A DNA stretch of 64,000 bases from assembly GCF_001683915.1 (NCBI RefSeq), contig NZ_LXTT01000020.1, positions 1 through 64,000 of the forward strand. The letters are read 5' to 3'. Position numbers and translations under genes: made by a program. Source of the DNA: Allomuricauda sp. CP2A (GTDB taxonomy: Bacteria > Bacteroidota > Bacteroidia > Flavobacteriales > Flavobacteriaceae). The notes under the pieces were generated by a model, which worked only from the letters and a program-made list of their open reading frames with translations, was not told the origin of the DNA and searched no databases. Shown here piece by piece: positions 1 through 64,000 of this stretch. Within the stretch, counting starts at the first letter, position 1; each line of letters opens with the position of its first letter.

Positions 1-95
1 ACCATTAACAATTTAATTGAAATAAAAAGCATTTTATAGAGTTATAGTAGGGTATGGTCCACTTCTACTGTTTTTAAAGAAAAATGCTTTTTGAT

Positions 96-644
96 ATGAA
101 ACGGTTCTTGCTGCGTCTATTTACGGGGCCTATCCTTTTTTGTGTGCTCTTATCCTGTTCAGAGGAGCAGAATTTTGATCAGTTTGAAGATCTTACCATC
201 ACTCCCACAGTGGCATCCAGTATTTTTTATTTGGAATCAGATGAGGAAACCATCAACAATGTTCCTGCGGGGCCATTTTATTACCAAACCGTAAATTTTG
301 ATGCCTTTAACGAGGAATTTGTGGCAGAACGGCTTCTGGAGGGCACCATAACCTACGAAATTGAAAATACAACGAGCAAAACTCTACAGGTAGTTATTGA
401 GTTTCTGGATGCAGGAGGAAATGTTCTGGACACAGAACTTTTTAATATCGACCCCAATCTCCCGGAAACATATACAAGAGAAGTCACGTATGGTCCAACA
501 GGGAAGAGTTTGAATATTTTGGCAGCTACGGACGGCCTTCGCATTTCTGGAAATAACCAGAGTGATACCACCAGTATTTCCACAGCTTCTGAACCTAAAG
601 TTATTTTAAGATCAGCCGCTGAATTCTTATTTCGACTAAAATGA
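96..644 (+). CDS. Hypothetical lipoprotein, first gene of an envelope operon
   Basis: A protein of about 182 residues with an N-terminal signal peptide ending in a lipobox (VLLSC, Cys at residue 21), so it is probably a lipidated envelope protein. An ATG twelve bases further upstream is also in frame; I prefer the internal start because MKRFLLRLF gives a typical lipoprotein signal. The mature part is beta-rich and acidic with no motif I recognise. Its stop overlaps the start of the next gene (ATGA), which indicates translational coupling and a shared envelope role with the DUF5723-type protein. Function unknown. Confidence 0.75.
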   Translation: MKRFLLRLFTGPILFCVLLSCSEEQNFDQFEDLTITPTVASSIFYLESDEETINNVPAGPFYYQTVNFDAFNEEFVAERLLEGTITYEIENTTSKTLQVVIEFLDAGGNVLDTELFNIDPNLPETYTREVTYGPTGKSLNILAATDGLRISGNNQSDTTSISTASEPKVILRSAAEFLFRLK

Positions 645-2095
645 GAAGAATTTGGTTGATTTTCTATATCACGCTCTTGGGAGGCGCATCAATATGTGCC
701 CAAAACAAGCAGTTGCTTTACGATTTTTACGAGATCCCCCAATCATTAATGGTAAATCCAGGGGTAAAGACATCACAAAAATGGCATACGGGAATTCCAT
801 TTATTTCTGGATTGGCATTTCAAGCGGGGACAAGTGGCGTAACGGTAAACGACCTCTTTGCCAATGATGGTATTGACTTTACTACCAAAGTTCGGGAACG
901 GGTATTGGATGCCATGACCCATAGGGACGATTTTAGCACCACAAGTCAAATAGAAGGTTTTAATGTAGGTTTTAGGGGAAAGAACAGACCCGATGACTAT
1001 TATTCCTTTGGGGTGTATGGGGAGACGGATATTATTGTGTATTGGCCCAGGGATTTGGCCATCTTGGCATTTGAGGGCAATGGTGGTGCCAATATTGGTA
1101 GAAGCTTTGATTTGGGCGATGTAAGCCTCAGGGGTGAAATGGTGAACGTGTTCCATTTTGGAATCAACCGCAAAATCAGCAATACCCTTACCGTTGGGGC
1201 CCGGGCCAAATTGTATTCCAGTGTTCTCCAGTTTCAATCCACCGGGAATTCCGGATTTTTTAGGACAACACAGGGGCAGGACAATATTTATGTGAGCACA
1301 CTTACAGCCGATATGCAACTGCGTACCGCAGGGTTCAAGGAAATTTTTGACATTTTGGATGATGATACCAGAAGTGCGCGGGACGAATTGCCTTCGCTCT
1401 TCACCAAGCGGGTGCTCCTTGGCGGCAATCTCGGTCTGGGTTTTGATGCTGGATTTAGTTATAACCTTAATCCACAGACCACCATAACCGCAAGTGTTTT
1501 GGATGTTGGCTTCATTCATCAGTCAAAAGACGTTCAAAACTATACGCTTCGTGGCAGTGCCAATACAGAAGGAATTACGGTATTTCTACCTGAGGACATA
1601 GACAATGTAAACAATGACCTCTGGCAAGACTTGGTGGACGATATTGAGGAGTCCTTACCTTATGAAGAAAATAATGAGAGCTATATTTCGCTCAGGCCTG
1701 TCAAGGCCTATGGGTCCATTAGATATGATTTTGGCGAAGGCGGGAACGGTTTTGAGAACTGTGGCTGCGGTGTAAATGTGGGTAGTGGCAGTAACCGGGA
1801 TTATTACCCGAACAGTGTGGGGGGACAACTTTACATGATAAAGCGCCCTCGTGGCATTCAAGCTGCATTGACCGGGTTCTACCAAAGAAGGTTTGGAAGG
1901 GTATTGTCCTTGAAAACCACCTACACCGTCGATAAATATTCATTTACCAATGTGGGTTTGGGCCTAAATCTTCAGGCAGGGCCCATCAATTTTTATGTGT
2001 TGGGGGATAATCTTTTGAGCTATCGTAACGTAGCCGATAGCCATTACGCCTCTTTACAGTTCGGATTTAATATCATATCTTGGAACAGTAATTGA
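641..2095 (+). CDS. DUF5723-like predicted outer-membrane beta-barrel protein
   Basis: A 484-residue protein with a signal peptide ending near residue 20 (ICAQ). It begins with the NKQLLYDFYEIPQSLMVNPG-type N-terminus that I associate with the DUF5723 family of Bacteroidota. The body is rich in alternating aromatic/polar strands and Gly/Asn turns, and it ends in a strand-like FGFNIISWNSN, which fits an outer-membrane barrel. It starts inside the stop of the preceding lipoprotein gene and is followed 12 bases later by another secreted protein, so the three are likely one operon. Family assignment is from memory; the substrate or partner is unknown. Confidence 0.7.
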   Translation: MRRIWLIFYITLLGGASICAQNKQLLYDFYEIPQSLMVNPGVKTSQKWHTGIPFISGLAFQAGTSGVTVNDLFANDGIDFTTKVRERVLDAMTHRDDFSTTSQIEGFNVGFRGKNRPDDYYSFGVYGETDIIVYWPRDLAILAFEGNGGANIGRSFDLGDVSLRGEMVNVFHFGINRKISNTLTVGARAKLYSSVLQFQSTGNSGFFRTTQGQDNIYVSTLTADMQLRTAGFKEIFDILDDDTRSARDELPSLFTKRVLLGGNLGLGFDAGFSYNLNPQTTITASVLDVGFIHQSKDVQNYTLRGSANTEGITVFLPEDIDNVNNDLWQDLVDDIEESLPYEENNESYISLRPVKAYGSIRYDFGEGGNGFENCGCGVNVGSGSNRDYYPNSVGGQLYMIKRPRGIQAALTGFYQRRFGRVLSLKTTYTVDKYSFTNVGLGLNLQAGPINFYVLGDNLLSYRNVADSHYASLQFGFNIISWNSN

Positions 2096-2107
2096 GGAAA
2101 CAACTAT

Positions 2108-2956
2108 ATGAAGAAAAGTGTATTATTTGTGTTGGTGTTTGTTTTTGCAGCAAGCATGACCATGCGAGGGCAGTTGAACGAGTATAAATATATCATCGTT
2201 CCCAAAAAATTTGAGACGTTCAAAAAAGAAAATCAATATATGACCAGTACCATGGTCAAATATCTATTTACCCAAAAAGGGTTCACTCCGGTTTATGACG
2301 ATGAGTTGCCCGAAGATTTGGCGAACAATAGGTGCTTGGGGCTTTTGGCCAGTTTGTCGGATGATTCCTCCTTCTTTTCCACCAAGGTAACCGTTATATT
2401 AAAAAACTGTCAGTCCATTGAGGTTTTTAGGACTGCGGAAGGAAAAAGCAAGATCAAAGAATATACGGCCGCTTATAAAGATGCATTGGAAGAGGCTTTT
2501 GTATCCTTTGATGGAATGGACTATGCCTATACGCCTAAAACATCAGAAGATAAAGTAGCTGATACACAAACCATTACCGTTAGTTATAAGGATGATGTAA
2601 AGAGATTGGAAGAAAAAACCGAAACTGCGGTTGTAAAACAGGAAGCCACTTTGGAAAACCAAAGCTACGAAAGTATGGAACCGGAGCCTTCTACTTTTAC
2701 CAAGGCTGAGGAAAAGACCGAGTCCAAACCAATCACTTCCGGTCTGCTGTATGCCCAGCCCACGGAGAATGGATACCAATTGGTGGACAGTACACCAAAG
2801 GTAGTTATGAAACTCATGTCAACCTCTGTTGAAAATGTATTCCTGACCGATTATCAAGGCAACAGCGGAGTGGTCTTAAAAAAAGAGGACAAGTGGTTTT
2901 TGGAATATTCTGAAGGTGGAGAGAAGAAACTTAAAGAACTCAACATCAAGTTTTAG
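2108..2956 (+). CDS. Hypothetical secreted protein, end of the envelope operon
   Basis: A 282-residue protein with a signal peptide cut near residue 21 (MRGQ). The N-terminal half (about residues 25-140) contains the EYKYIIVPKKFETFKKENQY stretch that I have seen in flavobacterial exported proteins of unknown function. It is followed by a charged Lys/Glu/Thr-rich linker and a C-terminal segment (about 225-282) ending in a KWFLEYSEGG-type motif. It is co-directional with and 12 bases from the DUF5723-like gene. Its 3' end overlaps the convergent rarA gene by four bases, and no terminator is visible between them. Confidence 0.7.
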   Translation: MKKSVLFVLVFVFAASMTMRGQLNEYKYIIVPKKFETFKKENQYMTSTMVKYLFTQKGFTPVYDDELPEDLANNRCLGLLASLSDDSSFFSTKVTVILKNCQSIEVFRTAEGKSKIKEYTAAYKDALEEAFVSFDGMDYAYTPKTSEDKVADTQTITVSYKDDVKRLEEKTETAVVKQEATLENQSYESMEPEPSTFTKAEEKTESKPITSGLLYAQPTENGYQLVDSTPKVVMKLMSTSVENVFLTDYQGNSGVVLKKEDKWFLEYSEGGEKKLKELNIKF

Positions 2957-4230
2957 AATCCATATTTGTCCTTCCAGCGTTTTTTTAGGAATTCCCGCAT
3001 GGCATTCTCCCTGGGATTGTTTCCCGGGCGATAAAAAGCAGTGCCCGAAATCTCCTCCGGAAGGAACTCAAAATCCGCAAAATTGTTTTCGTGGTCATGG
3101 GCATATTGGTAGCCTTTGCCATACCCAATGTCCTTCATCAATTTAGTTGGCGCATTTCTAATGGCCAGAGGTACTGACAAATCCCCAGTTAACCTGACTT
3201 TTTGTTGTGCCTCGTTAATGGCTGCATAACTGGCGTTGCTCTTCGGTGAACTGGCCAAATAGGTGGCACATTGGCTAAGTATGATTCGCGCTTCTGGATA
3301 TCCAACCGTGGTGACCGCTTGGAAGGTGGTGTTGGCCAAAACAAGTGCGGTTGGATTGGCATTTCCAATATCTTCGGAGGCTAAAATAACCATTCTGCGG
3401 GCTATGAACTTTACATCCTCGCCCCCTTCAATCATTCGGGCCAACCAATACACTGCCGCATTGGGGTCACTTCCCCTGATGGATTTTATGAAGGCCGAAA
3501 TAATGTCATAGTGCTGCTCCCCGGTTTTGTCATACAATACCGTGTTTTTTTGAACCTTGTTCAACACCAGCTCATTGGTAATGGTAACCTCCTTGGCGTT
3601 TTCAGAGTTGACAATAAGCTCAAAAATGTTCAATAATTTCCGTCCATCACCCCCGGAAAGCCGTAATAGGGCCTCGGTTTCTTGTAAATCTATTTTTTTG
3701 TCTTTCAGGAGTTTGTCCGTCTTCATCGCTCTATCCAAAAGCGCTTCCAAGTCTTCTTTGTCAAAGGGGTTTAGGATATAGACCTGACATCGGGACAGCA
3801 ATGCGGGAATGACCTCAAAACTTGGGTTTTCCGTAGTGGCGCCAATCAAAGTGACCCATCCTTTTTCAACTGCACCCAACAACGAGTCTTGTTGCGATTT
3901 GCTAAAGCGATGGATTTCATCAATGAACAAAATGGGATTTTTGGCCGTGAACAGCCCACCACTTTGTTTGGCTTTTTCAATGACTTCCCTAACATCCTTT
4001 ACGCCGCTGCTTATGGCACTCAGCGTATAAAAAGGCCGTTGGCTCTCACTGGCAATGATGTTGGCCAAGGTGGTTTTTCCAGTTCCGGGAGGGCCCCAGA
4101 AAATCAATGAGGGAATCACACCATTTCGTATTTGGTTGGTCAAAGCACCCTGCGGGCCCACCAAATGCTGCTGACTGATGTAGTCTTCCAGTGTTTTTGG
4201 ACGTATTCGTTCTGCCAAAGGTTCATTCAT
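2953..4230 (-). CDS. rarA: Replication-associated recombination protein A (RarA/MgsA AAA ATPase)
   Basis: A 425-residue AAA+ ATPase related to clamp-loader subunits and to eukaryotic WRNIP1. The family acts at stalled replication forks. The Walker A motif GPPGTGKT lies at residues 46-53 and Walker B ILFIDEIHRF at about 100-109, followed by a GATTENPSFE sensor-1 region and an arginine-finger region ALLSRC. The C-terminal half holds the characteristic RarA tetramerisation region, with RGSDPNAAVYWLARMIEGGE and LASEDIGNANP. Length matches the family. It is transcribed alone, convergent with the upstream envelope operon and divergent from the rhomboid gene. Confidence 0.95.
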   Translation of the reverse strand: MNEPLAERIRPKTLEDYISQQHLVGPQGALTNQIRNGVIPSLIFWGPPGTGKTTLANIIASESQRPFYTLSAISSGVKDVREVIEKAKQSGGLFTAKNPILFIDEIHRFSKSQQDSLLGAVEKGWVTLIGATTENPSFEVIPALLSRCQVYILNPFDKEDLEALLDRAMKTDKLLKDKKIDLQETEALLRLSGGDGRKLLNIFELIVNSENAKEVTITNELVLNKVQKNTVLYDKTGEQHYDIISAFIKSIRGSDPNAAVYWLARMIEGGEDVKFIARRMVILASEDIGNANPTALVLANTTFQAVTTVGYPEARIILSQCATYLASSPKSNASYAAINEAQQKVRLTGDLSVPLAIRNAPTKLMKDIGYGKGYQYAHDHENNFADFEFLPEEISGTAFYRPGNNPRENAMREFLKKRWKDKYGF

Positions 4231-4349
4231 ACCGATAAAAATAAGACAATTTTAGAGGTATAAAGGCCTTACTTTCGGCAGCATTTTCAACAAACATGAC
4301 AATTTGTGTAATTTCATATCCGTGGTCAGGAAATTGATATTAGGAGCGT

Positions 4350-5078
4350 ATGCAGGCAAATGAACATTTTAAGTTTTCAAATTGGGTGGTTTTGGCCCCG
4401 TTGTTGGCTGTGTTATCCATTTGGACCGTATTTTGGGTTGAAATAAAGTTTGGAGTCAATTTTAATGAGTATGGCATTTACCCCAGAAGTTTGTCTGGAT
4501 TAAGGGGTGTGTTCCTCAGTCCGTTCATCCATGGTTCAGTGGAGCATTTGTACAACAATACCATCCCTTTGGCCATTTTAACGGCGTTTTTATTTTATTT
4601 CTATCAAAGGGCGGCCCTACGGGTTTTGCTGTCTGGCATTCTTATTTCTGGATTATTGACTTGGTCCATTGCACGTCCATCATACCATATTGGGGCCAGT
4701 GGAATCATCTATGTTTTGGCAAGCTTTATTTTCTTTAAAGGTGTTTTTGCCAAACATTATAGGCTGGTAGCGCTTTCTTTGGTAGTCGTTTTCATCTATG
4801 GAAGTATGCTATGGTATATTTTTCCGGTGAAGGAAAATATTTCATGGGAAGGGCATCTTGCCGGCTTTATCACGGGCTTTTTGTTGGCCTTGACCACAAA
4901 GGTGAAGCTTCCTGTTGAAAAGAAATATGAATGGGAGCGGGAGGATTACAATGAAGAGGAGGATCCTTTCCTGAAACATTTTGATGAGGACGGCAATTTT
5001 ATTGAAACCACGGAAGACCCCAAAGACCACATCCAGATAAAATATCATTATAAAGAGGATAAGGAACAAAAATCCTAG
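4350..5078 (+). CDS. Rhomboid-family intramembrane serine protease
   Basis: A 242-residue polytopic membrane protein with about six transmembrane segments, and a cytosolic acidic C-terminal tail of roughly 55 residues. The catalytic dyad is visible: Ser117 in GASG and His169 in the later segment GHLAGF. The HGSVEHLYNN motif at residues 61-70 supplies the conserved His and Asn of the oxyanion region. Rhomboids cleave transmembrane helices within the bilayer; the substrate here is unknown. The gene is convergent with rlmB and overlaps it by four bases. Confidence 0.93.
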   Translation: MQANEHFKFSNWVVLAPLLAVLSIWTVFWVEIKFGVNFNEYGIYPRSLSGLRGVFLSPFIHGSVEHLYNNTIPLAILTAFLFYFYQRAALRVLLSGILISGLLTWSIARPSYHIGASGIIYVLASFIFFKGVFAKHYRLVALSLVVVFIYGSMLWYIFPVKENISWEGHLAGFITGFLLALTTKVKLPVEKKYEWEREDYNEEEDPFLKHFDEDGNFIETTEDPKDHIQIKYHYKEDKEQKS

Positions 5079-5806
5079 GCCTTTCGTTGACGAACCACTT
5101 CATAAAGGAACACACCACAGGCCACGGAAACATTCAGGGAGCCAATGCTGCCCAAAAGTGGCAATTTGGCCGTGTGATCCAAAATAGCAAGAATGGAAGG
5201 AGAAATGCCCCGATCTTCGGATCCCATAACCACAGCACAGGGTTGGTTAAAATTCACAGCATAAATTTCGTCTTCGGTCTTTTCGGTGGCACCTACAACA
5301 CTGATTCCTGAGGACTGTAAATAGAATATGGCATCCTTTAGGTGGTCCACTTTGGCAATGGGCACATTGAAGGCTGCCCCCGCAGAAGTCTTTATCGTGT
5401 CATCGGTGATGGGAGCTGCTCCACTTTTGGGGACAATAATGCCATGCACCCCACAACATTCAGCGGTTCGGATCATGGCACCGAAATTGCGCACATCCGA
5501 AACTTGGTCCAAAAGCAGTAAAAAGGGCATTTTTTCTTTGGAAATCACATTTTCCACCAACGTTTCGAAATCATGGAACTTCACTGGTGAAATCTGCGCT
5601 ACCACCCCTTGATGGTTGTTTCGGGTGAGTCGATTGAGCTTTTCAATGGGCACATACGAAGCACTGATGCCATTTTTTCGAATGGTCGACTCCAATTCCT
5701 TGAAAAGTTCGCCCTTAAGGCCTCTCTGCAGGAATATTTTGTTGATGGGCTGGTCTGCATCCATGGCCTCCATAACGGCCCGTATTCCATAAATCTGGTC
5801 ACTCAT
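5075..5806 (-). CDS. rlmB: 23S rRNA (guanosine-2'-O-)-methyltransferase RlmB
   Basis: A 243-residue SpoU/TrmH-class (SPOUT) methyltransferase that uses S-adenosylmethionine. It has an N-terminal substrate-binding domain (YGIRAVMEAM, about residues 5-70) and a C-terminal knotted domain. The knot motifs are visible: LDQVSDVRNFGAMIRTAEC, VMGSEDRGIS and GSLNVSVACGVFLYE. RlmB methylates G2251 (E. coli numbering) in the ribosomal P loop. A TrmH-like tRNA methylase is the main alternative, but the N-terminal domain favours RlmB. It lies 36 bases downstream of the large VCBS lipoprotein gene on the same strand. Confidence 0.92.
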   Translation of the reverse strand: MSDQIYGIRAVMEAMDADQPINKIFLQRGLKGELFKELESTIRKNGISASYVPIEKLNRLTRNNHQGVVAQISPVKFHDFETLVENVISKEKMPFLLLLDQVSDVRNFGAMIRTAECCGVHGIIVPKSGAAPITDDTIKTSAGAAFNVPIAKVDHLKDAIFYLQSSGISVVGATEKTEDEIYAVNFNQPCAVVMGSEDRGISPSILAILDHTAKLPLLGSIGSLNVSVACGVFLYEVVRQRKA

Positions 5807-5842
5807 CTCCTTGGGTTCAATTGCGTGGACGCTGCAAATATA

Positions 5843-8800
5843 TCACGAAGATATCTTGTGGACACCAAGAGGACCATTATTCGTGGTATTTAACAACAAA
5901 GTCTCGTTATTGGCATTGGTGATCAACTCAACACTCTTCACATTTCCGTTCATAAAAAGCCCAGAATCTTGATAGGGTACGCTGATGTACCCGTCATTTC
6001 CGTTGGAAAGCAGAATTACACCGGATAGTGCATCCAATCTGGGGGTTTCCACCTCGGTTTCGTAAATGTTTCCAACCGCAATGATGTCTTCGTACCCGTC
6101 TTGGTTAAGGTCGGCAATAGCGCAATCCAAAATGGGAATGGTCTGTCCCGAAACGGGAAGAACATGCTTTTCAAAGACCAGATTGCCCTTGTTGATCAAT
6201 ACAATGGACTGAAGTTCGGTTACAGTGCTCTCATAGGAAGATTTTAGCTTTTCCCCATAAATGTCCACCAAACTGGCATTGGCAAATTCGGAGTAGGTCT
6301 CAAATTTTTCCTTGATAAAAGGCATTTGTTGGGAAGAACATTCCCTGCCACGCACCGGAACGTATGTTCCTTTGTATTTTTTGCTCAGGACGATGTCATT
6401 GGTGCCATTTTCATCAAAATCGGTGGCATATACCTTAAAGGGCTTTTCCTCGGAAGCCTTGAATTTTATGTTGAGACCCACATTCCCAACCACATAATCC
6501 TTGAGACCATCTTTGTTGACATCGGTCTCGGTAACGGAGAACCACCATCCCTTTTCATTGAGCATGGAATCCGCTGCTCCCCTATTTTTAAAGGTACCCT
6601 GTTCATTGATGAAAACACCAATCCCGGTCCATTCGCCTACCGCGATGAAATCGGGCCAGCCATCATTGTTCACGTCTGTGGTCTGGATGTCATTGACAAT
6701 GCCAAAATCTTGGAATTCCGGGGCCACTTGTTGGGTAACGTCCACCAATTCACCATTCCTGTTTTCCAACAGCACAGAAGTTTGTGGTTTAGGGTATTGT
6801 TTGGGAACTACCCGATTTCCCACCAAAATATCATTATCCCCATCCTTATCAAAATCTATAATGGATACAGATTTTCCATTTTTGGGAAGTTTGGAGAGTG
6901 CATCGCTTTGCAGTCTTTTGAATTGTCCGTTACCATCGTTAATGTAGATTCGGTCTGCATGGTAGGATGAATTTTCAGCAAACTCATTTCCACCACTTAC
7001 CACATAAAGATCCATATCGGCATCCCCATCAAAATCAAAAAATACGGATTCCATGTCCTCATACTGGGCATCGTTGGAGAGGGCAGGGGAGTTCAATTTA
7101 GAAAATCCTCTGCTGGATTGCACATAGAGTTGCCCAGATTGCCCAGAAGCGCCCCCTACGTGAATATCTTCCAATCCGTCGCCATTAATATCACCTTTGG
7201 TGATAAAAGGGCCGAGATTGGATTGTTTGTAGGGAAGGAGGATCTCTGTTTCAAAATCGTCATACACATTTTCGGTATGTGTAAAATCCAATCCCACTGC
7301 TTTGGCATCGAGTCCAGCAAAATAGGTGCTCTTTTCCGATGCGGGAGAAATTGGAATGGTGGCGTCGCTCTCATTGAAGGTAAGCGTGGAATTGGCCGGA
7401 ACATTGAATTTTTGCTCCATTTTTCCCGATTTCCAATACACAGTCACAGTGTCTACGGTTTGTTGATGGGCAAGCCCAAAAAAGGCCTTGGGTTCTTGGG
7501 CCGAGCGGTAGCCCCGGACCCTTTTTACTTCAACCATTTGGGAAGTGTTGCCCGCACTGACCTTTACTTTGGCAAATTCCTCGGAAGAATCCCCATTGGT
7601 GATGACTTTCAAGTAATTTCCAAGTTCATCTTCAACGGAAAGGTTTTTATAGACAAAAGCGGCTTCATCCATGTTGTTGATAATGATGTCCAGATCGCCG
7701 TCATTGTCCAAATCACCGGAAGCTGCCCCATTACTGAATGAAAAATCGCCCAAGCCCCAATCTCTTGCAACATCATCATAAATGAGTTCCGAGGTTCTTT
7801 TGTACATGATGTTGGGCAATTTTTCGGAGGGCATGGACTCATAAAGTTGTTGTTTTACATCCAAAGGGACATTCTGCCCATATTTTTGTCTCGCCTCAAA
7901 GACCTTCATTTGTAGATCATTGTCCAAGGCATACCGACGATACCCGTTGGTAACATGGATTTCCTTGTGTCCGTCCAGGTCAAAATCGTTCATGAGCACT
8001 GACCAGCTCCAATCGGTATTGGCCACCCCGGACAGTTGCGAAATATTGCTGAATTTGTTCCGGCCCATGTTCTTTTGAAGCGAATTGTACATGTATTGGT
8101 AGTGGTATCCGGCCTTGTTCACCAAATAATCGAACCGTTGGGTGTTCATGGAGGCCATCAATGTTTTGGAACGGACATGGTCGTTTGCGGCCATATCCAG
8201 GACAAAGATGTCCTGAAGGTCGTCGTTGTCCAGATCGGCAATGTCTATCCCCATGCCGTAAAATGATATCTGATCGGTGGTTTCCTTGATTTGGTCCGTG
8301 AAGGTGCCATCATGGTTGTTGATGTAGAGCGCATCGGGCAGATAATAATCACTGGCCATGTAAATGTCCATCCAACCATCTTCGTTGATGTCGGCAACGG
8401 CAAGGCCTAATCCAAAGATGGGTTTTTCAAGCCCCGCTGCTTTGGTGACATCGGTAAATGTTCCGCCATCATTTCTATACAAATGTGACGAGTTGAAATA
8501 GGCGGTTTCCGCATCGGAATTCACATAACGATTGAAGCTGATGGGGTCCATGCCGTAGAGTTCATTCTCGTTCATGACCAGACAATCCAGATCCCCGTCT
8601 TTGTCCATATCAAAAAATACGGATTGTGTGCTGATGCCCATATCGGCAAGCCCGTATTGCTCAGCTTTTTCCTCAAAAGTTCCGTCTTGTTTGTTGATGA
8701 ACAACAAATTTTTTCGTTTGTCCCGGGTGTTGGGCCCCCCTTGGGAGACATAAATATCCATCCAGCCATCTTGGTTGACGTCGGCAAAAGTGACGCCGTT

Positions 8801-9181
8801 GGACCAGACTTTTCCCGTATTGATTTGGGCTGATTCCGATACATCCTTGAACACTAGGTCACCTTGATTGAAGTACAAAGTGTTGTTGACTTGGTTTCCA
8901 CAGAAAAACACATCCAAAAGCCCATCGTTGTTCAGGTCTTCCATGCCAACTCCGGCACCGTTGTAGAAGTAATCGTAGTCGAAGAGGTTGTTAAGGCTTG
9001 CAACGTCGTGGGTAATGGTATTTGAAAATGTAATGCCACTTTCCTGTGTCCTTATTTTTTTGAAAATGGGATCTTGCTTTTCAGCTTTTGCTTGTGTTTG
9101 GGAACCTTCTTTGTTGTTTTCAGATCTCCCGCAACTTACTATGAATGCCAGTATTAGAAATACTCGAAAGAAATTGGTCAT
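5843..9181 (-). CDS. VCBS/FG-GAP repeat lipoprotein with ASPIC/UnbV domain (CRTAC1-like)
   Basis: A surface-type lipoprotein of about 1112 residues. I chose MTNFFRVF as the start because it gives a compact signal peptide with lipobox FIVSC (Cys 17); an in-frame ATG exists 24 bases upstream. It contains at least thirteen calcium-binding-like D-x-(N/D)-x-D-G repeats. The first block lies at about residues 80-515 and the second at 650-1080. Between them is an ASPIC/UnbV domain at about 530-605 (VRGYRSAQEPKAFFGL, WKSG). Proteins of this type often sit next to SusC/SusD genes in flavobacteria and are thought to act at the cell surface. Here it follows the SusCD operon after a terminator. The ligand is unknown. 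Confidence 0.9.
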   Translation of the reverse strand: MTNFFRVFLILAFIVSCGRSENNKEGSQTQAKAEKQDPIFKKIRTQESGITFSNTITHDVASLNNLFDYDYFYNGAGVGMEDLNNDGLLDVFFCGNQVNNTLYFNQGDLVFKDVSESAQINTGKVWSNGVTFADVNQDGWMDIYVSQGGPNTRDKRKNLLFINKQDGTFEEKAEQYGLADMGISTQSVFFDMDKDGDLDCLVMNENELYGMDPISFNRYVNSDAETAYFNSSHLYRNDGGTFTDVTKAAGLEKPIFGLGLAVADINEDGWMDIYMASDYYLPDALYINNHDGTFTDQIKETTDQISFYGMGIDIADLDNDDLQDIFVLDMAANDHVRSKTLMASMNTQRFDYLVNKAGYHYQYMYNSLQKNMGRNKFSNISQLSGVANTDWSWSVLMNDFDLDGHKEIHVTNGYRRYALDNDLQMKVFEARQKYGQNVPLDVKQQLYESMPSEKLPNIMYKRTSELIYDDVARDWGLGDFSFSNGAASGDLDNDGDLDIIINNMDEAAFVYKNLSVEDELGNYLKVITNGDSSEEFAKVKVSAGNTSQMVEVKRVRGYRSAQEPKAFFGLAHQQTVDTVTVYWKSGKMEQKFNVPANSTLTFNESDATIPISPASEKSTYFAGLDAKAVGLDFTHTENVYDDFETEILLPYKQSNLGPFITKGDINGDGLEDIHVGGASGQSGQLYVQSSRGFSKLNSPALSNDAQYEDMESVFFDFDGDADMDLYVVSGGNEFAENSSYHADRIYINDGNGQFKRLQSDALSKLPKNGKSVSIIDFDKDGDNDILVGNRVVPKQYPKPQTSVLLENRNGELVDVTQQVAPEFQDFGIVNDIQTTDVNNDGWPDFIAVGEWTGIGVFINEQGTFKNRGAADSMLNEKGWWFSVTETDVNKDGLKDYVVGNVGLNIKFKASEEKPFKVYATDFDENGTNDIVLSKKYKGTYVPVRGRECSSQQMPFIKEKFETYSEFANASLVDIYGEKLKSSYESTVTELQSIVLINKGNLVFEKHVLPVSGQTIPILDCAIADLNQDGYEDIIAVGNIYETEVETPRLDALSGVILLSNGNDGYISVPYQDSGLFMNGNVKSVELITNANNETLLLNTTNNGPLGVHKISS

Positions 9182-9290
9182 ATGCTTTAAAATATTTGGG
9201 AACAATAATTTGTATAGTATTGTCTTTTATTGTGAGAAATGAACAGCTTGATAAAGGTAAGATAATCAATTGTAAAACAGATGATAAGAA

Positions 9291-9319
9291 AAAAAAGCCA
9301 CCTCGTAGAGGTGGCTTTT
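9291..9319 (-). terminator. Rho-independent terminator of the SusC-SusD-lipoprotein operon
   Basis: An eight-base-pair GC-rich stem (GCCACCTC with GAGGTGGC, loop GTA) extended by four A-T pairs is followed on the minus strand by a run of T residues. It lies about 30 bases after the stop of the last operon gene. It separates that operon from the downstream VCBS lipoprotein gene. Confidence 0.88.
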
Positions 9320-9345
9320 AATATGTCTATATAAAGCCGATATAA

Positions 9346-10299
9346 TTAAGGCTTACAGAAATCTATTGTAATTGGGCCAGCTTCTGTACCAGCGGTAACA
9401 TTGCCAACCAAGTTTCCATTTGGTGTGTAGATCTGCATGGTAATTTCACCATAAAAATCTCCAGGAAAATACCAGTCAGCTGTTTCTGTACCTACTGGAA
9501 TCTCGATAGTAGTAGAACCGCCAGAAGCTCCAGGCGTACAAGCAAAGCTAGAAGCTGCGTATGGGGAGCAAAGACCAAATTCCAACACGGTGCCGTCATC
9601 CAATGTTACGGTAACGGGATCACCAGCGTTGCCATCTGTAGTTTGCCACCCGTCACCAAAGGAATCCTGCATGTCGATTGTCCAAGTTCCCGGTGTTGGC
9701 GGAACAGGAGGACAAACTATTGCAGAAGTATACGCAAAGGGTGATCTAAAAAACGATCCACCCGTAACGGTACCGTTGGCGTCGTTGGTAAAGGTTCTAC
9801 CATCTGTAAGTACAGCTTCCAAACGAATGAGAAATATATCGCCTCCTTCAATATCTGCATCTGCTATACCAGTTCCAGCAATGGCTTCTGCATAGGTCAA
9901 GGAAATATCCCCTCTTGGCAAACCAAAGTCTCCCCCTGGAGTAAAGTTTGAAGCAGGAATGGTCATGACCAATGCTTCTGGAGTGGTGACATCCGTTTCT
10001 CCATCGGGAACATCGGTATCCAGATAGGTTACATACACTTGAACTTCAGAAAGTAGGGATCCACCTTCTTCATCCTGTACCTCTAGGGTAACCCCCCACA
10101 TTGAATCTGGGTTGTTAATGTCAAACTCTACTCCAAGCGTAGCAACTGTCCTTAGGACAAGCCCTCGGGTAGTACCCTCATATACTTCATCTATAAGCTT
10201 TTCTTCGCTACAGGAAAAAGCAATGCAAACGAAAAAAAGCAGTGTTATATGTTTTTTTAATTTTTTCATGATTTTAATTTTAACGTTCATCGCTTTCAT
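9346..10299 (-). CDS. Hypothetical lipoprotein co-transcribed with SusC/SusD
   Basis: A lipoprotein of 317 residues if translation starts at the ATG in the TAATG overlap with the susD stop. An internal ATG 30 bases later (MKKLKKHITLL) would give a more typical signal peptide. The lipobox is IAFSC. The C-terminal third contains GTWTIDMQDSFGDGWQTTDG and a Trp/Tyr-rich beta region that look like a small surface adhesion or binding module. Its place as third gene after SusC and SusD suggests an auxiliary surface lipoprotein of the uptake complex, comparable in position to SusE/SusF-like proteins. There is no recognisable similarity to those. Confidence 0.75.
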   Translation of the reverse strand: MKAMNVKIKIMKKLKKHITLLFFVCIAFSCSEEKLIDEVYEGTTRGLVLRTVATLGVEFDINNPDSMWGVTLEVQDEEGGSLLSEVQVYVTYLDTDVPDGETDVTTPEALVMTIPASNFTPGGDFGLPRGDISLTYAEAIAGTGIADADIEGGDIFLIRLEAVLTDGRTFTNDANGTVTGGSFFRSPFAYTSAIVCPPVPPTPGTWTIDMQDSFGDGWQTTDGNAGDPVTVTLDDGTVLEFGLCSPYAASSFACTPGASGGSTTIEIPVGTETADWYFPGDFYGEITMQIYTPNGNLVGNVTAGTEAGPITIDFCKP

Positions 10300-12050
10300 T
10301 AATTAGAAAATGGGAATCCACTTTCTGGATTATTGTCCCAGAATACCCGAACAGACTGATCTGATTTTTGTGTAATGTTGGGGTTACTGGTCACAGCCTG
10401 GTTGGGATAGTACATGGAGCGCATAAACACTCCTGGGTCTGGCTCCCTGTTGGGTTGCAACGTACTTGGGTATCCTGTTCTCCTATAAAAATTATAGGTC
10501 TCGATACCGTTACCATAGTGGCTTACCAAAAACTGCTCTGCAAGAACGTCCCATTTATCATCACCGGTAGCACTGTTAAAGGCTGCTACGGTAGCTGCGA
10601 TAAAGTCGGTTACGTCAGTAGGCGTAGGCTCAAACGAAAGGTCGGCACCTGCATCATTGGAAACATAAGATTGTGCCTTTGCAATCTGTTTGGTCAAAGC
10701 ATTTTCCAAGTGGGTAGCAGCGACACCGGGCTGGCCAGCGGCCAAGGCCATCTCAGCTCTCCAAAAGTCCACCATAAAGGCATCCAAAATTGGGGTAATT
10801 CCTGTTCCGCCGGCTCCAAAGGATAGCGGATCATTGGCCTGGGCAATCGCGGCAAAGCTGTCATCGTCAAAACGACCACCTGCTGGATAAACTCCAAAAG
10901 TAGTCCTCAACAAACCGTCTGGTGGAATACCTTCATCATCTCCATGATCCCTGCCCCAATATCCATTAGGCAATGCACAGAAGGTAAACCCTCCAGTAAC
11001 ATAATGGGAAGGAGGTGTTTGTAAGGAGCATGTAAGCAACTCTTCATTTGGAGCTACACCATCCTGACCAGGAACATCCAAGGTCTGGCGATAGAAGTAA
11101 TATCTCAATCTGGGATCATCACTGGTGTCCATAAGGTTTATCATCCAGTTAGACGCATAATGCCCAGCCCCCGCAGAGGCATAGTTGATACCATAATTTG
11201 GATGTCTAGTATCCGGCTGTGAAGCACTGGTGCCTGGCCAGAACCAGTCGAAATCATCTGCAGTATCCGTAATATAGTTACCAGAGTTGATTATAGCATT
11301 GAAGTTTGCAGCAGCTGATGGATCTACCAAACGTGTCTGTAGATAAATCTTAAGCTTCAAGGTATTTGCAGCATTTACCCATTTTGAATAGTCATTATTG
11401 TAAAAATAATCTACAGGGGGAAGTACTGCTGCATCCGTATTGAAGTTGACAATGGCCTGATCCAAAAGGGATAGAGCCGCAGCGTAAACCGATTCCCCAC
11501 TATCCAGGGTAGGATTCAAGATTTCCGGAGCCTGTAGTGCCTCGGTATAGGGAACGTCTCCAAAGAAATCCACCAAGGTAACAAGAGTGTATGCCTCAAT
11601 GAATTGGGCAATCCCAAGATGTTTCGTGAGGCCACTTTCTTCAGCTGCGGGTGTCATAAGACGGATATCAAAAAGAATACCCCTATAGGCATTGTCCCAT
11701 TCATCATCCGTATCAATATCCTGATAACCACTTCTATAATCTCGAGAGTTATAAGGCATTACTCGTGTCAATTCACTTCCCAAGATGGAAAACCCATCCC
11801 CGGTCACGTTACCGCCAGTGGTAAAATTATCCTGGGGGTCCCCCGTTGCGTCCCCATCAATTTGTCTTGCAAAATCTTCCTGAATCGAGTTCAGAAAGAA
11901 GTCCGGGCTTGCCTGTTCTGGTGTCAAGAAATTAGGGTCCTGTGTAAGATCCAGTTCGGTGGACTCACAAGATACCATCAATGACCCAACAAGCAAGGCT
12001 GATGCTATATATGTGCTTATGTTTTTCATTTTTATAACTATTTTTTTCAT
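10299..12050 (-). CDS. SusD/RagB-family outer-membrane lipoprotein
   Basis: About 583 residues from the ATG immediately after the susC stop (TAAGATG); the reading frame stays open ten codons further upstream, inside susC. The signal peptide ends in lipobox LMVSC (Cys 28). The mature N-terminus, DLTQDPNFLTPEQASPDFFL, is typical of the SusD-like group with TPR-type helices. Later segments fit the same fold, for example WVNAANTLKLKIYLQTRL. SusD proteins sit on the SusC channel and capture the substrate. The substrate cannot be named because no glycoside hydrolase or peptidase gene is in the operon. Confidence 0.93.
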   Translation of the reverse strand: MKKIVIKMKNISTYIASALLVGSLMVSCESTELDLTQDPNFLTPEQASPDFFLNSIQEDFARQIDGDATGDPQDNFTTGGNVTGDGFSILGSELTRVMPYNSRDYRSGYQDIDTDDEWDNAYRGILFDIRLMTPAAEESGLTKHLGIAQFIEAYTLVTLVDFFGDVPYTEALQAPEILNPTLDSGESVYAAALSLLDQAIVNFNTDAAVLPPVDYFYNNDYSKWVNAANTLKLKIYLQTRLVDPSAAANFNAIINSGNYITDTADDFDWFWPGTSASQPDTRHPNYGINYASAGAGHYASNWMINLMDTSDDPRLRYYFYRQTLDVPGQDGVAPNEELLTCSLQTPPSHYVTGGFTFCALPNGYWGRDHGDDEGIPPDGLLRTTFGVYPAGGRFDDDSFAAIAQANDPLSFGAGGTGITPILDAFMVDFWRAEMALAAGQPGVAATHLENALTKQIAKAQSYVSNDAGADLSFEPTPTDVTDFIAATVAAFNSATGDDKWDVLAEQFLVSHYGNGIETYNFYRRTGYPSTLQPNREPDPGVFMRSMYYPNQAVTSNPNITQKSDQSVRVFWDNNPESGFPFSN

Positions 12051-12051
12051 C

Positions 12052-15000
12052 TTAGAATGTTGCTTTAACACTGAATCCATATCTTCTAGAGCTAGGTCCG
12101 TTCAAGAAATCAAAACCAAACCCGTTACCAACACCTGTACCAGATGTGTTGGCGTCAAAATTGGCACCATCTGGAGTGTTAATGGCATCATACCACAAGT
12201 TGAATCCTGAAACCGTAAATGACAATGAGCCAAATGGTGTCCTGTCCAAGAATTTCTTGGGAACTGAATAGCCCAAAGAAACTTCCTGCAATCTCAACAT
12301 GGTTCCATCGTATACTTGTAGTTCACTGGGACCAAAGAGTACGTTGTTAAAGAAGTAATCAGAGTTGTTGATTTGGACATCGTTTACCGACCCATCACTT
12401 TGTTTTACCCCTGGAAGGATATAGGTGTTTTCCCTATCCACAGTTTCAACAATCAAACCTCTACCCAACAAAGTAGAAATAGTACTTGAGTAGATATCCC
12501 CTCCTTGGGTCCAGTTGAACTGGAAGCCAAAGTTGAAGTTCTTAAAAGAGAAGGTGTTGTTGAAGTTTGCCATGAAATCCGGGTTCGGATCTCCGATGAT
12601 ACCATCCTGGGAATCTTGTACATAGTCCCCAGCAGAGTTGACCACCAAATTGCCGGCATCATCCCTAAGAACACGGCTACCGTAGATTACACCAAGAGGT
12701 TCACCTTTAATGGCCGCGTTACCCAAGTTAGAGAAACCGGAATATACGATTAGGTCAGTTTCTTGACCCAAGTCTTCAACAGTGGTCTCGGTGGCACTGA
12801 AGTTTACATTTGATCTCCAGTTAAAGCCATCGCTATCACTTCTGATCAAGTTCAGTCCAAGGTCAATCTCTACACCTTCACCCTTGATCTCACCAACGTT
12901 TGTGGTTGTTCTATAATACCCAGAAGCTGGATCCAAAGGTTGGGTCACGATCAAATCCGTGGTTGTTCTCTGGTAAATGGAAGCATCCAAGGTGATGCGT
13001 CCGTCCCACCATCTTGACTCAATACCAAGTTCTATTTCGGAAACTTGCTCTGGCTTTAGGTCAGGGTTACCCAAGGTAAGAGGACTTGTATTGGTTACAA
13101 TGTTTCTTCCCGTGTTGTCCTGAAAATCCTGGGTGTCCAAAGAAAGTCGTGATGAAATCGGATAAGAATCAGAGTTTTGATCAGGGAAACCTGCAGAGGT
13201 TCCGTAACCGGCCCTTATCTTAAGATAGTTCAATGCATCGCTTTTCAACCCATCAAAAGCAGTTGTGGGCACAAAGGATACACTGGCACTAGGGTAGAAC
13301 AATGACCTATTGGCCTTGTCCAAGTTGGATACCCAGTCATTCCTTGCGGCCAGGGTTACGAAAACGAAGTTATCGTAATCAAATTCCGCTTGGCCGTAAA
13401 GACCCATTACATTACGTTCGGAAGTTCCCTGAATCTCATTGTTATTCAAGAAGTTGAAGTGGCGAAGTACATCGAAGACCTGTTGGCCATCACTGGAAAT
13501 ACCATTTTGGTTAAAGACTTCCCTCCTACCATTGAAACCAAGGTTGAATGTACTACCAATGGTCTCTGTCAAATCAAAATCACCGTTGATCGCAACGTTG
13601 TGGTCCCAAATGGTATTGGTGTTGTTCCAGGTCTCATAGATACCGCTCTGTAACCTGATATCGTTACTGTTACTGTTTACACCACCTTTGTTCTGATAGT
13701 TTACGTTGTTCTCGCTATAGTTGTCAATACCTACCCTATATACGATGTTCAGGTTTTCACTTATGTCATATTGGATTCCCATATTACCGAACACCCTGTT
13801 GGTCTCTTGCTGGGTACCGGAGTTGTTCACGGTCCACAAGGGGTGTTGTATGGAGTTGTTCTGACGATAGTAAACGCTGCCTCCAGTAATTGGATCTTGG
13901 TATGGCAGACCCAGAACATCCACAGAACGGGGCGTAAAGTACAGATCCCCAAATACAGAGGAACCGCCACCGGTTGCACCGTTACCCTGGCTCAATGCCA
14001 CGGGTGGAGAAATAAACTTGGTACGTGCATAGTTAAGGGTACCGGATACGGTAAACTTATTGCTCAACACCGCTCTACCACCAATACCAAAGTTGTTCCT
14101 GTTCAAACTGTTGCCAGGAGTAAAACCTTGATCTTTTAAATAACCATAGTTGGCATTGTAGGAAACTTTTCCATCCGATGATGCTCCTGCAATGTTGATG
14201 GAAGTATTGGTGACCGTACCAGTCTTAAAGAAGTTTTCAAAACTCTTGTAGGGTTTCCACTCGTAACGAGCTCCTTGAAATTCAGGAAAGGCCGCTTGAA
14301 TGGCCGATGTTGAAGTGGAATATGGGTGAGGTAGCGTTCCGTTTGAATCGAAAGAAGCACTGTTCCCCCAACCGGAAAGACCTTCTCTTCTAAAGCTGGG
14401 TCCCCAGTTACTGAAGAACCAACCAAAAGCCTGGTCGAAACCGTTACCATATTCATTTTGGTATTCAGGTTTTGAAGCAATCTCATTGAAGAACATGGAA
14501 GAAGTGACCGTGATTTCTGTCTTCTTGGCTCCTTCTCCTCCTGCTCCTGCTTTGGTGGTGATCAAGATCACACCATTTCTACCCAAAGATCCGTATAGCG
14601 TGGAGGCTGCAAGACCTTTCAATACGTTTACGCTTTCAATACTGTTTGGATCCAAATCCAAGAACCTACTGGAACCGTTGTTACCGTTGATGAAATCCTG
14701 ACGGCTACCTTGTCTACCGGAAGAGTTGGTGTCTCCGTTGAAAGGAACACCGTCCACAATGAACAAGGGTTGGTTACTTTGGCTAAAGGAGTTGAAGCCA
14801 CGAATGATAATGTTGGTACCCGAGCCGGATAGACCACTCTGTTGGGTGATGTTCACCCCAGAGGCCTTACCCATAAGCACACGTCCCAAATCACCTTCGG
14901 CCTTTTCCTCCAGTTGTTCGGAGCTTACTTCAGCTACCGCGTACCCCAAGGCTTGCTTCTCCCTTTTGATACCAAGGGCCGTTACAACCACCTCTTCAAG

Positions 15001-15303
15001 GGCTTGGGTGTCTTCTTCCATCTGAACATTGATCACACTTCCTGCACCAACAGTTCTACTTGTGGCTCTTTGCCCTATATAAGTAAATTGTAGTGTTTGA
15101 CCTTGACTTGCACTGATCGAATAGTTACCATCAAAATCTGTTTGGGTACCGTTGGTGGTCCCTTCGACGACAATGTTGACCCCAGGCAACGGAAGACCAT
15201 CGGAATCCGTAACAGTACCTGTAATCGTCTTGTCTTGTGCAAAGGATACATGCACAACAAACGCCAATAACAGCGTTAACAATCCATTAAGTTTTGTTCT
15301 CAT
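12052..15303 (-). CDS. SusC/RagA-family TonB-linked outer-membrane receptor
   Basis: A 1083-residue TonB-dependent transporter. A signal peptide ends near residue 22 (VSFAQ) and is followed by a carboxypeptidase-D-like beta-sandwich (about 25-105; DGLPLPGVNIVVEGT). A TonB-box-like LEEVVVTALG and a plug domain (about 115-255) come next, with the SusC signatures NIIIRGFNSF and FIVDGVPF. The rest is a 22-strand barrel ending in a C-terminal Phe. It is the first gene of the operon with susD. The AT-rich divergent intergenic region upstream should carry its promoter, but I did not find an exact consensus. Confidence 0.96.
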   Translation of the reverse strand: MRTKLNGLLTLLLAFVVHVSFAQDKTITGTVTDSDGLPLPGVNIVVEGTTNGTQTDFDGNYSISASQGQTLQFTYIGQRATSRTVGAGSVINVQMEEDTQALEEVVVTALGIKREKQALGYAVAEVSSEQLEEKAEGDLGRVLMGKASGVNITQQSGLSGSGTNIIIRGFNSFSQSNQPLFIVDGVPFNGDTNSSGRQGSRQDFINGNNGSSRFLDLDPNSIESVNVLKGLAASTLYGSLGRNGVILITTKAGAGGEGAKKTEITVTSSMFFNEIASKPEYQNEYGNGFDQAFGWFFSNWGPSFRREGLSGWGNSASFDSNGTLPHPYSTSTSAIQAAFPEFQGARYEWKPYKSFENFFKTGTVTNTSINIAGASSDGKVSYNANYGYLKDQGFTPGNSLNRNNFGIGGRAVLSNKFTVSGTLNYARTKFISPPVALSQGNGATGGGSSVFGDLYFTPRSVDVLGLPYQDPITGGSVYYRQNNSIQHPLWTVNNSGTQQETNRVFGNMGIQYDISENLNIVYRVGIDNYSENNVNYQNKGGVNSNSNDIRLQSGIYETWNNTNTIWDHNVAINGDFDLTETIGSTFNLGFNGRREVFNQNGISSDGQQVFDVLRHFNFLNNNEIQGTSERNVMGLYGQAEFDYDNFVFVTLAARNDWVSNLDKANRSLFYPSASVSFVPTTAFDGLKSDALNYLKIRAGYGTSAGFPDQNSDSYPISSRLSLDTQDFQDNTGRNIVTNTSPLTLGNPDLKPEQVSEIELGIESRWWDGRITLDASIYQRTTTDLIVTQPLDPASGYYRTTTNVGEIKGEGVEIDLGLNLIRSDSDGFNWRSNVNFSATETTVEDLGQETDLIVYSGFSNLGNAAIKGEPLGVIYGSRVLRDDAGNLVVNSAGDYVQDSQDGIIGDPNPDFMANFNNTFSFKNFNFGFQFNWTQGGDIYSSTISTLLGRGLIVETVDRENTYILPGVKQSDGSVNDVQINNSDYFFNNVLFGPSELQVYDGTMLRLQEVSLGYSVPKKFLDRTPFGSLSFTVSGFNLWYDAINTPDGANFDANTSGTGVGNGFGFDFLNGPSSRRYGFSVKATF

Positions 15304-15732
15304 TTTTAAATTATTTGAATTAGCTAGCCGCTAAAATCATAATTTCATGTTAATAATCCAAACTAATTTTACTAAATTTTTAAGATGATGTTAGCAAATG
15401 CAATAACCTCAAAATGAGCTTTGCTATTTAACAGACTTGTTAATTTGACCCCTTGAAAATTGTGATGAATATAAAAAAGGACTGAATTTAGGGTGTTAAT
15501 TATAACAAATACACGGGGTTATTGCGGTAATTAGCTGAGGGTTATCTTAATGTGGATTCGCTTATACCTTAATTATATATAATTAAAATTTTAGCCTGTG
15601 CTTTTTGTGGTTTTGGTGCATTGGCTCACGTTCTTTTGATATAAATGACATTTATTTATTTTCCATGGCCCTTAACTCCTTAATTTTTATATATTTAAGG
15701 TAGATACTTAATTTTATCTTAAAATTTATGTT
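15304..15732. other. AT-rich divergent intergenic region between susC and the paralog cluster
   Basis: This stretch of about 430 bases separates divergently transcribed units, so it must hold promoters for both. It is strongly AT-rich, especially in the last 80 bases. I looked for the flavobacterial TTG-N19-TANNTTTG pattern on both strands and found only one-mismatch -7 boxes without a well-placed -33 TTG. No ORF, RNA gene or repeat is evident. Confidence 0.6.
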
Positions 15733-16533
15733 ATGAAAAAATCGTTTTACATCGTATTTGGGGTCATAATGTCTTTTGGCTTCCATGCAAATGCGCAGGG
15801 TAATATTCATTCTTCTGGAGAAGGTGGGGTGTTTACCCAGAATGCATTGGCGGGACTGAAGGGGGTTGATGCCGAAAATTTTGACATGGGCAACAATCCG
15901 GCCATGATGGATCTCTACAACGATATGCGGATGAAGTTTGGACGCATGGGAGAAGAAGTGAACCTGACTTTGGACGATATAGACGGAACCATTTACTTGA
16001 ATGAAGACTTTACTTTGGGGGCTCTCTATGAAGATGGTGTGGCCTTTAAGCGTTTGTACCTTCGGTATGATGCGTACAATGATGAAGTGGAGTTGAAGGA
16101 ATCCGCAGATTCCGATGTGGTGCGTGCCATGGTCAAGCACCCAAAGTATTCGTGCTCCATAAATAACGATAAATTTGTATACACGGATTACCTGAATGAA
16201 GACGGAGAAACCGTGAGCGGATATTTACAACCCTTGGTTTATGGAGAAGGATATGTTCTGTATGAACGCCAAATTAAAGTCTTTAAAGAAGGGAAGCCCG
16301 CAAAGACATCGTTGGACAACTCCTTCCCGCACCGCTTTTTGGACAAGACTGAATATTTTGTGTCCGCTGATGGTGAGGCCCCTAAATTCATGAAGACGAA
16401 AAAGTCGGATGTGCTTTCCGTGTTTCCAGATGATCAATATGGCGCCATGAAGAAGTATGTGAAGGGCAAGCGCATCGATTTTGATGATAGCAGGGACCTG
16501 ATGAACCTCTTCGCGTACGCAAATACATTGTAA
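15733..16533 (+). CDS. Secreted paralogous protein of unknown function, copy 1 of 4
   Basis: A 266-residue protein with a signal peptide cut near residue 22 (ANAQ). After a variable Gly-rich N-terminus comes a conserved core shared with the next three genes: MRMKFGRMGEEVNLTLDD, GTIYLNE, LRYDAYNDEVELKE, HPKYSCS, TSLDNSFPHRFLDKTEY and a terminal LFAYANTL. There are no transmembrane helices after the signal. The core is beta-rich in its first half and Lys-rich at the C-terminus. I cannot name the family; flavobacteria often carry exported proteins with a similar YLNE...YNAYSDEIE pattern. It is first in a four-gene tandem array that ends at a terminator. Confidence 0.85.
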   Translation: MKKSFYIVFGVIMSFGFHANAQGNIHSSGEGGVFTQNALAGLKGVDAENFDMGNNPAMMDLYNDMRMKFGRMGEEVNLTLDDIDGTIYLNEDFTLGALYEDGVAFKRLYLRYDAYNDEVELKESADSDVVRAMVKHPKYSCSINNDKFVYTDYLNEDGETVSGYLQPLVYGEGYVLYERQIKVFKEGKPAKTSLDNSFPHRFLDKTEYFVSADGEAPKFMKTKKSDVLSVFPDDQYGAMKKYVKGKRIDFDDSRDLMNLFAYANTL

Positions 16534-16589
16534 TGATTACGGAGGTTGCATTACTGTGACCTGCTGTGTAGATAATAATTCAAAAGAAA

Positions 16590-17390
16590 TTGAAAATGAC
16601 AAAAAGAAATTTACTTGGAACGATTATGATTCTTTGCGCCGTAATGTCCGTAAGTGCACAAGGTAATATACATGTGCAAGGAGAGGGAGGTGCGTTTTCC
16701 CAAGACAGGCTTGCATTGTTAAAGAATGGTGAAGGTGGAGGATTGGGCAACAACCCGGCCATGATGGATCTCTATAATGACATGCGCATGAAGTTTGGCC
16801 GTATGGGGGAAGAGGTCAACCTCACCTTGGACGATATTAACGGTACCATATACCTAAATGAGAACTTTACGTTGGGAACGCTCTATGAAGATGGAGTGGC
16901 CTTTAAGAAACTGTACCTTAGGTATGATGCCTACAATGATGAAGTGGAGCTAAAAGAGTCCGTAGATTCAGATGTGGTGCGGGCCATGGTACAACATCCA
17001 AGATATTCCTGCTCAATGAATGGCAATGAATACCTATATATAGAGTACTTAAATGAAGACGGCGAATCTAAAGAAGGCTATTTATCGCCTTTGGTTTCTG
17101 GAGGGGATTACATTCTTTTAGTTAAGAACAGTAAAGTGTTCAAAGAGGGGAAACCTGCAAAGACCTCGTTGGACAATTCCTTTCCGCACCGTTTTTTGGA
17201 CGAGACCGAATATTACGTGTCAAAAAATGGAAAATCCCCGGTTTTTATGAAAACCAGGAAGTCTGATGTACTTTCCGTGTTTGCGGAAAAGCACCAAAAG
17301 GCGATAAAAAGTTACATGAAGGACAAGCGTCCCAATGTAAAAGATGCTGGCGATTTGATAAACCTATTCGCGTATGCCAATACCTTATAG
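16590..17390 (+). CDS. Secreted paralogous protein of unknown function, copy 2 of 4
   Basis: A 266-residue paralog of the preceding gene, 56 bases downstream. The signal peptide is cut near residue 24 (VSAQ). The NNPAMMDLYNDMRMKFGRMG stretch and the following 30 residues are almost identical to copy 1, while the central part around HPRYSCSMNGNEY and the terminal 50 residues diverge. In the compared C-terminal segment the nucleotide differences are largely synonymous, which points to selection on the protein sequence and not to a very recent duplication. Its function is not known. Confidence 0.85.
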   Translation: MKMTKRNLLGTIMILCAVMSVSAQGNIHVQGEGGAFSQDRLALLKNGEGGGLGNNPAMMDLYNDMRMKFGRMGEEVNLTLDDINGTIYLNENFTLGTLYEDGVAFKKLYLRYDAYNDEVELKESVDSDVVRAMVQHPRYSCSMNGNEYLYIEYLNEDGESKEGYLSPLVSGGDYILLVKNSKVFKEGKPAKTSLDNSFPHRFLDETEYYVSKNGKSPVFMKTRKSDVLSVFAEKHQKAIKSYMKDKRPNVKDAGDLINLFAYANTL

Positions 17391-17429
17391 AAAGTTGATT
17401 ATTAATAAACCGGAATAAAATTTGAAAGT

Positions 17430-18197
17430 ATGAAACAATTATTTTTTATTATGGTTTGTGGTGTATTCGCCCTTAATTTGGCGATGGGGCAAAATAAAAG
17501 TGTGCAAGCTTGGGGGGTAATTCCTGGCGAATATAACATAGAGCAGGCCTGGGGAAACAATCCCTCCATGGAAAATCTATATAGTGATATGCGGATCAAG
17601 TTTGGCCGGATGGGAGAAGAGGTAAACTTGACCCTGGAAGACATTGATGGAACCATATATCTTAATGAGAACTTTACCTTGGGTTCCTTATATGAAAACG
17701 GAGAGGAATTTAAGAAGATGTATTTGCGATATGACGCCTACAACGACGAGGTCGAGCTTAAGGAGACTTTGCAATCTGATGTAGTACGTTCCATGGTAAA
17801 GCATCCTGTCTATTCCTGTTCCGTTAACGGCAATGAATACTACTATTTAGGATATACCGATGAGGACGGCAACCCCCAAAAGGGGTATTTGACCCCTTTG
17901 GTGACCGGTGACGACTATACCCTTTTTGTAAAGCACATAAAAGTGTTCAAAGAAGGAAAACCTGCAAAGACATCCTTGGACAACTCCTTTCCGCACCGCT
18001 TTTTGGACAAGACGGAATACTACGTTTCCAAAACAGGAGAAGCGCCGGTTTTTATGAAGACCAGAAAATCTGATGTTCTTTCAGTATTTACGGAGAACGA
18101 CCAAAAGGCCATAAAAAGCTACATCAAGGACAAGCGCCCCAATGTAAATGATGGTGACGATTTGCTCAATTTGTTCACTTATGCCAATACCTTGTAA
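17430..18197 (+). CDS. Secreted paralogous protein of unknown function, copy 3 of 4
   Basis: A 255-residue paralog, 39 bases after copy 2, with a signal peptide cut near residue 21 (AMGQ). The N-terminal variable region is shorter (VQAWGVIPGEYNIEQAWGNN). The rest follows the shared core: FGRMGEEVNLTLEDIDGTIY, LRYDAYNDEVELKE, YSCSVNGNEYYYLGY, TSLDNSFPHRFLDKTEYYVS, and a LFTYANTL end. It shares the VFTENDQKAIKSYIKDKRPN segment with copy 2, so these two are probably the closest pair. No function can be assigned from the sequence. Confidence 0.85.
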   Translation: MKQLFFIMVCGVFALNLAMGQNKSVQAWGVIPGEYNIEQAWGNNPSMENLYSDMRIKFGRMGEEVNLTLEDIDGTIYLNENFTLGSLYENGEEFKKMYLRYDAYNDEVELKETLQSDVVRSMVKHPVYSCSVNGNEYYYLGYTDEDGNPQKGYLTPLVTGDDYTLFVKHIKVFKEGKPAKTSLDNSFPHRFLDKTEYYVSKTGEAPVFMKTRKSDVLSVFTENDQKAIKSYIKDKRPNVNDGDDLLNLFTYANTL

Positions 18198-18249
18198 ATA
18201 ATAGGGTCGCACATCTAATTTGGTAGGGTGGCCAGCTAATTATATCGCC

Positions 18250-19017
18250 ATGAAAAAAATGCTCTTGATCATTCTTTTTGCAATTTTTTTTGCTCCAGAC
18301 TGTATGGGGCAGTATGGTGTTGCCCAGGCATGGGGGACTGATCGGGGCCTGCATGGCACTACCCAAGCTCTCACCAACAATAATTTCATTGAAAATCTCT
18401 CCAGTACTATGGGAGCCAAGTTTGGTTTCAAGGGGGTAGGGGGCAATCTTGCAGAGGGGGATATTGAGGGTACCATCTATCTCAATGAAAATTTTACTTT
18501 GGGAACGCTTTATGTCAATGATAAGGAGGTCAAGAAAATGTATATGCGCTATGATGCCTACAATGATGAAATTGAACTGAAGGATGCGTTGAATTCCGAA
18601 GAGATTAAGGCCATGGTTAAGCACCCTGTTTATTCTTGCTCTTTGGATGGAGATGAGTATTATTACCTAGGATATACAAATGAAGTTGGTGGCGAGAAAA
18701 AAGGTTACTTGGTTCCTATTGTAATAGGTGACGCCTACACGCTTTTCATCAAGTATCAAAAAGTGTACAAAAAAGGAAAACAGGCCAGCACCCCATTGGA
18801 TGCCTCATTTCCACCGCGCTTATTGGACAAGACCGAATATTATGTTTCCGTAAATAATGAATCTCCTTTTTTTATGAAGGCCAAAAAATCGGAGGTAATT
18901 TCCATATTCCCGAAACAAAATCAAAGCGCAATTAAAAAGTACATTAAAGAAAAGCGACTTAAAGCGGGCGACCACAATGATTTGCGTAATCTGTTCACCT
19001 ATGCCAATACATTATAA
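18250..19017 (+). CDS. Secreted paralogous protein of unknown function, copy 4 of 4 (most divergent)
   Basis: About 255 residues from MKKMLLIILF, whose signal peptide is cut near residue 21 (CMGQ). An in-frame ATG 30 bases upstream would add a hydrophilic N-terminus, and I reject it. This copy has lost the MGEEVNLTLDD block (it reads FKGVGGNLAEGDIEGTIYLN) and has TPLDASFPPRLLDKTEYYVS where the others have TSLDNSFPHRFLD. The core, the YSCS motif and the YANTL end are kept. It is the last gene before the array's terminator. Confidence 0.83.
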   Translation: MKKMLLIILFAIFFAPDCMGQYGVAQAWGTDRGLHGTTQALTNNNFIENLSSTMGAKFGFKGVGGNLAEGDIEGTIYLNENFTLGTLYVNDKEVKKMYMRYDAYNDEIELKDALNSEEIKAMVKHPVYSCSLDGDEYYYLGYTNEVGGEKKGYLVPIVIGDAYTLFIKYQKVYKKGKQASTPLDASFPPRLLDKTEYYVSVNNESPFFMKAKKSEVISIFPKQNQSAIKKYIKEKRLKAGDHNDLRNLFTYANTL

Positions 19018-19067
19018 TATAGGTCTAAGCAAGGCTTGCTTGGGTTTTGGACAACAGAACAAGATAT

Positions 19068-19095
19068 AAAAAGGTGTGTTGCAGCACCTTTTTTT
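19068..19095 (+). terminator. Rho-independent terminator after the four-paralog array
   Basis: The arms AAAAAGGTG and CACCTTTTT are separated by an eight-base loop, and the T run continues to seven residues. It lies about 50 bases after the last paralog and 30 bases before the ribosomal promoter. Confidence 0.8.
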
Positions 19096-19125
19096 AATTA
19101 TGTCGTAAAATAAAGTATTCTTGAT

Positions 19126-19155
19126 TTGAATTATTCCGAAATATCACTACATTTG
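19126..19155 (+). promoter_or_regulatory. Flavobacterial-type promoter of the ribosomal (rpsL) operon
   Basis: An exact match to the Bacteroidota housekeeping consensus: TTG at the -33 position, a spacer of 19 bases, then TACATTTG (TANNTTTG). It lies 44 bases upstream of the rpsL start and just after a terminator. A short inverted repeat (CCCTCA-AAA-TGAGGG) follows at 19159-19173, overlapping the expected transcription start, so the mRNA could begin with a small hairpin. Confidence 0.85.
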
Positions 19156-19199
19156 CAGCCCTCAAAATGAGGGTTATTTAGTTTTTAATAGAAATTTTA

Positions 19200-19574
19200 A
19201 TGCCAACAATTTCACAATTAGTACGAAAAGGAAGAGCCACAATTACCAAGAAGAGTAAATCGGCTGCTTTGGATTCGTGTCCTCAACGAAGAGGGGTTTG
19301 TACACGTGTATACACCACTACGCCTAAGAAACCAAACTCTGCAATGCGTAAAGTTGCAAGGGTAAGGTTAACCAATGGTAAAGAGGTGAACGCATACATC
19401 CCCGGAGAAGGACACAACCTCCAAGAGCACTCGATAGTATTGGTTAGAGGTGGAAGAGTAAAGGATTTGCCTGGTGTGCGATATCATATCGTTCGCGGAG
19501 CGTTGGACACTGCCGGTGTGGCAGGAAGAACGCAGCGACGATCAAAGTATGGTGCAAAGCGTCCTAAAAAGTAA
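19200..19574 (+). CDS. rpsL: 30S ribosomal protein S12
   Basis: A 124-residue S12 with the conserved decoding-centre segments [17 protein letters not shown] and the [17 protein letters not shown] loop. These are the regions where streptomycin-resistance changes occur in other bacteria, and here they look wild type. It is first in the str-type operon, directly downstream of the exact promoter, with rpsG 19 bases later. Confidence 0.98.
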
Positions 19575-19593
19575 TCAACTTTAAGAAGAAGCG

Positions 19594-20070
19594 ATGAGAA
19601 AAAAGCAGGCAAAAAAAAGACCGTTATTGCCAGACCCCAGATTTAACGATCAATTGGTCACACGTTTTGTGAACATGATGATGTGGGATGGTAAAAAGTC
19701 AGTTGCATTCAAAATTTTCTACGATGCAATTGATATTGTTGACGAAAAGAACACTGACGAAGAAAAAACAGGATTGGAACTTTGGAAAGATGCCCTTTCC
19801 AATGTTATGCCGCACGTTGAGGTAAGAAGTAGAAGAGTAGGTGGTGCAACATTCCAGATTCCTATGCAGATTCGTCCAGACAGAAAGATATCCACTGCAA
19901 TGAAATGGTTGATCCTTTACGCGAGAAGACGTAACGAAAAATCCATGGCACAGAAATTGGCCTCCGAGATTTTGGCCGCAGCCAAAGAAGAAGGGGCAGC
20001 AGTGAAGAAAAGAGTAGATACACACAAAATGGCCGAGGCCAATAAAGCATTCTCACACTTTAGATTCTAA
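19594..20070 (+). CDS. rpsG: 30S ribosomal protein S7
   Basis: A 158-residue S7, the primary 16S rRNA-binding protein that organises the head of the small subunit. Conserved segments include [19 protein letters not shown] and the terminal [14 protein letters not shown]. It is followed eight bases later by fusA. Confidence 0.98.
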
Positions 20071-20078
20071 TCATTACA

Positions 20079-22205
20079 ATGGGAAGAGATTTAAAATATA
20101 CAAGGAATATAGGTATTGCAGCTCACATTGATGCTGGTAAAACAACTACTACAGAGCGTATTCTTTTTTATACCGGTGTGAGCCATAAAATTGGAGAAGT
20201 GCACGATGGTGCCGCAACCATGGACTGGATGGAGCAAGAGCAAGAGCGTGGTATTACCATTACCTCTGCAGCCACTACCTGTACATGGAAGTTCCCAATG
20301 GAGAATGCACAGCCATTGCCAGATACAAAAGATTACCACTTTAACATTATCGACACTCCCGGACACGTGGACTTTACCGTTGAGGTAAACCGTTCACTTC
20401 GTGTGTTGGACGGATTGGTGTTCTTGTTCAGTGCCGTTGACGGTGTTGAGCCACAATCCGAGACCAACTGGAGATTGGCCGATAACTACAAAGTGCCACG
20501 TATCGGTTTCGTAAACAAAATGGACCGTCAAGGTTCCAACTTCTTGAACGTGTGCAAGCAGGTTCGTGAAATGTTGGGCTCCAATGCAGTGCCAATTGTA
20601 TTGCCAATCGGTGACGAAGCTGATTTTAAAGGAATTGTTGACTTGGCCAAGAACAGGGCTGTTGTTTGGCACGAGGATAACTTCGGTTCTACCTTTGATG
20701 TAGTGGACATTCCTGAAGAAATGAAGGATGAAGTTAAGGAGTTTCGAGCTGCCTTGATTGAAGCCGTAGCAGAATATGATGAAAATTTGATGGAGAAATT
20801 CTTCGAAGATGAAGATTCCATCACAGAAGATGAAGTACACGCTGCGTTGCGCGCTGCGGTAATGGACAGGGCCATCATTCCTATGATTTGTGGTTCGTCC
20901 TTTAAAAACAAAGGGGTTCAATTCCTTTTGGACGCCGTTTGCCGTTACTTGCCTTCGCCTTTGGATAAGGATGATATCATCGGAATCAATCCAGATACAG
21001 AAAAAGAAGAAAGAAGAAAACCAGATCCAAAACAACCTTTTTCAGCACTGGCCTTTAAGATTGCTACCGATCCATTCGTAGGACGTTTGGCTTTCTTTAG
21101 AGCATATTCTGGTCGTTTGGACGCAGGTTCTTACATCTTGAACAACCGTTCAGGAAACAAAGAGCGTATTTCCCGTATCTATCAGATGCACTCCAATAAG
21201 CAAAATGCCATCGATTTTATTGAAGCAGGAGATATTGGTGCAGCAGTAGGGTTTAAGGACATCAAGACAGGGGATACCCTTTCTGATGAAAAGCATCCAA
21301 TTGTATTGGAGAGCATGAATTTCCCCGATCCCGTTATCGGTATCGCTGTCGAGCCAAAAACCAAGGCCGATGTGGATAAATTGGGTATGGCTTTGGCCAA
21401 ATTGGCCGAAGAAGATCCAACCTTCCAGGTAAAGACCGATGAAGCTTCTGGACAAACCATCATCTCCGGTATGGGTGAGCTCCACTTGGATATTATTGTT
21501 GACCGTTTAAGGCGTGAGTTCAAGGTTGAAGTAAACCAAGGACAGCCACAGGTTGAGTACAAAGAAGCCATTACGCAAGCTGCCAATCACAGGGAAGTTT
21601 ACAAGAAGCAATCTGGTGGTCGTGGTAAATTTGCGGACATCGTATTTACTATGGAGCCTGCTGCTGAAGAAGTAATTGGTTTGGAGTTTGTCAATGAAAT
21701 TAAAGGAGGTAATATTCCTAAAGAATATATCCCATCTGTGGAAAAAGGATTCAAAGAGGCTATGAAAAATGGTCCTTTGGCTGGATTTGAGATGGATAGC
21801 ATGAAAATTACCCTAAAAGATGGCTCGTTCCACCCGGTGGATTCCGATTCACTATCGTTTGAATTGGCTGCAAAAATGGGTTATAGGGCCGCTGCCAAAT
21901 TGGCCAAATCAGTATTGATGGAACCTATCATGAAAATTGAGGTGTTGACACCTGAGGAAAACATGGGTGACATCGTCGGCGATTTGAACAGGCGTAGAGG
22001 TACCATCAGTAGCATGAGCGATAGAGCTGGTGCCAAAGTGGTAAAGGGCGAAGTGCCATTATCTGAAATGTTTGGTTATGTAACTTCCTTGAGGACCTTA
22101 TCCTCAGGTAGGGCAACATCCACAATGGAATTTTCACACTATGCCGAGACCCCTTCCAATATTGCGGAAGAAGTAATCAAAGCAGCTAAAGGAGTAACCG
22201 CTTAA
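20079..22205 (+). CDS. fusA: Elongation factor G
   Basis: A 708-residue translocase GTPase. The G1 motif [10 protein letters not shown] is at residues 15-24, G3 DTPGH at 92-96 and G4 NKMD at 146-149. Domains II-V follow, with the domain IV/V region [16 protein letters not shown] at the C-terminus. The PEDVV-type insertions are of normal length, and nothing marks it as the ribosome-recycling-only paralog. The tuf gene that often follows in Proteobacteria is absent; rpsJ comes next after 11 bases. Confidence 0.98.
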
Positions 22206-22216
22206 TTTTCAGCAAG

Positions 22217-22522
22217 ATGAGTCAAAAAATTAGAATAAAATTGAAATCTTACGATCACAATTTGGTGGACAAATCTGCTGAGAAGATCGTAAAAACGGTA
22301 AAAACAACCGGTGCTGTGGTAACGGGACCAATTCCATTGCCAACGCACAAAAAGATATTTACGGTTTTGCGTTCACCCCACGTGAACAAAAAATCAAGAG
22401 AGCAGTTCCAATTGAGCTCTTACAAGAGATTATTGGACATTTACAGCTCTTCATCAAAAACCATCGATGCCCTTATGAAGCTTGAGCTTCCAAGTGGTGT
22501 TGAGGTTGAGATCAAGGTTTGA
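22217..22522 (+). CDS. rpsJ: 30S ribosomal protein S10 (NusE)
   Basis: A 101-residue S10, also known as NusE because it binds NusB and NusG in antitermination and transcription-translation coupling. It has the typical [20 protein letters not shown] start and the GPIPLPT loop. In most bacteria rpsJ leads the S10 operon. Here it closes the str group and is separated from rplC by 238 bases of repeat hairpins and a terminator-like stem. Confidence 0.98.
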
Positions 22523-22600
22523 TGAGGACTTGACTTTCTGTAAAGCAGAAAGTTTTAGCCGAACAAACACTGAGCGAAGTCGAAGTGTCTTAATAAAGAG

Positions 22601-22648
22601 ATGCTGAAACAAGTTCAGCATAAACATGTCCTGAACGACGGTTCAGGA
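22601..22648. repeat. Two adjacent REP-like hairpins between rpsJ and rplC
   Basis: Two perfect eight-base-pair inverted repeats lie side by side. ATGCTGAA and TTCAGCAT flank five bases (22601-22621), and TCCTGAAC and GTTCAGGA flank four bases (22629-22648). The first has the same layout as a hairpin near 55279-55299 (ATGCCGAA/TTCGGCAT), with paired changes that keep the stem. A third REP-like fragment, TGAGCGAAGTCGAAGTGTC, precedes them. Confidence 0.75.
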
Positions 22649-22670
22649 AAAACGGTGAAAGAAAAAAATC

Positions 22671-22708
22671 TGGGTCAGAGCAGAGTCTTTTCTTGACCCA
22701 ATTTTTTT
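22671..22708 (+). terminator. Terminator-like hairpin between rpsJ and rplC
   Basis: The arms TGGGTCA and TGACCCA flank a 16-base loop, and a T7 run begins one base after the stem. The loop is longer than usual, so termination may be partial or regulated. It lies about 50 bases before the rplC start. Confidence 0.6.
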
Positions 22709-22760
22709 GCCAAGAAATTGGCGCAATGTAAAAGAGTAAACAATTAATAATTAATTATAT

Positions 22761-23384
22761 ATGTCTGGGTTAATAGGAAAAAAAATCGGTATGACCAGCA
22801 TCTTCGACGAGAATGGAAAGAATGTTCCATGTACCGTTATTGAGGCTGGACCATGCGTGGTTACCCAAGTCAGAACCGAAGAGGTTGACGGGTACAAGGC
22901 CCTTCAACTTGGTTTCGATGACAAGGCAGAAAAACGTGCAAACAAGTCCGAGTCCGGTCACTTTAAAAAAGCAGGTGCTTCTCCTAAGAAAAAAGTCGTT
23001 GAGTTCCAAGGATTTGAAGGTGAATACAAATTGGGAGACACCGTTGGTGTCGACATTTTCATGGAGGGTGAGTTTGTTGACGTTGTTGGCACATCCAAAG
23101 GAAAAGGTTTCCAAGGGGTTGTTAAACGCCATGGTTTTGGTGGAGTTGGTCAAGCGACCCACGGTCAGCACAACAGGTTGAGGGCCCCCGGTTCCATTGG
23201 TGCTGCTTCATACCCAGCTCGGGTATTCAAAGGAATGCGAATGGCAGGGCAAATGGGCAATGAAAGAGTGACAGTTCAAAACTTGAGAGTGTTGAAAGTG
23301 GTTCCAGAGAAAAACCTTTTGGTTGTAAAAGGGTGTGTACCTGGTCACAAAAATGCATATGTAACTATTCAAAGGTGGCAATAA
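22761..23384 (+). CDS. rplC: 50S ribosomal protein L3
   Basis: A 207-residue L3 whose long extension reaches the peptidyl-transferase centre. Typical segments are [18 protein letters not shown], the [18 protein letters not shown] loop (carrying the Gln methylated by PrmB in other bacteria) and [18 protein letters not shown]. It is the first gene after the internal gap of the ribosomal cluster. Its stop overlaps the rplD start by one base (TAATG). Confidence 0.98.
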
Positions 23385-24013
23385 TGAAGGTAGCAGTTTT
23401 AGATATCAATGGAAAAGAAACCGGAAGGAAGGTAGACCTTTCTGACGATGTTTTTGCCGTAGAGCCCAATGAGCATGCCATTTATTTGGATGTAAAGCAA
23501 TACTTGGCGCACCAAAGACAGGGTACCCACAAATCAAAGGAAAGAGCTGAGATTGCTGGAAGTACCCGTAAGATCAAGAAACAAAAGGGTACCGGTACCG
23601 CTAGGGCAGGTAGCATTAAGTCTCCTATTTTTAAAGGAGGTGGTAGGATTTTTGGTCCAAGACCTAAGGATTATACCCAAAAGTTGAACAAGAACGTAAA
23701 GCGATTGGCCCGTAAATCGGCCTTGAGCATCAAGTCCAAAGAGAAAGCTTTGGTGGTTGTGGAAGACTTCAATTTTGAAGCACCCAAAACCAAGGATTTT
23801 GTGGCATTTTTGACTTCTTTGGGCCTTGAAAACAAAAAGTCCCTTATAGTGTTGGGCGATACAAATAATAACGTATATTTGTCGTCGCGTAATTTGCAAC
23901 GCTCCGAAGTCGTAACAGGTTCACAATTAAATACTTACAAAATAGTTAACGCTAATAGTTTGGTATTGACCGAAAGTGCTTTGGAAGGAATTGAATCGAA
24001 CCTAAAGAAATAA
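23384..24013 (+). CDS. rplD: 50S ribosomal protein L4
   Basis: A 209-residue L4 starting at [14 protein letters not shown], where the ATG shares one base with the rplC stop. In-frame sequence upstream belongs to rplC. The exit-tunnel loop is visible as [20 protein letters not shown], followed by [14 protein letters not shown]4 represses the S10 operon in Gammaproteobacteria; no leader of that type is recognisable here. Confidence 0.97.
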
Positions 24014-24020
24014 AAGTATC

Positions 24021-24311
24021 ATGAGTGTGTTGATAAAACCGATAATTACGGAAAAAATGACCGCTGATAGCGAGCTTTTCAATCGTTATGGTTTCTATGT
24101 TGAGCCAACTGCCAACAAATTGGAGATCAAAGATGCCGTTGAAGCCACTTATGGTGTTTCTGTGGAAAAGGTAAGAACCATGAACTATGGTCCAACCCGT
24201 AAGAGTCGCTATACAAAAACCGGAATCCAGCATGGAAAAACAAACGCTATGAAGAAAGCAATTGTTGATGTGGCTGAAGGTGATATTATTGATTTTTACA
24301 GTAATCTATAA
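24021..24311 (+). CDS. rplW: 50S ribosomal protein L23
   Basis: A 96-residue L23, located at the tunnel exit, where it docks trigger factor and the signal recognition particle. It starts SVLIKPIITEKMT and contains the VEKVRTMNYG segment. The spacing of seven bases from rplD and nine to rplB fits a single operon. Confidence 0.97.
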   Translation: MSVLIKPIITEKMTADSELFNRYGFYVEPTANKLEIKDAVEATYGVSVEKVRTMNYGPTRKSRYTKTGIQHGKTNAMKKAIVDVAEGDIIDFYSNL

Positions 24312-24320
24312 AGACGAGAA

Positions 24321-25145
24321 ATGTCAGTTAGAAAATTAAAACCGATAACCCCTGGACAGCGTTTTAGAGTAGTAAACGGATTTGACGCGATTACTACTGA
24401 TAAGCCGGAGAAAAGCTTGCTTGCTCCGTTAAAAAAGTCAGGTGGTAGGAACAGTCAAGGAAAAATGACCATGCGCCATAGAGGTGGGGGTCATAAGAGG
24501 AGATATCGTATCATCGATTTCAAGAGGGACAAACAAGGTGTTGAGGCCACTGTGGCTTCAATCCAGTACGATCCCAACAGAACTGCATTTATCGCCTTGG
24601 TGGAATACAAGGATGGTGAAAAAAGATATGTGGTTGCCCAAAATGGGATGCAGGTAGGTCAGACCATCAAGTCTGGTTCTGGTGCCACCCCTGAGATTGG
24701 AAATGCACTTCCTTTGAGTGAAATTCCGTTGGGTACAATCATCTCTTGCATAGAATTGAGACCTGGTCAAGGAGCAATCATGGCACGAAGTGCTGGTACG
24801 TTTGCCCAATTAATGGCCAAGGATGGTAAGTTTGTTACCATTAAACTTCCTTCCGGTGAGACCCGTATGATTTTGGCTACTTGTTTGGCCACCATCGGTG
24901 CGGTTTCCAACTCAGACCACCAGTTGTTGGTATCTGGTAAGGCCGGTAGAAGCAGATGGTTGGGCAGAAGACCAAGAACAAGACCAGTGGCCATGAACCC
25001 TGTCGATCACCCAATGGGTGGTGGTGAAGGAAGGGCTTCCGGAGGTCATCCAAGATCTAGAAACGGTATTCCTGCAAAAGGTTTCAGGACCCGTTCCAAG
25101 ACCAAGGATACCAATAGATATATCATAGAACGTAGAAAGAAATAA
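24321..25145 (+). CDS. rplB: 50S ribosomal protein L2
   Basis: A 274-residue L2, which is needed for subunit joining and peptidyl transfer. It has [20 protein letters not shown] near the N-terminus and the highly conserved [18 protein letters not shown] motif, whose His is close to the catalytic centre. Confidence 0.98.
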
Positions 25146-25157
25146 AAGAAAAAGTAA

Positions 25158-25436
25158 ATGGCACGTTCGTTAAAAAAAGGACCATACGTTCATTATAGTT
25201 TGGAGAAAAAAGTCCAAGCCAATATAGAATCAGGAAAAAAATCGGTTATCAAGACATGGTCCAGGGCCTCAATGATAACCCCGGATTTTGTGGGACAGAC
25301 CATCGCGGTACACAATGGGAGACAATTTGTTCCTGTTTATGTAACCGAGAACATGGTAGGTCACAAACTTGGAGAATTTTCACCTACACGATCTTTTAGG
25401 GGTCATGCGGGAGCTAAAAACAAAGGTAAAAAGTAA
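25158..25436 (+). CDS. rpsS: 30S ribosomal protein S19
   Basis: A 92-residue S19 with [17 protein letters not shown] at the start and the family signature [19 protein letters not shown] near the end. It pairs with S13 in the head of the 30S subunit. Confidence 0.98.
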
Positions 25437-25443
25437 GTAAGCT

Positions 25444-25854
25444 ATGGGAGTTCGTAAAAGACAAATGGCCGAAAGGTTAAAGGAAGAGAAAAAGCAACTT
25501 GCTATTGCAAAGCTGAACAATTGCCCAACGTCTCCAAGAAAGATGCGTTTGGTGGCTGACCTGGTAAGGGGAAAACAAGTAGAAATGGCATTGGCTATTT
25601 TGAAGTTCAACCAAAAGGAAGCCTCAAGAAAGATGGAAAAGCTTTTGCTTTCCGCTATCGCCAATTGGGAAGCCAAGAATGAGGAGGCCAATATTGAGGA
25701 AGCCGATCTTTACATCAAGGAAATCCGTGTTGACGGAGGAACCATGTTGAAGCGATTGAGACCAGCTCCACAAGGTAGGGCTCACAGAATCAGAAAGCGT
25801 TCCAATCATGTGACCATGATCGTGGAAGCTGCCAATAACAACGTTCAAAGCTAG
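25444..25854 (+). CDS. rplV: 50S ribosomal protein L22
   Basis: A 136-residue L22 with [20 protein letters not shown] near residue 30 and the C-terminal [20 protein letters not shown] hairpin that lines the exit tunnel and affects macrolide binding in other bacteria. The N-terminus carries a Lys/Glu-rich extension of about 20 residues. Confidence 0.98.
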
Positions 25855-25864
25855 AAGATATAAT

Positions 25865-26581
25865 ATGGGACAAAAGACCAATCCAATAGGAAATCGCTTG
25901 GGAATTATCAGAGGATGGGAATCCAACTGGTACGGAGGAAACGATTACGGCGATAAGCTGGCTGAGGATGATAAAATAAGAAAGTACGTGCATGCACGTT
26001 TGGCCAAGGCCAGTGTATCACGGGTGATTATAGAACGTACCTTGAAATTGATCACCATTACCATTACCACCGCAAGGCCTGGTATTATCATTGGTAAGGG
26101 AGGTCAAGAGGTAGATAAACTTAAGGAAGAGCTTAAGAAAATCACCAACAAGGAAGTTCAGATCAATATTCATGAAATCAAGAGACCTGAGTTGGATGCC
26201 AATTTGGTGGCAGCCAGTGTAGCTCGACAGATCGAGAGCAGGATTTCATACCGTAGAGCCATTAAAATGGCCATTGCAGCCGCAATGCGTATGAATGCTG
26301 AGGGAATCAAGATCCAGATTTCTGGACGTTTGAACGGAGCTGAAATGGCACGTTCCGAGTCCTACAAAGAAGGAAGGATTCCATTGTCCACCTTCCGAGC
26401 CGATGTGGATTATGCCTTGCACGAAGCCCACACTACCTATGGTAGATTGGGAATCAAGGTATGGATCATGAAGGGTGAGGTTTATGGAAAAAGAGAACTT
26501 TCCCCATTGGTAGGATTGAGCAAGAGTCAAGGAAAAGGCGGTAAACAAGATGGTGGTAAAAAGCCACGCCGTAGAAAGTAA
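25865..26581 (+). CDS. rpsC: 30S ribosomal protein S3
   Basis: A 238-residue S3. A KH domain is at about residues 40-110, with the GKGG loop at 77-80, followed by the C-terminal domain ([32 protein letters not shown]) at the mRNA entry channel. The tail is Lys/Gly-rich. Confidence 0.98.
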
Positions 26582-26600
26582 TAAGATAAAGTAAGGTAAG

Positions 26601-27020
26601 ATGTTACAGCCAAAAAGAACAAAATTTCGTAAAGCCCAGAAGGGGCGTATGAAAGGAATCTCGCAAAGAGGGCACCAACTTTCCAATGGAATGTTCGGTA
26701 TCAAGTCCTTGGATTCGCACTTCATTACCTCCCGTCAGATAGAGGCTGCGCGTATTGCTGCGACAAGATACATGAAGAGACAGGGTCAATTGTGGATCAA
26801 GATTTTCCCGGACAAGCCCATCACCAAAAAACCTCTTGAGGTTCGTATGGGTAAAGGTAAAGGTGCTCCAGAATACTGGGTTGCCGTTGTAAAACCGGGA
26901 AGAATCATGTTCGAAGTCGGTGGTGTACCCATGGATGTTGCCAAGGAAGCTTTGAGACTAGCGGCTCAAAAATTACCGGTAAAGACCAAGTTTATCGTAG
27001 CAAGGGATTATTCCGCTTAA
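26601..27020 (+). CDS. rplP: 50S ribosomal protein L16
   Basis: A 139-residue L16 with [16 protein letters not shown] at the start and [19 protein letters not shown] in the centre. It contacts the A-site tRNA elbow. Its neighbours are rpsC and rpmC, as in most bacteria. Confidence 0.98.
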
Positions 27021-27039
27021 TTTTTAATTGAGAAGAAAG

Positions 27040-27231
27040 ATGAGACAATCAGAAATAAAAGAACTTTCAATTGAAGAGATCAAGGAGCGATTGGCCGAGT
27101 TCAAAAAACAGCACGCCGATCTTAAAATGGCACATGCCGTTACTCCTTTGGAAAATCCTTTACAGATCAGAAAGACGAGAAGGACGGTGGCAAGACTTGC
27201 AACAGAATTAACTAAAAGGGAATTACAATAA
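27040..27231 (+). CDS. rpmC: 50S ribosomal protein L29
   Basis: A 63-residue L29 from the ATG at [14 protein letters not shown] twelve bases upstream is in frame but would add MRRK and is unlikely to be used. The protein is a helical hairpin at the tunnel exit, with the conserved [19 protein letters not shown] segment. Confidence 0.96.
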
Positions 27232-27244
27232 TTGGTTCTGCCTT

Positions 27245-27502
27245 ATGGAAAACAGAAATTTAAGAAAAGAAAGAATAGGCGTTGTTACCAGCAACAAAAT
27301 GGAGAAATCTATTGTGGTTTCTGAGGTAAAACGAGTGAAGCACCCCATGTACGGGAAGTTCGTTTTGAAGACCAAGAAATATGTTGCCCATGACGAAAAG
27401 AACGATTGCAACGAAGGTGATACCGTCAAAATAATGGAAACCCGTCCCTTGAGCAAAACAAAATGCTGGAGGTTGGTTGAAATCCTTGAAAGAGCTAAAT
27501 AA
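27245..27502 (+). CDS. rpsQ: 30S ribosomal protein S17
   Basis: An 85-residue OB-fold protein that binds 16S rRNA early in assembly. It has [19 protein letters not shown] near the start and [20 protein letters not shown] at the end. It is two bases from rplN. Confidence 0.98.
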
Positions 27503-27504
27503 TT

Positions 27505-27873
27505 ATGGTACAGCAAGAATCAAGATTAAAGGTTGCGGACAATACTGGTGCAAAGGAAGTTTTGACCATCCGCGTTTTGGGAGGAACAAAAAGAAGATAC
27601 GCTTCCTTGGGTGACAAAATTGTTGTTACCGTTAAAGAAGCTACTCCAAACGGTACTGTAAAAAAAGGTTCTGTGTCAACGGCAGTTGTTGTTCGTACCA
27701 AGAAGGAAGTAAGAAGACCAGATGGCTCTTACATCCGTTTTGACGACAATGCCTGTGTATTGTTGAACCCAACCGGAGAGATGAGGGGAACCCGTGTTTT
27801 TGGACCGGTTGCCAGAGAGCTCAGGGACAGACAGTTCATGAAGATTGTTTCATTGGCACCCGAAGTGCTGTAA
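27505..27873 (+). CDS. rplN: 50S ribosomal protein L14
   Basis: A 122-residue L14, which sits at the subunit interface and is the docking site for the silencing factor RsfS. It has [19 protein letters not shown] at the start and [20 protein letters not shown] near the end. Confidence 0.98.
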
Positions 27874-27889
27874 AAGACATATCAGAGAG

Positions 27890-28201
27890 ATGAAGTTGAA
27901 AATAAAAACAGGGGATACGGTAAGAGTCATTGCGGGAGACCACAAGGGCAGCGAAGGCAAAGTGCTTCGTGTAGACCGTGAAAAGAACAAGGCCATCGTG
28001 GAAGGCATCAATGAGGTGTCCAAACACGAAAAGCCCAGTGCTCAAAACCCTCAAGGAGGCATAACAAGAAAGGAAGCTCCTATCCATATTTCAAACCTAT
28101 CGTTGATCGATCCTAAATCTGGTGATGCAACCCGAGTAGGTTACGAAGTACGCGATGGAAAGAAAGTTAGGGTTTCCAAAAAATCCAATGAAGTAATTTA
28201 G
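27890..28201 (+). CDS. rplX: 50S ribosomal protein L24
   Basis: A 103-residue L24 with a KOW motif ([20 protein letters not shown]), an assembly initiator of the 50S subunit. I take the ATG at MKLKIKTGD; the open frame upstream overlaps the end of rplN. It is two bases from rplE. Confidence 0.97.
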
Positions 28202-28203
28202 TC

Positions 28204-28755
28204 ATGAGCTATATTCCAAGATTAAAACAAGAATATAAGGAGCGCGTGATCAAGGCGCTGACCGACGAGTTTGGTTACAAGAACGTAATGCAGGTTCCCA
28301 AATTGCAAAAGATAGTAGTGAGCCGTGGAGTTGGAGCTGCAGTATCGGACAAGAAGCTTATTGATCATGCAGTGGACGAATTGACCAACATTACAGGTCA
28401 AAAAGCAGTGGCCACCCTTTCCAAAAAGGATGTTGCATCCTTTAAATTGAGAAAAGGAATGCCGATCGGGGCAAAAGTGACCCTGAGAGGAGAGCGCATG
28501 TATGAGTTTTTGGACAGATTGATAACCAGTGCCCTTCCAAGGGTCCGTGATTTTCAAGGTGTAAAAGCCACCGGTTTTGACGGTAGGGGAAACTACAACT
28601 TGGGTGTGACCGAGCAGATCATCTTTCCAGAAATCAATATTGACAGAATCAACAGGATCAACGGAATGGACATTACATTTGTGACTTCCGCTGAAACTGA
28701 TAAAGAAGCAAAATCGTTGTTAACCGAATTGGGAGTACCCTTTAAAAAGAATTAG
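28204..28755 (+). CDS. rplE: 50S ribosomal protein L5
   Basis: A 183-residue L5, which binds 5S rRNA and contacts S13 across the subunit bridge. It has [20 protein letters not shown] at the start and [20 protein letters not shown] in the middle. It is one base from rpsN. Confidence 0.98.
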
Positions 28756-28756
28756 T

Positions 28757-29026
28757 ATGGCCAAGGAATCAATGAAAGCCCGTGAGAGAAAAAGGGCAAA
28801 AATGGTTGCAAAATATGCCGAAAAGAGAAAAGCTCTAAAAGAGGCAGGTGATTATGAAGCCTTGCAAAAGCTGCCCAAGAATGCATCTCCTGTGCGTATG
28901 CGAAACCGTTGCAAATTGACCGGAAGACCAAGAGGGTACATGAGAACCTTCGGTATCTCTAGGGTGATGTTCAGGGAAATGGCCAACAAGGGCTTGATTC
29001 CAGGAGTTAAAAAGGCAAGTTGGTAA
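28757..29026 (+). CDS. rpsN: 30S ribosomal protein S14 (zinc-free form)
   Basis: An 89-residue S14 with the [20 protein letters not shown] region and the terminal [11 protein letters not shown]. It has the long N-terminal region of the C-minus type and lacks the two CxxC pairs of the zinc-binding form. L36 downstream is likewise depleted of zinc ligands. Confidence 0.97.
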
Positions 29027-29044
29027 TTTAGATATAGAAAAGAA

Positions 29045-29443
29045 ATGCTTACAGATCCAATTTCAGATTATTTGACCAGAATAAGGAATGCCAGCAAGGC
29101 AGGTCATAGGGTAGTGGATATCCCTGGTTCAAATCTAAAGAGACAGATTACCAAAATATTGTTCGATCAAGGCTATATTTTGAGTTATAAGTTCGAGGAC
29201 GACAAAGTACAGGGGAATATTAAAATAGCCCTTAAGTACGATAAGTCTACCAAGGAACCCATCATTAAGAAACTAGTACGGGTAAGTAAGCCCGGACTAC
29301 GTAAGTATTCCGGTTCTGGAGACTTGCCAAGGGTCTTGAACGGTTTGGGAATTGCCATTGTGTCCACTTCACACGGAGTGATGACCAGCAAACAGGCCAA
29401 GCAAGACAATGTAGGTGGTGAAGTATTGTGCTACGTATATTAA
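29045..29443 (+). CDS. rpsH: 30S ribosomal protein S8
   Basis: A 132-residue S8, the central 16S rRNA binder (and a translational repressor of this operon in E. coli). It has DPISDYLTRIRNASKAGH at the start and the signature ISTSHGVMTSKQA-like VSTSHGVMTSKQAKQDNVGG near the end. Confidence 0.98.
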   Translation: MLTDPISDYLTRIRNASKAGHRVVDIPGSNLKRQITKILFDQGYILSYKFEDDKVQGNIKIALKYDKSTKEPIIKKLVRVSKPGLRKYSGSGDLPRVLNGLGIAIVSTSHGVMTSKQAKQDNVGGEVLCYVY

Positions 29444-29462
29444 TTGAGAAAAGAGAAGAAAA

Positions 29463-30005
29463 ATGTCAAGAATAGGTAACAATCCAATCGCAATCCCTGA
29501 GGGAGTAACTGTAGAGGTTAAAGATGCCTTGGTTACCGTAAAAGGTAAATTGGGAGAACTTTCCCAAGAATTTTCAGGAGTTGAGGTAAAGGTTGAAGAA
29601 GGAAACGTTTTGGTGAGAAGACCCTCTGACTCCAAAGAACATAAAGCAAGACACGGTTTGTACCGTGCCCTTTTTTCCAATATGTTAAAAGGTGTATCCC
29701 AAGGATGGACCAAGGAATTGGAGTTGGTAGGAGTTGGATACAGAGCCAGCAACCAAGGACAGAAATTGGATTTGGCCCTAGGATTCTCTCATAACATCGT
29801 AATGGACATTGCTCCAGAGGTGAAAATTGAGACAGTTTCCGAAAAAGGGAAGAACCCTATTGTAAAACTAACATCTCACGACAAACAATTGGTGGGTCAA
29901 GTGGCTGCCAAGATCAGAGGTTTCCGTAAGCCAGAACCTTACAAAGGAAAAGGTATCAAGTTCGTTGGTGAGCAATTAAGAAGAAAAGCAGGTAAATCAG
30001 CTTAA
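29463..30005 (+). CDS. rplF: 50S ribosomal protein L6
   Basis: A 180-residue L6 made of two similar domains, close to the sarcin-ricin loop. It starts [18 protein letters not shown] and has the signature [20 protein letters not shown] near the C-terminus (with preceding RGFR). Confidence 0.98.
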
Positions 30006-30016
30006 TAATTAAGACT

Positions 30017-30370
30017 ATGGGATTATCTAAGACTGAAAGAAAACAACGCATCCGAAGAAGAATACGCAAAGTATCCTTCGGAACTGAAGCTAGACCAAGA
30101 TTGTCCGTCTTCAGAAGCAATAAAGAAATTTATGCCCAGTTAATCGACGACAACAAAGGCGTTACCTTGGCTTCTGCCTCATCCAAAGATAAGGATGTGG
30201 ATGCCAAAGGAACCAAATCTGAAGTCGCCACTGCAGTGGGCAAGGCCATAGCAGAAAAGGCCCTTAAGCTTGGTGTAGAGGCCGTGGCTTTTGACAGAGG
30301 TGGAAACCTTTATCACGGAAGAGTTAAATCATTGGCTGAAGGAGCAAGGGAAGCAGGACTAAAATTCTAA
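30017..30370 (+). CDS. rplR: 50S ribosomal protein L18
   Basis: A 117-residue L18, a 5S rRNA-binding protein. The basic N-terminus ([15 protein letters not shown]) is followed by [20 protein letters not shown] and the C-terminal [20 protein letters not shown]. Confidence 0.98.
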
Positions 30371-30377
30371 TAAGACT

Positions 30378-30902
30378 ATGTACCAGAAATACAAAAACGT
30401 AGAGATAGTTAAGCCAGGGGGACTGGAGTTGAAAGACCGTTTGGTTGGAGTGCAAAGGGTTACCAAGGTAACCAAAGGGGGTAGAGCCTTTGGTTTTTCA
30501 GCAATAGTTGTTGTTGGTGATGAGAATGGTGTTGTTGGACATGGTTTGGGAAAATCCAAAGAAGTAGCTACCGCAATTGCAAAAGCTATCGAGGATGCCA
30601 AGAAAAACTTGGTTCGTATCCCTTTGAACAAGGCAACACTTCCCCATGAGCAAAAAGGGAAGTACGGTGGTGCCAGGGTTTATGTTAAACCCGCATCCCA
30701 TGGTACCGGGGTTATTGCCGGTGGTGCCGTAAGGGCGGTATTGGAAGCTGTAGGGGTTCAGGATGTATTGTCCAAATCACAAGGTTCTTCCAACCCACAC
30801 AATGTGGTAAAAGCAACTTTTGATGCCCTGTTGCAATTGAGAAGCGCAGATACCGTTGCCCAACAAAGAGGTATTTCTTTGGAAAAAGTCTTTAAAGGAT
30901 AA
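30378..30902 (+). CDS. rpsE: 30S ribosomal protein S5
   Basis: A 174-residue S5, important for decoding accuracy. It has [20 protein letters not shown] with [18 protein letters not shown], and the second-domain segment [20 protein letters not shown]. Its stop is 12 bases before rpmD. Confidence 0.98.
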
Positions 30903-30914
30903 ATAGAGGATATT

Positions 30915-31094
30915 ATGTCAAAGATTAAAGTAACACAGGTAAAGAGCGCCATCAAAAAGCCACAGAACCAAAAAAGAACTTTGGAGGCTCTAGGGTTGCG
31001 CAAGATCGGGCAGGTTGTTGAGCATGATGCAACTCCCAATATCCTTGGAATGGTAAATAAGGTAAAACACTTGGTTTCCACAGAGGAAGCTTAA
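30915..31094 (+). CDS. rpmD: 50S ribosomal protein L30
   Basis: A 59-residue L30 read directly from the sequence. It starts at the ATG of SKIKVTQVKSAIKKP and includes RTLEALGLRKIGQVVEHDAT, with the ending LGMVNKVKHLVSTEEA. It sits exactly where L30 is expected, between rpsE and rplO, 13 bases from the latter. Confidence 0.96.
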   Translation: MSKIKVTQVKSAIKKPQNQKRTLEALGLRKIGQVVEHDATPNILGMVNKVKHLVSTEEA

Positions 31095-31107
31095 AATATA
31101 ACGGCAC

Positions 31108-31560
31108 ATGGATTTACATAATCTAAAACCAGCGAAAGGCGCTGTGCACAAAGAAGGAAAACGTGTAGGTAGAGGAGAAGGCTCTGGAAAGGGAGGAACC
31201 GCTACCCGTGGACATAAAGGAGCCAAGTCTAGATCTGGATATTCCAAAAAAATTGGTTTTGAAGGTGGTCAGATGCCTTTGCAAAGACGTGTTCCCAAGT
31301 TTGGTTTCACAAACATCAACAGAAAGGAATATAAAGGTATCAACTTGGGCAGATTGCAAGAGTTGGTAGACAACGGTGTCATCAAAAAAGAAGTTACTTT
31401 GGACATCCTTGTTGAAAACGGATTGGCCCACAAAAATGATTTGGTAAAGATTTTGGGTGATGGCGAATTGAAAGCCGGCCTAAAAGTGTCTGTACATAAA
31501 TTTACGGCTTCCGCTAAAGCTGCCATTGAGGCCGCTGGAGGTGAGGCAATAAGTTTATAA
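31108..31560 (+). CDS. rplO: 50S ribosomal protein L15
   Basis: A 150-residue L15 with a long basic Gly-rich N-terminal tail (GKRVGRGEGSGKGGTATRGH) that penetrates 23S rRNA. The globular domain contains GGQMPLQRRVPKFGFTN and FTASAKAAIEAAGG. It is followed 14 bases later by secY, the usual arrangement. Confidence 0.98.
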   Translation: MDLHNLKPAKGAVHKEGKRVGRGEGSGKGGTATRGHKGAKSRSGYSKKIGFEGGQMPLQRRVPKFGFTNINRKEYKGINLGRLQELVDNGVIKKEVTLDILVENGLAHKNDLVKILGDGELKAGLKVSVHKFTASAKAAIEAAGGEAISL

Positions 31561-31574
31561 GGAATAGTTATAGC

Positions 31575-32918
31575 ATGAAGAAATTTATAGAGACCATATC
31601 AAATATCTGGAAAATCGATGAGCTGAGACAGCGTATCATCTTGACCCTTGGGTTGCTTTTGGTATATCGTTTTGGTACCCGTATTGTACTTCCAGGTATA
31701 GATACTACCCAATTGACCCAGTTGGCTTCAAGTACCGATTCGGGTATTTTGGGAATTCTTAATGCTTTCACAGGAGGTGCTTTCGCCAATGCATCCGTAT
31801 TTGCATTGGGAATTATGCCCTATATCTCCGCCTCCATTGTGGTTCAGTTGATGGGAATAGCCATTCCATATCTTCAAAAACTGCAAAAAGAAGGAGAAAG
31901 TGGCAGAAAGACCATCAATCAGATTACCCGATGGTTGACCATAGGTATCTGTATTGTTCAGGCACCTGCTTATTTGTATGGTCTGAGTGCACTTGGTGTT
32001 CCAGATAGCGCCTTTGTATTGGGCAAAGGTTTGGATTTCATCGTGCCAGCGGTTATTATACTGGTGACCGGATGTGTGTTTGCCATGTGGTTGGGTGAAA
32101 AAATAACAGACAAAGGTATCGGAAACGGTATTTCGTTGTTGATCATGGTGGGTATCATTGCCACCATGCCTCAATCCTTTGTTCAGGAATTCGTTTCCAG
32201 GACCACCAACAATACCGGAGGTATCATGTTCATGTTGATCGAGGTGATCATATGGTTCTTGGTGATTTTGGCCAGTGTACTTTTGGTGATGGCCGTAAGG
32301 CAGATACCCGTACAATATGCAAGAAGAACAGCTTCTGGTGGTTATGAGAAAAATATTATGGGAGCCCGACAGTACATTCCATTGAAACTGAATGCTTCCG
32401 GTGTTATGCCCATCATTTTTGCACAAGCGATCATGTTTGCCCCTGGTTTGTTGGGTAGAACCTTTAACGATACAGCAGTTGGACAATGGATGGAAGTACA
32501 GTTTGCCGATATTTTTGGATTGGCATACAACATCCTATTTGGCATATTGATCATCATTTTCACCTATTTCTACACCGCGATTACCGTGCCTACCAATAAG
32601 ATGGCCGATGATCTCAAAAGAAGTGGAGGGTTTATTCCCGGTATCCGCCCTGGAAAAGAAACAGGTGATTATTTGGATAAGATCATGTCTTTGATAACGT
32701 TACCTGGATCAGTTTTCTTGGCCTTGTTGGCAGTTTTGCCAGCCGTTGTGGTAAAGTTGATGGATGTACAGGCCGGATGGGCGTTGTTCTATGGAGGAAC
32801 ATCACTATTGATTATGGTAGGTGTGGCGATAGATACTGTACAGCAAGTAAATTCATATTTGCTTAACAGGCACTATGATGGCCTTATGAAGACCGGAAAA
32901 AACAGAAAAGTAGCATAA
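31575..32918 (+). CDS. secY: Protein translocase subunit SecY
   Basis: A 447-residue integral membrane protein forming the protein-conducting channel. Ten transmembrane segments can be traced. The plug region follows the first segment (FGTRIVLPGIDTTQL), the YARR motif is present in VQYARRTASGGYEKN, and the last cytosolic loop has GGFIPGIRPGKETGDYLD. The adk/map genes that separate secY from infA in some phyla are absent; infA follows after three bases. Confidence 0.98.
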   Translation: MKKFIETISNIWKIDELRQRIILTLGLLLVYRFGTRIVLPGIDTTQLTQLASSTDSGILGILNAFTGGAFANASVFALGIMPYISASIVVQLMGIAIPYLQKLQKEGESGRKTINQITRWLTIGICIVQAPAYLYGLSALGVPDSAFVLGKGLDFIVPAVIILVTGCVFAMWLGEKITDKGIGNGISLLIMVGIIATMPQSFVQEFVSRTTNNTGGIMFMLIEVIIWFLVILASVLLVMAVRQIPVQYARRTASGGYEKNIMGARQYIPLKLNASGVMPIIFAQAIMFAPGLLGRTFNDTAVGQWMEVQFADIFGLAYNILFGILIIIFTYFYTAITVPTNKMADDLKRSGGFIPGIRPGKETGDYLDKIMSLITLPGSVFLALLAVLPAVVVKLMDVQAGWALFYGGTSLLIMVGVAIDTVQQVNSYLLNRHYDGLMKTGKNRKVA

Positions 32919-32921
32919 CAT

Positions 32922-33137
32922 ATGGCAAAGCAACCAGCAATAGAACAAGACGGGACTATTATTGAAGCATTGTCCAATGCAATGTTCAGGGTAGAATTGG
33001 AGAATGGACACGTTGTTACCGCACATATATCTGGGAAAATGAGAATGCATTACATTAAGTTGCTTCCCGGGGATAAAGTAAAGTTGGAAATGAGTCCATA
33101 CGATTTAACAAAAGCAAGAATTACTTATAGATACTAG
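32922..33137 (+). CDS. infA: Translation initiation factor IF-1
   Basis: A 71-residue S1-like OB-fold protein that occupies the A site during initiation. It has [20 protein letters not shown] and the [20 protein letters not shown] signature. rpmJ follows after four bases. Confidence 0.98.
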
Positions 33138-33141
33138 TTAC

Positions 33142-33258
33142 ATGAAAGTAAGAGCATCAATAAAGAAGAGAAGTGCCGACTGCAAGATTGTTCGCAGAAA
33201 GGGCAGATTGTACGTAATCAACAAAAAGAATCCTAGATTTAAACAAAGACAAGGGTAA
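33142..33258 (+). CDS. rpmJ: 50S ribosomal protein L36 (zinc-ligand-depleted form)
   Basis: A 38-residue protein read from the sequence, beginning [20 protein letters not shown] and ending NPRFKQRQG. Compared with the zinc-ribbon form (Cys 11, 14, 27 and His 33), only Cys14 is kept; the other positions are Ser11, Asn27 and Phe33. It is therefore the C-minus type, matching the C-minus S14 in the same operon. It sits in the conserved infA-rpmJ-rpsM order. Confidence 0.95.
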
Positions 33259-33260
33259 TT

Positions 33261-33635
33261 ATGGCAAGAATTGCAGGGGTTGACATACCTAAACAAAAGC
33301 GAGGCGTTATTTCACTTACCTACATTTATGGTATAGGTAAAAGTAGGGCCCAAGAGATTTTGGCTAAGGCCCAAGTAAGTGAGGACACCAAGGTGTCTGA
33401 TTGGAACGATGATGAAATCGGGAAGATCAGGGAAGCCGTTTCCGAGTACACCATTGAGGGTGAGCTTCGTTCAGAGACCCAATTGAACATCAAACGTTTG
33501 ATGGACATTGGTTGTTACCGTGGAATTCGTCACAGAGCTGGATTGCCACTCAGAGGTCAGCGTACCAAGAACAACTCTAGGACCAGAAAAGGAAAAAGAA
33601 AAACGGTTGCCAACAAGAAAAAAGCAACGAAATAA
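33261..33635 (+). CDS. rpsM: 30S ribosomal protein S13
   Basis: A 124-residue S13 that forms the inter-subunit bridge with L5 and touches the P-site tRNA with its tail. It has [20 protein letters not shown] at the start and [20 protein letters not shown] near the end, then a Lys/Arg-rich tail. Confidence 0.98.
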
Positions 33636-33649
33636 TAAGAACATAGTCA

Positions 33650-33731
33650 TTAGTATTTAGACGTTAGAAGAATCTGTTTGAAATGTAAAAGTCTAGGATT
33701 CCAATAACTAAGAGCTAACACTAGAAACTAA
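33650..33731. repeat. Imperfect long-arm inverted repeat between rpsM and rpsK
   Basis: The left arm (33650-33667, TTAGTATTTAGACGTTAG) and right arm (33715-33731, CTAACACTAGAAACTAA) are imperfectly complementary and enclose about 47 bases. The 101-base gap is the longest between rplC and rpsK and may form a stem in the mRNA. No promoter box of the exact consensus is seen in it. Confidence 0.45.
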
Positions 33732-33736
33732 AAAAT

Positions 33737-34129
33737 ATGGCAAAGGCAAGTACCAAAACAACAAAAAAACGCAAGGTAATCGTTGAGTCTACCGGCGAGG
33801 CACACGTTGTTGCATCTTTCAACAACATCATTATATCCCTTACCAACAAAAAAGGGGATGTGATCTCTTGGTCCTCAGCAGGAAAAATGGGATTCCGTGG
33901 TTCTAAAAAGAACACCCCCTACGCAGCCCAAGTAGCCGCCGAGGATTGCGCCAAAGTTGCCCACGAAGCAGGATTGAGAAAAGTAAAGGTTTATGTGAAA
34001 GGACCAGGTAACGGTAGGGAATCTGCCATCCGTTCCATTCACAATGCCGGGATTGAGGTTACCGAAATCGTTGATGTTACCCCACTTCCACACAACGGTT
34101 GTAGACCTCCCAAAAGAAGAAGAGTTTAA
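33737..34129 (+). CDS. rpsK: 30S ribosomal protein S11
   Basis: A 130-residue S11 of the platform, next to the Shine-Dalgarno helix. It has [20 protein letters not shown] and the terminal signature [18 protein letters not shown]. In Bacteroidota, ribosome-level features near S11 are linked to weak use of Shine-Dalgarno sequences; this gene looks typical of the phylum. Confidence 0.98.
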
Positions 34130-34233
34130 TCAATTATAGTTTAATGGCCCCAAAAGGGTCTTCACCCGAAGGTGCAGTTAGATTATCGAAGGATAAGCCT
34201 TAATTCATAATCGCACTTTCAAATTAATAGAAG

Positions 34234-34839
34234 ATGGCAAGATACACAGGACCAAAAACAAAGATCGCTAGAAAGTTTGGAGAAGCGATTTTCGGGGACG
34301 ACAAATCCTTTGAAAAGAAAAATTACCCTCCAGGACAGCACGGAAACAACAGACGCCGTGGTAAAAAATCAGAATACGCAATCCAGTTGATGGAAAAGCA
34401 AAAAGCCAAATATACCTACGGTATTTTGGAAAAGCAATTCCGTAACCTTTTTGCCGAAGCCAAAAGAAAAGAAGGTGTTACCGGTGAAATTTTGCTTCAA
34501 TTGTGCGAATCCCGCTTGGACAACGTAGTCTACAGAATGGGTATTTCCCCTTCAAGAAGAGGAGCGCGCCAATTGGTGTCGCACCGACATATCACCGTAA
34601 ATGGCAATGTTGTCAACATTCCATCCTATTCACTAAAAGCAGGAGATGTTATCGGTGTTAGGGAAAAATCTAAGTCCGTACAATCCATTGAGGATTCCTT
34701 GTCCGCCAACAGCAGCGTGTACGAGTGGATCACATGGAACTCTGAAAAGAAAGAAGGTACATTTGTTGCCGTCCCAGAAAGACTTCAGATCCCTGAGAAT
34801 ATCAAGGAGCAGCTGATCGTCGAATTATACTCTAAATAA
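34234..34839 (+). CDS. rpsD: 30S ribosomal protein S4
   Basis: A 201-residue S4, a primary 16S rRNA binder and mRNA-entry protein. It has [20 protein letters not shown] at the start, and the S4 RNA-binding domain carries [20 protein letters not shown] and [19 protein letters not shown]. It follows rpsK after a 104-base gap in which nothing else is recognisable. Confidence 0.98.
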
Positions 34840-34859
34840 AATTCAACATTAATCCAATT

Positions 34860-35852
34860 ATGGCATTACTTAATTTTCAGAAGCCCGATAAAGTTATAAT
34901 GATAGATTCAACAGATTTCGAAGGGAAATTTGAATTTCGCCCTTTGGAACCTGGCTATGGATTAACAGTTGGGAATGCGCTGAGAAGGGTATTACTTTCC
35001 TCTTTGGAAGGTTTTGCCATCACTTCTGTGCGCATAGATGGAGTTGAACATGAGTTTTCTGTTATCCCAGGCGTTGTTGAAGACGTAACTGAGATCATTT
35101 TGAACCTGAAACAGGTTCGTTTTAAAAGACAGATTGATGATGTTGAAAGCGAGACCGTTTCCATTTCCGTAAGCGGAAAGGAACAGTTGACTGCTGGCGA
35201 TTTCCAAAAATTCATTTCAGGGTACCAAGTGCTCAACCCAGATTTGGTGATCTGCAACATGGATCCCAAAGTGAGCATCAACCTTGAGATCATCATAGAA
35301 AAAGGACGTGGTTACGTTCCCGCTGAGGAAAACAAAAAATCCAATGCCCCTTTGGGTAGCATTGCGGTGGATTCTGTTTACACTCCGGTAAAGAACGTAA
35401 AATACAGCATTGAAAACTTTAGGGTAGAGCAAAAGACCGATTACGAAAAATTGGTTTTTGAAATCCTTACCGATGGATCCATCCATCCCAAAGATGCCTT
35501 GACCGAAGCAGCCAAGGTGTTGATCCACCACTTTATGTTGTTCTCTGATGAGCGCATCACCCTTGAGGCTGATGAAATCGCACAGACCGAGACCTATGAT
35601 GAGGAATCCTTGCACATGCGTCAGTTGTTGAAAACCAAATTGGTAGACATGGATTTGTCCGTTAGGGCATTGAACTGTCTAAAAGCAGCCGAAGTGGATA
35701 CTTTGGGCGATTTGGTTTCCTTCAACAAGAACGATTTGATGAAGTTCAGGAACTTCGGTAAAAAATCATTGACCGAGTTGGAAGAGTTGGTCATCAACAA
35801 AGGCCTACAATTTGGTATGGACCTTTCCAAATACAAGTTAGATAAAGATTAA
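34860..35852 (+). CDS. rpoA: RNA polymerase subunit alpha
   Basis: A 330-residue alpha subunit. The N-terminal assembly domain (about 1-230) contains [20 protein letters not shown] and GAAVTSVRIDG-like [20 protein letters not shown]. The C-terminal DNA- and activator-binding domain (about 255-320) contains [24 protein letters not shown] sequence and [13 protein letters not shown]. It is located between rpsD and rplQ, as is usual. Confidence 0.98.
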
Positions 35853-35868
35853 TAATCATATTTTGCTC

Positions 35869-35886
35869 TCCCGATAGCTATCGGGA
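35869..35886. repeat. Perfect 18-base palindrome between rpoA and rplQ
   Basis: The sequence TCCCGATAGCTATCGGGA is its own reverse complement. There is no T run after it, so it is not a clear terminator. Palindromes of this kind recur in the intergenic DNA of marine flavobacteria, as far as I recall, and this may be one copy of a dispersed family. It could also act as an mRNA processing or stabilising hairpin. Confidence 0.7.
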
Positions 35887-35914
35887 TTTGGTAGCAAGAT
35901 GATAAACAAGAAAG

Positions 35915-36415
35915 ATGAGACACGGAAAGAAATTCAATCACTTAGGTAGAACGGCGGCCCACAGAAAGGCCATGCTGGCCAATATGGCATGTTCCCTTAT
36001 AGAGCATAAGCGGATCAATACCACTGTGGCCAAGGCCAAAGCTTTAAAACAGTTTGTTGAGCCTTTGATCACCAAAGCCAAGACTGAGAACAACCAAACT
36101 ACCGAAAAAGGTACGCACAACAGAAGGATTGTTTTTAGTAACTTGAGAAGCAAGGAAGCCATCACGGAACTTTTTGGTACCGTTGCAGAGAAAGTAGCGG
36201 ACAGACCAGGAGGGTATACCCGAATCATTAAGTTGGGTAACCGTTTGGGTGACAACGCCGATATGGCCATGATAGAACTAGTGGATTTCAACGAGGTATA
36301 CAACGCTGGTAAACCTAAGAAGAAATCAACCAGAAGAAGTAGAAGGGGAGGAAGCAAGAAAGCGGAGCCTGTGGCACCAGCGGCGGAAACCAAAACTGAC
36401 GATTCTGAAGAATAA
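35915..36415 (+). CDS. rplQ: 50S ribosomal protein L17 with extended C-terminus
   Basis: A 166-residue L17. The family core occupies about residues 1-125 ([40 protein letters not shown]). The last 40 residues are a Lys/Arg/Ser-rich then acidic low-complexity tail ending in DDSEE, longer than the E. coli protein (127 residues) and common in Bacteroidota. It is the last gene of the ribosomal cluster, followed by a strong terminator. Confidence 0.97.
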
Positions 36416-36445
36416 GAACAATGTTATTAACTATTGTATTAGTGG

Positions 36446-36476
36446 AAAAAGGATAAGTGAAAACTTATCCTTTTTT
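36446..36476 (+). terminator. Rho-independent terminator of the ribosomal superoperon
   Basis: A thirteen-base-pair stem (AAAAAGGATAAGT with ACTTATCCTTTTT) with a GAAA tetraloop ends in a T run. It sits 30 bases after the rplQ stop and closes the cluster. Confidence 0.92.
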
Positions 36477-36512
36477 TATGTTTTTTTGTAAACTGAAAAA
36501 TTGGAACACCTC

Positions 36513-37625
36513 ATGAAGTATCACGAAAAGAAAAAAGCACTGTTATTATTGGCGGATGGAACTATTTTCTACGGAAAAGCCGTAGGGGGCAAGGAAGGTA
36601 CCGCCGTTGGGGAAGTATGTTTTAATACCGGAATGACGGGGTATCAGGAAATCTTTACCGACCCCTCATATTTCGGACAATTGATGGTCACTACCAATGC
36701 CCACATTGGGAATTATGGTGCCCATGCGGATGAAGTTGAATCCGATTCAGTAAAAATTGCGGGTCTTATCTGTAAAAATTTCAGCTACGAGTATTCCCGG
36801 CCCGATGCCAGCATGAGTTTGTTGGAGTTTTTGAACAATAACAATCTGTTTGCCATCTCTGATGTGGATACCCGCGCCTTGGTGAGTTACATTCGGGATA
36901 ACGGAGCCATGAACGCCTTGATTTCCACAAGGGTGGATGAGATAGATGCATTGAAGGAAGAGCTCAAACAAGTTCCCAGTATGGAAGGTTTGGAGCTTTC
37001 CTCAAAAGTATCGACCAAGGAGCCGTATTATTATGGCGACGAAAATGCAGCATACAAAATATCCGCTTTGGATATTGGCATCAAAAAGAATATCCTAAGG
37101 AACTTGGCCAAAAGAGGGGCATACATCAAAGTATTTCCATACAACACCTCCTTTGAGGAAATGGAACAATGGAACCCAGATGGCTATTTTATTTCCAACG
37201 GCCCTGGCGACCCAGAACCATTGACCGATGCCATCACTGCCGCCAAGAAAATGATTGTTTCCAATAAACCATTGTTCGGAATCTGTTTGGGACACCAAGT
37301 CTTGGCCTTGGCCAATGGGGTTTCCACCTATAAAATGCACAATGGCCACAGGGGAATCAATCATCCCATCCTAAATTTGGTCACCGGAAAAGGAGAGATC
37401 ACCTCCCAAAACCATGGATTTGCGATCAACAAGGAAGAAACTGAGGCCCATCCAGAATTGGAAATTACCCATACCCACTTGAACGACCATACGGTGGCAG
37501 GGATAAAGATGAAGGATAAAGATGTGTTTTCGGTACAATATCACCCAGAAGCAAGTCCAGGGCCACATGATGCCGATTATCTTTTCGACCAGTTTTTTGA
37601 TGCGATCAAAACTGGAAAGAACTAA
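36513..37625 (+). CDS. carA: Carbamoyl-phosphate synthase small (glutamine amidotransferase) subunit
   Basis: A 370-residue protein from the ATG of MKYHEKKKALLLL; a TTG four codons upstream is in frame but unneeded. The N-terminal CPSase domain (about 1-150, FNTGMTGYQEIFTDPSYFGQ) is followed by a class I glutaminase domain. The catalytic triad is Cys258 (FGICLGH), His344 and Glu346 (YHPEASPGPHD). It supplies ammonia to CarB for carbamoyl phosphate, used for arginine and pyrimidines. carB is not in the window. A terminator on each side suggests a transcript shared at most with eno. Confidence 0.97.
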   Translation: MKYHEKKKALLLLADGTIFYGKAVGGKEGTAVGEVCFNTGMTGYQEIFTDPSYFGQLMVTTNAHIGNYGAHADEVESDSVKIAGLICKNFSYEYSRPDASMSLLEFLNNNNLFAISDVDTRALVSYIRDNGAMNALISTRVDEIDALKEELKQVPSMEGLELSSKVSTKEPYYYGDENAAYKISALDIGIKKNILRNLAKRGAYIKVFPYNTSFEEMEQWNPDGYFISNGPGDPEPLTDAITAAKKMIVSNKPLFGICLGHQVLALANGVSTYKMHNGHRGINHPILNLVTGKGEITSQNHGFAINKEETEAHPELEITHTHLNDHTVAGIKMKDKDVFSVQYHPEASPGPHDADYLFDQFFDAIKTGKN

Positions 37626-37730
37626 AACGTTATAGTTTTATTTTTAGGTTATCAAGCACGTTTTATGAGCTATATCATACGGTTAAAAGGGTCTGCTTTT
37701 GTATCTTAGCCCAATTAATTTCAACCATAA

Positions 37731-39035
<1,305 letters not shown>

Positions 39036-39058
39036 GCATAATGATTATTTAGCATACT

Positions 39059-39090
39059 AAAAGCCTTTCCCAATTGAGAAAGGCTTTTTT
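39059..39090 (+). terminator. Rho-independent terminator after eno
   Basis: The eleven-base arms AAAAGCCTTTC and GAAAGGCTTTT flank an eight-base loop, and T residues continue past the stem. It begins about 23 bases after the eno stop. Confidence 0.9.
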
Positions 39091-39156
39091 TTGTTTCAGT
39101 AACAAACTTTAGCTAAATTATAGCATCGAACCAGCATAGCTAACTCACTTACCTAT

Positions 39157-40695
39157 ATGAATAACTTTCTTTTTGTTGCAGCGGAAAATGACGCCCTGGC
39201 CAATTGTAAGGCAGGTGGAATGGGCGATGTGGTGCGGGATGTGCCCAGACAAATTTCTGAACGTGGAGACAAAGTGCATGTCATTGTACCTTCCTATTCC
39301 AGGCTTCACAAAGATGGGTTGTTCAAGACTAACCTAAATTTTTATTTACGGGGATTACGGTACACAGCAGAGTTGTATGAGGTAAAGCCCAAAAAGGAAT
39401 TTCCCAACATTGTGCATTATGTGCTCCATCATCCAGAGATCGAGGCGGGAGATATTGCCCACATCTATCACAACGACCCAGAGGAGCCTTTCTATACCGA
39501 TGCCATCAAGTATTTCATTTTTTGTACCGCTGTTGCTGAGGCCATTAAACAAGGGGCGTTTGGTAAATTGGACGTGGTACATTTGCACGATTGGCATTCC
39601 AGTTTGTTGCTGTTTTTGAGGGAGTATCACCCAGATTACAAGAACCTTCAGGATATTCGGTTTGTGTACAGCATCCATAATTTGGCCATTCAGGGAATCC
39701 GTCCTTTCGACAATAATTATTCTTCAGTGAAAAACTGGTTTCCTACGGTGCCTCTGGACTACCAAAAGCTGATGGATTATCGCTATCAGGATTGCATCAA
39801 CCTAATGGCTGTGGGAATCCGTTTTGCTGATGCGGTTCATACGGTCTCACCATCCTACAAAGAAGATGTGTTGCTTCCGAGTTCCCCTCCGGAGTTCATA
39901 GGGGGCGAAGGGTTGGAAAAGGACCTTCAGAAAGCAGATAAGGAAGGGAGGCTGTTCGGTATTTTGAACGGGTGCAATTATAAAAACGTCAATACCGAAG
40001 CAAAGGGCCATATTTATAGAAATACGGTAAAAGCACTCTTTGGATGGTTACAGCAAGAGGATAAAAAGTACAAAGCGGATTTTTTGGCCCATACCGGAGA
40101 GAAAATCATGGAATATGTGGGTAATCGGCCCAAGTTCATCGCCTCCAGCGTGGCACGACTCACCGAGCAAAAATTCTACTTTTTCATGCGTTCCCCGGAA
40201 GCATTTGTGGAAATCCTGAAACGACTGGAAAAGGTGGATGGCATTTTTATGCTATTGGGCACCGGCGCCCCAGAGTATGAGGAACTCTTTAGAAAGCTCA
40301 GTTATGAGCACAAGAACTTTATCTTCACCAATGGGCAGTCCGAAAAACTCATCGACTCCATTTATTTGGAATCCGATCTTTATTTCATGCCCAGTCTATT
40401 TGAACCCTGTGGGATAAGCCAAATGTTGGCCATGCGCAATGGAAACCCCTGTTTGGTGCACCATACCGGCGGGTTAAAGGACACCGTTGTACACATGAAG
40501 ACCGGTTTTAGTTTTGATGGGGACAGCTACGACGAAAAAATCAAGAATATGTTGGAAGTGCTGGACCAAGCCTTGGATGTTTTTCAAAATGATAAAGCAA
40601 GCTGGAAAAAAATTCAGGCAGCCGCAAAACGAATGCGCTTTACCTGGAAAAAATCCGTAGACGAGTATTATAAGGTACTGTACAATATGGCCTAA
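39157..40695 (+). CDS. glgA: Glycogen/starch synthase (GT5-type glycosyltransferase)
   Basis: A 512-residue GT-B enzyme expected to transfer glucose from a nucleotide sugar to alpha-1,4-glucan. The N-terminal domain carries the sugar-nucleotide loop as KAGGMGDVV (K18), where classical GlgA has KTGGL. Later motifs are HLHDWHSSLL, YSIHNLAIQG, FADAVHTVSPSY, GILNGCNY and the C-terminal donor site FEPCGISQMLAMRNGNPCLV with HHTGGLKDTV. Length and order match the family. No other glycogen gene lies nearby, so nucleotide preference (ADP- or UDP-glucose) cannot be told. Confidence 0.88.
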   Translation: MNNFLFVAAENDALANCKAGGMGDVVRDVPRQISERGDKVHVIVPSYSRLHKDGLFKTNLNFYLRGLRYTAELYEVKPKKEFPNIVHYVLHHPEIEAGDIAHIYHNDPEEPFYTDAIKYFIFCTAVAEAIKQGAFGKLDVVHLHDWHSSLLLFLREYHPDYKNLQDIRFVYSIHNLAIQGIRPFDNNYSSVKNWFPTVPLDYQKLMDYRYQDCINLMAVGIRFADAVHTVSPSYKEDVLLPSSPPEFIGGEGLEKDLQKADKEGRLFGILNGCNYKNVNTEAKGHIYRNTVKALFGWLQQEDKKYKADFLAHTGEKIMEYVGNRPKFIASSVARLTEQKFYFFMRSPEAFVEILKRLEKVDGIFMLLGTGAPEYEELFRKLSYEHKNFIFTNGQSEKLIDSIYLESDLYFMPSLFEPCGISQMLAMRNGNPCLVHHTGGLKDTVVHMKTGFSFDGDSYDEKIKNMLEVLDQALDVFQNDKASWKKIQAAAKRMRFTWKKSVDEYYKVLYNMA

Positions 40696-40756
40696 GCCCA
40701 TTTTTTGTAGCCATTGATATTTTATTGTTAATAACGGCACAAAAAATAGTTGGAAA

Positions 40757-40787
40757 TTGTTAATGGCTATGCTTTTTCGTAATTTTC
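40757..40787 (+). promoter_or_regulatory. Candidate promoter of gltA
   Basis: TTG is followed by a 20-base spacer and TAATTTTC, one mismatch from TANNTTTG. It lies 35 bases upstream of the gltA start, in the correct orientation. The imperfect -7 box and spacer make this tentative. Confidence 0.45.
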
Positions 40788-40821
40788 GGATTCTATTTTT
40801 ACTAATCTATTAAAACATAAA

Positions 40822-42105
40822 ATGTCGGATAAAGCTATACTCGAATATGGAGGAAAACAGTATGAGTTCCCCGTAATTAAAGGTACAGAAGATGAATTGG
40901 CGATTGATATCAAAACATTAAGAGCCGCAACAGGAATGGTGACGATAGATCCCGGTTACAAGAATACGGGATCTTGTGAAAGTGCGATTACCTTTCTTGA
41001 TGGCGAAAAAGGAATTCTGAGGTACAGGGGATACTCCATTGAGGAATTAGCGGAAAAAGCAGACTTTTTGGAGGTGGCCTACCTTCTCATTTTTGGAGAG
41101 CTGCCCAATAAAGAGCAACTGGAAAAATTCCATAATGACATCAAGGAAGAATCCCATGTGGATGAGGAAATGAAAAAGATCCTGGACGCGTTTCCAAAAG
41201 CGGCCCACCCTATGGGCGTACTTTCCTCGTTAACCAGTGCATTGGTCGCCTTCAACCCCATTTCAGTTGATGTTTCCTCCGAAAAAGCGATGTATGCCTC
41301 CATTGTACGTATTTTGGCCAAGTTTCCGGTTTTGGTGGCATGGACTCAAAGAAAGAAAAAAGGATTGCCCTTGGATTATGGGGATGACAGTCTGGGCTAT
41401 GTGGAGAACATTCACAAAATGATGTTCAAAAAACCCAATCAAGAGTATAAAAAAGACCCCATCGCCATTGATGCCTTGGACAAGTTGTTGATCCTGCATG
41501 CCGATCACGAACAAAATTGTTCCACCTCAACAGTGCGTATCGTGGGATCTTCACATGCAGGGTTGTTTGCTTCCCTTTCTGCGGGTATTTCCGCCCTATG
41601 GGGACCATTGCACGGAGGTGCCAACCAAGCTGTTTTGGAAATGCTGGAGGCTATTGAGGCTGATGGTGGAGATACCAAAAAATATATGGGCAAGGCCAAG
41701 GATAAAAATGACCCATTCAGGTTGATGGGCTTTGGACACCGTGTCTACAAAAACTTTGACCCCAGGGCCAAGATCATTAAAAAATCGGCCGATGAGGTGT
41801 TGGGCAACCTAGGGATTGAAGATCCTATCTTGGACATTGCCAAAGGATTGGAAAAAGAAGCTTTGGAAGATGATTACTTCGTAAAACGAAAATTGTACCC
41901 CAATGTGGATTTCTATTCAGGAATTATTTACAGGGCGTTGGGCATTCCAACAGAGATGTTCACCGTAATGTTCGCTTTGGGAAGACTCCCCGGATGGATT
42001 GCCCAATGGAGGGAAATGCGATTGCGAAAAGAACCCATAGGAAGACCCCGACAGGTGTATATCGGGGAAAACCTAAGGCCCTTTGTTCCATTGGAAAAAA
42101 GATAA
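40822..42105 (+). CDS. gltA: Citrate synthase (type II)
   Basis: A 427-residue enzyme condensing oxaloacetate with acetyl-CoA at entry to the TCA cycle. The N-terminal ITFLDGEKGILRYRGYSIEE segment and the catalytic regions HADHEQNCSTSTVR, GPLHGGANQAVLEML (catalytic His) and VDFYSGIIYRALGIP (catalytic Asp) are intact. So is GFGHRVYKNFDPRAKI. The N-terminal beta-domain marks the hexameric, NADH-regulated type. It is monocistronic, with a terminator just after the stop. Confidence 0.97.
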   Translation: MSDKAILEYGGKQYEFPVIKGTEDELAIDIKTLRAATGMVTIDPGYKNTGSCESAITFLDGEKGILRYRGYSIEELAEKADFLEVAYLLIFGELPNKEQLEKFHNDIKEESHVDEEMKKILDAFPKAAHPMGVLSSLTSALVAFNPISVDVSSEKAMYASIVRILAKFPVLVAWTQRKKKGLPLDYGDDSLGYVENIHKMMFKKPNQEYKKDPIAIDALDKLLILHADHEQNCSTSTVRIVGSSHAGLFASLSAGISALWGPLHGGANQAVLEMLEAIEADGGDTKKYMGKAKDKNDPFRLMGFGHRVYKNFDPRAKIIKKSADEVLGNLGIEDPILDIAKGLEKEALEDDYFVKRKLYPNVDFYSGIIYRALGIPTEMFTVMFALGRLPGWIAQWREMRLRKEPIGRPRQVYIGENLRPFVPLEKR

Positions 42106-42134
42106 GATTTGGGGGAACAGTAAATAAAATAGGA

Positions 42135-42160
42135 GGGCGATTGAAAAATCGCCCTTTTTT
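42135..42160 (+). terminator. Rho-independent terminator after gltA
   Basis: GGGCGATT pairs with AATCGCCC over a GAAA tetraloop, followed by a T6 run. It lies between gltA and a convergent gene and may stop transcription from both sides, although the reverse T run is interrupted. Confidence 0.9.
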
Positions 42161-42163
42161 AGT

Positions 42164-42631
42164 TTATAGGCTACGGGGATTGTTTCTGGAATTAAGGTTC
42201 AGTGATTTATCGTTGTCATAGCATATGCGCATGATCTCCCGGTGGTAATGGACCCGTATCCAAGAGAGATCACCGTTGTTCGACATTACGTTTTTTGATC
42301 GTTCAAACTCTTGATGGAGAAAATTGTGGGCATCAATGGCATTCAAATTCTTAATGGTTAAATCCAAAGACTGTCCATACCTATTGATTGAAGCATTGAC
42401 CTTCAGTAAATCCCAATCATTCTCAATAATTAGGTTATCATTGGCTAAAGTTCCCTCAGGAAAGTCGCCCAGCGTGATGCAATCCTTATATTTTGTAGCG
42501 TACAGGGAATCCGCATTTTGATCCGCGGTGGAAAACGTGGCGGTCAGCCCAACTCTTTGAAATGCATTGGTGATGCCCCATACCGCAAATGCTCCAGATG
42601 CCAACAAACATAAAATTACCATTTTTTTCAT
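42164..42631 (-). CDS. Small hypothetical exported protein
   Basis: A protein of about 155 residues from MKKMVILCLLASGAFAVWG, with an N-terminal hydrophobic segment that is either a signal peptide or an anchor. The open frame extends 20 codons upstream, but an exact promoter (TTG-N19-TACATTTG) occupies that stretch, so the shorter start is right. The rest is soluble and has no motif I recognise (YKDCITLGDFPEGTLANDNL, then a SLDLTIKNLNA segment). Monocistronic and convergent with gltA. Confidence 0.72.
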   Translation of the reverse strand: MKKMVILCLLASGAFAVWGITNAFQRVGLTATFSTADQNADSLYATKYKDCITLGDFPEGTLANDNLIIENDWDLLKVNASINRYGQSLDLTIKNLNAIDAHNFLHQEFERSKNVMSNNGDLSWIRVHYHREIMRICYDNDKSLNLNSRNNPRSL

Positions 42632-42651
42632 ATGTAGGAAAAATCTTATTG

Positions 42652-42681
42652 CAAATGTAGTAATTAAAAATGTATGGGCAA
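42652..42681 (-). promoter_or_regulatory. Exact flavobacterial promoter for the small exported protein
   Basis: Read on the minus strand, TTG is followed by exactly 19 bases and TACATTTG, the full TTG-N19-TANNTTTG consensus. The leader to the ATG is about 20 bases. The match fixes the gene start, because the longer possible start would lie upstream of the promoter. Confidence 0.82.
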
Positions 42682-42906
42682 CATTTGTCATATAAAAATT
42701 TACATCAGATAGTGTTTTTTAACGCATTAGAGATCAGGTAGTTAAAATTTAAAGAGTTCTCTTTTTTTCGCTGATAAAATTCCATATGCAAAAAAGGCTT
42801 TTTTCCTATTTTGTAGGAGGATAATAGGAGTCAAAACACTAGATTTGCCTTAAAATTTTTGGGGTAAATCCCTATTTCTATTCACACCCACTTCAATGAT
42901 TACGGT

Positions 42907-43821
42907 ATGATGCAGTTAAACATTGTAGACGAGACCAGCCCTTTAAAGGCAGTGATTTTGGGAACGGCCCAGAGCTGTGGCCCTACACCCGCTCCTGAAG
43001 AGGCCTATGATCCAAAGTCTTTGGAGCATATTTTGGCAGGGACCTATCCCACCGAAGCCGATATGGTGAAGGAGATGGAAGCTTTTGCCCAAGTGTTCCA
43101 CAAATATGGGGTGAAGGTGTATCGTCCCGAGGTATTGGAAAATTGTAATCAAATTTTTTCACGGGACATTGCCTTTGTAATTGAGGACAAATTGTTCCAT
43201 GCCAATATTTTGCCCGATCGGGAACGGGAATTTGTGGCCATCCATGAGGTGTTGGACAATATCGACCCCAACAAAATCATACGCCCCCCCGAGGAAGTAC
43301 ACATTGAGGGCGGCGATGTGATGCCTTGGAACGATTACATTTTTATAGGTACCTACACAGGAGAGGATTACCCCGATTTTATCACGGCCCGAACCAATAA
43401 AGAAGCGGTGGAATATATCAGAAGGATGTTTCCCCATAAAACGGTAAAGGCATTTGAGCTCAGGAAATCCAATACCGACCCCAAGGAAAATGCCCTGCAT
43501 TTGGATTGTTGTTTTCAACCCGTAGGGAAGGACAAGGCCATTCTGCACCAAAATGGATTTTTGGTGGAAGAAGAATACCAATGGTTGGTGGACTACTTTG
43601 GGAAGGAGAATGTTTTTGAGATCACCAAGGATGAGATGTACCAAATGTTCAGCAATGTATTTTCCATTTCACCCAAGGTGGTGGTGTCCGAAAAAAGCTT
43701 TACCCGACTGAACAATTGGCTTCGCGACCAAGGTTTTACGGTTGAGGAGATCCCATATGCCGAAATCGCCAAACAAGAGGGGCTGCTTCGGTGCAGTACC
43801 ATGCCCCTTATTCGGGAATAA
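42907..43821 (+). CDS. Amidinotransferase/dimethylarginine-dimethylaminohydrolase-like hydrolase
   Basis: A 304-residue protein of the guanidino-group-modifying pentein fold. The expected catalytic residues are visible: EGGD at 134-137, His198 (LHLDCCFQPV) and Cys296 (GLLRCSTMPL). The SRDIAFVIEDKLFHAN stretch also fits the amidinotransferase family. The likely substrate is arginine or a related guanidine or ureido compound. Glycine amidinotransferase, dimethylarginine hydrolase and arginine deiminase-like activities cannot be separated by eye. The next gene, 36 bases on, is another pentein enzyme (CtlX-like), so the two probably act in one arginine/citrulline pathway. Confidence 0.85.
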   Translation: MMQLNIVDETSPLKAVILGTAQSCGPTPAPEEAYDPKSLEHILAGTYPTEADMVKEMEAFAQVFHKYGVKVYRPEVLENCNQIFSRDIAFVIEDKLFHANILPDREREFVAIHEVLDNIDPNKIIRPPEEVHIEGGDVMPWNDYIFIGTYTGEDYPDFITARTNKEAVEYIRRMFPHKTVKAFELRKSNTDPKENALHLDCCFQPVGKDKAILHQNGFLVEEEYQWLVDYFGKENVFEITKDEMYQMFSNVFSISPKVVVSEKSFTRLNNWLRDQGFTVEEIPYAEIAKQEGLLRCSTMPLIRE

Positions 43822-43857
43822 GATTACTTGCATACAACAACTAAACATACAAACGAA

Positions 43858-44793
43858 TTGAAAGCACAGATTACCAATGCCATTCTAATGATTCGTCCGG
43901 TGAATTTCCGGATGAATGAGCAGACTGCGGTCAACAATTACTTCCAAGAGGACTTGCACCTTAAAAATGCGGAAATCAACCGAAAGGCCCAAGAGGAGTT
44001 CGATGCCTTTGTGAAGGTACTTCGCGAACACGGGGTCAACGTGGTTGTGGTGGATGATACCAAGGAACGCGACACCCCAGATTCCATCTTCCCGAACAAC
44101 TGGGTCTCTTTTCATGAGAGTGGGACCATCTGTGTCTATCCCATGTTTGCTGAAAATCGGAGAAAGGAGCGCCGAGAGGACATTTTTGATGTGCTCGAAA
44201 GGGAAGGTTTTGTCATCAATAATATCATGGATTACACTTTGGCCGAGGAAGAAGGCGTGTTTTTGGAAGGTACTGGGAGCATTCTTATTGACCGGACCAA
44301 TCAAAAGGCCTATTGTGCGTTATCTGAACGGGCCCACGAAGAGCTTTTTATTGAATTCTGTGAGGATTTTGATTGCTTCCCCGTAATTTTTCATGCTAAC
44401 CAAAGTGTGGATGGTGAGCGTTTGCCCATTTATCATACCAATGTAATGATGGCCATGGCAGAGACCTTTGTGGTGATCTGTTTAAAGTCCATCGATGATA
44501 AAAAAGAGCGCAAAAATGTGGTGGACCATATTAAAATGGATGGCAGGGAGATCATTGATATCACCGAGGAGCAACTCTACCATTTTGCAGGGAACATGCT
44601 TCAAGTAATTGGTGCCAATGACCAACGTTATATGGTGATGAGCAGCCAAGCCTACAACAGTCTTCGGGAAGACCAGATCAAGGCCATTGAAAAGCATTGT
44701 GCCATTATCCACAGTCCATTGGATACCATTGAAGCTTCTGGAGGGGGTAGTGCCCGCTGCATGATGGCGGAGGTGTTTTTGCCGAAGGCGTAG
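43858..44793 (+). CDS. ctlX: CtlX-like citrulline utilisation hydrolase (arginine deiminase-related)
   Basis: About 311 residues. There is no suitable ATG: the conserved N-terminal motif ITNAILMIRPVNFRMNEQTA must be included, so I choose the TTG at MKAQITN; another TTG 30 bases upstream is possible. Signatures are SIFPNNWVSFHESGTICVYP, FLEGTGS (Glu137), YHTNVMM (His193) and ASGGGSARCMMAEVF (catalytic Cys301). CtlX proteins are pentein-fold hydrolases linked to citrulline use. This gene follows the amidinotransferase gene and probably shares its transcript. The name rests on the pattern of motifs. Confidence 0.85.
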   Translation: MKAQITNAILMIRPVNFRMNEQTAVNNYFQEDLHLKNAEINRKAQEEFDAFVKVLREHGVNVVVVDDTKERDTPDSIFPNNWVSFHESGTICVYPMFAENRRKERREDIFDVLEREGFVINNIMDYTLAEEEGVFLEGTGSILIDRTNQKAYCALSERAHEELFIEFCEDFDCFPVIFHANQSVDGERLPIYHTNVMMAMAETFVVICLKSIDDKKERKNVVDHIKMDGREIIDITEEQLYHFAGNMLQVIGANDQRYMVMSSQAYNSLREDQIKAIEKHCAIIHSPLDTIEASGGGSARCMMAEVFLPKA

Positions 44794-44950
44794 CGTCCCC
44801 TTGGCGCTGGCCTGCCCATTCACAGGCCTTCCGAAGGCAGGAATTTTACTAATTATCTTGAATGCTTTGTCATCTTGAGCGCAGTCGAAAGGTAGGCAAA
44901 GCATCTCGACTGCCCGTCCGAACGGCACGGGTGGAAGCTCGATGTGACAT

Positions 44951-45202
44951 TTTTGGATTGTCCCCTTGAGGCCTTCCTGCCGCAGGCAGGGGACTTTAGG
45001 GGTGTTGTTGGTCTGACACGCCCGCCTGCCGTAGGTAGGAATTCCACGAATTCTCTCGAATGTCTTTTGTTGTCAGGTCGAGTGTTGCAAACGGAGTTTG
45101 GAACGTATCGAGACCTTTTGTTTGGCATGGAAAAAATAGATCAGCTACGCTGAATCCTCGATTTCTCGATACAGCACGCTGCCGCGCGCCACTCGAAATG
45201 AC
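44951..45202. repeat. Dispersed repeat copy A with cloverleaf-like inverted arms
   Basis: The first 120 bases match copy B (from 49913) with small differences. The last 131 bases (45072-45202) are the structured core shared with copies B and C. Outer arms GTCAGGTCGAGTG (45072-45084) and CACTCGAAATGAC (45190-45202) pair except for two central bases. Inside are CAAAC/GTTTG (45088-45100) and GTATCGAGA/TCTCGATAC (45105-45113 with 45164-45172). This is the only copy besides C with both outer arms. Confidence 0.85.
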
Positions 45203-45219
45203 TTGCGGTTTGTTTGTGC

Positions 45220-45306
45220 GTCACCTTGAACCTACCTGGCCGGTAGGCAGGTTTATTTCAGGGTCTCATTGCAGGGATGGGATGCCGAAATAGGTTCGGC
45301 ATGATG
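45220..45306. repeat. Dispersed repeat D, copy 1
   Basis: About 87 bases that align with 55215-55302. Both copies hold the CCTGGCCGGTAGGCAGGTT palindrome region, TTTCAGGGTCT and a final ATGCCGAA...TTCGGCAT hairpin (ATGCCGAA-ATAGG-TTCGGCAT here). Both begin with a GTCA and end in a CATGA segment. Confidence 0.8.
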
Positions 45307-45406
45307 TTGGTTGCCTTTTGTCATTTCGAGCAAAGCGAAGAATCTTTTTTCATGATGGGTTCATGGTCAGACCAGCCTGCATTTTTTTGACACTGTTTCC
45401 ACTAAT

Positions 45407-45505
45407 TTTCACAAATTCTAATGGACTTGAAGTCTAATGTCTTACGTCTTTTGTCTGTATTGCTCACGATATCCCCATAATCAGCCCCACAAGAGTGCTT
45501 TCCGC
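45407..45505. repeat. Dispersed repeat F, copy 1
   Basis: This block resembles 50246-50340, the region just after the BCCT transporter stop codon. Shared segments are TCACAAATTC, TCTTACG, TCACGATA and CCCCACAAGAG. Read on the minus strand both contain a KALLWG...YREQ reading, interrupted by a stop in this copy. It may be a decayed duplicate of a gene end. Confidence 0.55.
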
Positions 45506-45636
45506 CATCCTTTGTAAGATATTTTGACAAAATGGTGTATATTAGGTTGGTTTTTAGCAGTTTTATCCCCCCTGGTTCTTTGTCTAAAAGCTCCTTTTTT
45601 AAAGAATTTTTTAGTAAATGAAAATCAAGCATTAAT

Positions 45637-46692
45637 ATGGAGTTATATAATCAACTCAAAGGTCTTGCTGACAAAATTGAACAATTAAAGGATAAGATTG
45701 ATACAGAGGAGTCAACAAAACATGCATTTACTCTTCCGTTCATCAATATTTTAGGATATGATACCTTTAACCCAACAGAGGTCGTTCCAGAGTTTACTGC
45801 TGATTTGGGATTAAAAAAAGGAGAGAAAGTTGATTATGCAATATTTCAAGAAGGGAACCCAATTTTAATCATTGAATGCAAGCATTGGAAACAAAACTTA
45901 GATGTTTTTAACTCACAACTTTTCAGATATTTTCATGTAACCAAAACACGCTTTGCTCTTTTGACAAATGGCATCGTTTACAGATTTTATACTGATTTGG
46001 AAGAAACCAACAAAATGGACGAAAAGCCATTTTTGGAATTTGACATAACAAAACTGAAAGAGAACACAGTCAAGGAGATTGAAAAATTTCACAAATCAAA
46101 ATTTGACATTTCTAAAATTGTTGATAATGCGAGTAATTTAAAATATACTCGCGAAGTGAAGTCTTTAATTGACCAAGAACTTAGTGAGCCTTCTCAAGAC
46201 TTTGTCAAATTATTTGCGAATCGAGCATATAATGGACGTCTTACTGCTAAGGTTATGAATGAATTTACCGAAATAGTTGGAAAGGCTTTCAACCAAACTA
46301 TCAGTGAAAAAGTAAATGATAGGCTTAATTCTGCTCTAAGTAGTGAGCAAGAAAAGCAACTTGCTGAAAATCAAATTGAGGAAAAGCCAGAAAGTAAGGT
46401 TGATACAACGGAGGAAGAAATGGAAGGCTATCAAATTGTACTAGCAATTCTCCGCAGAAAAATCGAGAAAGAGAGAATTGTACACAGAGATACACAATCT
46501 TATTTTGGAATACTATTGGATGACAACAACAGAAAACCAATCTGTAGGCTTCATTTAAATGGAGGTACGAAGTACATCAGTCTATTTGATGAATCAAAGA
46601 ACGAAACCAAACAAAAAATTAAGTCTGTTGATGACATTTATAGATTTGAAAAGCAATTATTGGCAACAATTGAGAATTATGACAATGAATAA
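45637..46692 (+). CDS. Stand-alone HsdR-N-type nuclease-domain protein
   Basis: A 351-residue protein resembling the N-terminal part of type I restriction R subunits (HSDR_N_2-like). The N-terminal domain has the PD-(D/E)xK arrangement: Glu25 in STKHAF context, Asp66 (KVDYAIF) and Glu80-Cys-Lys82 (ILIIECKHW), with QLFRYFHVTKTRFALLTNG after it. The rest is helical (about 120-260), then a beta-rich C-terminal domain about 270-345 (RLHLNGGTKYISLF). No ATPase, methylase or specificity subunit lies nearby. Its base composition is more AT-rich than its neighbours and it is flanked by repeats and decayed genes, which suggests acquisition. A role in defence is inference. Confidence 0.78.
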   Translation: MELYNQLKGLADKIEQLKDKIDTEESTKHAFTLPFINILGYDTFNPTEVVPEFTADLGLKKGEKVDYAIFQEGNPILIIECKHWKQNLDVFNSQLFRYFHVTKTRFALLTNGIVYRFYTDLEETNKMDEKPFLEFDITKLKENTVKEIEKFHKSKFDISKIVDNASNLKYTREVKSLIDQELSEPSQDFVKLFANRAYNGRLTAKVMNEFTEIVGKAFNQTISEKVNDRLNSALSSEQEKQLAENQIEEKPESKVDTTEEEMEGYQIVLAILRRKIEKERIVHRDTQSYFGILLDDNNRKPICRLHLNGGTKYISLFDESKNETKQKIKSVDDIYRFEKQLLATIENYDNE

Positions 46693-46717
46693 AGTGCCAA
46701 GATTATAAATTATATCA

Positions 46718-46942
46718 TCAACCCCTCAACCCCACCACAATCCCCCTCATCGCTTCTGCCACATCTTGCACCTCCCTTCGGGAGAAGGTGTCTTCATCTA
46801 AAAAGAACAGCATAAAAATACCTAACTCCAAAATTTGGGCTAATTTTTCAGGAGCGCCGTAGCTGTCAACAATCCATTCGCTAAAAGTTTCATTTTTTTC
46901 CATATTGGGAGCAAGAAAAGGCTTTTTCGGCAGCTGGTACAT
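46718..46942 (-). CDS. Possible small protein or gene fragment
   Basis: A frame of about 74 codons from MYQLPKKPFLAPNMEKNETF; the frame stays open upstream through low-complexity DNA that is unlikely to be coding. The segment FSEWIVDSYGAPEKLAQILE followed by FMLFFLDEDTFSRREVQDVA looks like real protein. No family recognised and no promoter seen. It may be the remains of a longer gene, since the neighbouring XRE regulator is clearly broken. Confidence 0.35.
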   Translation of the reverse strand: MYQLPKKPFLAPNMEKNETFSEWIVDSYGAPEKLAQILELGIFMLFFLDEDTFSRREVQDVAEAMRGIVVGLRG

Positions 46943-46954
46943 GCCATAAATGGC

Positions 46955-47020
46955 AAGAGGGGTGAAGGGTTTTGGGTGAAGGGTAAAAGGTGTTGGGTGC
47001 AAGGTTGAAGGGTTAAAGGA
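46955..47020. repeat. Low-complexity GGGTNAAGG-type tract
   Basis: A run of variants of GGGTGAAGGGTAAAAGG and GGTGTTGGGTGCAAGG covers about 65 bases. A similar tract in the opposite orientation lies at 58990-59060 between fecI and fecR. It abuts the broken end of the XRE regulator remnant. Confidence 0.6.
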
Positions 47021-47118
47021 TAAGAACCAACGCCACTATCCATACCCTTTACCGCATCAGCCAAGCCCTGGACGTCCCCTTATCTGAAATTTGTATGTTG
47101 GAAACTAACCAACATTAA
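47017..47118 (+). pseudogene. 3' remnant of an XRE-family HTH regulator gene
   Basis: A short in-frame stretch reads TNATIHTLYRISQALDVPLS then EICMLETNQH and a stop. This is the typical end of a Cro/C1-type helix-turn-helix regulator (the T-L-x-x-I-x-x-A-L-x-x-P-L-x-x-L pattern). The DNA-binding half that should precede it is missing and is replaced by the low-complexity tract with a stop codon in frame. It is a truncated relic, and it may once have controlled the adjacent nuclease-like gene. Confidence 0.65.
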
Positions 47119-47127
47119 AAAAAGCAA

Positions 47128-47691
47128 TTAAAGTTGGGAATGTAGGAAATTGGCAGTAGCTGTTAACCCTTGTTTTCTAAGTATATCAAGCACCTGATAC
47201 TCATCCAAATCTGGATTTCTACGGTTGAGGACCATTTCTTTAAATGCTTTAACGGCTTCTTCGGGGTTTAGGTCAATAATATCGGTCAGGAAATCATCAG
47301 CAGTTTTCACCGACAGCCCAAATGAGGAAAGGTAGTCTTTTGGAAAATCCTTTATGTTGTTCGTCACAATAACATTGGCATTGGTTTTAATCGCCGCCGC
47401 CAAAACATGGCAGTCCTTTGGGTCGGGCAAATTTAATCCAGAAATCAGCCCTGAGTAATTGTTGACCAAGGCATCGGGAAAGGCCAAGTTGGCCTTATCC
47501 AATCTTTTTTTTAATTCCTCTGGAGCTATTCCCTTGCGTTCCATAACACTTGCCCATTCATCAAAAATGTGTTCACTCCACTTTGGGGTATAAAGGTCGT
47601 AATAGGCAAACCAAAAAAGCAAATCACGAATTTCAATAGGGTAGATGACATTCGTGTCCAAGACACAGATGAAACGTACACTATGAATCAT
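47128..47691 (-). CDS. PIN-domain ribonuclease, probable toxin of a TA pair
   Basis: A 187-residue protein with the acidic cluster of the PIN (PilT N-terminal) fold: Asp12 (VLDTNVIYP), Glu45 (DEWASVM), Asp93 (DPKDCHVLAAAI) and the TNNIKDFP motif with Asp115. PIN toxins cleave RNA with bound metal. The C-terminal 55 residues form a helical extension beyond the usual VapC length. Its start overlaps the end of the HTH gene by 11 bases, the classical antitoxin-first arrangement. Toxicity is inferred from family and layout. Confidence 0.85.
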   Translation of the reverse strand: MIHSVRFICVLDTNVIYPIEIRDLLFWFAYYDLYTPKWSEHIFDEWASVMERKGIAPEELKKRLDKANLAFPDALVNNYSGLISGLNLPDPKDCHVLAAAIKTNANVIVTNNIKDFPKDYLSSFGLSVKTADDFLTDIIDLNPEEAVKAFKEMVLNRRNPDLDEYQVLDILRKQGLTATANFLHSQL

Positions 47692-48136
47692 ATAATCCAG
47701 TTTCTTCGTCAGATCGCATAATATCGATAATGTGCTTCTTCTGGAAAGCTTTCATTTTTCTTTTGTATTTCATCACATCCTCAAACTTAACCCTCCGATG
47801 CTTACCTATTTTAGTGAACTCTATTTCACCACTCTCTAACAATTTGACAAAATGGGGTCTTGAACAGCCCAATATTTCAGCAGCTTTTTGGGTTGTTACC
47901 TCAGTCGCAACAGGAACCAGGGAAAATGGTTTTCCTTTACTCATTGCCTCCAGAATATCACCTAAAAGCTTTAGGGCACTCAAAGGGATTCTTATACGTT
48001 CTTGGGTCTCCTCAATTTCAATTTCTGGATTGTCAGATTTTAATTCCTTGATTATCGTTGCCAAAGCATCATAGGATTCGAGTGCAATTTTTTGCTCGTC
48101 CTTTGAAGGTTTATTGACATTTTTAAACGTTTCCAT
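47681..48136 (-). CDS. Excisionase-type HTH protein, probable antitoxin
   Basis: A 151-residue protein with a helical N-terminal part (1-75) and a MerR/excisionase-like helix-turn-helix at about 80-125 (EVTTQKAAEILGCSRPHFVK, then GKHRRVKFEDVMKYKRKM). It is followed by a short tail that probably binds the partner. It precedes and overlaps the PIN gene, so it likely neutralises the nuclease and represses the pair's promoter. Three 9-base direct repeats just upstream could be its operator. Confidence 0.82.
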   Translation of the reverse strand: METFKNVNKPSKDEQKIALESYDALATIIKELKSDNPEIEIEETQERIRIPLSALKLLGDILEAMSKGKPFSLVPVATEVTTQKAAEILGCSRPHFVKLLESGEIEFTKIGKHRRVKFEDVMKYKRKMKAFQKKHIIDIMRSDEETGLYDS

Positions 48137-48160
48137 GGCGTATGTGAGTTTTCATTATAC

Positions 48161-48187
48161 GAAATAAACGAAACAAATGAAATAAAC
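48161..48187. promoter_or_regulatory. Three 9-base direct repeats upstream of the TA pair (candidate operator)
   Basis: GAAATAAAC, GAAACAAAT and GAAATAAAC follow each other without spacing, 25 bases before the antitoxin start codon. Such iterated sites are typical autoregulatory operators of antitoxins. No exact -7 consensus is seen, so the promoter position is unknown. Confidence 0.45.
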
Positions 48188-48312
48188 GCACTTAAACTAT
48201 GTTAAAATTGATTAAAGTGTGTTCAAGTGGTTATGGATAAAATGTTTAATCAGGTTTAACAGGTTTTCACACAGTTGAATTGTCTTGTCTATTAAGAAGC
48301 GAAAACAGATGG

Positions 48313-49818
48313 TTACTCTTCTACAGTGAACTCCCGTATCGCCTGGTTGGGCTCCATAATGGTATGGCCCTGCCAAAACTCGGGGTCATACGTGGGCATA
48401 TAGGTGGCGCGGGCGGTCTTGTCCTCGGTAAAGTTGGTGAACTGGTCTTCGCTCACCAGATCTTGGTCAAACACCACCAGTTCCCATTTTTGGGTGGGAC
48501 TCATCCGAAAGTCGATGGTCAGCAAGAGTTCGTTCTGCTTACGGCGGCCCTTTACGTGCTTGTTCTTTTCCACCACTTTTAGGGGGCGGTCCACGGCAAA
48601 GTAGCGGCCAAAGGTAAAGTCCATAAAGCGAAGGTCGTACTTGCCATTGGGCAGTTGGGCAAAGCGCATGGTGCCCTTGTAGAGCACTTCGCGGTAGGTA
48701 ATGCCCAGCAGCCTAAAGTTGCGCAGGCGGTCCGTGTTCTGCACATCCAACCGCATTAGGGCAAAATCGGCTATATTTATATAGAGGCGGCCCTTAAAAT
48801 CGGCACTGCTGCGCTTGGGCTCAAAATCGATGACGTACACCCCGGCATCGGCAATTTCGGCATAGCCCACTAGGCTAAAGTCGTACCTTCGGGTCTTGGA
48901 AATGAGGTCCAGTTTGCTGTCCTCGTTGTAGTACAGTTCGGTGAGCAGTTCGGTAAAAGCATGGCGCTGACTGTCCACCAGCCCGGTGTTTTTCTTTTTA
49001 TCGAGGTTTTTTTTCACCTCTTCCGCCTGTTCGGCCTGTTCTTCTTCCATATCGCTGAGGATGGAATCCACCTGCACCTTTTGGCTAAAGATGCCCGATT
49101 TGATCTTCAGGTAAGAATCGGGCTTAATGTTTTCGGTAAAAATGGTCTGCATGCGCTCACCGAGTTCCTCAAAAGAGCCCACTTGGTTCTTGTCGTACAG
49201 ATCGGCGGCCTTGATGATGTCCAGTTTGTACTTGCCATTGTTCTTGTAGAGGTCGCCCAGACTTTCGGTATAGTGGTGGCCGTTTTTGGGGATGGATTGC
49301 GCAAGGCTGTCCATGAGTTCTTTGTTGAGCTCGGCAATGGAGGATTTCTTAAAACCGAAGTCCACCTTGTTGATGGTGGCAAACTCGGACTGCCGCAAAA
49401 AGAAGCGTTGTTTTATGGGTTCCTTGTTGATGTTCTGCGGAAGCCGCTCCACCATTTTCTCGATGATCTCGTCCACCTCCAGTTCCTCGTTGAAGACATA
49501 CACCCCACTGAGTGCAATGGCCTTGGGTTGGAGGAGTACCAAACTGTCTTGCAATTGGGTTAGGGCGAAGCCCTTTTTCTCGTACCCCATGGAGGAGATG
49601 TAAATGGAATCGGGGGCTATTCCTCCTTCCAACATAAAGCTGAAACGACCTTCATCGTTGGTGATTACACCCTTGTGCTCGCCATATTGGATGGTGGCAT
49701 AGGGAATGCCTTTTTGGGTCTTGGCGTCCACCAGTTTGGAGCTGATGGTCTGGGCAGCCATGGGAAGGGCCATGAGCAAAAATAGAAAGGGGAAGATCTT
49801 GGTGTTGGGCAAGGTCAT
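48313..49818 (-). CDS. Secreted protein with carboxypeptidase-like regulatory domain
   Basis: About 501 residues from MTLPNTKIFPFLFLL, with a signal peptide cut near residue 22 (PMAAQ). The frame stays open 107 codons upstream, but that part is translation of dispersed repeat B and is not protein. After the signal comes a CarboxypepD_reg-like beta-sandwich at about 24-105 (SSKLVDAKTQKGIPYATIQY, FMLEGG, SMGYEKK). A long alpha/beta region and a C-terminal YAEIADAGVYVIDFEPKR domain follow. This architecture is frequent among exported flavobacterial proteins of unknown function. It ends in an acidic EFTVEE. Confidence 0.82.
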   Translation of the reverse strand: MTLPNTKIFPFLFLLMALPMAAQTISSKLVDAKTQKGIPYATIQYGEHKGVITNDEGRFSFMLEGGIAPDSIYISSMGYEKKGFALTQLQDSLVLLQPKAIALSGVYVFNEELEVDEIIEKMVERLPQNINKEPIKQRFFLRQSEFATINKVDFGFKKSSIAELNKELMDSLAQSIPKNGHHYTESLGDLYKNNGKYKLDIIKAADLYDKNQVGSFEELGERMQTIFTENIKPDSYLKIKSGIFSQKVQVDSILSDMEEEQAEQAEEVKKNLDKKKNTGLVDSQRHAFTELLTELYYNEDSKLDLISKTRRYDFSLVGYAEIADAGVYVIDFEPKRSSADFKGRLYINIADFALMRLDVQNTDRLRNFRLLGITYREVLYKGTMRFAQLPNGKYDLRFMDFTFGRYFAVDRPLKVVEKNKHVKGRRKQNELLLTIDFRMSPTQKWELVVFDQDLVSEDQFTNFTEDKTARATYMPTYDPEFWQGHTIMEPNQAIREFTVEE

Positions 49819-50337
49819 CTGTTCGTTTTTTGATGTGTTTGTATAAAGACTGTGCAAACTGCAAAAGGTTGCACACAAGGTAAGACGAATTGGGTTGGAT
49901 TTTGTAACAGAATTTTTGGAATTGTCCCCTTGAGGCTTGCCTACCGTAGGCAGGGGGACTTTAGGGGTGTTATTGGTCTGACACTGATTACACGAATTCT
50001 CTCGAATGCCTTTTGTTGTCAGGTGGAGTGTTGCAAACGGAGTTTGGAATGTATCGAGACCTGCTTTGGCGGTATGCAAAAATCGATTGGCTACGCTGAA
50101 TCTTCGATTTCTCGATACCTGCCTCCGGCAGGCAGGCAAAATTTCTTTGGTTTCGACTTTAGTTTATCCTGAGCATAGTCGAAGGGCTCAACCACCAAAA
50201 AACCACTCCTTGTCGATTTTTTTGGTTTAATACAAATATCACGAATGTTCACAAATTCCAATAGACTAACATCTTACGCCCTATGTCCTGTGTCTTATTG
50301 TTCACGATAGATCAAAAAGTATCCCCACAAGAGCGCC
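49819..50337. repeat. Repeat-rich intergenic region (repeat B and repeat F copy 2)
   Basis: No gene is evident in these 519 bases. They contain the second copy of the dispersed block (49913-50118), GC-rich palindromes (CCTGCCTCCGGCAGGCAGG near 50118), a REP-like CCTGAGCATAGTCGAAGG near 50168 and repeat F copy 2 (50246-50340) beside the BCCT stop. The promoter of the minus-strand secreted-protein gene must lie at its left edge; none matched the consensus. Confidence 0.8.
49913..50118. repeat. Dispersed repeat copy B (right outer arm missing)
   Basis: This aligns with copy A from TTTTTGG through TCTCGATAC. The left outer arm is GTCAGGTGGAGTG (50018-50030); CAAAC/GTTTG and GTATCGAGA/TCTCGATAC (50051-50059 with 50110-50118) are kept. 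The right outer arm is absent: a CCTGCC...GGCAGG palindrome replaces it, as if a different repeat had inserted or recombined there. Confidence 0.8.
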
Positions 50338-51867
50338 TTACCCCCTTCTTTTAAAACTACTAAGAAACACCACTGCCATAAATACCATAAAAAAGGCAAA
50401 GGGCAGGGAGGTGATGATGAGTAGTTTTTGAACGGCGGTGAGCACATCAATATCCGGTTTGGCATTGCCAAGGAGGATAAGTGCCAAAGTGGACAACAGA
50501 ACAATGACGGACCAGATCAATCGATGTTTCCGTTGCGGATTGGGATTCCCTTTGTCCGTAAACATGCTCAGCACAAATACGGCAGAGTCCACCGAAGTGA
50601 CCAAAAAACTCACTAAAAGCAAAATGGTTATGCTGTTGAGCAAGCCCGAAAACGGATATTCCCCAAAAAAGACAAAAATGGACGAGAATACACTGCCAAA
50701 TTCATTTTGGTAGCTGCCCCAGCCTTCAATAATACCAAAGGCCGAAGTGCCAAAGACCGAAAACCAAAAGAAGGTTCCCAACGAAGGCAAGATCAATACA
50801 CCCAACAACATTTGCCGCAGCGTTCGACCCCGAGAAATTCGGGCGATGAAGATACCGGTAAAGGGTGCCCAGGCCAGCCAAAAGGCCCAATAGTAAAAGG
50901 TCCAATCCGTGAGGAACTCCAGCCCGGGGTTGTAGCGTCCCACTGCGATGCTCATCGGAACAAAATCCTTGAGGTAGTGCAAAGAGGCCTTTCCGAAGGA
51001 AAGCAGGATATCCCCCATATTGCTGTTGACGAACACAAAGGCCAACAGCAGCAAGGTCACCAAAATATTGAACTTGGAAATCCGTTTGATGCCCTTGTCC
51101 ACCCCCAACCACACGGAGACAAACGCAATGGCGGAGATCAGAATCGCTAGAAGCAAGGTGGCAGCCACCCCAAACTCAGATTGAAAAACATGGTTGAGCC
51201 CTCCGGTAATCTGTGCGGTGCCCAACCCCACGGCGGCGATCAACCCAAAAACGGTGGTGATGATGGCCAGAATATCCAATGCATTGGCGCGTTTGGTGCC
51301 CTTGAACTTTTGTGGAATGGAACTGCTCACCAGCACTTTTTGGTTTTTGGTAAAGAGCGCATGGCCAATGATCAGGGCAAACAATCCGTAAAAGGCCCAA
51401 GCGGTAAAGCCCCATTGGTAAAAGGTAAACTCCAGTGCCAAAATTTCCGGGGCACTATTGGTGGCAATGGGCGGGTTTTGCTGCATAAAAACGGGTTCCT
51501 GTACGGCCCGAAGCAAAATACCGGCCCCCATGCCCGTGCTGTAGAGCATACTGGCCCACGCCCAGAGTGAATGTTCCGGTTTTTCGTTGGGCTTGCCCAA
51601 TTTGAGCTTGCCCCAGGGCGATATGGCAATGCCCAAGAGCAGTAGCACACAGCCAAGGCCCAGATACAGATAAAAATACCCAAAGTGTGACCGCACCCAG
51701 AGTGATAGCACCTCAATGGATTGGTAGCTCCACTCCGTAAAAAGGAACACCGCAATGGAGAACAGCAACAGCAGCCCCGTGGAGACCGCCAAAAGTGGGT
51801 TATGTTTTAAAAAGTTGTAAATCGTTTTTTGTTTTCCCGAAGATAAAAGGAAATCTCCACTTGTCAT
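50338..51867 (-). CDS. BCCT-family transporter (betaine/carnitine/choline type)
   Basis: A 509-residue protein with about twelve transmembrane segments, in the sodium- or proton-coupled compatible-solute family. The Gly-rich helix reads SMLYSTGMGAGILLRAVQEP, where well-studied members have GMGIG or GMGSG followed by Phe-Trp-Gly. Helix 8 carries the conserved WTFYYWAFWLAWAPFTGIFI segment with Trp residues of the substrate box, and the end holds SVDSAVFVLSMFTDKG. The substrate is probably a quaternary ammonium or related osmolyte, but the altered Gly-helix leaves it open. The neighbouring regions are dispersed repeats. Confidence 0.93.
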   Translation of the reverse strand: MTSGDFLLSSGKQKTIYNFLKHNPLLAVSTGLLLLFSIAVFLFTEWSYQSIEVLSLWVRSHFGYFYLYLGLGCVLLLLGIAISPWGKLKLGKPNEKPEHSLWAWASMLYSTGMGAGILLRAVQEPVFMQQNPPIATNSAPEILALEFTFYQWGFTAWAFYGLFALIIGHALFTKNQKVLVSSSIPQKFKGTKRANALDILAIITTVFGLIAAVGLGTAQITGGLNHVFQSEFGVAATLLLAILISAIAFVSVWLGVDKGIKRISKFNILVTLLLLAFVFVNSNMGDILLSFGKASLHYLKDFVPMSIAVGRYNPGLEFLTDWTFYYWAFWLAWAPFTGIFIARISRGRTLRQMLLGVLILPSLGTFFWFSVFGTSAFGIIEGWGSYQNEFGSVFSSIFVFFGEYPFSGLLNSITILLLVSFLVTSVDSAVFVLSMFTDKGNPNPQRKHRLIWSVIVLLSTLALILLGNAKPDIDVLTAVQKLLIITSLPFAFFMVFMAVVFLSSFKRRG

Positions 51868-52214
51868 TCTGGGTACCGGTCAGTATCTCTTTCGGGGCTT
51901 GACAGAAATTGCACTAATTTCCACGAACACCCTATTTGTCATTCTAAGTGCCCGCCTGCCGGACGGGCAGGAAACGAAGAAGCACTTGACACGCCTGCCA
52001 GCCGCAGGTAGGAATGGCACAAATTACTCGAAGGTGCCCGATGTTGTCAGGTCGAGTGTTGCAAACGAAGTTTGGAATGTATCGAGACCTACTTTGGCGG
52101 TATGCAAAAAATCGATTGGCTACGTTGAATCTTCGATTTCTCGATACAGCACGCTACCGCGTGCCATTCGAAATGACGATTTTTTGATCTTTACCTTTTT
52201 CCTTTCGCCCATTG
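51868..52214. repeat. Repeat-rich intergenic region containing repeat C
   Basis: These 347 bases between the BCCT gene and a DUF1648 gene contain a CCGCCTGCCGGACGGGCAGG palindrome and copy C of the dispersed element. No gene is evident. Confidence 0.8.
51988..52177. repeat. Dispersed repeat copy C with cloverleaf-like inverted arms
   Basis: The core matches copy A. Outer arms GTCAGGTCGAGTG (52046-52058) and CATTCGAAATGAC (52165-52177) still pair, with a G-T wobble where A has G-C. CAAAC/GTTTG is conserved with a different loop. GTATCGAGA (52079-52087) pairs with TCTCGATAC (52139-52147), and CACGC/GCGTG forms a further small hairpin. Confidence 0.85.
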
Positions 52215-52733
52215 TTACTCCCGAACCACCACGATCATCTTGTACACAAAATACAGGGGAATCAAACCATTAAGTACCCACAGTCCAATAAGGAGCTGCA
52301 CATCCAGCGCATCTACCCACCCCTTTATTTTAAGGAGGATGATTCCGGTGGTGATCAAAAAGGCCATCACAAAACAGAAATTCATAACGGCCAGCATCCG
52401 AAAGGCCAAGGGATATAATTTTGGGGCATTTTCCTCGGTCACTTTAACAGGGTAGTTCATGAGCCACGGTTTTAGTTTGGTGGCAATGAGTCCCAAGGCC
52501 AAATAGAGGCCGGCACTGAGCATGGGAATGGCCCAAAGTGCGGATTTGTGCCCGTACCCATCCACTTGGCCCTGAAAATTGAAATGGGTGGGAATGGTAT
52601 CGGGCAAATCAAAATAGACCCCCCAGACCAAAAAGACATTCACGGCCACCACCATCCATCCAGCGCGGTAAAGCAGTTGGTCCGCTTGGGAAGGTTTTAC
52701 TTCGACTCTGGGATGTTTTTTGAACCAGTTCAT
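52215..52733 (-). CDS. DUF1648/SdpI-like membrane protein
   Basis: A 172-residue protein with four predicted transmembrane helices. The region after the first helix reads LPDTIPTHFNFQGQVDGYGH, the DUF1648 signature shared with SdpI-type immunity proteins and other small membrane proteins. The rest has two central helices and a final helix (LIGLWVLNGLIPLYFVYKMI). Its start overlaps the end of the upstream hypothetical gene by four bases, so the two are co-translated. Function unknown; immunity is not implied because no toxin gene is near. Confidence 0.83.
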   Translation of the reverse strand: MNWFKKHPRVEVKPSQADQLLYRAGWMVVAVNVFLVWGVYFDLPDTIPTHFNFQGQVDGYGHKSALWAIPMLSAGLYLALGLIATKLKPWLMNYPVKVTEENAPKLYPLAFRMLAVMNFCFVMAFLITTGIILLKIKGWVDALDVQLLIGLWVLNGLIPLYFVYKMIVVVRE

Positions 52734-53155
52734 AAATCTTCAATGGATGTTGGTGTATTGTCTGCTTTGTGATCCAATAATTTTTTAAAGAATCGTTGTA
52801 TAGCCTTGGTGTCCGATTTCACCTTGATGAAATGGTGGTCCCTATAAATGGAATGGATGGTGCTTTCGCCCTTGTAGAGCTTTAATTTGTAGTAGGGGAT
52901 GATGAGTCCGTAGGTTTCCAATAGCGAACGGAACCGCACAATGATGCCCTTGGGACGGATTTCGATGTTGCAGGTGTTCAGGTTGTTGTCCAAGATCAAC
53001 AAATTTTGAATTTCCATGCTGGTTTGGGTAATGTACAGTTTTGGGGAGCCAATACCGCCCATGGCAAAGCGTTCCCTTAAGGGAAAAGGCTTGCCCACGG
53101 CCTCGTCAATTTTTCGGGCGATGTCCATATCGGAATAGGAAACGTTTAGAAGCAT
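52730..53155 (-). CDS. Conserved-looking hypothetical cytosolic protein
   Basis: A 141-residue soluble protein without signal peptide or transmembrane helix. It starts MLLNVSYSDMDIARKIDEAV and includes a beta-rich centre (NTCNIEIRPKGIIVRFRSLL, LIIPYYKLKLYKGE). I do not recognise a family; it has the style of small PH-like proteins. It overlaps the DUF1648 gene by four bases and is divergent from argS. Confidence 0.7.
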   Translation of the reverse strand: MLLNVSYSDMDIARKIDEAVGKPFPLRERFAMGGIGSPKLYITQTSMEIQNLLILDNNLNTCNIEIRPKGIIVRFRSLLETYGLIIPYYKLKLYKGESTIHSIYRDHHFIKVKSDTKAIQRFFKKLLDHKADNTPTSIEDL

Positions 53156-53232
53156 GCTTAAAAATACTCAAAATTGGGTGTACTCATCATGCTTGGCACT
53201 ATGATTCTTATGTCAAACGTGTAAAAAATACG

Positions 53233-53240
53233 TAGTTTTG
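53233..53240 (+). promoter_or_regulatory. Candidate -7 box of the argS promoter
   Basis: TAGTTTTG matches TANNTTTG exactly, 21 bases before the argS ATG. No TTG lies at the usual 19-20 base spacing, only a TTA 22 bases upstream, so the promoter call is tentative. Confidence 0.4.
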
Positions 53241-53261
53241 CGGGCTGAAACGCTTTTTGAG

Positions 53262-55040
53262 ATGAGTTTGCAAAACGATTTGGGCCAAAAGGTCAAAGAT
53301 GCCGTAAAAGAATTGTACCAAGTGGAATTGCCCACGGTGGAATTTCAACCCACCCGAAAGGATTTTGAGGGAGATGTTACTGTGGTGGTCTTTCCCATGC
53401 TTCGTTTTGTAAAGGGCAATCCTGTGCAGATCGGTACCCAAATTGGGGATTATTTGCAGGAACATGTGTCTGAAGTGGCCAAATGTAACGTGGTTCAAGG
53501 TTTTTTGAACATTGTTATCGAGGATAGCTACTATCTCAACTTTTTCAACAGCATCAAGGATGAAGCGGATTATGGGTATGTGAAAAATGCCTCCAAGGAT
53601 GCGATCATGGTTGAATATTCGTCGCCCAATACCAACAAACCCTTGCATTTGGGGCACATCCGAAACAACCTTTTGGGCTATTCCGTAGCTGAGATTTTAA
53701 AGGCTTCGGGCAAAAAAGTGTACAAGACCCAGATCATCAACGACCGGGGCATCCATATCTGTAAGAGTATGTTGGCCTGGCAAAAGTTTGGTGAGGGCGA
53801 GACCCCAGAATCTTCTGGATTAAAAGGCGACCATTTGGTGGGGAAATACTATGTGGCCTTTGACAAAGCGTACAAAGAACAGATTGCCGAGTTGGTCGAG
53901 GGTGGCATGGAAAAGGAAAAAGCGGAAAAAGAGGCCCCCATACTTTTGGAAGCCCAAGAAATGCTCCGTAAATGGGAGGCTGGTGATGCTGAGGTGGTGG
54001 CCCTTTGGAAAAAGATGAACAGCTGGGTATATGCCGGCTTTGATACCACGTATAAAAATCTAGGGGTTGATTTTGACAAACTCTATTATGAAAGCGACAC
54101 CTATTTGTTGGGCCGTGATGTGGTAAAAGATGGTCTTGAAAAAGGGGTTTTCTTTAAAAAAGAGGATGGCAGCGTTTGGATAGACCTTACGGATGAGGGA
54201 CTGGATGAGAAAATCGTGCTCCGTTCCGATGGTACGGCAGTGTACATGACCCAAGATATTGGAACGGCCATTCAGAGGGTAACGGATTTTCCGGATATCA
54301 ATGGGATGGTGTACACCGTAGGAAACGAACAGGACTACCATTTTAAGGTGTTGTTCCTTATCCTGAAAAAATTGGGCTATTCGTGGGCGGAACAATTGTA
54401 CCATTTGAGTTATGGGATGGTGGACCTGCCCAGCGGGAAAATGAAGAGTAGGGAAGGTACCGTGGTAGATGCAGATGACCTTATCCAAAACATGGAGGAG
54501 ACCGCAGAGACCATTTCTTCGGAATTGGGCAAATTGGAAGGCTATACTGAGGAAGAAAAACAAAGCTTATACCGTACCATTGGTTTGGGAGCCTTGAAAT
54601 ATTATATCCTGAAAGTGGATCCCAAGAAACGAATTTTGTTCAACCCCGAAGAATCTGTGGATTTTCAAGGGAACACCGGGCCGTTTATCCAATATACCTA
54701 TGCTCGGATTCAGTCCATTCTCCGAAAAGCGGATTTTGATGTCTCGACTGCGCTCGACATGACATTCGACCTCCATGAAAAGGAGAAGGAACTGTTGAAG
54801 GGCATTCAATTGTTTCCGGAGACCGTTCAATTGGCGGCGGAGAATTTCAGTCCTGCCCTTATTGCCAACTATACCTATGATTTGGTGAAGGAATTCAATT
54901 CGTTCTACCAGCAAGTGTCCATTTTAGGGGAACCAGATGAGCAGAAAAAGCAGTTTCGGGTGCAGTTGTCCCAAAAAGTGGGTGAGGTGATTCAATCTGC
55001 CTTTAGATTATTGGGGATTGCTGTTCCAGAACGGATGTAA
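53262..55040 (+). CDS. argS: Arginyl-tRNA synthetase
   Basis: A 592-residue class I synthetase from the ATG of MSLQNDLGQKVKDAVKELYQ; an upstream start would run through the promoter. The N-terminal additional domain (about 1-110) binds the tRNA D-loop. The HIGH motif is HLGHIRNN after SSPNTNKPL, and the KMSKS equivalent is GKMKSREGTVVDADDL. The C-terminal DALR anticodon-binding domain ends LLGIAVPERM. About ten residues near 490-500 (FDVSTALDMTF) are encoded by DNA that looks like a dispersed palindromic repeat, apparently tolerated between the catalytic and anticodon domains. Confidence 0.96.
   Translation: MSLQNDLGQKVKDAVKELYQVELPTVEFQPTRKDFEGDVTVVVFPMLRFVKGNPVQIGTQIGDYLQEHVSEVAKCNVVQGFLNIVIEDSYYLNFFNSIKDEADYGYVKNASKDAIMVEYSSPNTNKPLHLGHIRNNLLGYSVAEILKASGKKVYKTQIINDRGIHICKSMLAWQKFGEGETPESSGLKGDHLVGKYYVAFDKAYKEQIAELVEGGMEKEKAEKEAPILLEAQEMLRKWEAGDAEVVALWKKMNSWVYAGFDTTYKNLGVDFDKLYYESDTYLLGRDVVKDGLEKGVFFKKEDGSVWIDLTDEGLDEKIVLRSDGTAVYMTQDIGTAIQRVTDFPDINGMVYTVGNEQDYHFKVLFLILKKLGYSWAEQLYHLSYGMVDLPSGKMKSREGTVVDADDLIQNMEETAETISSELGKLEGYTEEEKQSLYRTIGLGALKYYILKVDPKKRILFNPEESVDFQGNTGPFIQYTYARIQSILRKADFDVSTALDMTFDLHEKEKELLKGIQLFPETVQLAAENFSPALIANYTYDLVKEFNSFYQQVSILGEPDEQKKQFRVQLSQKVGEVIQSAFRLLGIAVPERM
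54739..54765. repeat. REP-like palindromic segment inside argS
   Basis: The stretch beginning GTCTCGACTGCGCTCGACATG is near-palindromic. Its reverse complement, GTCATGTCGAGCGCAGTCGA, differs at only two positions from GTCATCTTGAGCGCAGTCGA at 44869, an intergenic repeat. It lies in frame within argS without disrupting the reading frame. Confidence 0.65.
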
Positions 55041-55214
55041 CCCTTCAAACCCTCCGAGCTTTGACAAGAGTTGTCATTCCAGCGTAAGTAGGAATCCATT
55101 CTTTGGAGTGATTTGTATATGAAAATAGTGCGAGCTTTGATATGTCACACTACCTCATTTCATTGGAATTGACAGTTTTTATTTTAATTGAATCACCCAT
55201 TTTAAAATGTAATC

Positions 55215-55302
55215 GTCATCCTGAACCTGCCTGGCCGGTAGGCAGGTTCATTTCAGGGTCTTATTTTGTGAGAATGAGATGCCGAAACCAGTTCGGCATG
55301 AC
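55215..55302. repeat. Dispersed repeat D, copy 2
   Basis: This aligns with 45220-45306. It contains AACCTGCC/GGCAGGTT (55224-55248), a perfect eight-base-pair inverted repeat, and ATGCCGAA-ACCAG-TTCGGCAT (55279-55299). Confidence 0.8.
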
Positions 55303-55364
55303 GCTATGACTCAATTGACATTCCGCACATGATGTTGAATCCATATTTTTTGAGTGTTTTTTGG

Positions 55365-55384
55365 ATTCCTGCCTTCGCAGGAAT
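55365..55384. repeat. REP-like hairpin ATTCCTGC-CTTC-GCAGGAAT
   Basis: A perfect eight-base-pair stem with a CTTC tetraloop, flanked by GG and GACA as in the common GTCATTCC...GGAATCC intergenic repeat type. A degenerate counterpart lies near 55072 in the opposite sense. Confidence 0.75.
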
Positions 55385-55399
55385 GACATTTGGACCGAT

Positions 55400-57964
55400 T
55401 TAAAAACTCACCCTAAAACTAACATTGGGCGTAATGCCCAGCGAAACACTTTCTACCGTTTCAATCTGGTTTTCATTGTTGACCCGATAGTATCGGTTAA
55501 GGCTGTTTTTGCGGTTGGTCATGTTCAGTACAGATATTCCTGCATTGGCTTTGATGCCCCGAGTTAAATTAAAACTGTAAATGGCCGAGGCGTCTGCCCT
55601 AAAATATTCGGGAAGGCGACTGCTGTTTGGCGATTCATAATTGATTCGCGCCGGAAAAAAAGTGGTGTCCAAGGCTTCGTCGCCTTCCAAGGGTTGGGTA
55701 TAGGGTTTTCCTGTGCGGTAGTTGATCCCAACACTCAATTTTAGGTTCCTGTAGGTATAGGTGCCCGCAAAAGTGATGGTGTGGCGGATATCCAGATTGT
55801 TGGGAAAGCTGTGCGGCACAATCGAATCGAAGGTATAATCGTTCTTGTTGTAGGCATAGCTCAACCATGTGCTGTAGTGGTCTCCTCTTTTGTTGATGAG
55901 AAATTCGATGCCTTTTACATCATAGCTTCCAATTTCCCCACTAAACTGGTCTTGGTTTTGGAACCCCTGGGTGCTGGTGCTGATACCGTCCACATTTTTG
56001 TAGAAGCCCTCAAGGCCCACATAAAAATTGTTTCGCTCATAATTGATGCCCACCGAACCTTGTTTGCTTTGGGTTACAGGTAGAGTGTCGTCATCGGATA
56101 GAATCCATCTACGTTTTTCAATACCCAGAAAGTTTTGCTCCAAATCAATGACCTGATTGGTGGTCTGGCTCTTAAACTCCCCCAAAACCTCGGCACGTAG
56201 ATAATTGGCCAGTCGAAAATTAAGGTTGATTCGGGGTTCCACCAAAAATGTATTGAAAGTGTCCAGATTTTCTATAAAATTCAGCCGTGCTCCAAATTTG
56301 CCGATAAACTTATTTTGAAAGGATGCATACCCAATTTCGGAATACGGAGCATGGATTCGGATTACCCCTTTTATATCACTGGCAAAGGGTGGCTGGGTAA
56401 CATTGGTGGTGTTTGTTATTCCCGTTTCAATATATTGAAACCCGTTGGTCCATTGCAAATGGTCCGTAAGTTCATATTCGGTATTGAGCTTTACAGCCCT
56501 TTCATCCACACTATTTTTTTGGTTCAATTGCCGTACTTGGTTGAACACACTTTGGCCATCCAAATTGTATTTGGAGTAGTAGACGTTTAAATGGCTGGAA
56601 AATCGATTGGTCCACTGGCTTTGTAGCTGACCCCCAACGGAAAGGTTGGTCTGTTTCAACAAGCTGGTAGTGGTTTCGTTGTCCGTCATGTTATTTTCAA
56701 CGTACCGAAGATTATTGTTCAGGCTAATGGCACTCACCCTGAATTTGTGTGCATCGTTGATGTCATATAACAGTTTTCCCGAGAAGTCATAGAAAAAGAA
56801 GTCCTCATTCCGGGCAATCTCATCTTCCACGGCCACATTGTCCTCATCGGTCACTTCACTGTCCTGAAAGGCCCGGTCAAAAAACTTATTATAGGTGGGC
56901 GTGTTCAAGAAATCGGTAGTGGAGCGCCTTGCTGAGAATTGGAAACCTAGTTTGTCATTCAAAGGAAACTGTCCAAAAACATCCCCACTGATAAAATTGA
57001 ATCCGGCACCGCCTTCAAAACCATCAGCGATATGATTGCTGGTCTCCATTTGGATGACACTGCTTACCCCATCACCAAAGTTGGCCGGGGTTCCGTTTTT
57101 AATCACCGAAATTTTATCCGTTAAATAGGGGTTGAAGGCAGAAATCAACCCAAAAAAGTGCCCGGATTGATACATTTTAATGCCGTTCCAAAGAATGAGG
57201 TTCTGGTCGTTGGTGCCTCCTCTTACATTGATGTCGGATACGGTCTCATCAATACTTTTAATGCCCGGCAACGCTTGAACGGTCTGTAGGATATCGGGCT
57301 CAATGAGTCCGGGAAGAATACCAAACTCCGCTGTGTTCATGGTAATGCTGGCATCAGTTTCCTTGATGAGTCCCGTGGTCAAGAATTTGTATACGATGAC
57401 TTCATCCAATTGCTCATAATGCTGGGCCATAAGTATTTTGGGGCATCCTCCTTGTTGCAACAGATTTTCAACACTGATGTATTTGGTGAGGTAACCCAAG
57501 TACCGAATTTTAAGAGAGGCATCTCTAGGTACATTTGAAAAGGTGAAACTACCATTGACATCAGTAGTTCGGGCATTGTTGGCTCCCAAGACCTCTATGG
57601 TTGCCCCGGGAATGGTGTTTTCCGCAAAATTGTCGAGCACACTTCCGCAGAGGGTCACCAAAGGAAGTTTTGTCAAGGTATAATAGCGGTCGTTGAGTTT
57701 TTCGGTTTCTATTTGAAATTGGGACTCAATATAAGCGAGGATGTCATCCAGTGCCACCAGATTTTTGGGAACGGCAACGGAAATATCTTCCAAATCTTCA
57801 TTGAGATATGAAAATTTGACATCAAAGCGCTCTTCCAAGGTTTTTATATATGGAATAAGATCCATACGGTCTTGCTGTTTTTCTTGGGCATAATTTGAAC
57901 AGAAGAAGAACAGCAAAAAAACCAAAAAGAGGCCAATTTGGCTATTGCGGCGTATTCCCAGCAT
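55400..57964 (-). CDS. TonB-dependent receptor with N-terminal STN signalling domain
   Basis: About 854 residues from MLGIRRNSQIGLFLVFLLFF, whose start lies within the end of the anti-sigma gene. The signal peptide is cut near residue 27 (NYAQ). Next come a secretin/TonB short N-terminal domain (about 35-95, LEERFDVKFSYLNEDLEDIS), a carboxypeptidase-like beta-sandwich (about 100-180), a plug (about 205-310, DINVRGGTNDQNLILWNGIK) and a barrel ending in FRVSF. The STN domain and the neighbouring FecI/FecR genes mark it as a transducing receptor that signals ligand uptake to an ECF sigma factor. The ligand is unknown. Confidence 0.92.
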   Translation of the reverse strand: MLGIRRNSQIGLFLVFLLFFFCSNYAQEKQQDRMDLIPYIKTLEERFDVKFSYLNEDLEDISVAVPKNLVALDDILAYIESQFQIETEKLNDRYYTLTKLPLVTLCGSVLDNFAENTIPGATIEVLGANNARTTDVNGSFTFSNVPRDASLKIRYLGYLTKYISVENLLQQGGCPKILMAQHYEQLDEVIVYKFLTTGLIKETDASITMNTAEFGILPGLIEPDILQTVQALPGIKSIDETVSDINVRGGTNDQNLILWNGIKMYQSGHFFGLISAFNPYLTDKISVIKNGTPANFGDGVSSVIQMETSNHIADGFEGGAGFNFISGDVFGQFPLNDKLGFQFSARRSTTDFLNTPTYNKFFDRAFQDSEVTDEDNVAVEDEIARNEDFFFYDFSGKLLYDINDAHKFRVSAISLNNNLRYVENNMTDNETTTSLLKQTNLSVGGQLQSQWTNRFSSHLNVYYSKYNLDGQSVFNQVRQLNQKNSVDERAVKLNTEYELTDHLQWTNGFQYIETGITNTTNVTQPPFASDIKGVIRIHAPYSEIGYASFQNKFIGKFGARLNFIENLDTFNTFLVEPRINLNFRLANYLRAEVLGEFKSQTTNQVIDLEQNFLGIEKRRWILSDDDTLPVTQSKQGSVGINYERNNFYVGLEGFYKNVDGISTSTQGFQNQDQFSGEIGSYDVKGIEFLINKRGDHYSTWLSYAYNKNDYTFDSIVPHSFPNNLDIRHTITFAGTYTYRNLKLSVGINYRTGKPYTQPLEGDEALDTTFFPARINYESPNSSRLPEYFRADASAIYSFNLTRGIKANAGISVLNMTNRKNSLNRYYRVNNENQIETVESVSLGITPNVSFRVSF

Positions 57965-58856
57965 AGAAAAGTACGTTATCACCCTCAACTTTAAAGTTTG
58001 TGCGAGACGGGGTACTTATACTTTTTAACGCCATATTGAGGTCTGTGTTGCTAAAAGTACCAGTAAAAAGTAAATTGGTGTTTACATTTTCGGTTTTTAC
58101 AGTGATGTTGAACTGTCTTTCCAGCTCATTAAAGACGTATTGAAGGGGAATACGTTCAAAACTACTTTCGTTGTTCATCCAAGTGGGTTGATCACCATTG
58201 GGTTTGGAAGTGTCGATAACTTTTCCATTGATCACCATGAACGAAGTGCCGGCAGGCAATTTGGTTTCTGTGTTGTTATGGGTAACACTGACCAGTCCTT
58301 CATAGCAGGTGACCTCGAAGAAATTCTTTCTATTTTCCACATTGAATTGGGTGCCCAATACGGCCACTGAGCCGTGTTCGGTTTCCACAGTGAATTTTTT
58401 TCCTTTGGCAACTTTGAAGAAGGCTTCTCCCTTAAGGGTTACATTTCGGTTTTTGTTCCAGTTCTTTTTACTGAAGGAGACTTGGGAACCGGCATTGAGG
58501 AAGATTTCGGAATCATCGGGAAGGGTGACTTCGGAGCGTTCGGCAAAATCGGTTGAAACGGACTCGTTTAAAGTATTCAGATAAAAATAGGAACCGGCGA
58601 GCAATACGGCAATAACGGCGGCAACCCGAAGGAATTTTTTGAACGGATTCAATGTAATGACCTTTGGAGCTTGGCCCAAGCGCTCTTCTTTTAGGCGCGC
58701 CAAACTTTGGTCCACATTGAACTCGGGGGCCTCCAAAGTGCTGGAAACCTCCTTGAGCTTTTCAAAAGAAGCATACGCATCGGACTTTTTAAATTCCGCA
58801 AGCTCTTCCTTAGAAAGCTCTCCGCTGAGCCATTTTGCCAAGTAATTTTCCTGCAT
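57942..58856 (-). CDS. FecR-family anti-sigma/sigma regulator
   Basis: A 304-residue inner-membrane protein. The cytosolic N-terminal part (LAKWLSGELSKEELAEFKKS, about 1-70) should bind the sigma factor. One transmembrane helix follows (about 72-90, RVAAVIAVLLAGSYFYL). The periplasmic FecR domain is at about 95-200 (LPDDSEIFLNAGSQVSFSKK) and a DUF4974-like C-terminal domain at about 230-300 contacts the receptor STN. It overlaps the receptor gene by about 23 bases, and the sigma gene lies 215 bases upstream across a tandem-repeat tract. Confidence 0.93.
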   Translation of the reverse strand: MQENYLAKWLSGELSKEELAEFKKSDAYASFEKLKEVSSTLEAPEFNVDQSLARLKEERLGQAPKVITLNPFKKFLRVAAVIAVLLAGSYFYLNTLNESVSTDFAERSEVTLPDDSEIFLNAGSQVSFSKKNWNKNRNVTLKGEAFFKVAKGKKFTVETEHGSVAVLGTQFNVENRKNFFEVTCYEGLVSVTHNNTETKLPAGTSFMVINGKVIDTSKPNGDQPTWMNNESSFERIPLQYVFNELERQFNITVKTENVNTNLLFTGTFSNTDLNMALKSISTPSRTNFKVEGDNVLFYAGNTPQ

Positions 58857-58989
58857 GGTTTCTATGCTTTACTTCCTTATAACAATTACAAAATAAAAAA
58901 CCCTACTTTATTAATTATCAATGTTCAATGAGCAATTAACAATGATGAAAATTAGGGCTTTTTCAACTATCCCATCAACTCTTCAACAT

Positions 58990-59062
58990 TTAACCTTCAC
59001 CTTTCACCTTTCACCTTTCACCTTTCGCCTTCCGTCTTTCATCTCTTGTCTCTCATCTCTCA
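58990..59062. repeat. Tandem TTTCACC heptamers and CATCTCT-type tract between sigma and anti-sigma genes
   Basis: Four TTTCACC units (about 58997-59028) are followed by CTTTCATCTCTTGTCTCTCATCTCTCATC-like variants, given here only as a pattern. On the transcribed (minus) strand this reads as repeated GGTGAAA, between the fecI stop and the fecR start. The number of units could vary by slippage. Confidence 0.65.
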
Positions 59063-59071
59063 TCTTCTTCA

Positions 59072-59572
59072 CTAGATTCCATCAATCTGTTCACGCAAAC
59101 TTTTAAGGGCCAAATGCATCCGTTTTTCAATGGCCTTCACGCTTACCCCTTCCATTTCTGCAATTTCAGCATATTTCTTTCCATCAATTCTATTGAGCAA
59201 AAAGGTAATCCTTTGGTTTTCCGGCAGTGCATTTAAAGCATTGTCCAGTTTTTCCTTGTATTCCTGCTCCTCCATCAAAAACTCCGGTGACAGATTGGAT
59301 GAGTGATCGTCAACACTATTGGCATATTTTAAACGTACTTTTTCGGCCTTGATCACATTAAGGTACAAATTGTTGGCAACGGTGTACACAAACGACTTGG
59401 CCTTTTCCGGACTCACCTTGGCACAGTTTTCCCAAAGCTTTACAAAGGCTTCCTGTACGGCATCATTGGCCTTCTCCTCATTGCCAAACTTGTAATAAAT
59501 GTAGTTAAAAACCGTTTTGGAATGGGCCTTGAATATGGAACTGAAGATGTGATCTTCACATACGTTGCTCAT
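59072..59572 (-). CDS. ECF-type RNA polymerase sigma factor (FecI-like)
   Basis: A 166-residue sigma-70 factor of the extracytoplasmic-function class. Region 2 is at about residues 10-75 (FNYIYYKFGNEEKANDAVQE, AFVKLWENC) and region 4 at about 110-160 (RITFLLNRIDGKKYAEIAEM, EGVSVKAIEKRMHLALKSLR). It heads a sigma, anti-sigma, receptor cassette. An exact -7 box (TATCTTTG, minus strand) sits 22 bases before its start. Confidence 0.94.
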   Translation of the reverse strand: MSNVCEDHIFSSIFKAHSKTVFNYIYYKFGNEEKANDAVQEAFVKLWENCAKVSPEKAKSFVYTVANNLYLNVIKAEKVRLKYANSVDDHSSNLSPEFLMEEQEYKEKLDNALNALPENQRITFLLNRIDGKKYAEIAEMEGVSVKAIEKRMHLALKSLREQIDGI

Positions 59573-59594
59573 GGGAAGGGATTTGTTTCCTCAC

Positions 59595-59602
59595 CAAAGA
59601 TA
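59595..59602 (-). promoter_or_regulatory. Candidate -7 box of the ECF sigma gene
   Basis: Read on the minus strand the sequence is TATCTTTG, matching TANNTTTG, about 22 bases before the ATG. No TTG is found 19-20 bases further upstream. It may belong to an activated or alternative-sigma promoter. Confidence 0.35.
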
Positions 59603-59685
59603 TTTGAAAAAAAATTAAGATTTGGTAGGGTTTTTTTGAACGGAGTTGTTTTAGGATTGAATTGTAACCCCAAAATTCAAATGTT

Positions 59686-61452
59686 ATGAAAAAGTTGATC
59701 AACAACTTATTGTATGCAGGGCTTATTCTTACGGCCCTTAATTTTACCTCTTGCCAAGATGAGTTCGAAGAAGTGGGAGGTACCGATGATCAAGAAACTA
59801 TCCAAGCCAATTCTTCCGTAGCCAAATTGATCAAAGAAACCAGTTCCCATGATGGCTCGTATGACAACATAGTTGACGGAGCCAGCTGCTTTGCCGTTCA
59901 GTTTCCCTATACGGTTGAAGTCAATGGTATTGAGATTACCTTGGATTCCGAAGAAGATTTGCAGGCCATCGAGGACATTTTTGATGAAGTGGATGGCGAT
60001 GATGATATCTTGGAGATTTTCTTTCCGATTACCATTACCCTTTCCGATTTTTCAGAAATCGTAATTGAAAATAAAGAACAATTGATCACTAAGGTCGAGG
60101 CGTGTTTTGAAGGTGATGATGACGATGATATTGAATGTATCGATTTTGTCTACCCTATTACCCTTTTTACTTTTGATGTCAATTTTCAACAATCTGGCCA
60201 AGTAAACATTGAGAGTGATGAACAAATGCGAAGGTTTTTCGGCGAGCTGGATGAAAATGACATCGTCAGCATTGAATTTCCGATAACGCTCAAAAAATAC
60301 GATGGTACAGAAATCATAATAGAGAACAACGCTTCATTGGATATGGCCCTTGGCTATGCAAAAGATGAATGTGATGAAGATGATGATAACGATCACAATG
60401 ATGACGATTTCACCAAAGAACGCTTAGATGCCTATTTGGTAGAGTGCCCATGGGAAGTTCGTGAAATGTATCGCGAAAATGTAAACCAGACCGATCAGTA
60501 CTTGGAGTACCTTATGGTGTTCAATGAAGATGGTAGCGTAACCGTTAATGACCGTATTGGCAATACACTGAACGGTACGTGGAGCACAAGCGCCACAGAC
60601 GCTGGTGTTCTTGTAAACTTGGATTTTGATGTGTTGGTCGATTTTAATATTGAATGGTTGGCCTATGAATTGGATGATAACAAAATCAAGTTTTATAATG
60701 ACAACGGCAACAAGATCATCCTAAAACAACGTTGCGATGTCACCCCTGGTGAAGAACCCGACCCCACTATTTTAAGGGAGATACTTGCCGAGTGTGAGTG
60801 GATCATCAAAAAAGTCAAGAATCAAGGTGAGGAAATCGACAGACTTTTGGGCTATGAGTTCACATTCATGGCAGAAGGTGCGGTACTCTTGAGTAATGGT
60901 GTCAACACTTCAGAAGGCACCTGGGAAATTGGACTCAACAGTCAAATGGTATTGTCCCTGATGATCAACATAGGCGACGAACCCGGTGTTAGTTTTGAGT
61001 GGCCCGTCAGGGAACTAACAGACACAAGACTGAAGTTTGATATTGAAGAAATCGGTTATGAATTGATACTCCTACGAGTCTGTGATGACAGTGCCGATGA
61101 TGGTGATGTTACCGAAATCAGGAATATAATGATGGATGGCCCCTGGAATGTGGCCCTTTACTCGGAAGGTGAAATGGACATGACCTCAGAATTCACTGGA
61201 TTGGATTTCAGTTTCTCCACCATGCACCAAGTAGAAGTTTCCGAATTGGGTAACGTAACTGCTGAAGGTTTGTGGAGAATCCTCAGGGATTCCGAAGAAG
61301 GTCTAAAATTCTACCTCAACTTTGATAGTGCCGGTAGTTTAGGTGAGTTGACCGAAGATTGGAAGATAATGTCGATCACCGCCACTAGAATCGAATTGAA
61401 GGATGAGAGTGGAGATGGCACCCTTGAAACCTTGGTCTTCGAGAAACCTTAA
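59686..61452 (+). CDS. Large acidic lipoprotein built of two kinds of internal repeats
   Basis: A 588-residue protein with lipobox FTSC (Cys 23). Residues 68-232 contain four repeats of about 40 residues with the pattern (I/V)xFP(I/Y)T(I/V/L)...E(I/V)xIE(N/S), separated by Asp-rich linkers such as GDDDDD. Residues about 250-588 hold three modules of about 100 residues that start with (E)CPW/CEW/GPW. Each has a FxxDG-type turn, a GTW motif and a terminal (I/F)xxxR-type strand, like small lipocalin-type sandwiches. The last ends LVFEKP, as does the next gene. It is divergent from the ECF cassette. The Asp runs suggest calcium binding. Function unknown. Confidence 0.85.
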   Translation: MKKLINNLLYAGLILTALNFTSCQDEFEEVGGTDDQETIQANSSVAKLIKETSSHDGSYDNIVDGASCFAVQFPYTVEVNGIEITLDSEEDLQAIEDIFDEVDGDDDILEIFFPITITLSDFSEIVIENKEQLITKVEACFEGDDDDDIECIDFVYPITLFTFDVNFQQSGQVNIESDEQMRRFFGELDENDIVSIEFPITLKKYDGTEIIIENNASLDMALGYAKDECDEDDDNDHNDDDFTKERLDAYLVECPWEVREMYRENVNQTDQYLEYLMVFNEDGSVTVNDRIGNTLNGTWSTSATDAGVLVNLDFDVLVDFNIEWLAYELDDNKIKFYNDNGNKIILKQRCDVTPGEEPDPTILREILAECEWIIKKVKNQGEEIDRLLGYEFTFMAEGAVLLSNGVNTSEGTWEIGLNSQMVLSLMINIGDEPGVSFEWPVRELTDTRLKFDIEEIGYELILLRVCDDSADDGDVTEIRNIMMDGPWNVALYSEGEMDMTSEFTGLDFSFSTMHQVEVSELGNVTAEGLWRILRDSEEGLKFYLNFDSAGSLGELTEDWKIMSITATRIELKDESGDGTLETLVFEKP

Positions 61453-61481
61453 AACTTCAACAAACGAGAACACTATATGTT

Positions 61482-61973
61482 ATGAAAAAGTCAATCTTAA
61501 ATTTTACAGCGATTGCTATGATGTTAATCGCTACAAGCTGTACTGAAGATGATGGGGACAATGGAAAGGTGAACAACCTGTCCTCTGCTCAATTAGCTGA
61601 ACTTAAATCCATTACGGAAGAAGGTTCATGGGTTATTTCGTATTTTTTTGATACGGACAAAGAGGAGACCTCCCATTTTAATGGGTACACGTTTACCTTC
61701 AATTCAAATGGCACACTTTCTGCTACCAACGGAACAAATGAGGTCAACGGAACATGGTCAATAACTGATTCGGACAGTAATGATGATAGTGATGATGACA
61801 GTGACGATGACAGTAGCGATGTAGATTTTAATATATCATTTACAGCACCTGCTGATTTTGAGGATTTGAGTGATGATTGGGATATTGTAAAATACTCAAC
61901 CATTCGGATAGAACTCATCGACGTCAGCGGAGGAAATGGAGGTACGGATAACCTCGTATTCGAGAAACCATAA
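61482..61973 (+). CDS. Small acidic lipoprotein with one lipocalin-like module
   Basis: A 163-residue protein with lipobox ATSC (Cys 20). The single module resembles the C-terminal modules of the preceding lipoprotein: SWVISYFFDTDKEE, YTFTFNSNGTLSATNGTNEV, NGTWSITDS and the identical ending LVFEKP. A Ser/Asp run (DDSDDDSDDDSSD) interrupts it at about 104-118. It lies 29 bases after the larger gene and before a terminator, so the two form one transcript. The run is made of GATGATAG-like DNA and may vary in length. Function unknown. Confidence 0.83.
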   Translation: MKKSILNFTAIAMMLIATSCTEDDGDNGKVNNLSSAQLAELKSITEEGSWVISYFFDTDKEETSHFNGYTFTFNSNGTLSATNGTNEVNGTWSITDSDSNDDSDDDSDDDSSDVDFNISFTAPADFEDLSDDWDIVKYSTIRIELIDVSGGNGGTDNLVFEKP

Positions 61974-62002
61974 CAAATTTTCCCCAATCTTTTTGATTTG
62001 AG

Positions 62003-62033
62003 AAGGACGGCTCTCCCCAAAGCCGTCCTTTTC
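62003..62033 (+). terminator. Rho-independent terminator after the acidic lipoprotein operon
   Basis: GGACGGCT pairs with AGCCGTCC over an eight-base loop, extended by two A-T pairs and followed by T residues. It begins about 30 bases after the stop codon. Confidence 0.88.
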
Positions 62034-62047
62034 TTTGTTATTATTCT

Positions 62048-62055
62048 TAACTTTG
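62048..62055 (+). promoter_or_regulatory. Candidate -7 box of the ffh promoter
   Basis: TAACTTTG matches TANNTTTG exactly, 26 bases before the ffh ATG and directly after a terminator. A properly spaced -33 TTG is not present; the nearest TTG is only 10 bases away. Confidence 0.4.
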
Positions 62056-62081
62056 TCCTCCTTTTAAAATAAAGAGCACCT

Positions 62082-63410
62082 ATGTTCGATAATTTAAGCG
62101 AAAAACTGGATAAGGCACTCCACTCCCTCAAAGGGCATGGACAGATTACGGAGATCAATGTTGCGGAAACCCTCAAAGAAGTCCGGAGAGCGTTACTGGA
62201 TGCCGATGTCAACTTTAAGATAGCCAAGGAATTTACCAATACAGTAAAGGAAAAGGCACTGGGGCAGAACGTATTGACCACCTTGCAGCCGGGCCAGCTT
62301 ATGGTCAAGATTGTAAAGGATGAGTTGACGGAACTCATGGGGGGCGAAACAGAAGGCATAGACCTTTCCGGAAACCCCTCGGTGATTTTGATGTCCGGTC
62401 TTCAAGGTTCTGGTAAAACCACCTTCTCTGGAAAATTGGCCAATTTCCTTAAAAATAAAAAGAGCAAAAAGCCCCTTTTGGTGGCTTGCGATGTATACCG
62501 TCCCGCGGCCATTGACCAATTGCATATCGTTGGAGAGCAAATAGGTGTAGAGGTTTACTCGGACAGGGAGAACAACGACCCTGTCGCCATAGCCAAGGCA
62601 GGGATCAAACATGCAAAAAGCTTGGGAAGCAATGTGGTGATCATCGATACCGCAGGTCGGTTGGCCGTGGATGAGCAGATGATGACCGAAATTGCCAATA
62701 TTCACAAGGCAATTCAACCTCAGGAAACCCTTTTCGTGGTCGATGCCATGACAGGACAAGATGCTGTAAACACCGCAAAGTCCTTCAACGATGTCCTTAA
62801 TTTTGATGGGGTCATACTCACCAAATTGGACGGTGATACCCGAGGTGGTGCGGCCATTTCCATTAAATCTGTGGTGGACAAGCCCATTAAATTCATCGGT
62901 ACCGGTGAAAAAATGGAGGCCATTGATGTGTTCCATCCCTCTAGGATGGCGGACCGTATTTTGGGTATGGGTGATGTGGTTTCCTTGGTGGAACGTGCCC
63001 AAGAGCAATTTGATGAAGAGCAGGCCCGAAAAATTCAAAAGAAGATCGCCAAGAACAAGTTTGGTTTTGATGACTTCTTGAGCCAAATTCAACAAATCAA
63101 GAAAATGGGGAACATGAAAGACCTCATGGGCATGATTCCCGGTGCTGGAAAAGCGATGAAAGGCTTGGATATTGATGATGATGCCTTTAAACACATTGAG
63201 GCCATCATTCATTCCATGACCCCCGATGAGCGATCTACCCCCTCCAAATTGAACGCGAGCCGTAAAAAACGAATCGCCGCCGGTAGCGGAACTTCCATCC
63301 AAGAAGTGAACCAGCTCTTGAAGCAATTCGACCAAATGAGCAAGATGATGAAGATGATGCAAGGCGGTGGTGGCAAAAAGATGATGCAGATGATGCAGAA
63401 TATGAGATAA
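62082..63410 (+). CDS. ffh: Signal recognition particle protein Ffh (SRP54)
   Basis: A 442-residue GTPase that binds 4.5S RNA and signal sequences and targets nascent membrane proteins to SecY. The N domain is at about 1-90. The G domain has the P loop GLQGSGKT at 106-113, then VACDVYRPAAIDQL, IIDTAGRLAVDEQMM and the LTKLDGDTRGGAA motif. The Met-rich M domain occupies about 325-442 and ends in KMMQMMQNMR. Length and order are standard. Confidence 0.98.
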   Translation: MFDNLSEKLDKALHSLKGHGQITEINVAETLKEVRRALLDADVNFKIAKEFTNTVKEKALGQNVLTTLQPGQLMVKIVKDELTELMGGETEGIDLSGNPSVILMSGLQGSGKTTFSGKLANFLKNKKSKKPLLVACDVYRPAAIDQLHIVGEQIGVEVYSDRENNDPVAIAKAGIKHAKSLGSNVVIIDTAGRLAVDEQMMTEIANIHKAIQPQETLFVVDAMTGQDAVNTAKSFNDVLNFDGVILTKLDGDTRGGAAISIKSVVDKPIKFIGTGEKMEAIDVFHPSRMADRILGMGDVVSLVERAQEQFDEEQARKIQKKIAKNKFGFDDFLSQIQQIKKMGNMKDLMGMIPGAGKAMKGLDIDDDAFKHIEAIIHSMTPDERSTPSKLNASRKKRIAAGSGTSIQEVNQLLKQFDQMSKMMKMMQGGGGKKMMQMMQNMR

Positions 63411-63442
63411 TCCTTTAGTTCAAGGTTCAAAGTTTTTGGTTT

Positions 63443-63838
63443 ATGGCGAAAATAGAAAAGTTTGAAGATTTGGAAATATGGACTTTGGCCAGGAATGTCA
63501 ATAAAGAGATCTTTAATTTAATCACAACATCTAATTTAGCAAAGGATTTTGCTCTTCGGGATCAGATGAATCGAAGTTCCGGTTCTATTATGGATAATAT
63601 TGCCGAAGGTTTCGAAAGGAATGGAAATAGGGAGTTTATTCAATTTTTAAGTATTTCCAAGGCCTCTTGCGGGGAATTAAGATCTCAACTTTATCGTTGC
63701 TTGGATCGAGAGTATATTGAAAAAAGTCAATATGAAGATATTCTTGGCCAGCTAGTCACTATAAGTAAAAAAATCAGTGTATTTATTTCATATTTAATTT
63801 CTTCAGACAAAAAAGGTATGAAATACAAAAAACCTTGA
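63443..63838 (+). CDS. Four-helix-bundle protein (23S rRNA intervening-sequence protein family)
   Basis: A 131-residue all-helical protein of the family first noted inside intervening sequences of 23S rRNA genes. The signature segments are LEIWTLARNVNKEIFNLITT, DQMNRSSGSIMDNIAEGFER and FIQFLSISKASCGELRSQLY. Members are common and dispersed in Bacteroidota genomes, and their role is not established. Here it sits between ffh and folD, away from any rRNA gene. Confidence 0.92.
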   Translation: MAKIEKFEDLEIWTLARNVNKEIFNLITTSNLAKDFALRDQMNRSSGSIMDNIAEGFERNGNREFIQFLSISKASCGELRSQLYRCLDREYIEKSQYEDILGQLVTISKKISVFISYLISSDKKGMKYKKP

Positions 63839-63848
63839 ACCATTAACC

Positions 63849-64000
63849 ATGAACATTTTAGACGGGAAAAAAATATCGAACCAAATCAAAGAAGAAATCA
63901 CCGTTGAGGTGGTCCAAATGAAGGAAAAGGGCGAAAAAGTCCCCCATTTGGCCGCTGTTTTGGTGGGAAACGACGGTGCCAGCCTTACCTATGTGGGCAG
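63849..64000 (+). CDS. folD: Methylenetetrahydrofolate dehydrogenase/cyclohydrolase FolD (5' part)
   Basis: The gene is cut by the window edge. The 50 visible codons read MNILDGKKISNQIKEEITVE and later VPHLAAVLVGNDGASLTYVG, the N-terminal substrate-binding region of FolD. The Tyr of the YV(G/x)xK catalytic motif is the last recognisable element; the Lys is beyond the edge. The enzyme interconverts methylene-, methenyl- and formyl-tetrahydrofolate. It starts 10 bases after the four-helix-bundle gene. Confidence 0.93.
   Translation, partial: MNILDGKKISNQIKEEITVEVVQMKEKGEKVPHLAAVLVGNDGASLTYVG

Follow-up and report, generated by a model that had tools for sequence, protein, structure and literature searches.

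GTCA-tagged hairpin doublets in Allomuricauda sp. CP2A and their association with genes for stand-alone GIY-YIG endonucleases

We analysed an intergenic repeat in a 64,000-nucleotide stretch (the window; contig C45) of the genome of Allomuricauda sp. CP2A (G000), an assembly of 4.27 Mb in 173 contigs. A preliminary description had placed three copies at 45072-45202 (copy A), 50018-50118 (copy B) and 52046-52177 (copy C), all between genes, and each was found again at these positions and confirmed as intergenic. Named by Pfam, the neighbours of copy A are a DDAH-like gene and an HSDR_N gene, a BCCT transporter gene is flanked by copies B and C, one on each side, and copy C stands before a DUF1648 gene. 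Copies A and C are both full length and 87% identical, whereas copy B lacks the last ~30 bases and has a CCTGCC..GGCAGG palindrome in their place. The hairpin units that make up these copies, and two further GTCA-tagged doublets beside copy A, are as follows.

44869..44946, no strand assigned: GTCA-tagged inverted doublet of another family near copy A, GTCATCTTGAGCGCAGTCGAAAGG .. GTGAC (by eye; start matched)
45072..45115, + strand: left hairpin unit of copy A, GTCA-GG-TCGAGTG-TTGCAAACGGAGTTTGGAAC-GTATCGAGA-CC
45162..45202, - strand: right hairpin unit of copy A, inverted, GTCA-TT-TCGAGTG-GCGCGCGGCAGCGTGCT-GTATCGAGA-AA
45218..45305, no strand assigned: neighbouring GTCA-tagged doublet resembling the GTCACCCTGAAC..GTTCAGGGTC type (by eye; start matched)
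50018..50061, + strand: left hairpin unit of copy B, with a single arm change (TGGAG for TCGAG)
50110..50137, no strand assigned: remnant of the right unit of copy B, TCTCGATAC, then the CCTGCC..GGCAGG palindrome replacing the last hairpin and arm
52046..52089, + strand: left hairpin unit of copy C
52137..52177, - strand: right hairpin unit of copy C, with a single change (TCGAATG for TCGAGTG)

The outer-end tag has the CGTC/TGTC form in three of these units, reading T-GTCA in the left units of copies A and C and C-GTCA in the right unit of copy C; the right unit of copy A reads A-GTCA. Repeats of several families crowd into shared intergenic stretches, as judged by eye. The whole genome holds nine copies of the repeat, three of them inside the window: two are full length (A and C), six match positions 1-101 only and one is cut at a contig end. 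With copy C as the query, a match at E <= 0.001 was obtained in 11 of 59 genomes, the own genome included.

Each half of the element was also found alone in relatives, and therefore the unit is one half and the element is two units face to face. The window repeat is a doublet of two 41-44 base hairpin units facing each other, a REP/REPIN-like DNA element. Units follow the layout GTCA-NN-TCGA-GTG-hairpin-GTA-TCGA-GA-NN, or equivalently GTCA-NN-TCGAGTG-insert-GTATCGAGA-NN. This one-unit pattern occurs 364 times in 46 of 70 genus genomes (own genome included), 182 times on each contig strand, and its reversed form has no copy in any of the 70, which supports the dispersed, mobile-DNA nature suggested in the preliminary description. 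Compensatory changes are present in the arms as well: the NN after GTCA pairs exactly with the NN after GTATCGAGA in 93 of 98 distinct units (shuffled mean 26, maximum 42), through the types GT-AC, CT-AG, GG-CC, AT-AT, TT-AA and others. Of 92 distinct inserts from the loci examined, 75% form a terminal stem that scores 6 or more, compared to 3.3% of shuffled inserts. TCGAGTG and GTATCGAGA are fixed by the search pattern, and thus the evidence for pairing comes from the other positions.

Covariation was assessed on units whose insert is 20 bases long; of 44 such units, 34 were aligned after removal of near-duplicates. Pairing is kept in 96% of the cells; of 476 cells, 110 carry two-sided changes against four with one-sided changes, and the covariation score is 0.588, as opposed to 0.203 in shuffled and at most 0.175 in slid alignments. 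Three of five measures exceed the shuffles and two do not, namely the pairs with a change on both sides (10, a value reached by 110 of 500 shuffles) and the further pair types (18, reached by 487 of 500). From the small number of one-sided relative to two-sided changes we infer pairing as DNA rather than RNA.

In 26 doublets, many of them orthologous copies, the units stand head-to-head with the tags outward. Their NN letters pair within the unit in 51 of 52 cases, but across the two units they do so in just 3 of 52, and the left and right arm letters differ in 25 of the 26; the 14 gene-less doublets give 27 of 28 within and 3 of 28 between. One long cruciform with nested outer arms was rejected on the basis of this covariation. 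The preliminary description had proposed just such a nested fold, and had itself named arms that vary without keeping their pairing as evidence against it, which is what the long outer helix displays; its outer GTCAGGTCGAGTG/CACTCGAAATGAC pairing contains two mismatches (GG versus AA). The arms that it listed do exist, and the right-hand hairpin noted for copy C was found in copy A too. Of the conserved fold, one hairpin per half with many compensatory changes remains, and the interpretation as a whole is partly supported. It named no protein partner; the evidence below places the element with GIY-YIG nuclease genes.

By spacer length, two size classes of inverted unit pairs can be distinguished. 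The 14 gene-less pairs have spacers of 9-56 bases (5-52 without the NN bases), and the 12 long-spacer pairs (11 in an earlier count) have spacers of 274-318 bases, with a GIY-YIG motif in 10 and none in two. The idea that gene-less doublets are deletion products of nuclease cassettes found no support, as a single gene-less spacer of the 14 shares an 11-mer with a cassette interior.

The own genome has 13 GIY-YIG matches, three of which are UvrC or exonuclease-type proteins whose genes show no such repeats by eye. Of the 10 stand-alone genes, six (L031-L035, L041) stand between GTCA-tagged palindromes, whose inversion is clear for L032-L035. The own-genome gene on contig C41 is bracketed by the GTCACCCTGAAC..GTTCAGGGTC type, which one of the doublets next to copy A resembles. 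The other four genes, again by eye, do not have this arrangement: the tagged repeats of L036 are direct, the palindromes beside L039 carry no tag, and no flanking repeats were seen at L038 and L043. For the genus, bracketing was scored as a local alignment of the upstream flank with the reverse complement of the downstream flank, the thresholds being picked after the scores were known. A score of at least 17 was reached by 39 of 78 GIY-YIG genes. Among the controls, two of 344 mechanical ORFs from 20 control stretches reached it, as did two of 85 such ORFs flanked by intergenic DNA and 63 of the 1152 swapped pairs; the other half of the 78 genes have no clear inverted pair at this threshold. 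Thresholds of 13, 15 and 20 gave 56, 47 and 26 of the 78 genes versus 30, 11 and 1 of the 344 ORFs. The 78 genes derive from 82 loci, with L037, L040, L042, L043, L053 and L078 dropped (no hit with a five-sequence profile) and L032 added by hand; those from other genomes are a subset of the matches, chosen by best score, and one listed match, G021:C7, was left out. The protein encoded on contig C18, discussed below, and two further GIY-YIG proteins were scanned, and all three matched PF01541 above the cut-off and carry the catalytic domain. Stand-alone GIY-YIG genes of the genus are, in short, often bracketed by inverted repeat units, and the data show this association, its specificity and the fold of the repeats.

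Repeat similarity goes with the protein and not with the genome. Among 47 GIY-YIG genes with a bracketing score of at least 15, repeat and protein similarity are correlated (Mantel rho 0.36, 0 of 2000 permutations). Mean repeat similarity was 0.80 over 93 pairs from different genomes whose proteins share at least 60% identity, compared to 0.27 over 49 pairs of less similar proteins within one genome. When orthologous sites were removed, the values were 0.64 over 35 pairs, some of them as low as 0.24, versus 0.28 over 986 other pairs.

The nuclease subfamily that matches the window unit, here called L094-type, is present in 20 of the 71 genus genomes (E <= 1.1e-37). Window-type units stand on both sides of the gene at 15 of the 20 loci, on one side at three and on neither side within reach at two (one changed letter per arm allowed; 12 of the 20 loci were also read directly). 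Usually the gene is preceded by GTCACTTCGAGTG-hairpin-GTATCGAGAAG and followed by GTCAGTTCGAGTG-hairpin-GTATCGAGAAC in inverse form. The flanks are thus both halves of the window element, their arm letters being different, and as a rule the CT-type comes before and the GT-type after the gene. For ten of the 20 genes osmC is no more than 300 bases away, so that the osmC-side cassette is old and mostly inherited, and many of the compared bracketed genes are therefore orthologous and not independent events. Genomes with an L094-type gene have a median of 6 units (4 minus the cassette's own ends) versus 1 in those without (one-sided p 0.002, phylogeny ignored), and four genomes (G067, G017, G027 and G001) carry 21-28 units each without such a gene.

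Despite its nine copies, the own genome has no L094-type gene. The nearest gene to this type, at 54% identity, is that on contig C18, which is bracketed by GTCAGGTCGAG..TCGAGACC units (also given as GTCAGGTCGAGCGC..TCGAGACC) whose arm letters equal those of the window's left unit. Because the closer subfamily was not found in this genome, the C18 gene is the likeliest candidate for the active enzyme. At the C18 site the gene is intact in the own genome. In G027 and G087 a repeat and a remnant of the gene are left, in G062 hardly anything remains, and G090 lacks it altogether; the relatives thus display decay and loss at this site, with no fresh gain or insertion boundaries. At the sites of copies B and C, G027 has the full element at both, and G031, G088, G062 and G087 have other repeats or DNA and not the window element (~430 and 550 bases compared). 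No clean empty site was found for the osmC cassette, cassette-free genomes being too diverged there or having other DNA.

Beyond the genus, GTDB was scanned with an alignment of another GIY-YIG subfamily (A2), and the best 80 of 469 loci were considered. They comprise 49 Bacteroidota loci and 31 others, the latter, by record title, from Cloacimonadota, Planctomycetota, Patescibacteria, Proteobacteria, Chloroflexi and more. Among the 79 testable loci of these 80, a GTCATTCC-type tag lies within 150 bases of the gene upstream in 56 and downstream in 53, and 47 loci have it on both sides (Bacteroidota 32 of 48, other phyla 15 of 31). Windows 700-850 bases away from the genes contain the tag in 2 of 148 cases, and since these windows are largely coding they form a weaker control than the mechanical ORFs used in the genus. 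A relative also occurs on 34 plasmid records. Flanking inverted repeats score at least 17 in nine of the 12 examined, among them those of A. lipoferum 4B, S. meliloti and N. aromaticivorans, and are absent from the loci of Rhizobium K1/93, Sinorhizobium C101 and Photobacterium GJ3. The A. lipoferum cassette lies between sufB and sufC, and in 10 other Azospirillum records these two genes align in two pieces without the cassette, which is missing from all four that were read. The S. meliloti site has no clean insertion boundary.

These host species connect the genes with a known group of repeats. In Di Nocera et al. 2013 (PMC3733652), CGTC-tagged REPs are described as apparently having no dedicated transposase, their excess of heterodimers is said to have no obvious explanation, and the host species mentioned include A. 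lipoferum, S. meliloti and N. aromaticivorans; records of all three have GIY-YIG genes between inverted repeats in our data. The window units share with CGTC REPs the (C/T)GTC tag by a palindrome, the head-to-head doublets, the frequent heterodimers and Bacteroidetes hosts, but they add an inner hairpin and a GA bulge. CGTC REPs are defined there by an 8-9 bp stem starting from AT and a CCA-like tail, whereas the stems of the window units start with GG/CC (left) or TT/AA (right) and no CCA tail follows. With stem and tail different, the window units lie outside the four families of that paper, tag and dimer form being common to both.

We regard the window element as likely to be a REPIN-like non-autonomous mobile DNA served by a stand-alone GIY-YIG endonuclease. 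In the doublet, two imperfect palindromes with a GTCA tag (REP units), both containing an inner hairpin, are inverted around a spacer. The putative partner is a nuclease of ~96-106 residues; in related genomes its gene is enclosed by these two kinds of unit. We infer that the nuclease recognises, cuts and moves the repeats. The units would become exposed as single-stranded hairpins or cruciforms, the nuclease would recognise tag and hairpin, cutting would take place at the GTCA edge, and host repair would then copy the doublet, freed or nicked, into a new site. On balance we also lean towards a broader reading, in which stand-alone GIY-YIG nucleases are dedicated, family-specific enzymes of GTCA/CGTC-tagged repeats across many phyla, forming a second, non-HUH REP system in whose heterodimers one unit is the left end and the other the right end of the cassette of the nuclease itself.

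The main alternative, which we consider unlikely, is that the GIY-YIG gene is a free-standing homing endonuclease that settled in pre-existing doublets, its target, and that the repeats spread otherwise. GIY-YIG domains are known in homing endonucleases, the genes are placed neatly between two inverted units, and target recognition would yield subfamily-specific repeats just as well; this reading, however, leaves the spread of the doublets without explanation, and the gene-less spacers are unlike the surroundings of the genes, as the one shared 11-mer indicates. It is far less probable that nuclease genes and repeats merely gather in the same permissive intergenic space: several repeat families do cluster in the same stretches, but the swapped-pair and same-genome comparisons give gene-specific matching on both sides, and the spacers fall into two size classes. 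Equally small is the chance of a transcribed RNA element acting as terminator, stabiliser or small RNA. As RNA, copies A and C give stronger folds than their shuffles whichever strand is taken (z -2.5 to -3.9), and the stems are conserved, but copy B folds no better than shuffles (z -0.4 and -1.5), one-sided changes occupy the four cells given above, and an Rfam search at gathering scores found no family on the copies, its sole hit being an S4 leader elsewhere. Movement of ordinary REPINs by a RAYT (Y1 tyrosine transposase), with the nucleases as passengers, is close to refuted for the genus, for although doublet form, tag with hairpin and intergenic placement fit the REPs described in PMC3733652, the tag is GTCA and not GTAG, a Y1_Tnp (PF01797) match is present in 13 and absent in 57 of the 70 genus genomes, 39 of the 46 unit-bearing genomes have none, and such an origin was rejected for the own genome, which has zero matches.

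REPIN with RAYT nevertheless is, by analogy, the closest counterpart of the favoured GIY-YIG system in behaviour, with a bracketed gene and many gene-less doublets. Both have inverted intergenic REP doublets, a repeat-bracketed gene and matched repeat and protein types, and they differ in the tag and in the partner, a GIY-YIG nuclease instead of an HUH/Y1 transposase. Like MITEs, the doublets are short, gene-less and intergenic with inverted ends; no target-site duplication was seen by eye, at empty sites too diverged for base precision. On the protein side, C18 resembles UPF0213/stand-alone GIY-YIG proteins, matching PDB 1zg2 (E 7e-10), 1ywl (E 1e-9) and Pfam PF01541; both PDB entries are named hypothetical proteins, with no repeat partner given there. 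At the level of titles and abstract openings of part of the literature matches, no paper joined GIY-YIG nucleases with REPs, and in the passages of PMC9465073 with the two terms these stand in a gene table and a reference title.

REPs are widespread in bacteria, and one superfamily was reported in 2013 to be apparently without a dedicated transposase (PMC3733652). With an enzyme family whose genes are bracketed by such repeats, the question of the missing transposase can be put to the test using a ~100-residue protein and a ~45-base hairpin. Small GIY-YIG enzymes may be movers of hairpin pairs, and their pairing with repeats would suggest what the many small GIY-YIG proteins of this large family do, and why the doublets are heterodimeric.

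The nuclease gene in our genome on contig C18, a stand-alone GIY-YIG gene bracketed by repeat units, has orthologous sites in other genomes of the genus, among them L339 in G031, L338 in G088 and L340 in G030. Judged from coordinates, the direction of the gene with respect to its flanks is in all three the reverse of that on C18, as if the gene had been inverted between its repeats. At the osmC site, where sister genomes carry the nuclease cassette, G088 has a different ORF (L256), whose product resembles a four-helix-bundle (S23-type) protein.

The element of the window, a doublet of inverted hairpin units, is also found clustered in Allomuricauda sp. CP2A. Three copies (L005, L006 and L003) lie inside about 3 kb at G000:C168:64-6075, and two of them, 362 bases apart, have flanks in common, an arrangement resembling a small array. 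A separate palindrome, similar to CCTGCC..GGCAGG, closes copy B (window 50119-50137) and is also present within the loop of the upstream repeat of the C18 nuclease (L033).

At L086 (G018:C1:509460-511800), three GIY-YIG genes stand in tandem, recurring every 363 bases or so and separated by terminator-like repeats. At L036 (G000:C88:10017-13229), a GIY-YIG gene of another subfamily adjoins a tRNA-like gene, the first part of which (GTGGTGGAATTGGTAGAC...) was seen by eye to be repeated on both flanks. Flank matching gave the same layout at L092, again with a GIY-YIG gene of another subfamily and a tRNA-like repeat on both sides. Both loci look as if an insertion had duplicated part of a tRNA gene. 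As for records, NZ_CP119140.1 (carrying L372), listed as a plasmid, has a length of 2.17 Mb and is therefore probably a chromosome.

Two further features lie in the window:

34181-34212, S4-Flavobacteria ribosomal protein leader (RF03141)
47128-48136, PIN-domain gene and overlapping HTH_17 gene

The latter two genes have a layout like that of a toxin-antitoxin pair.
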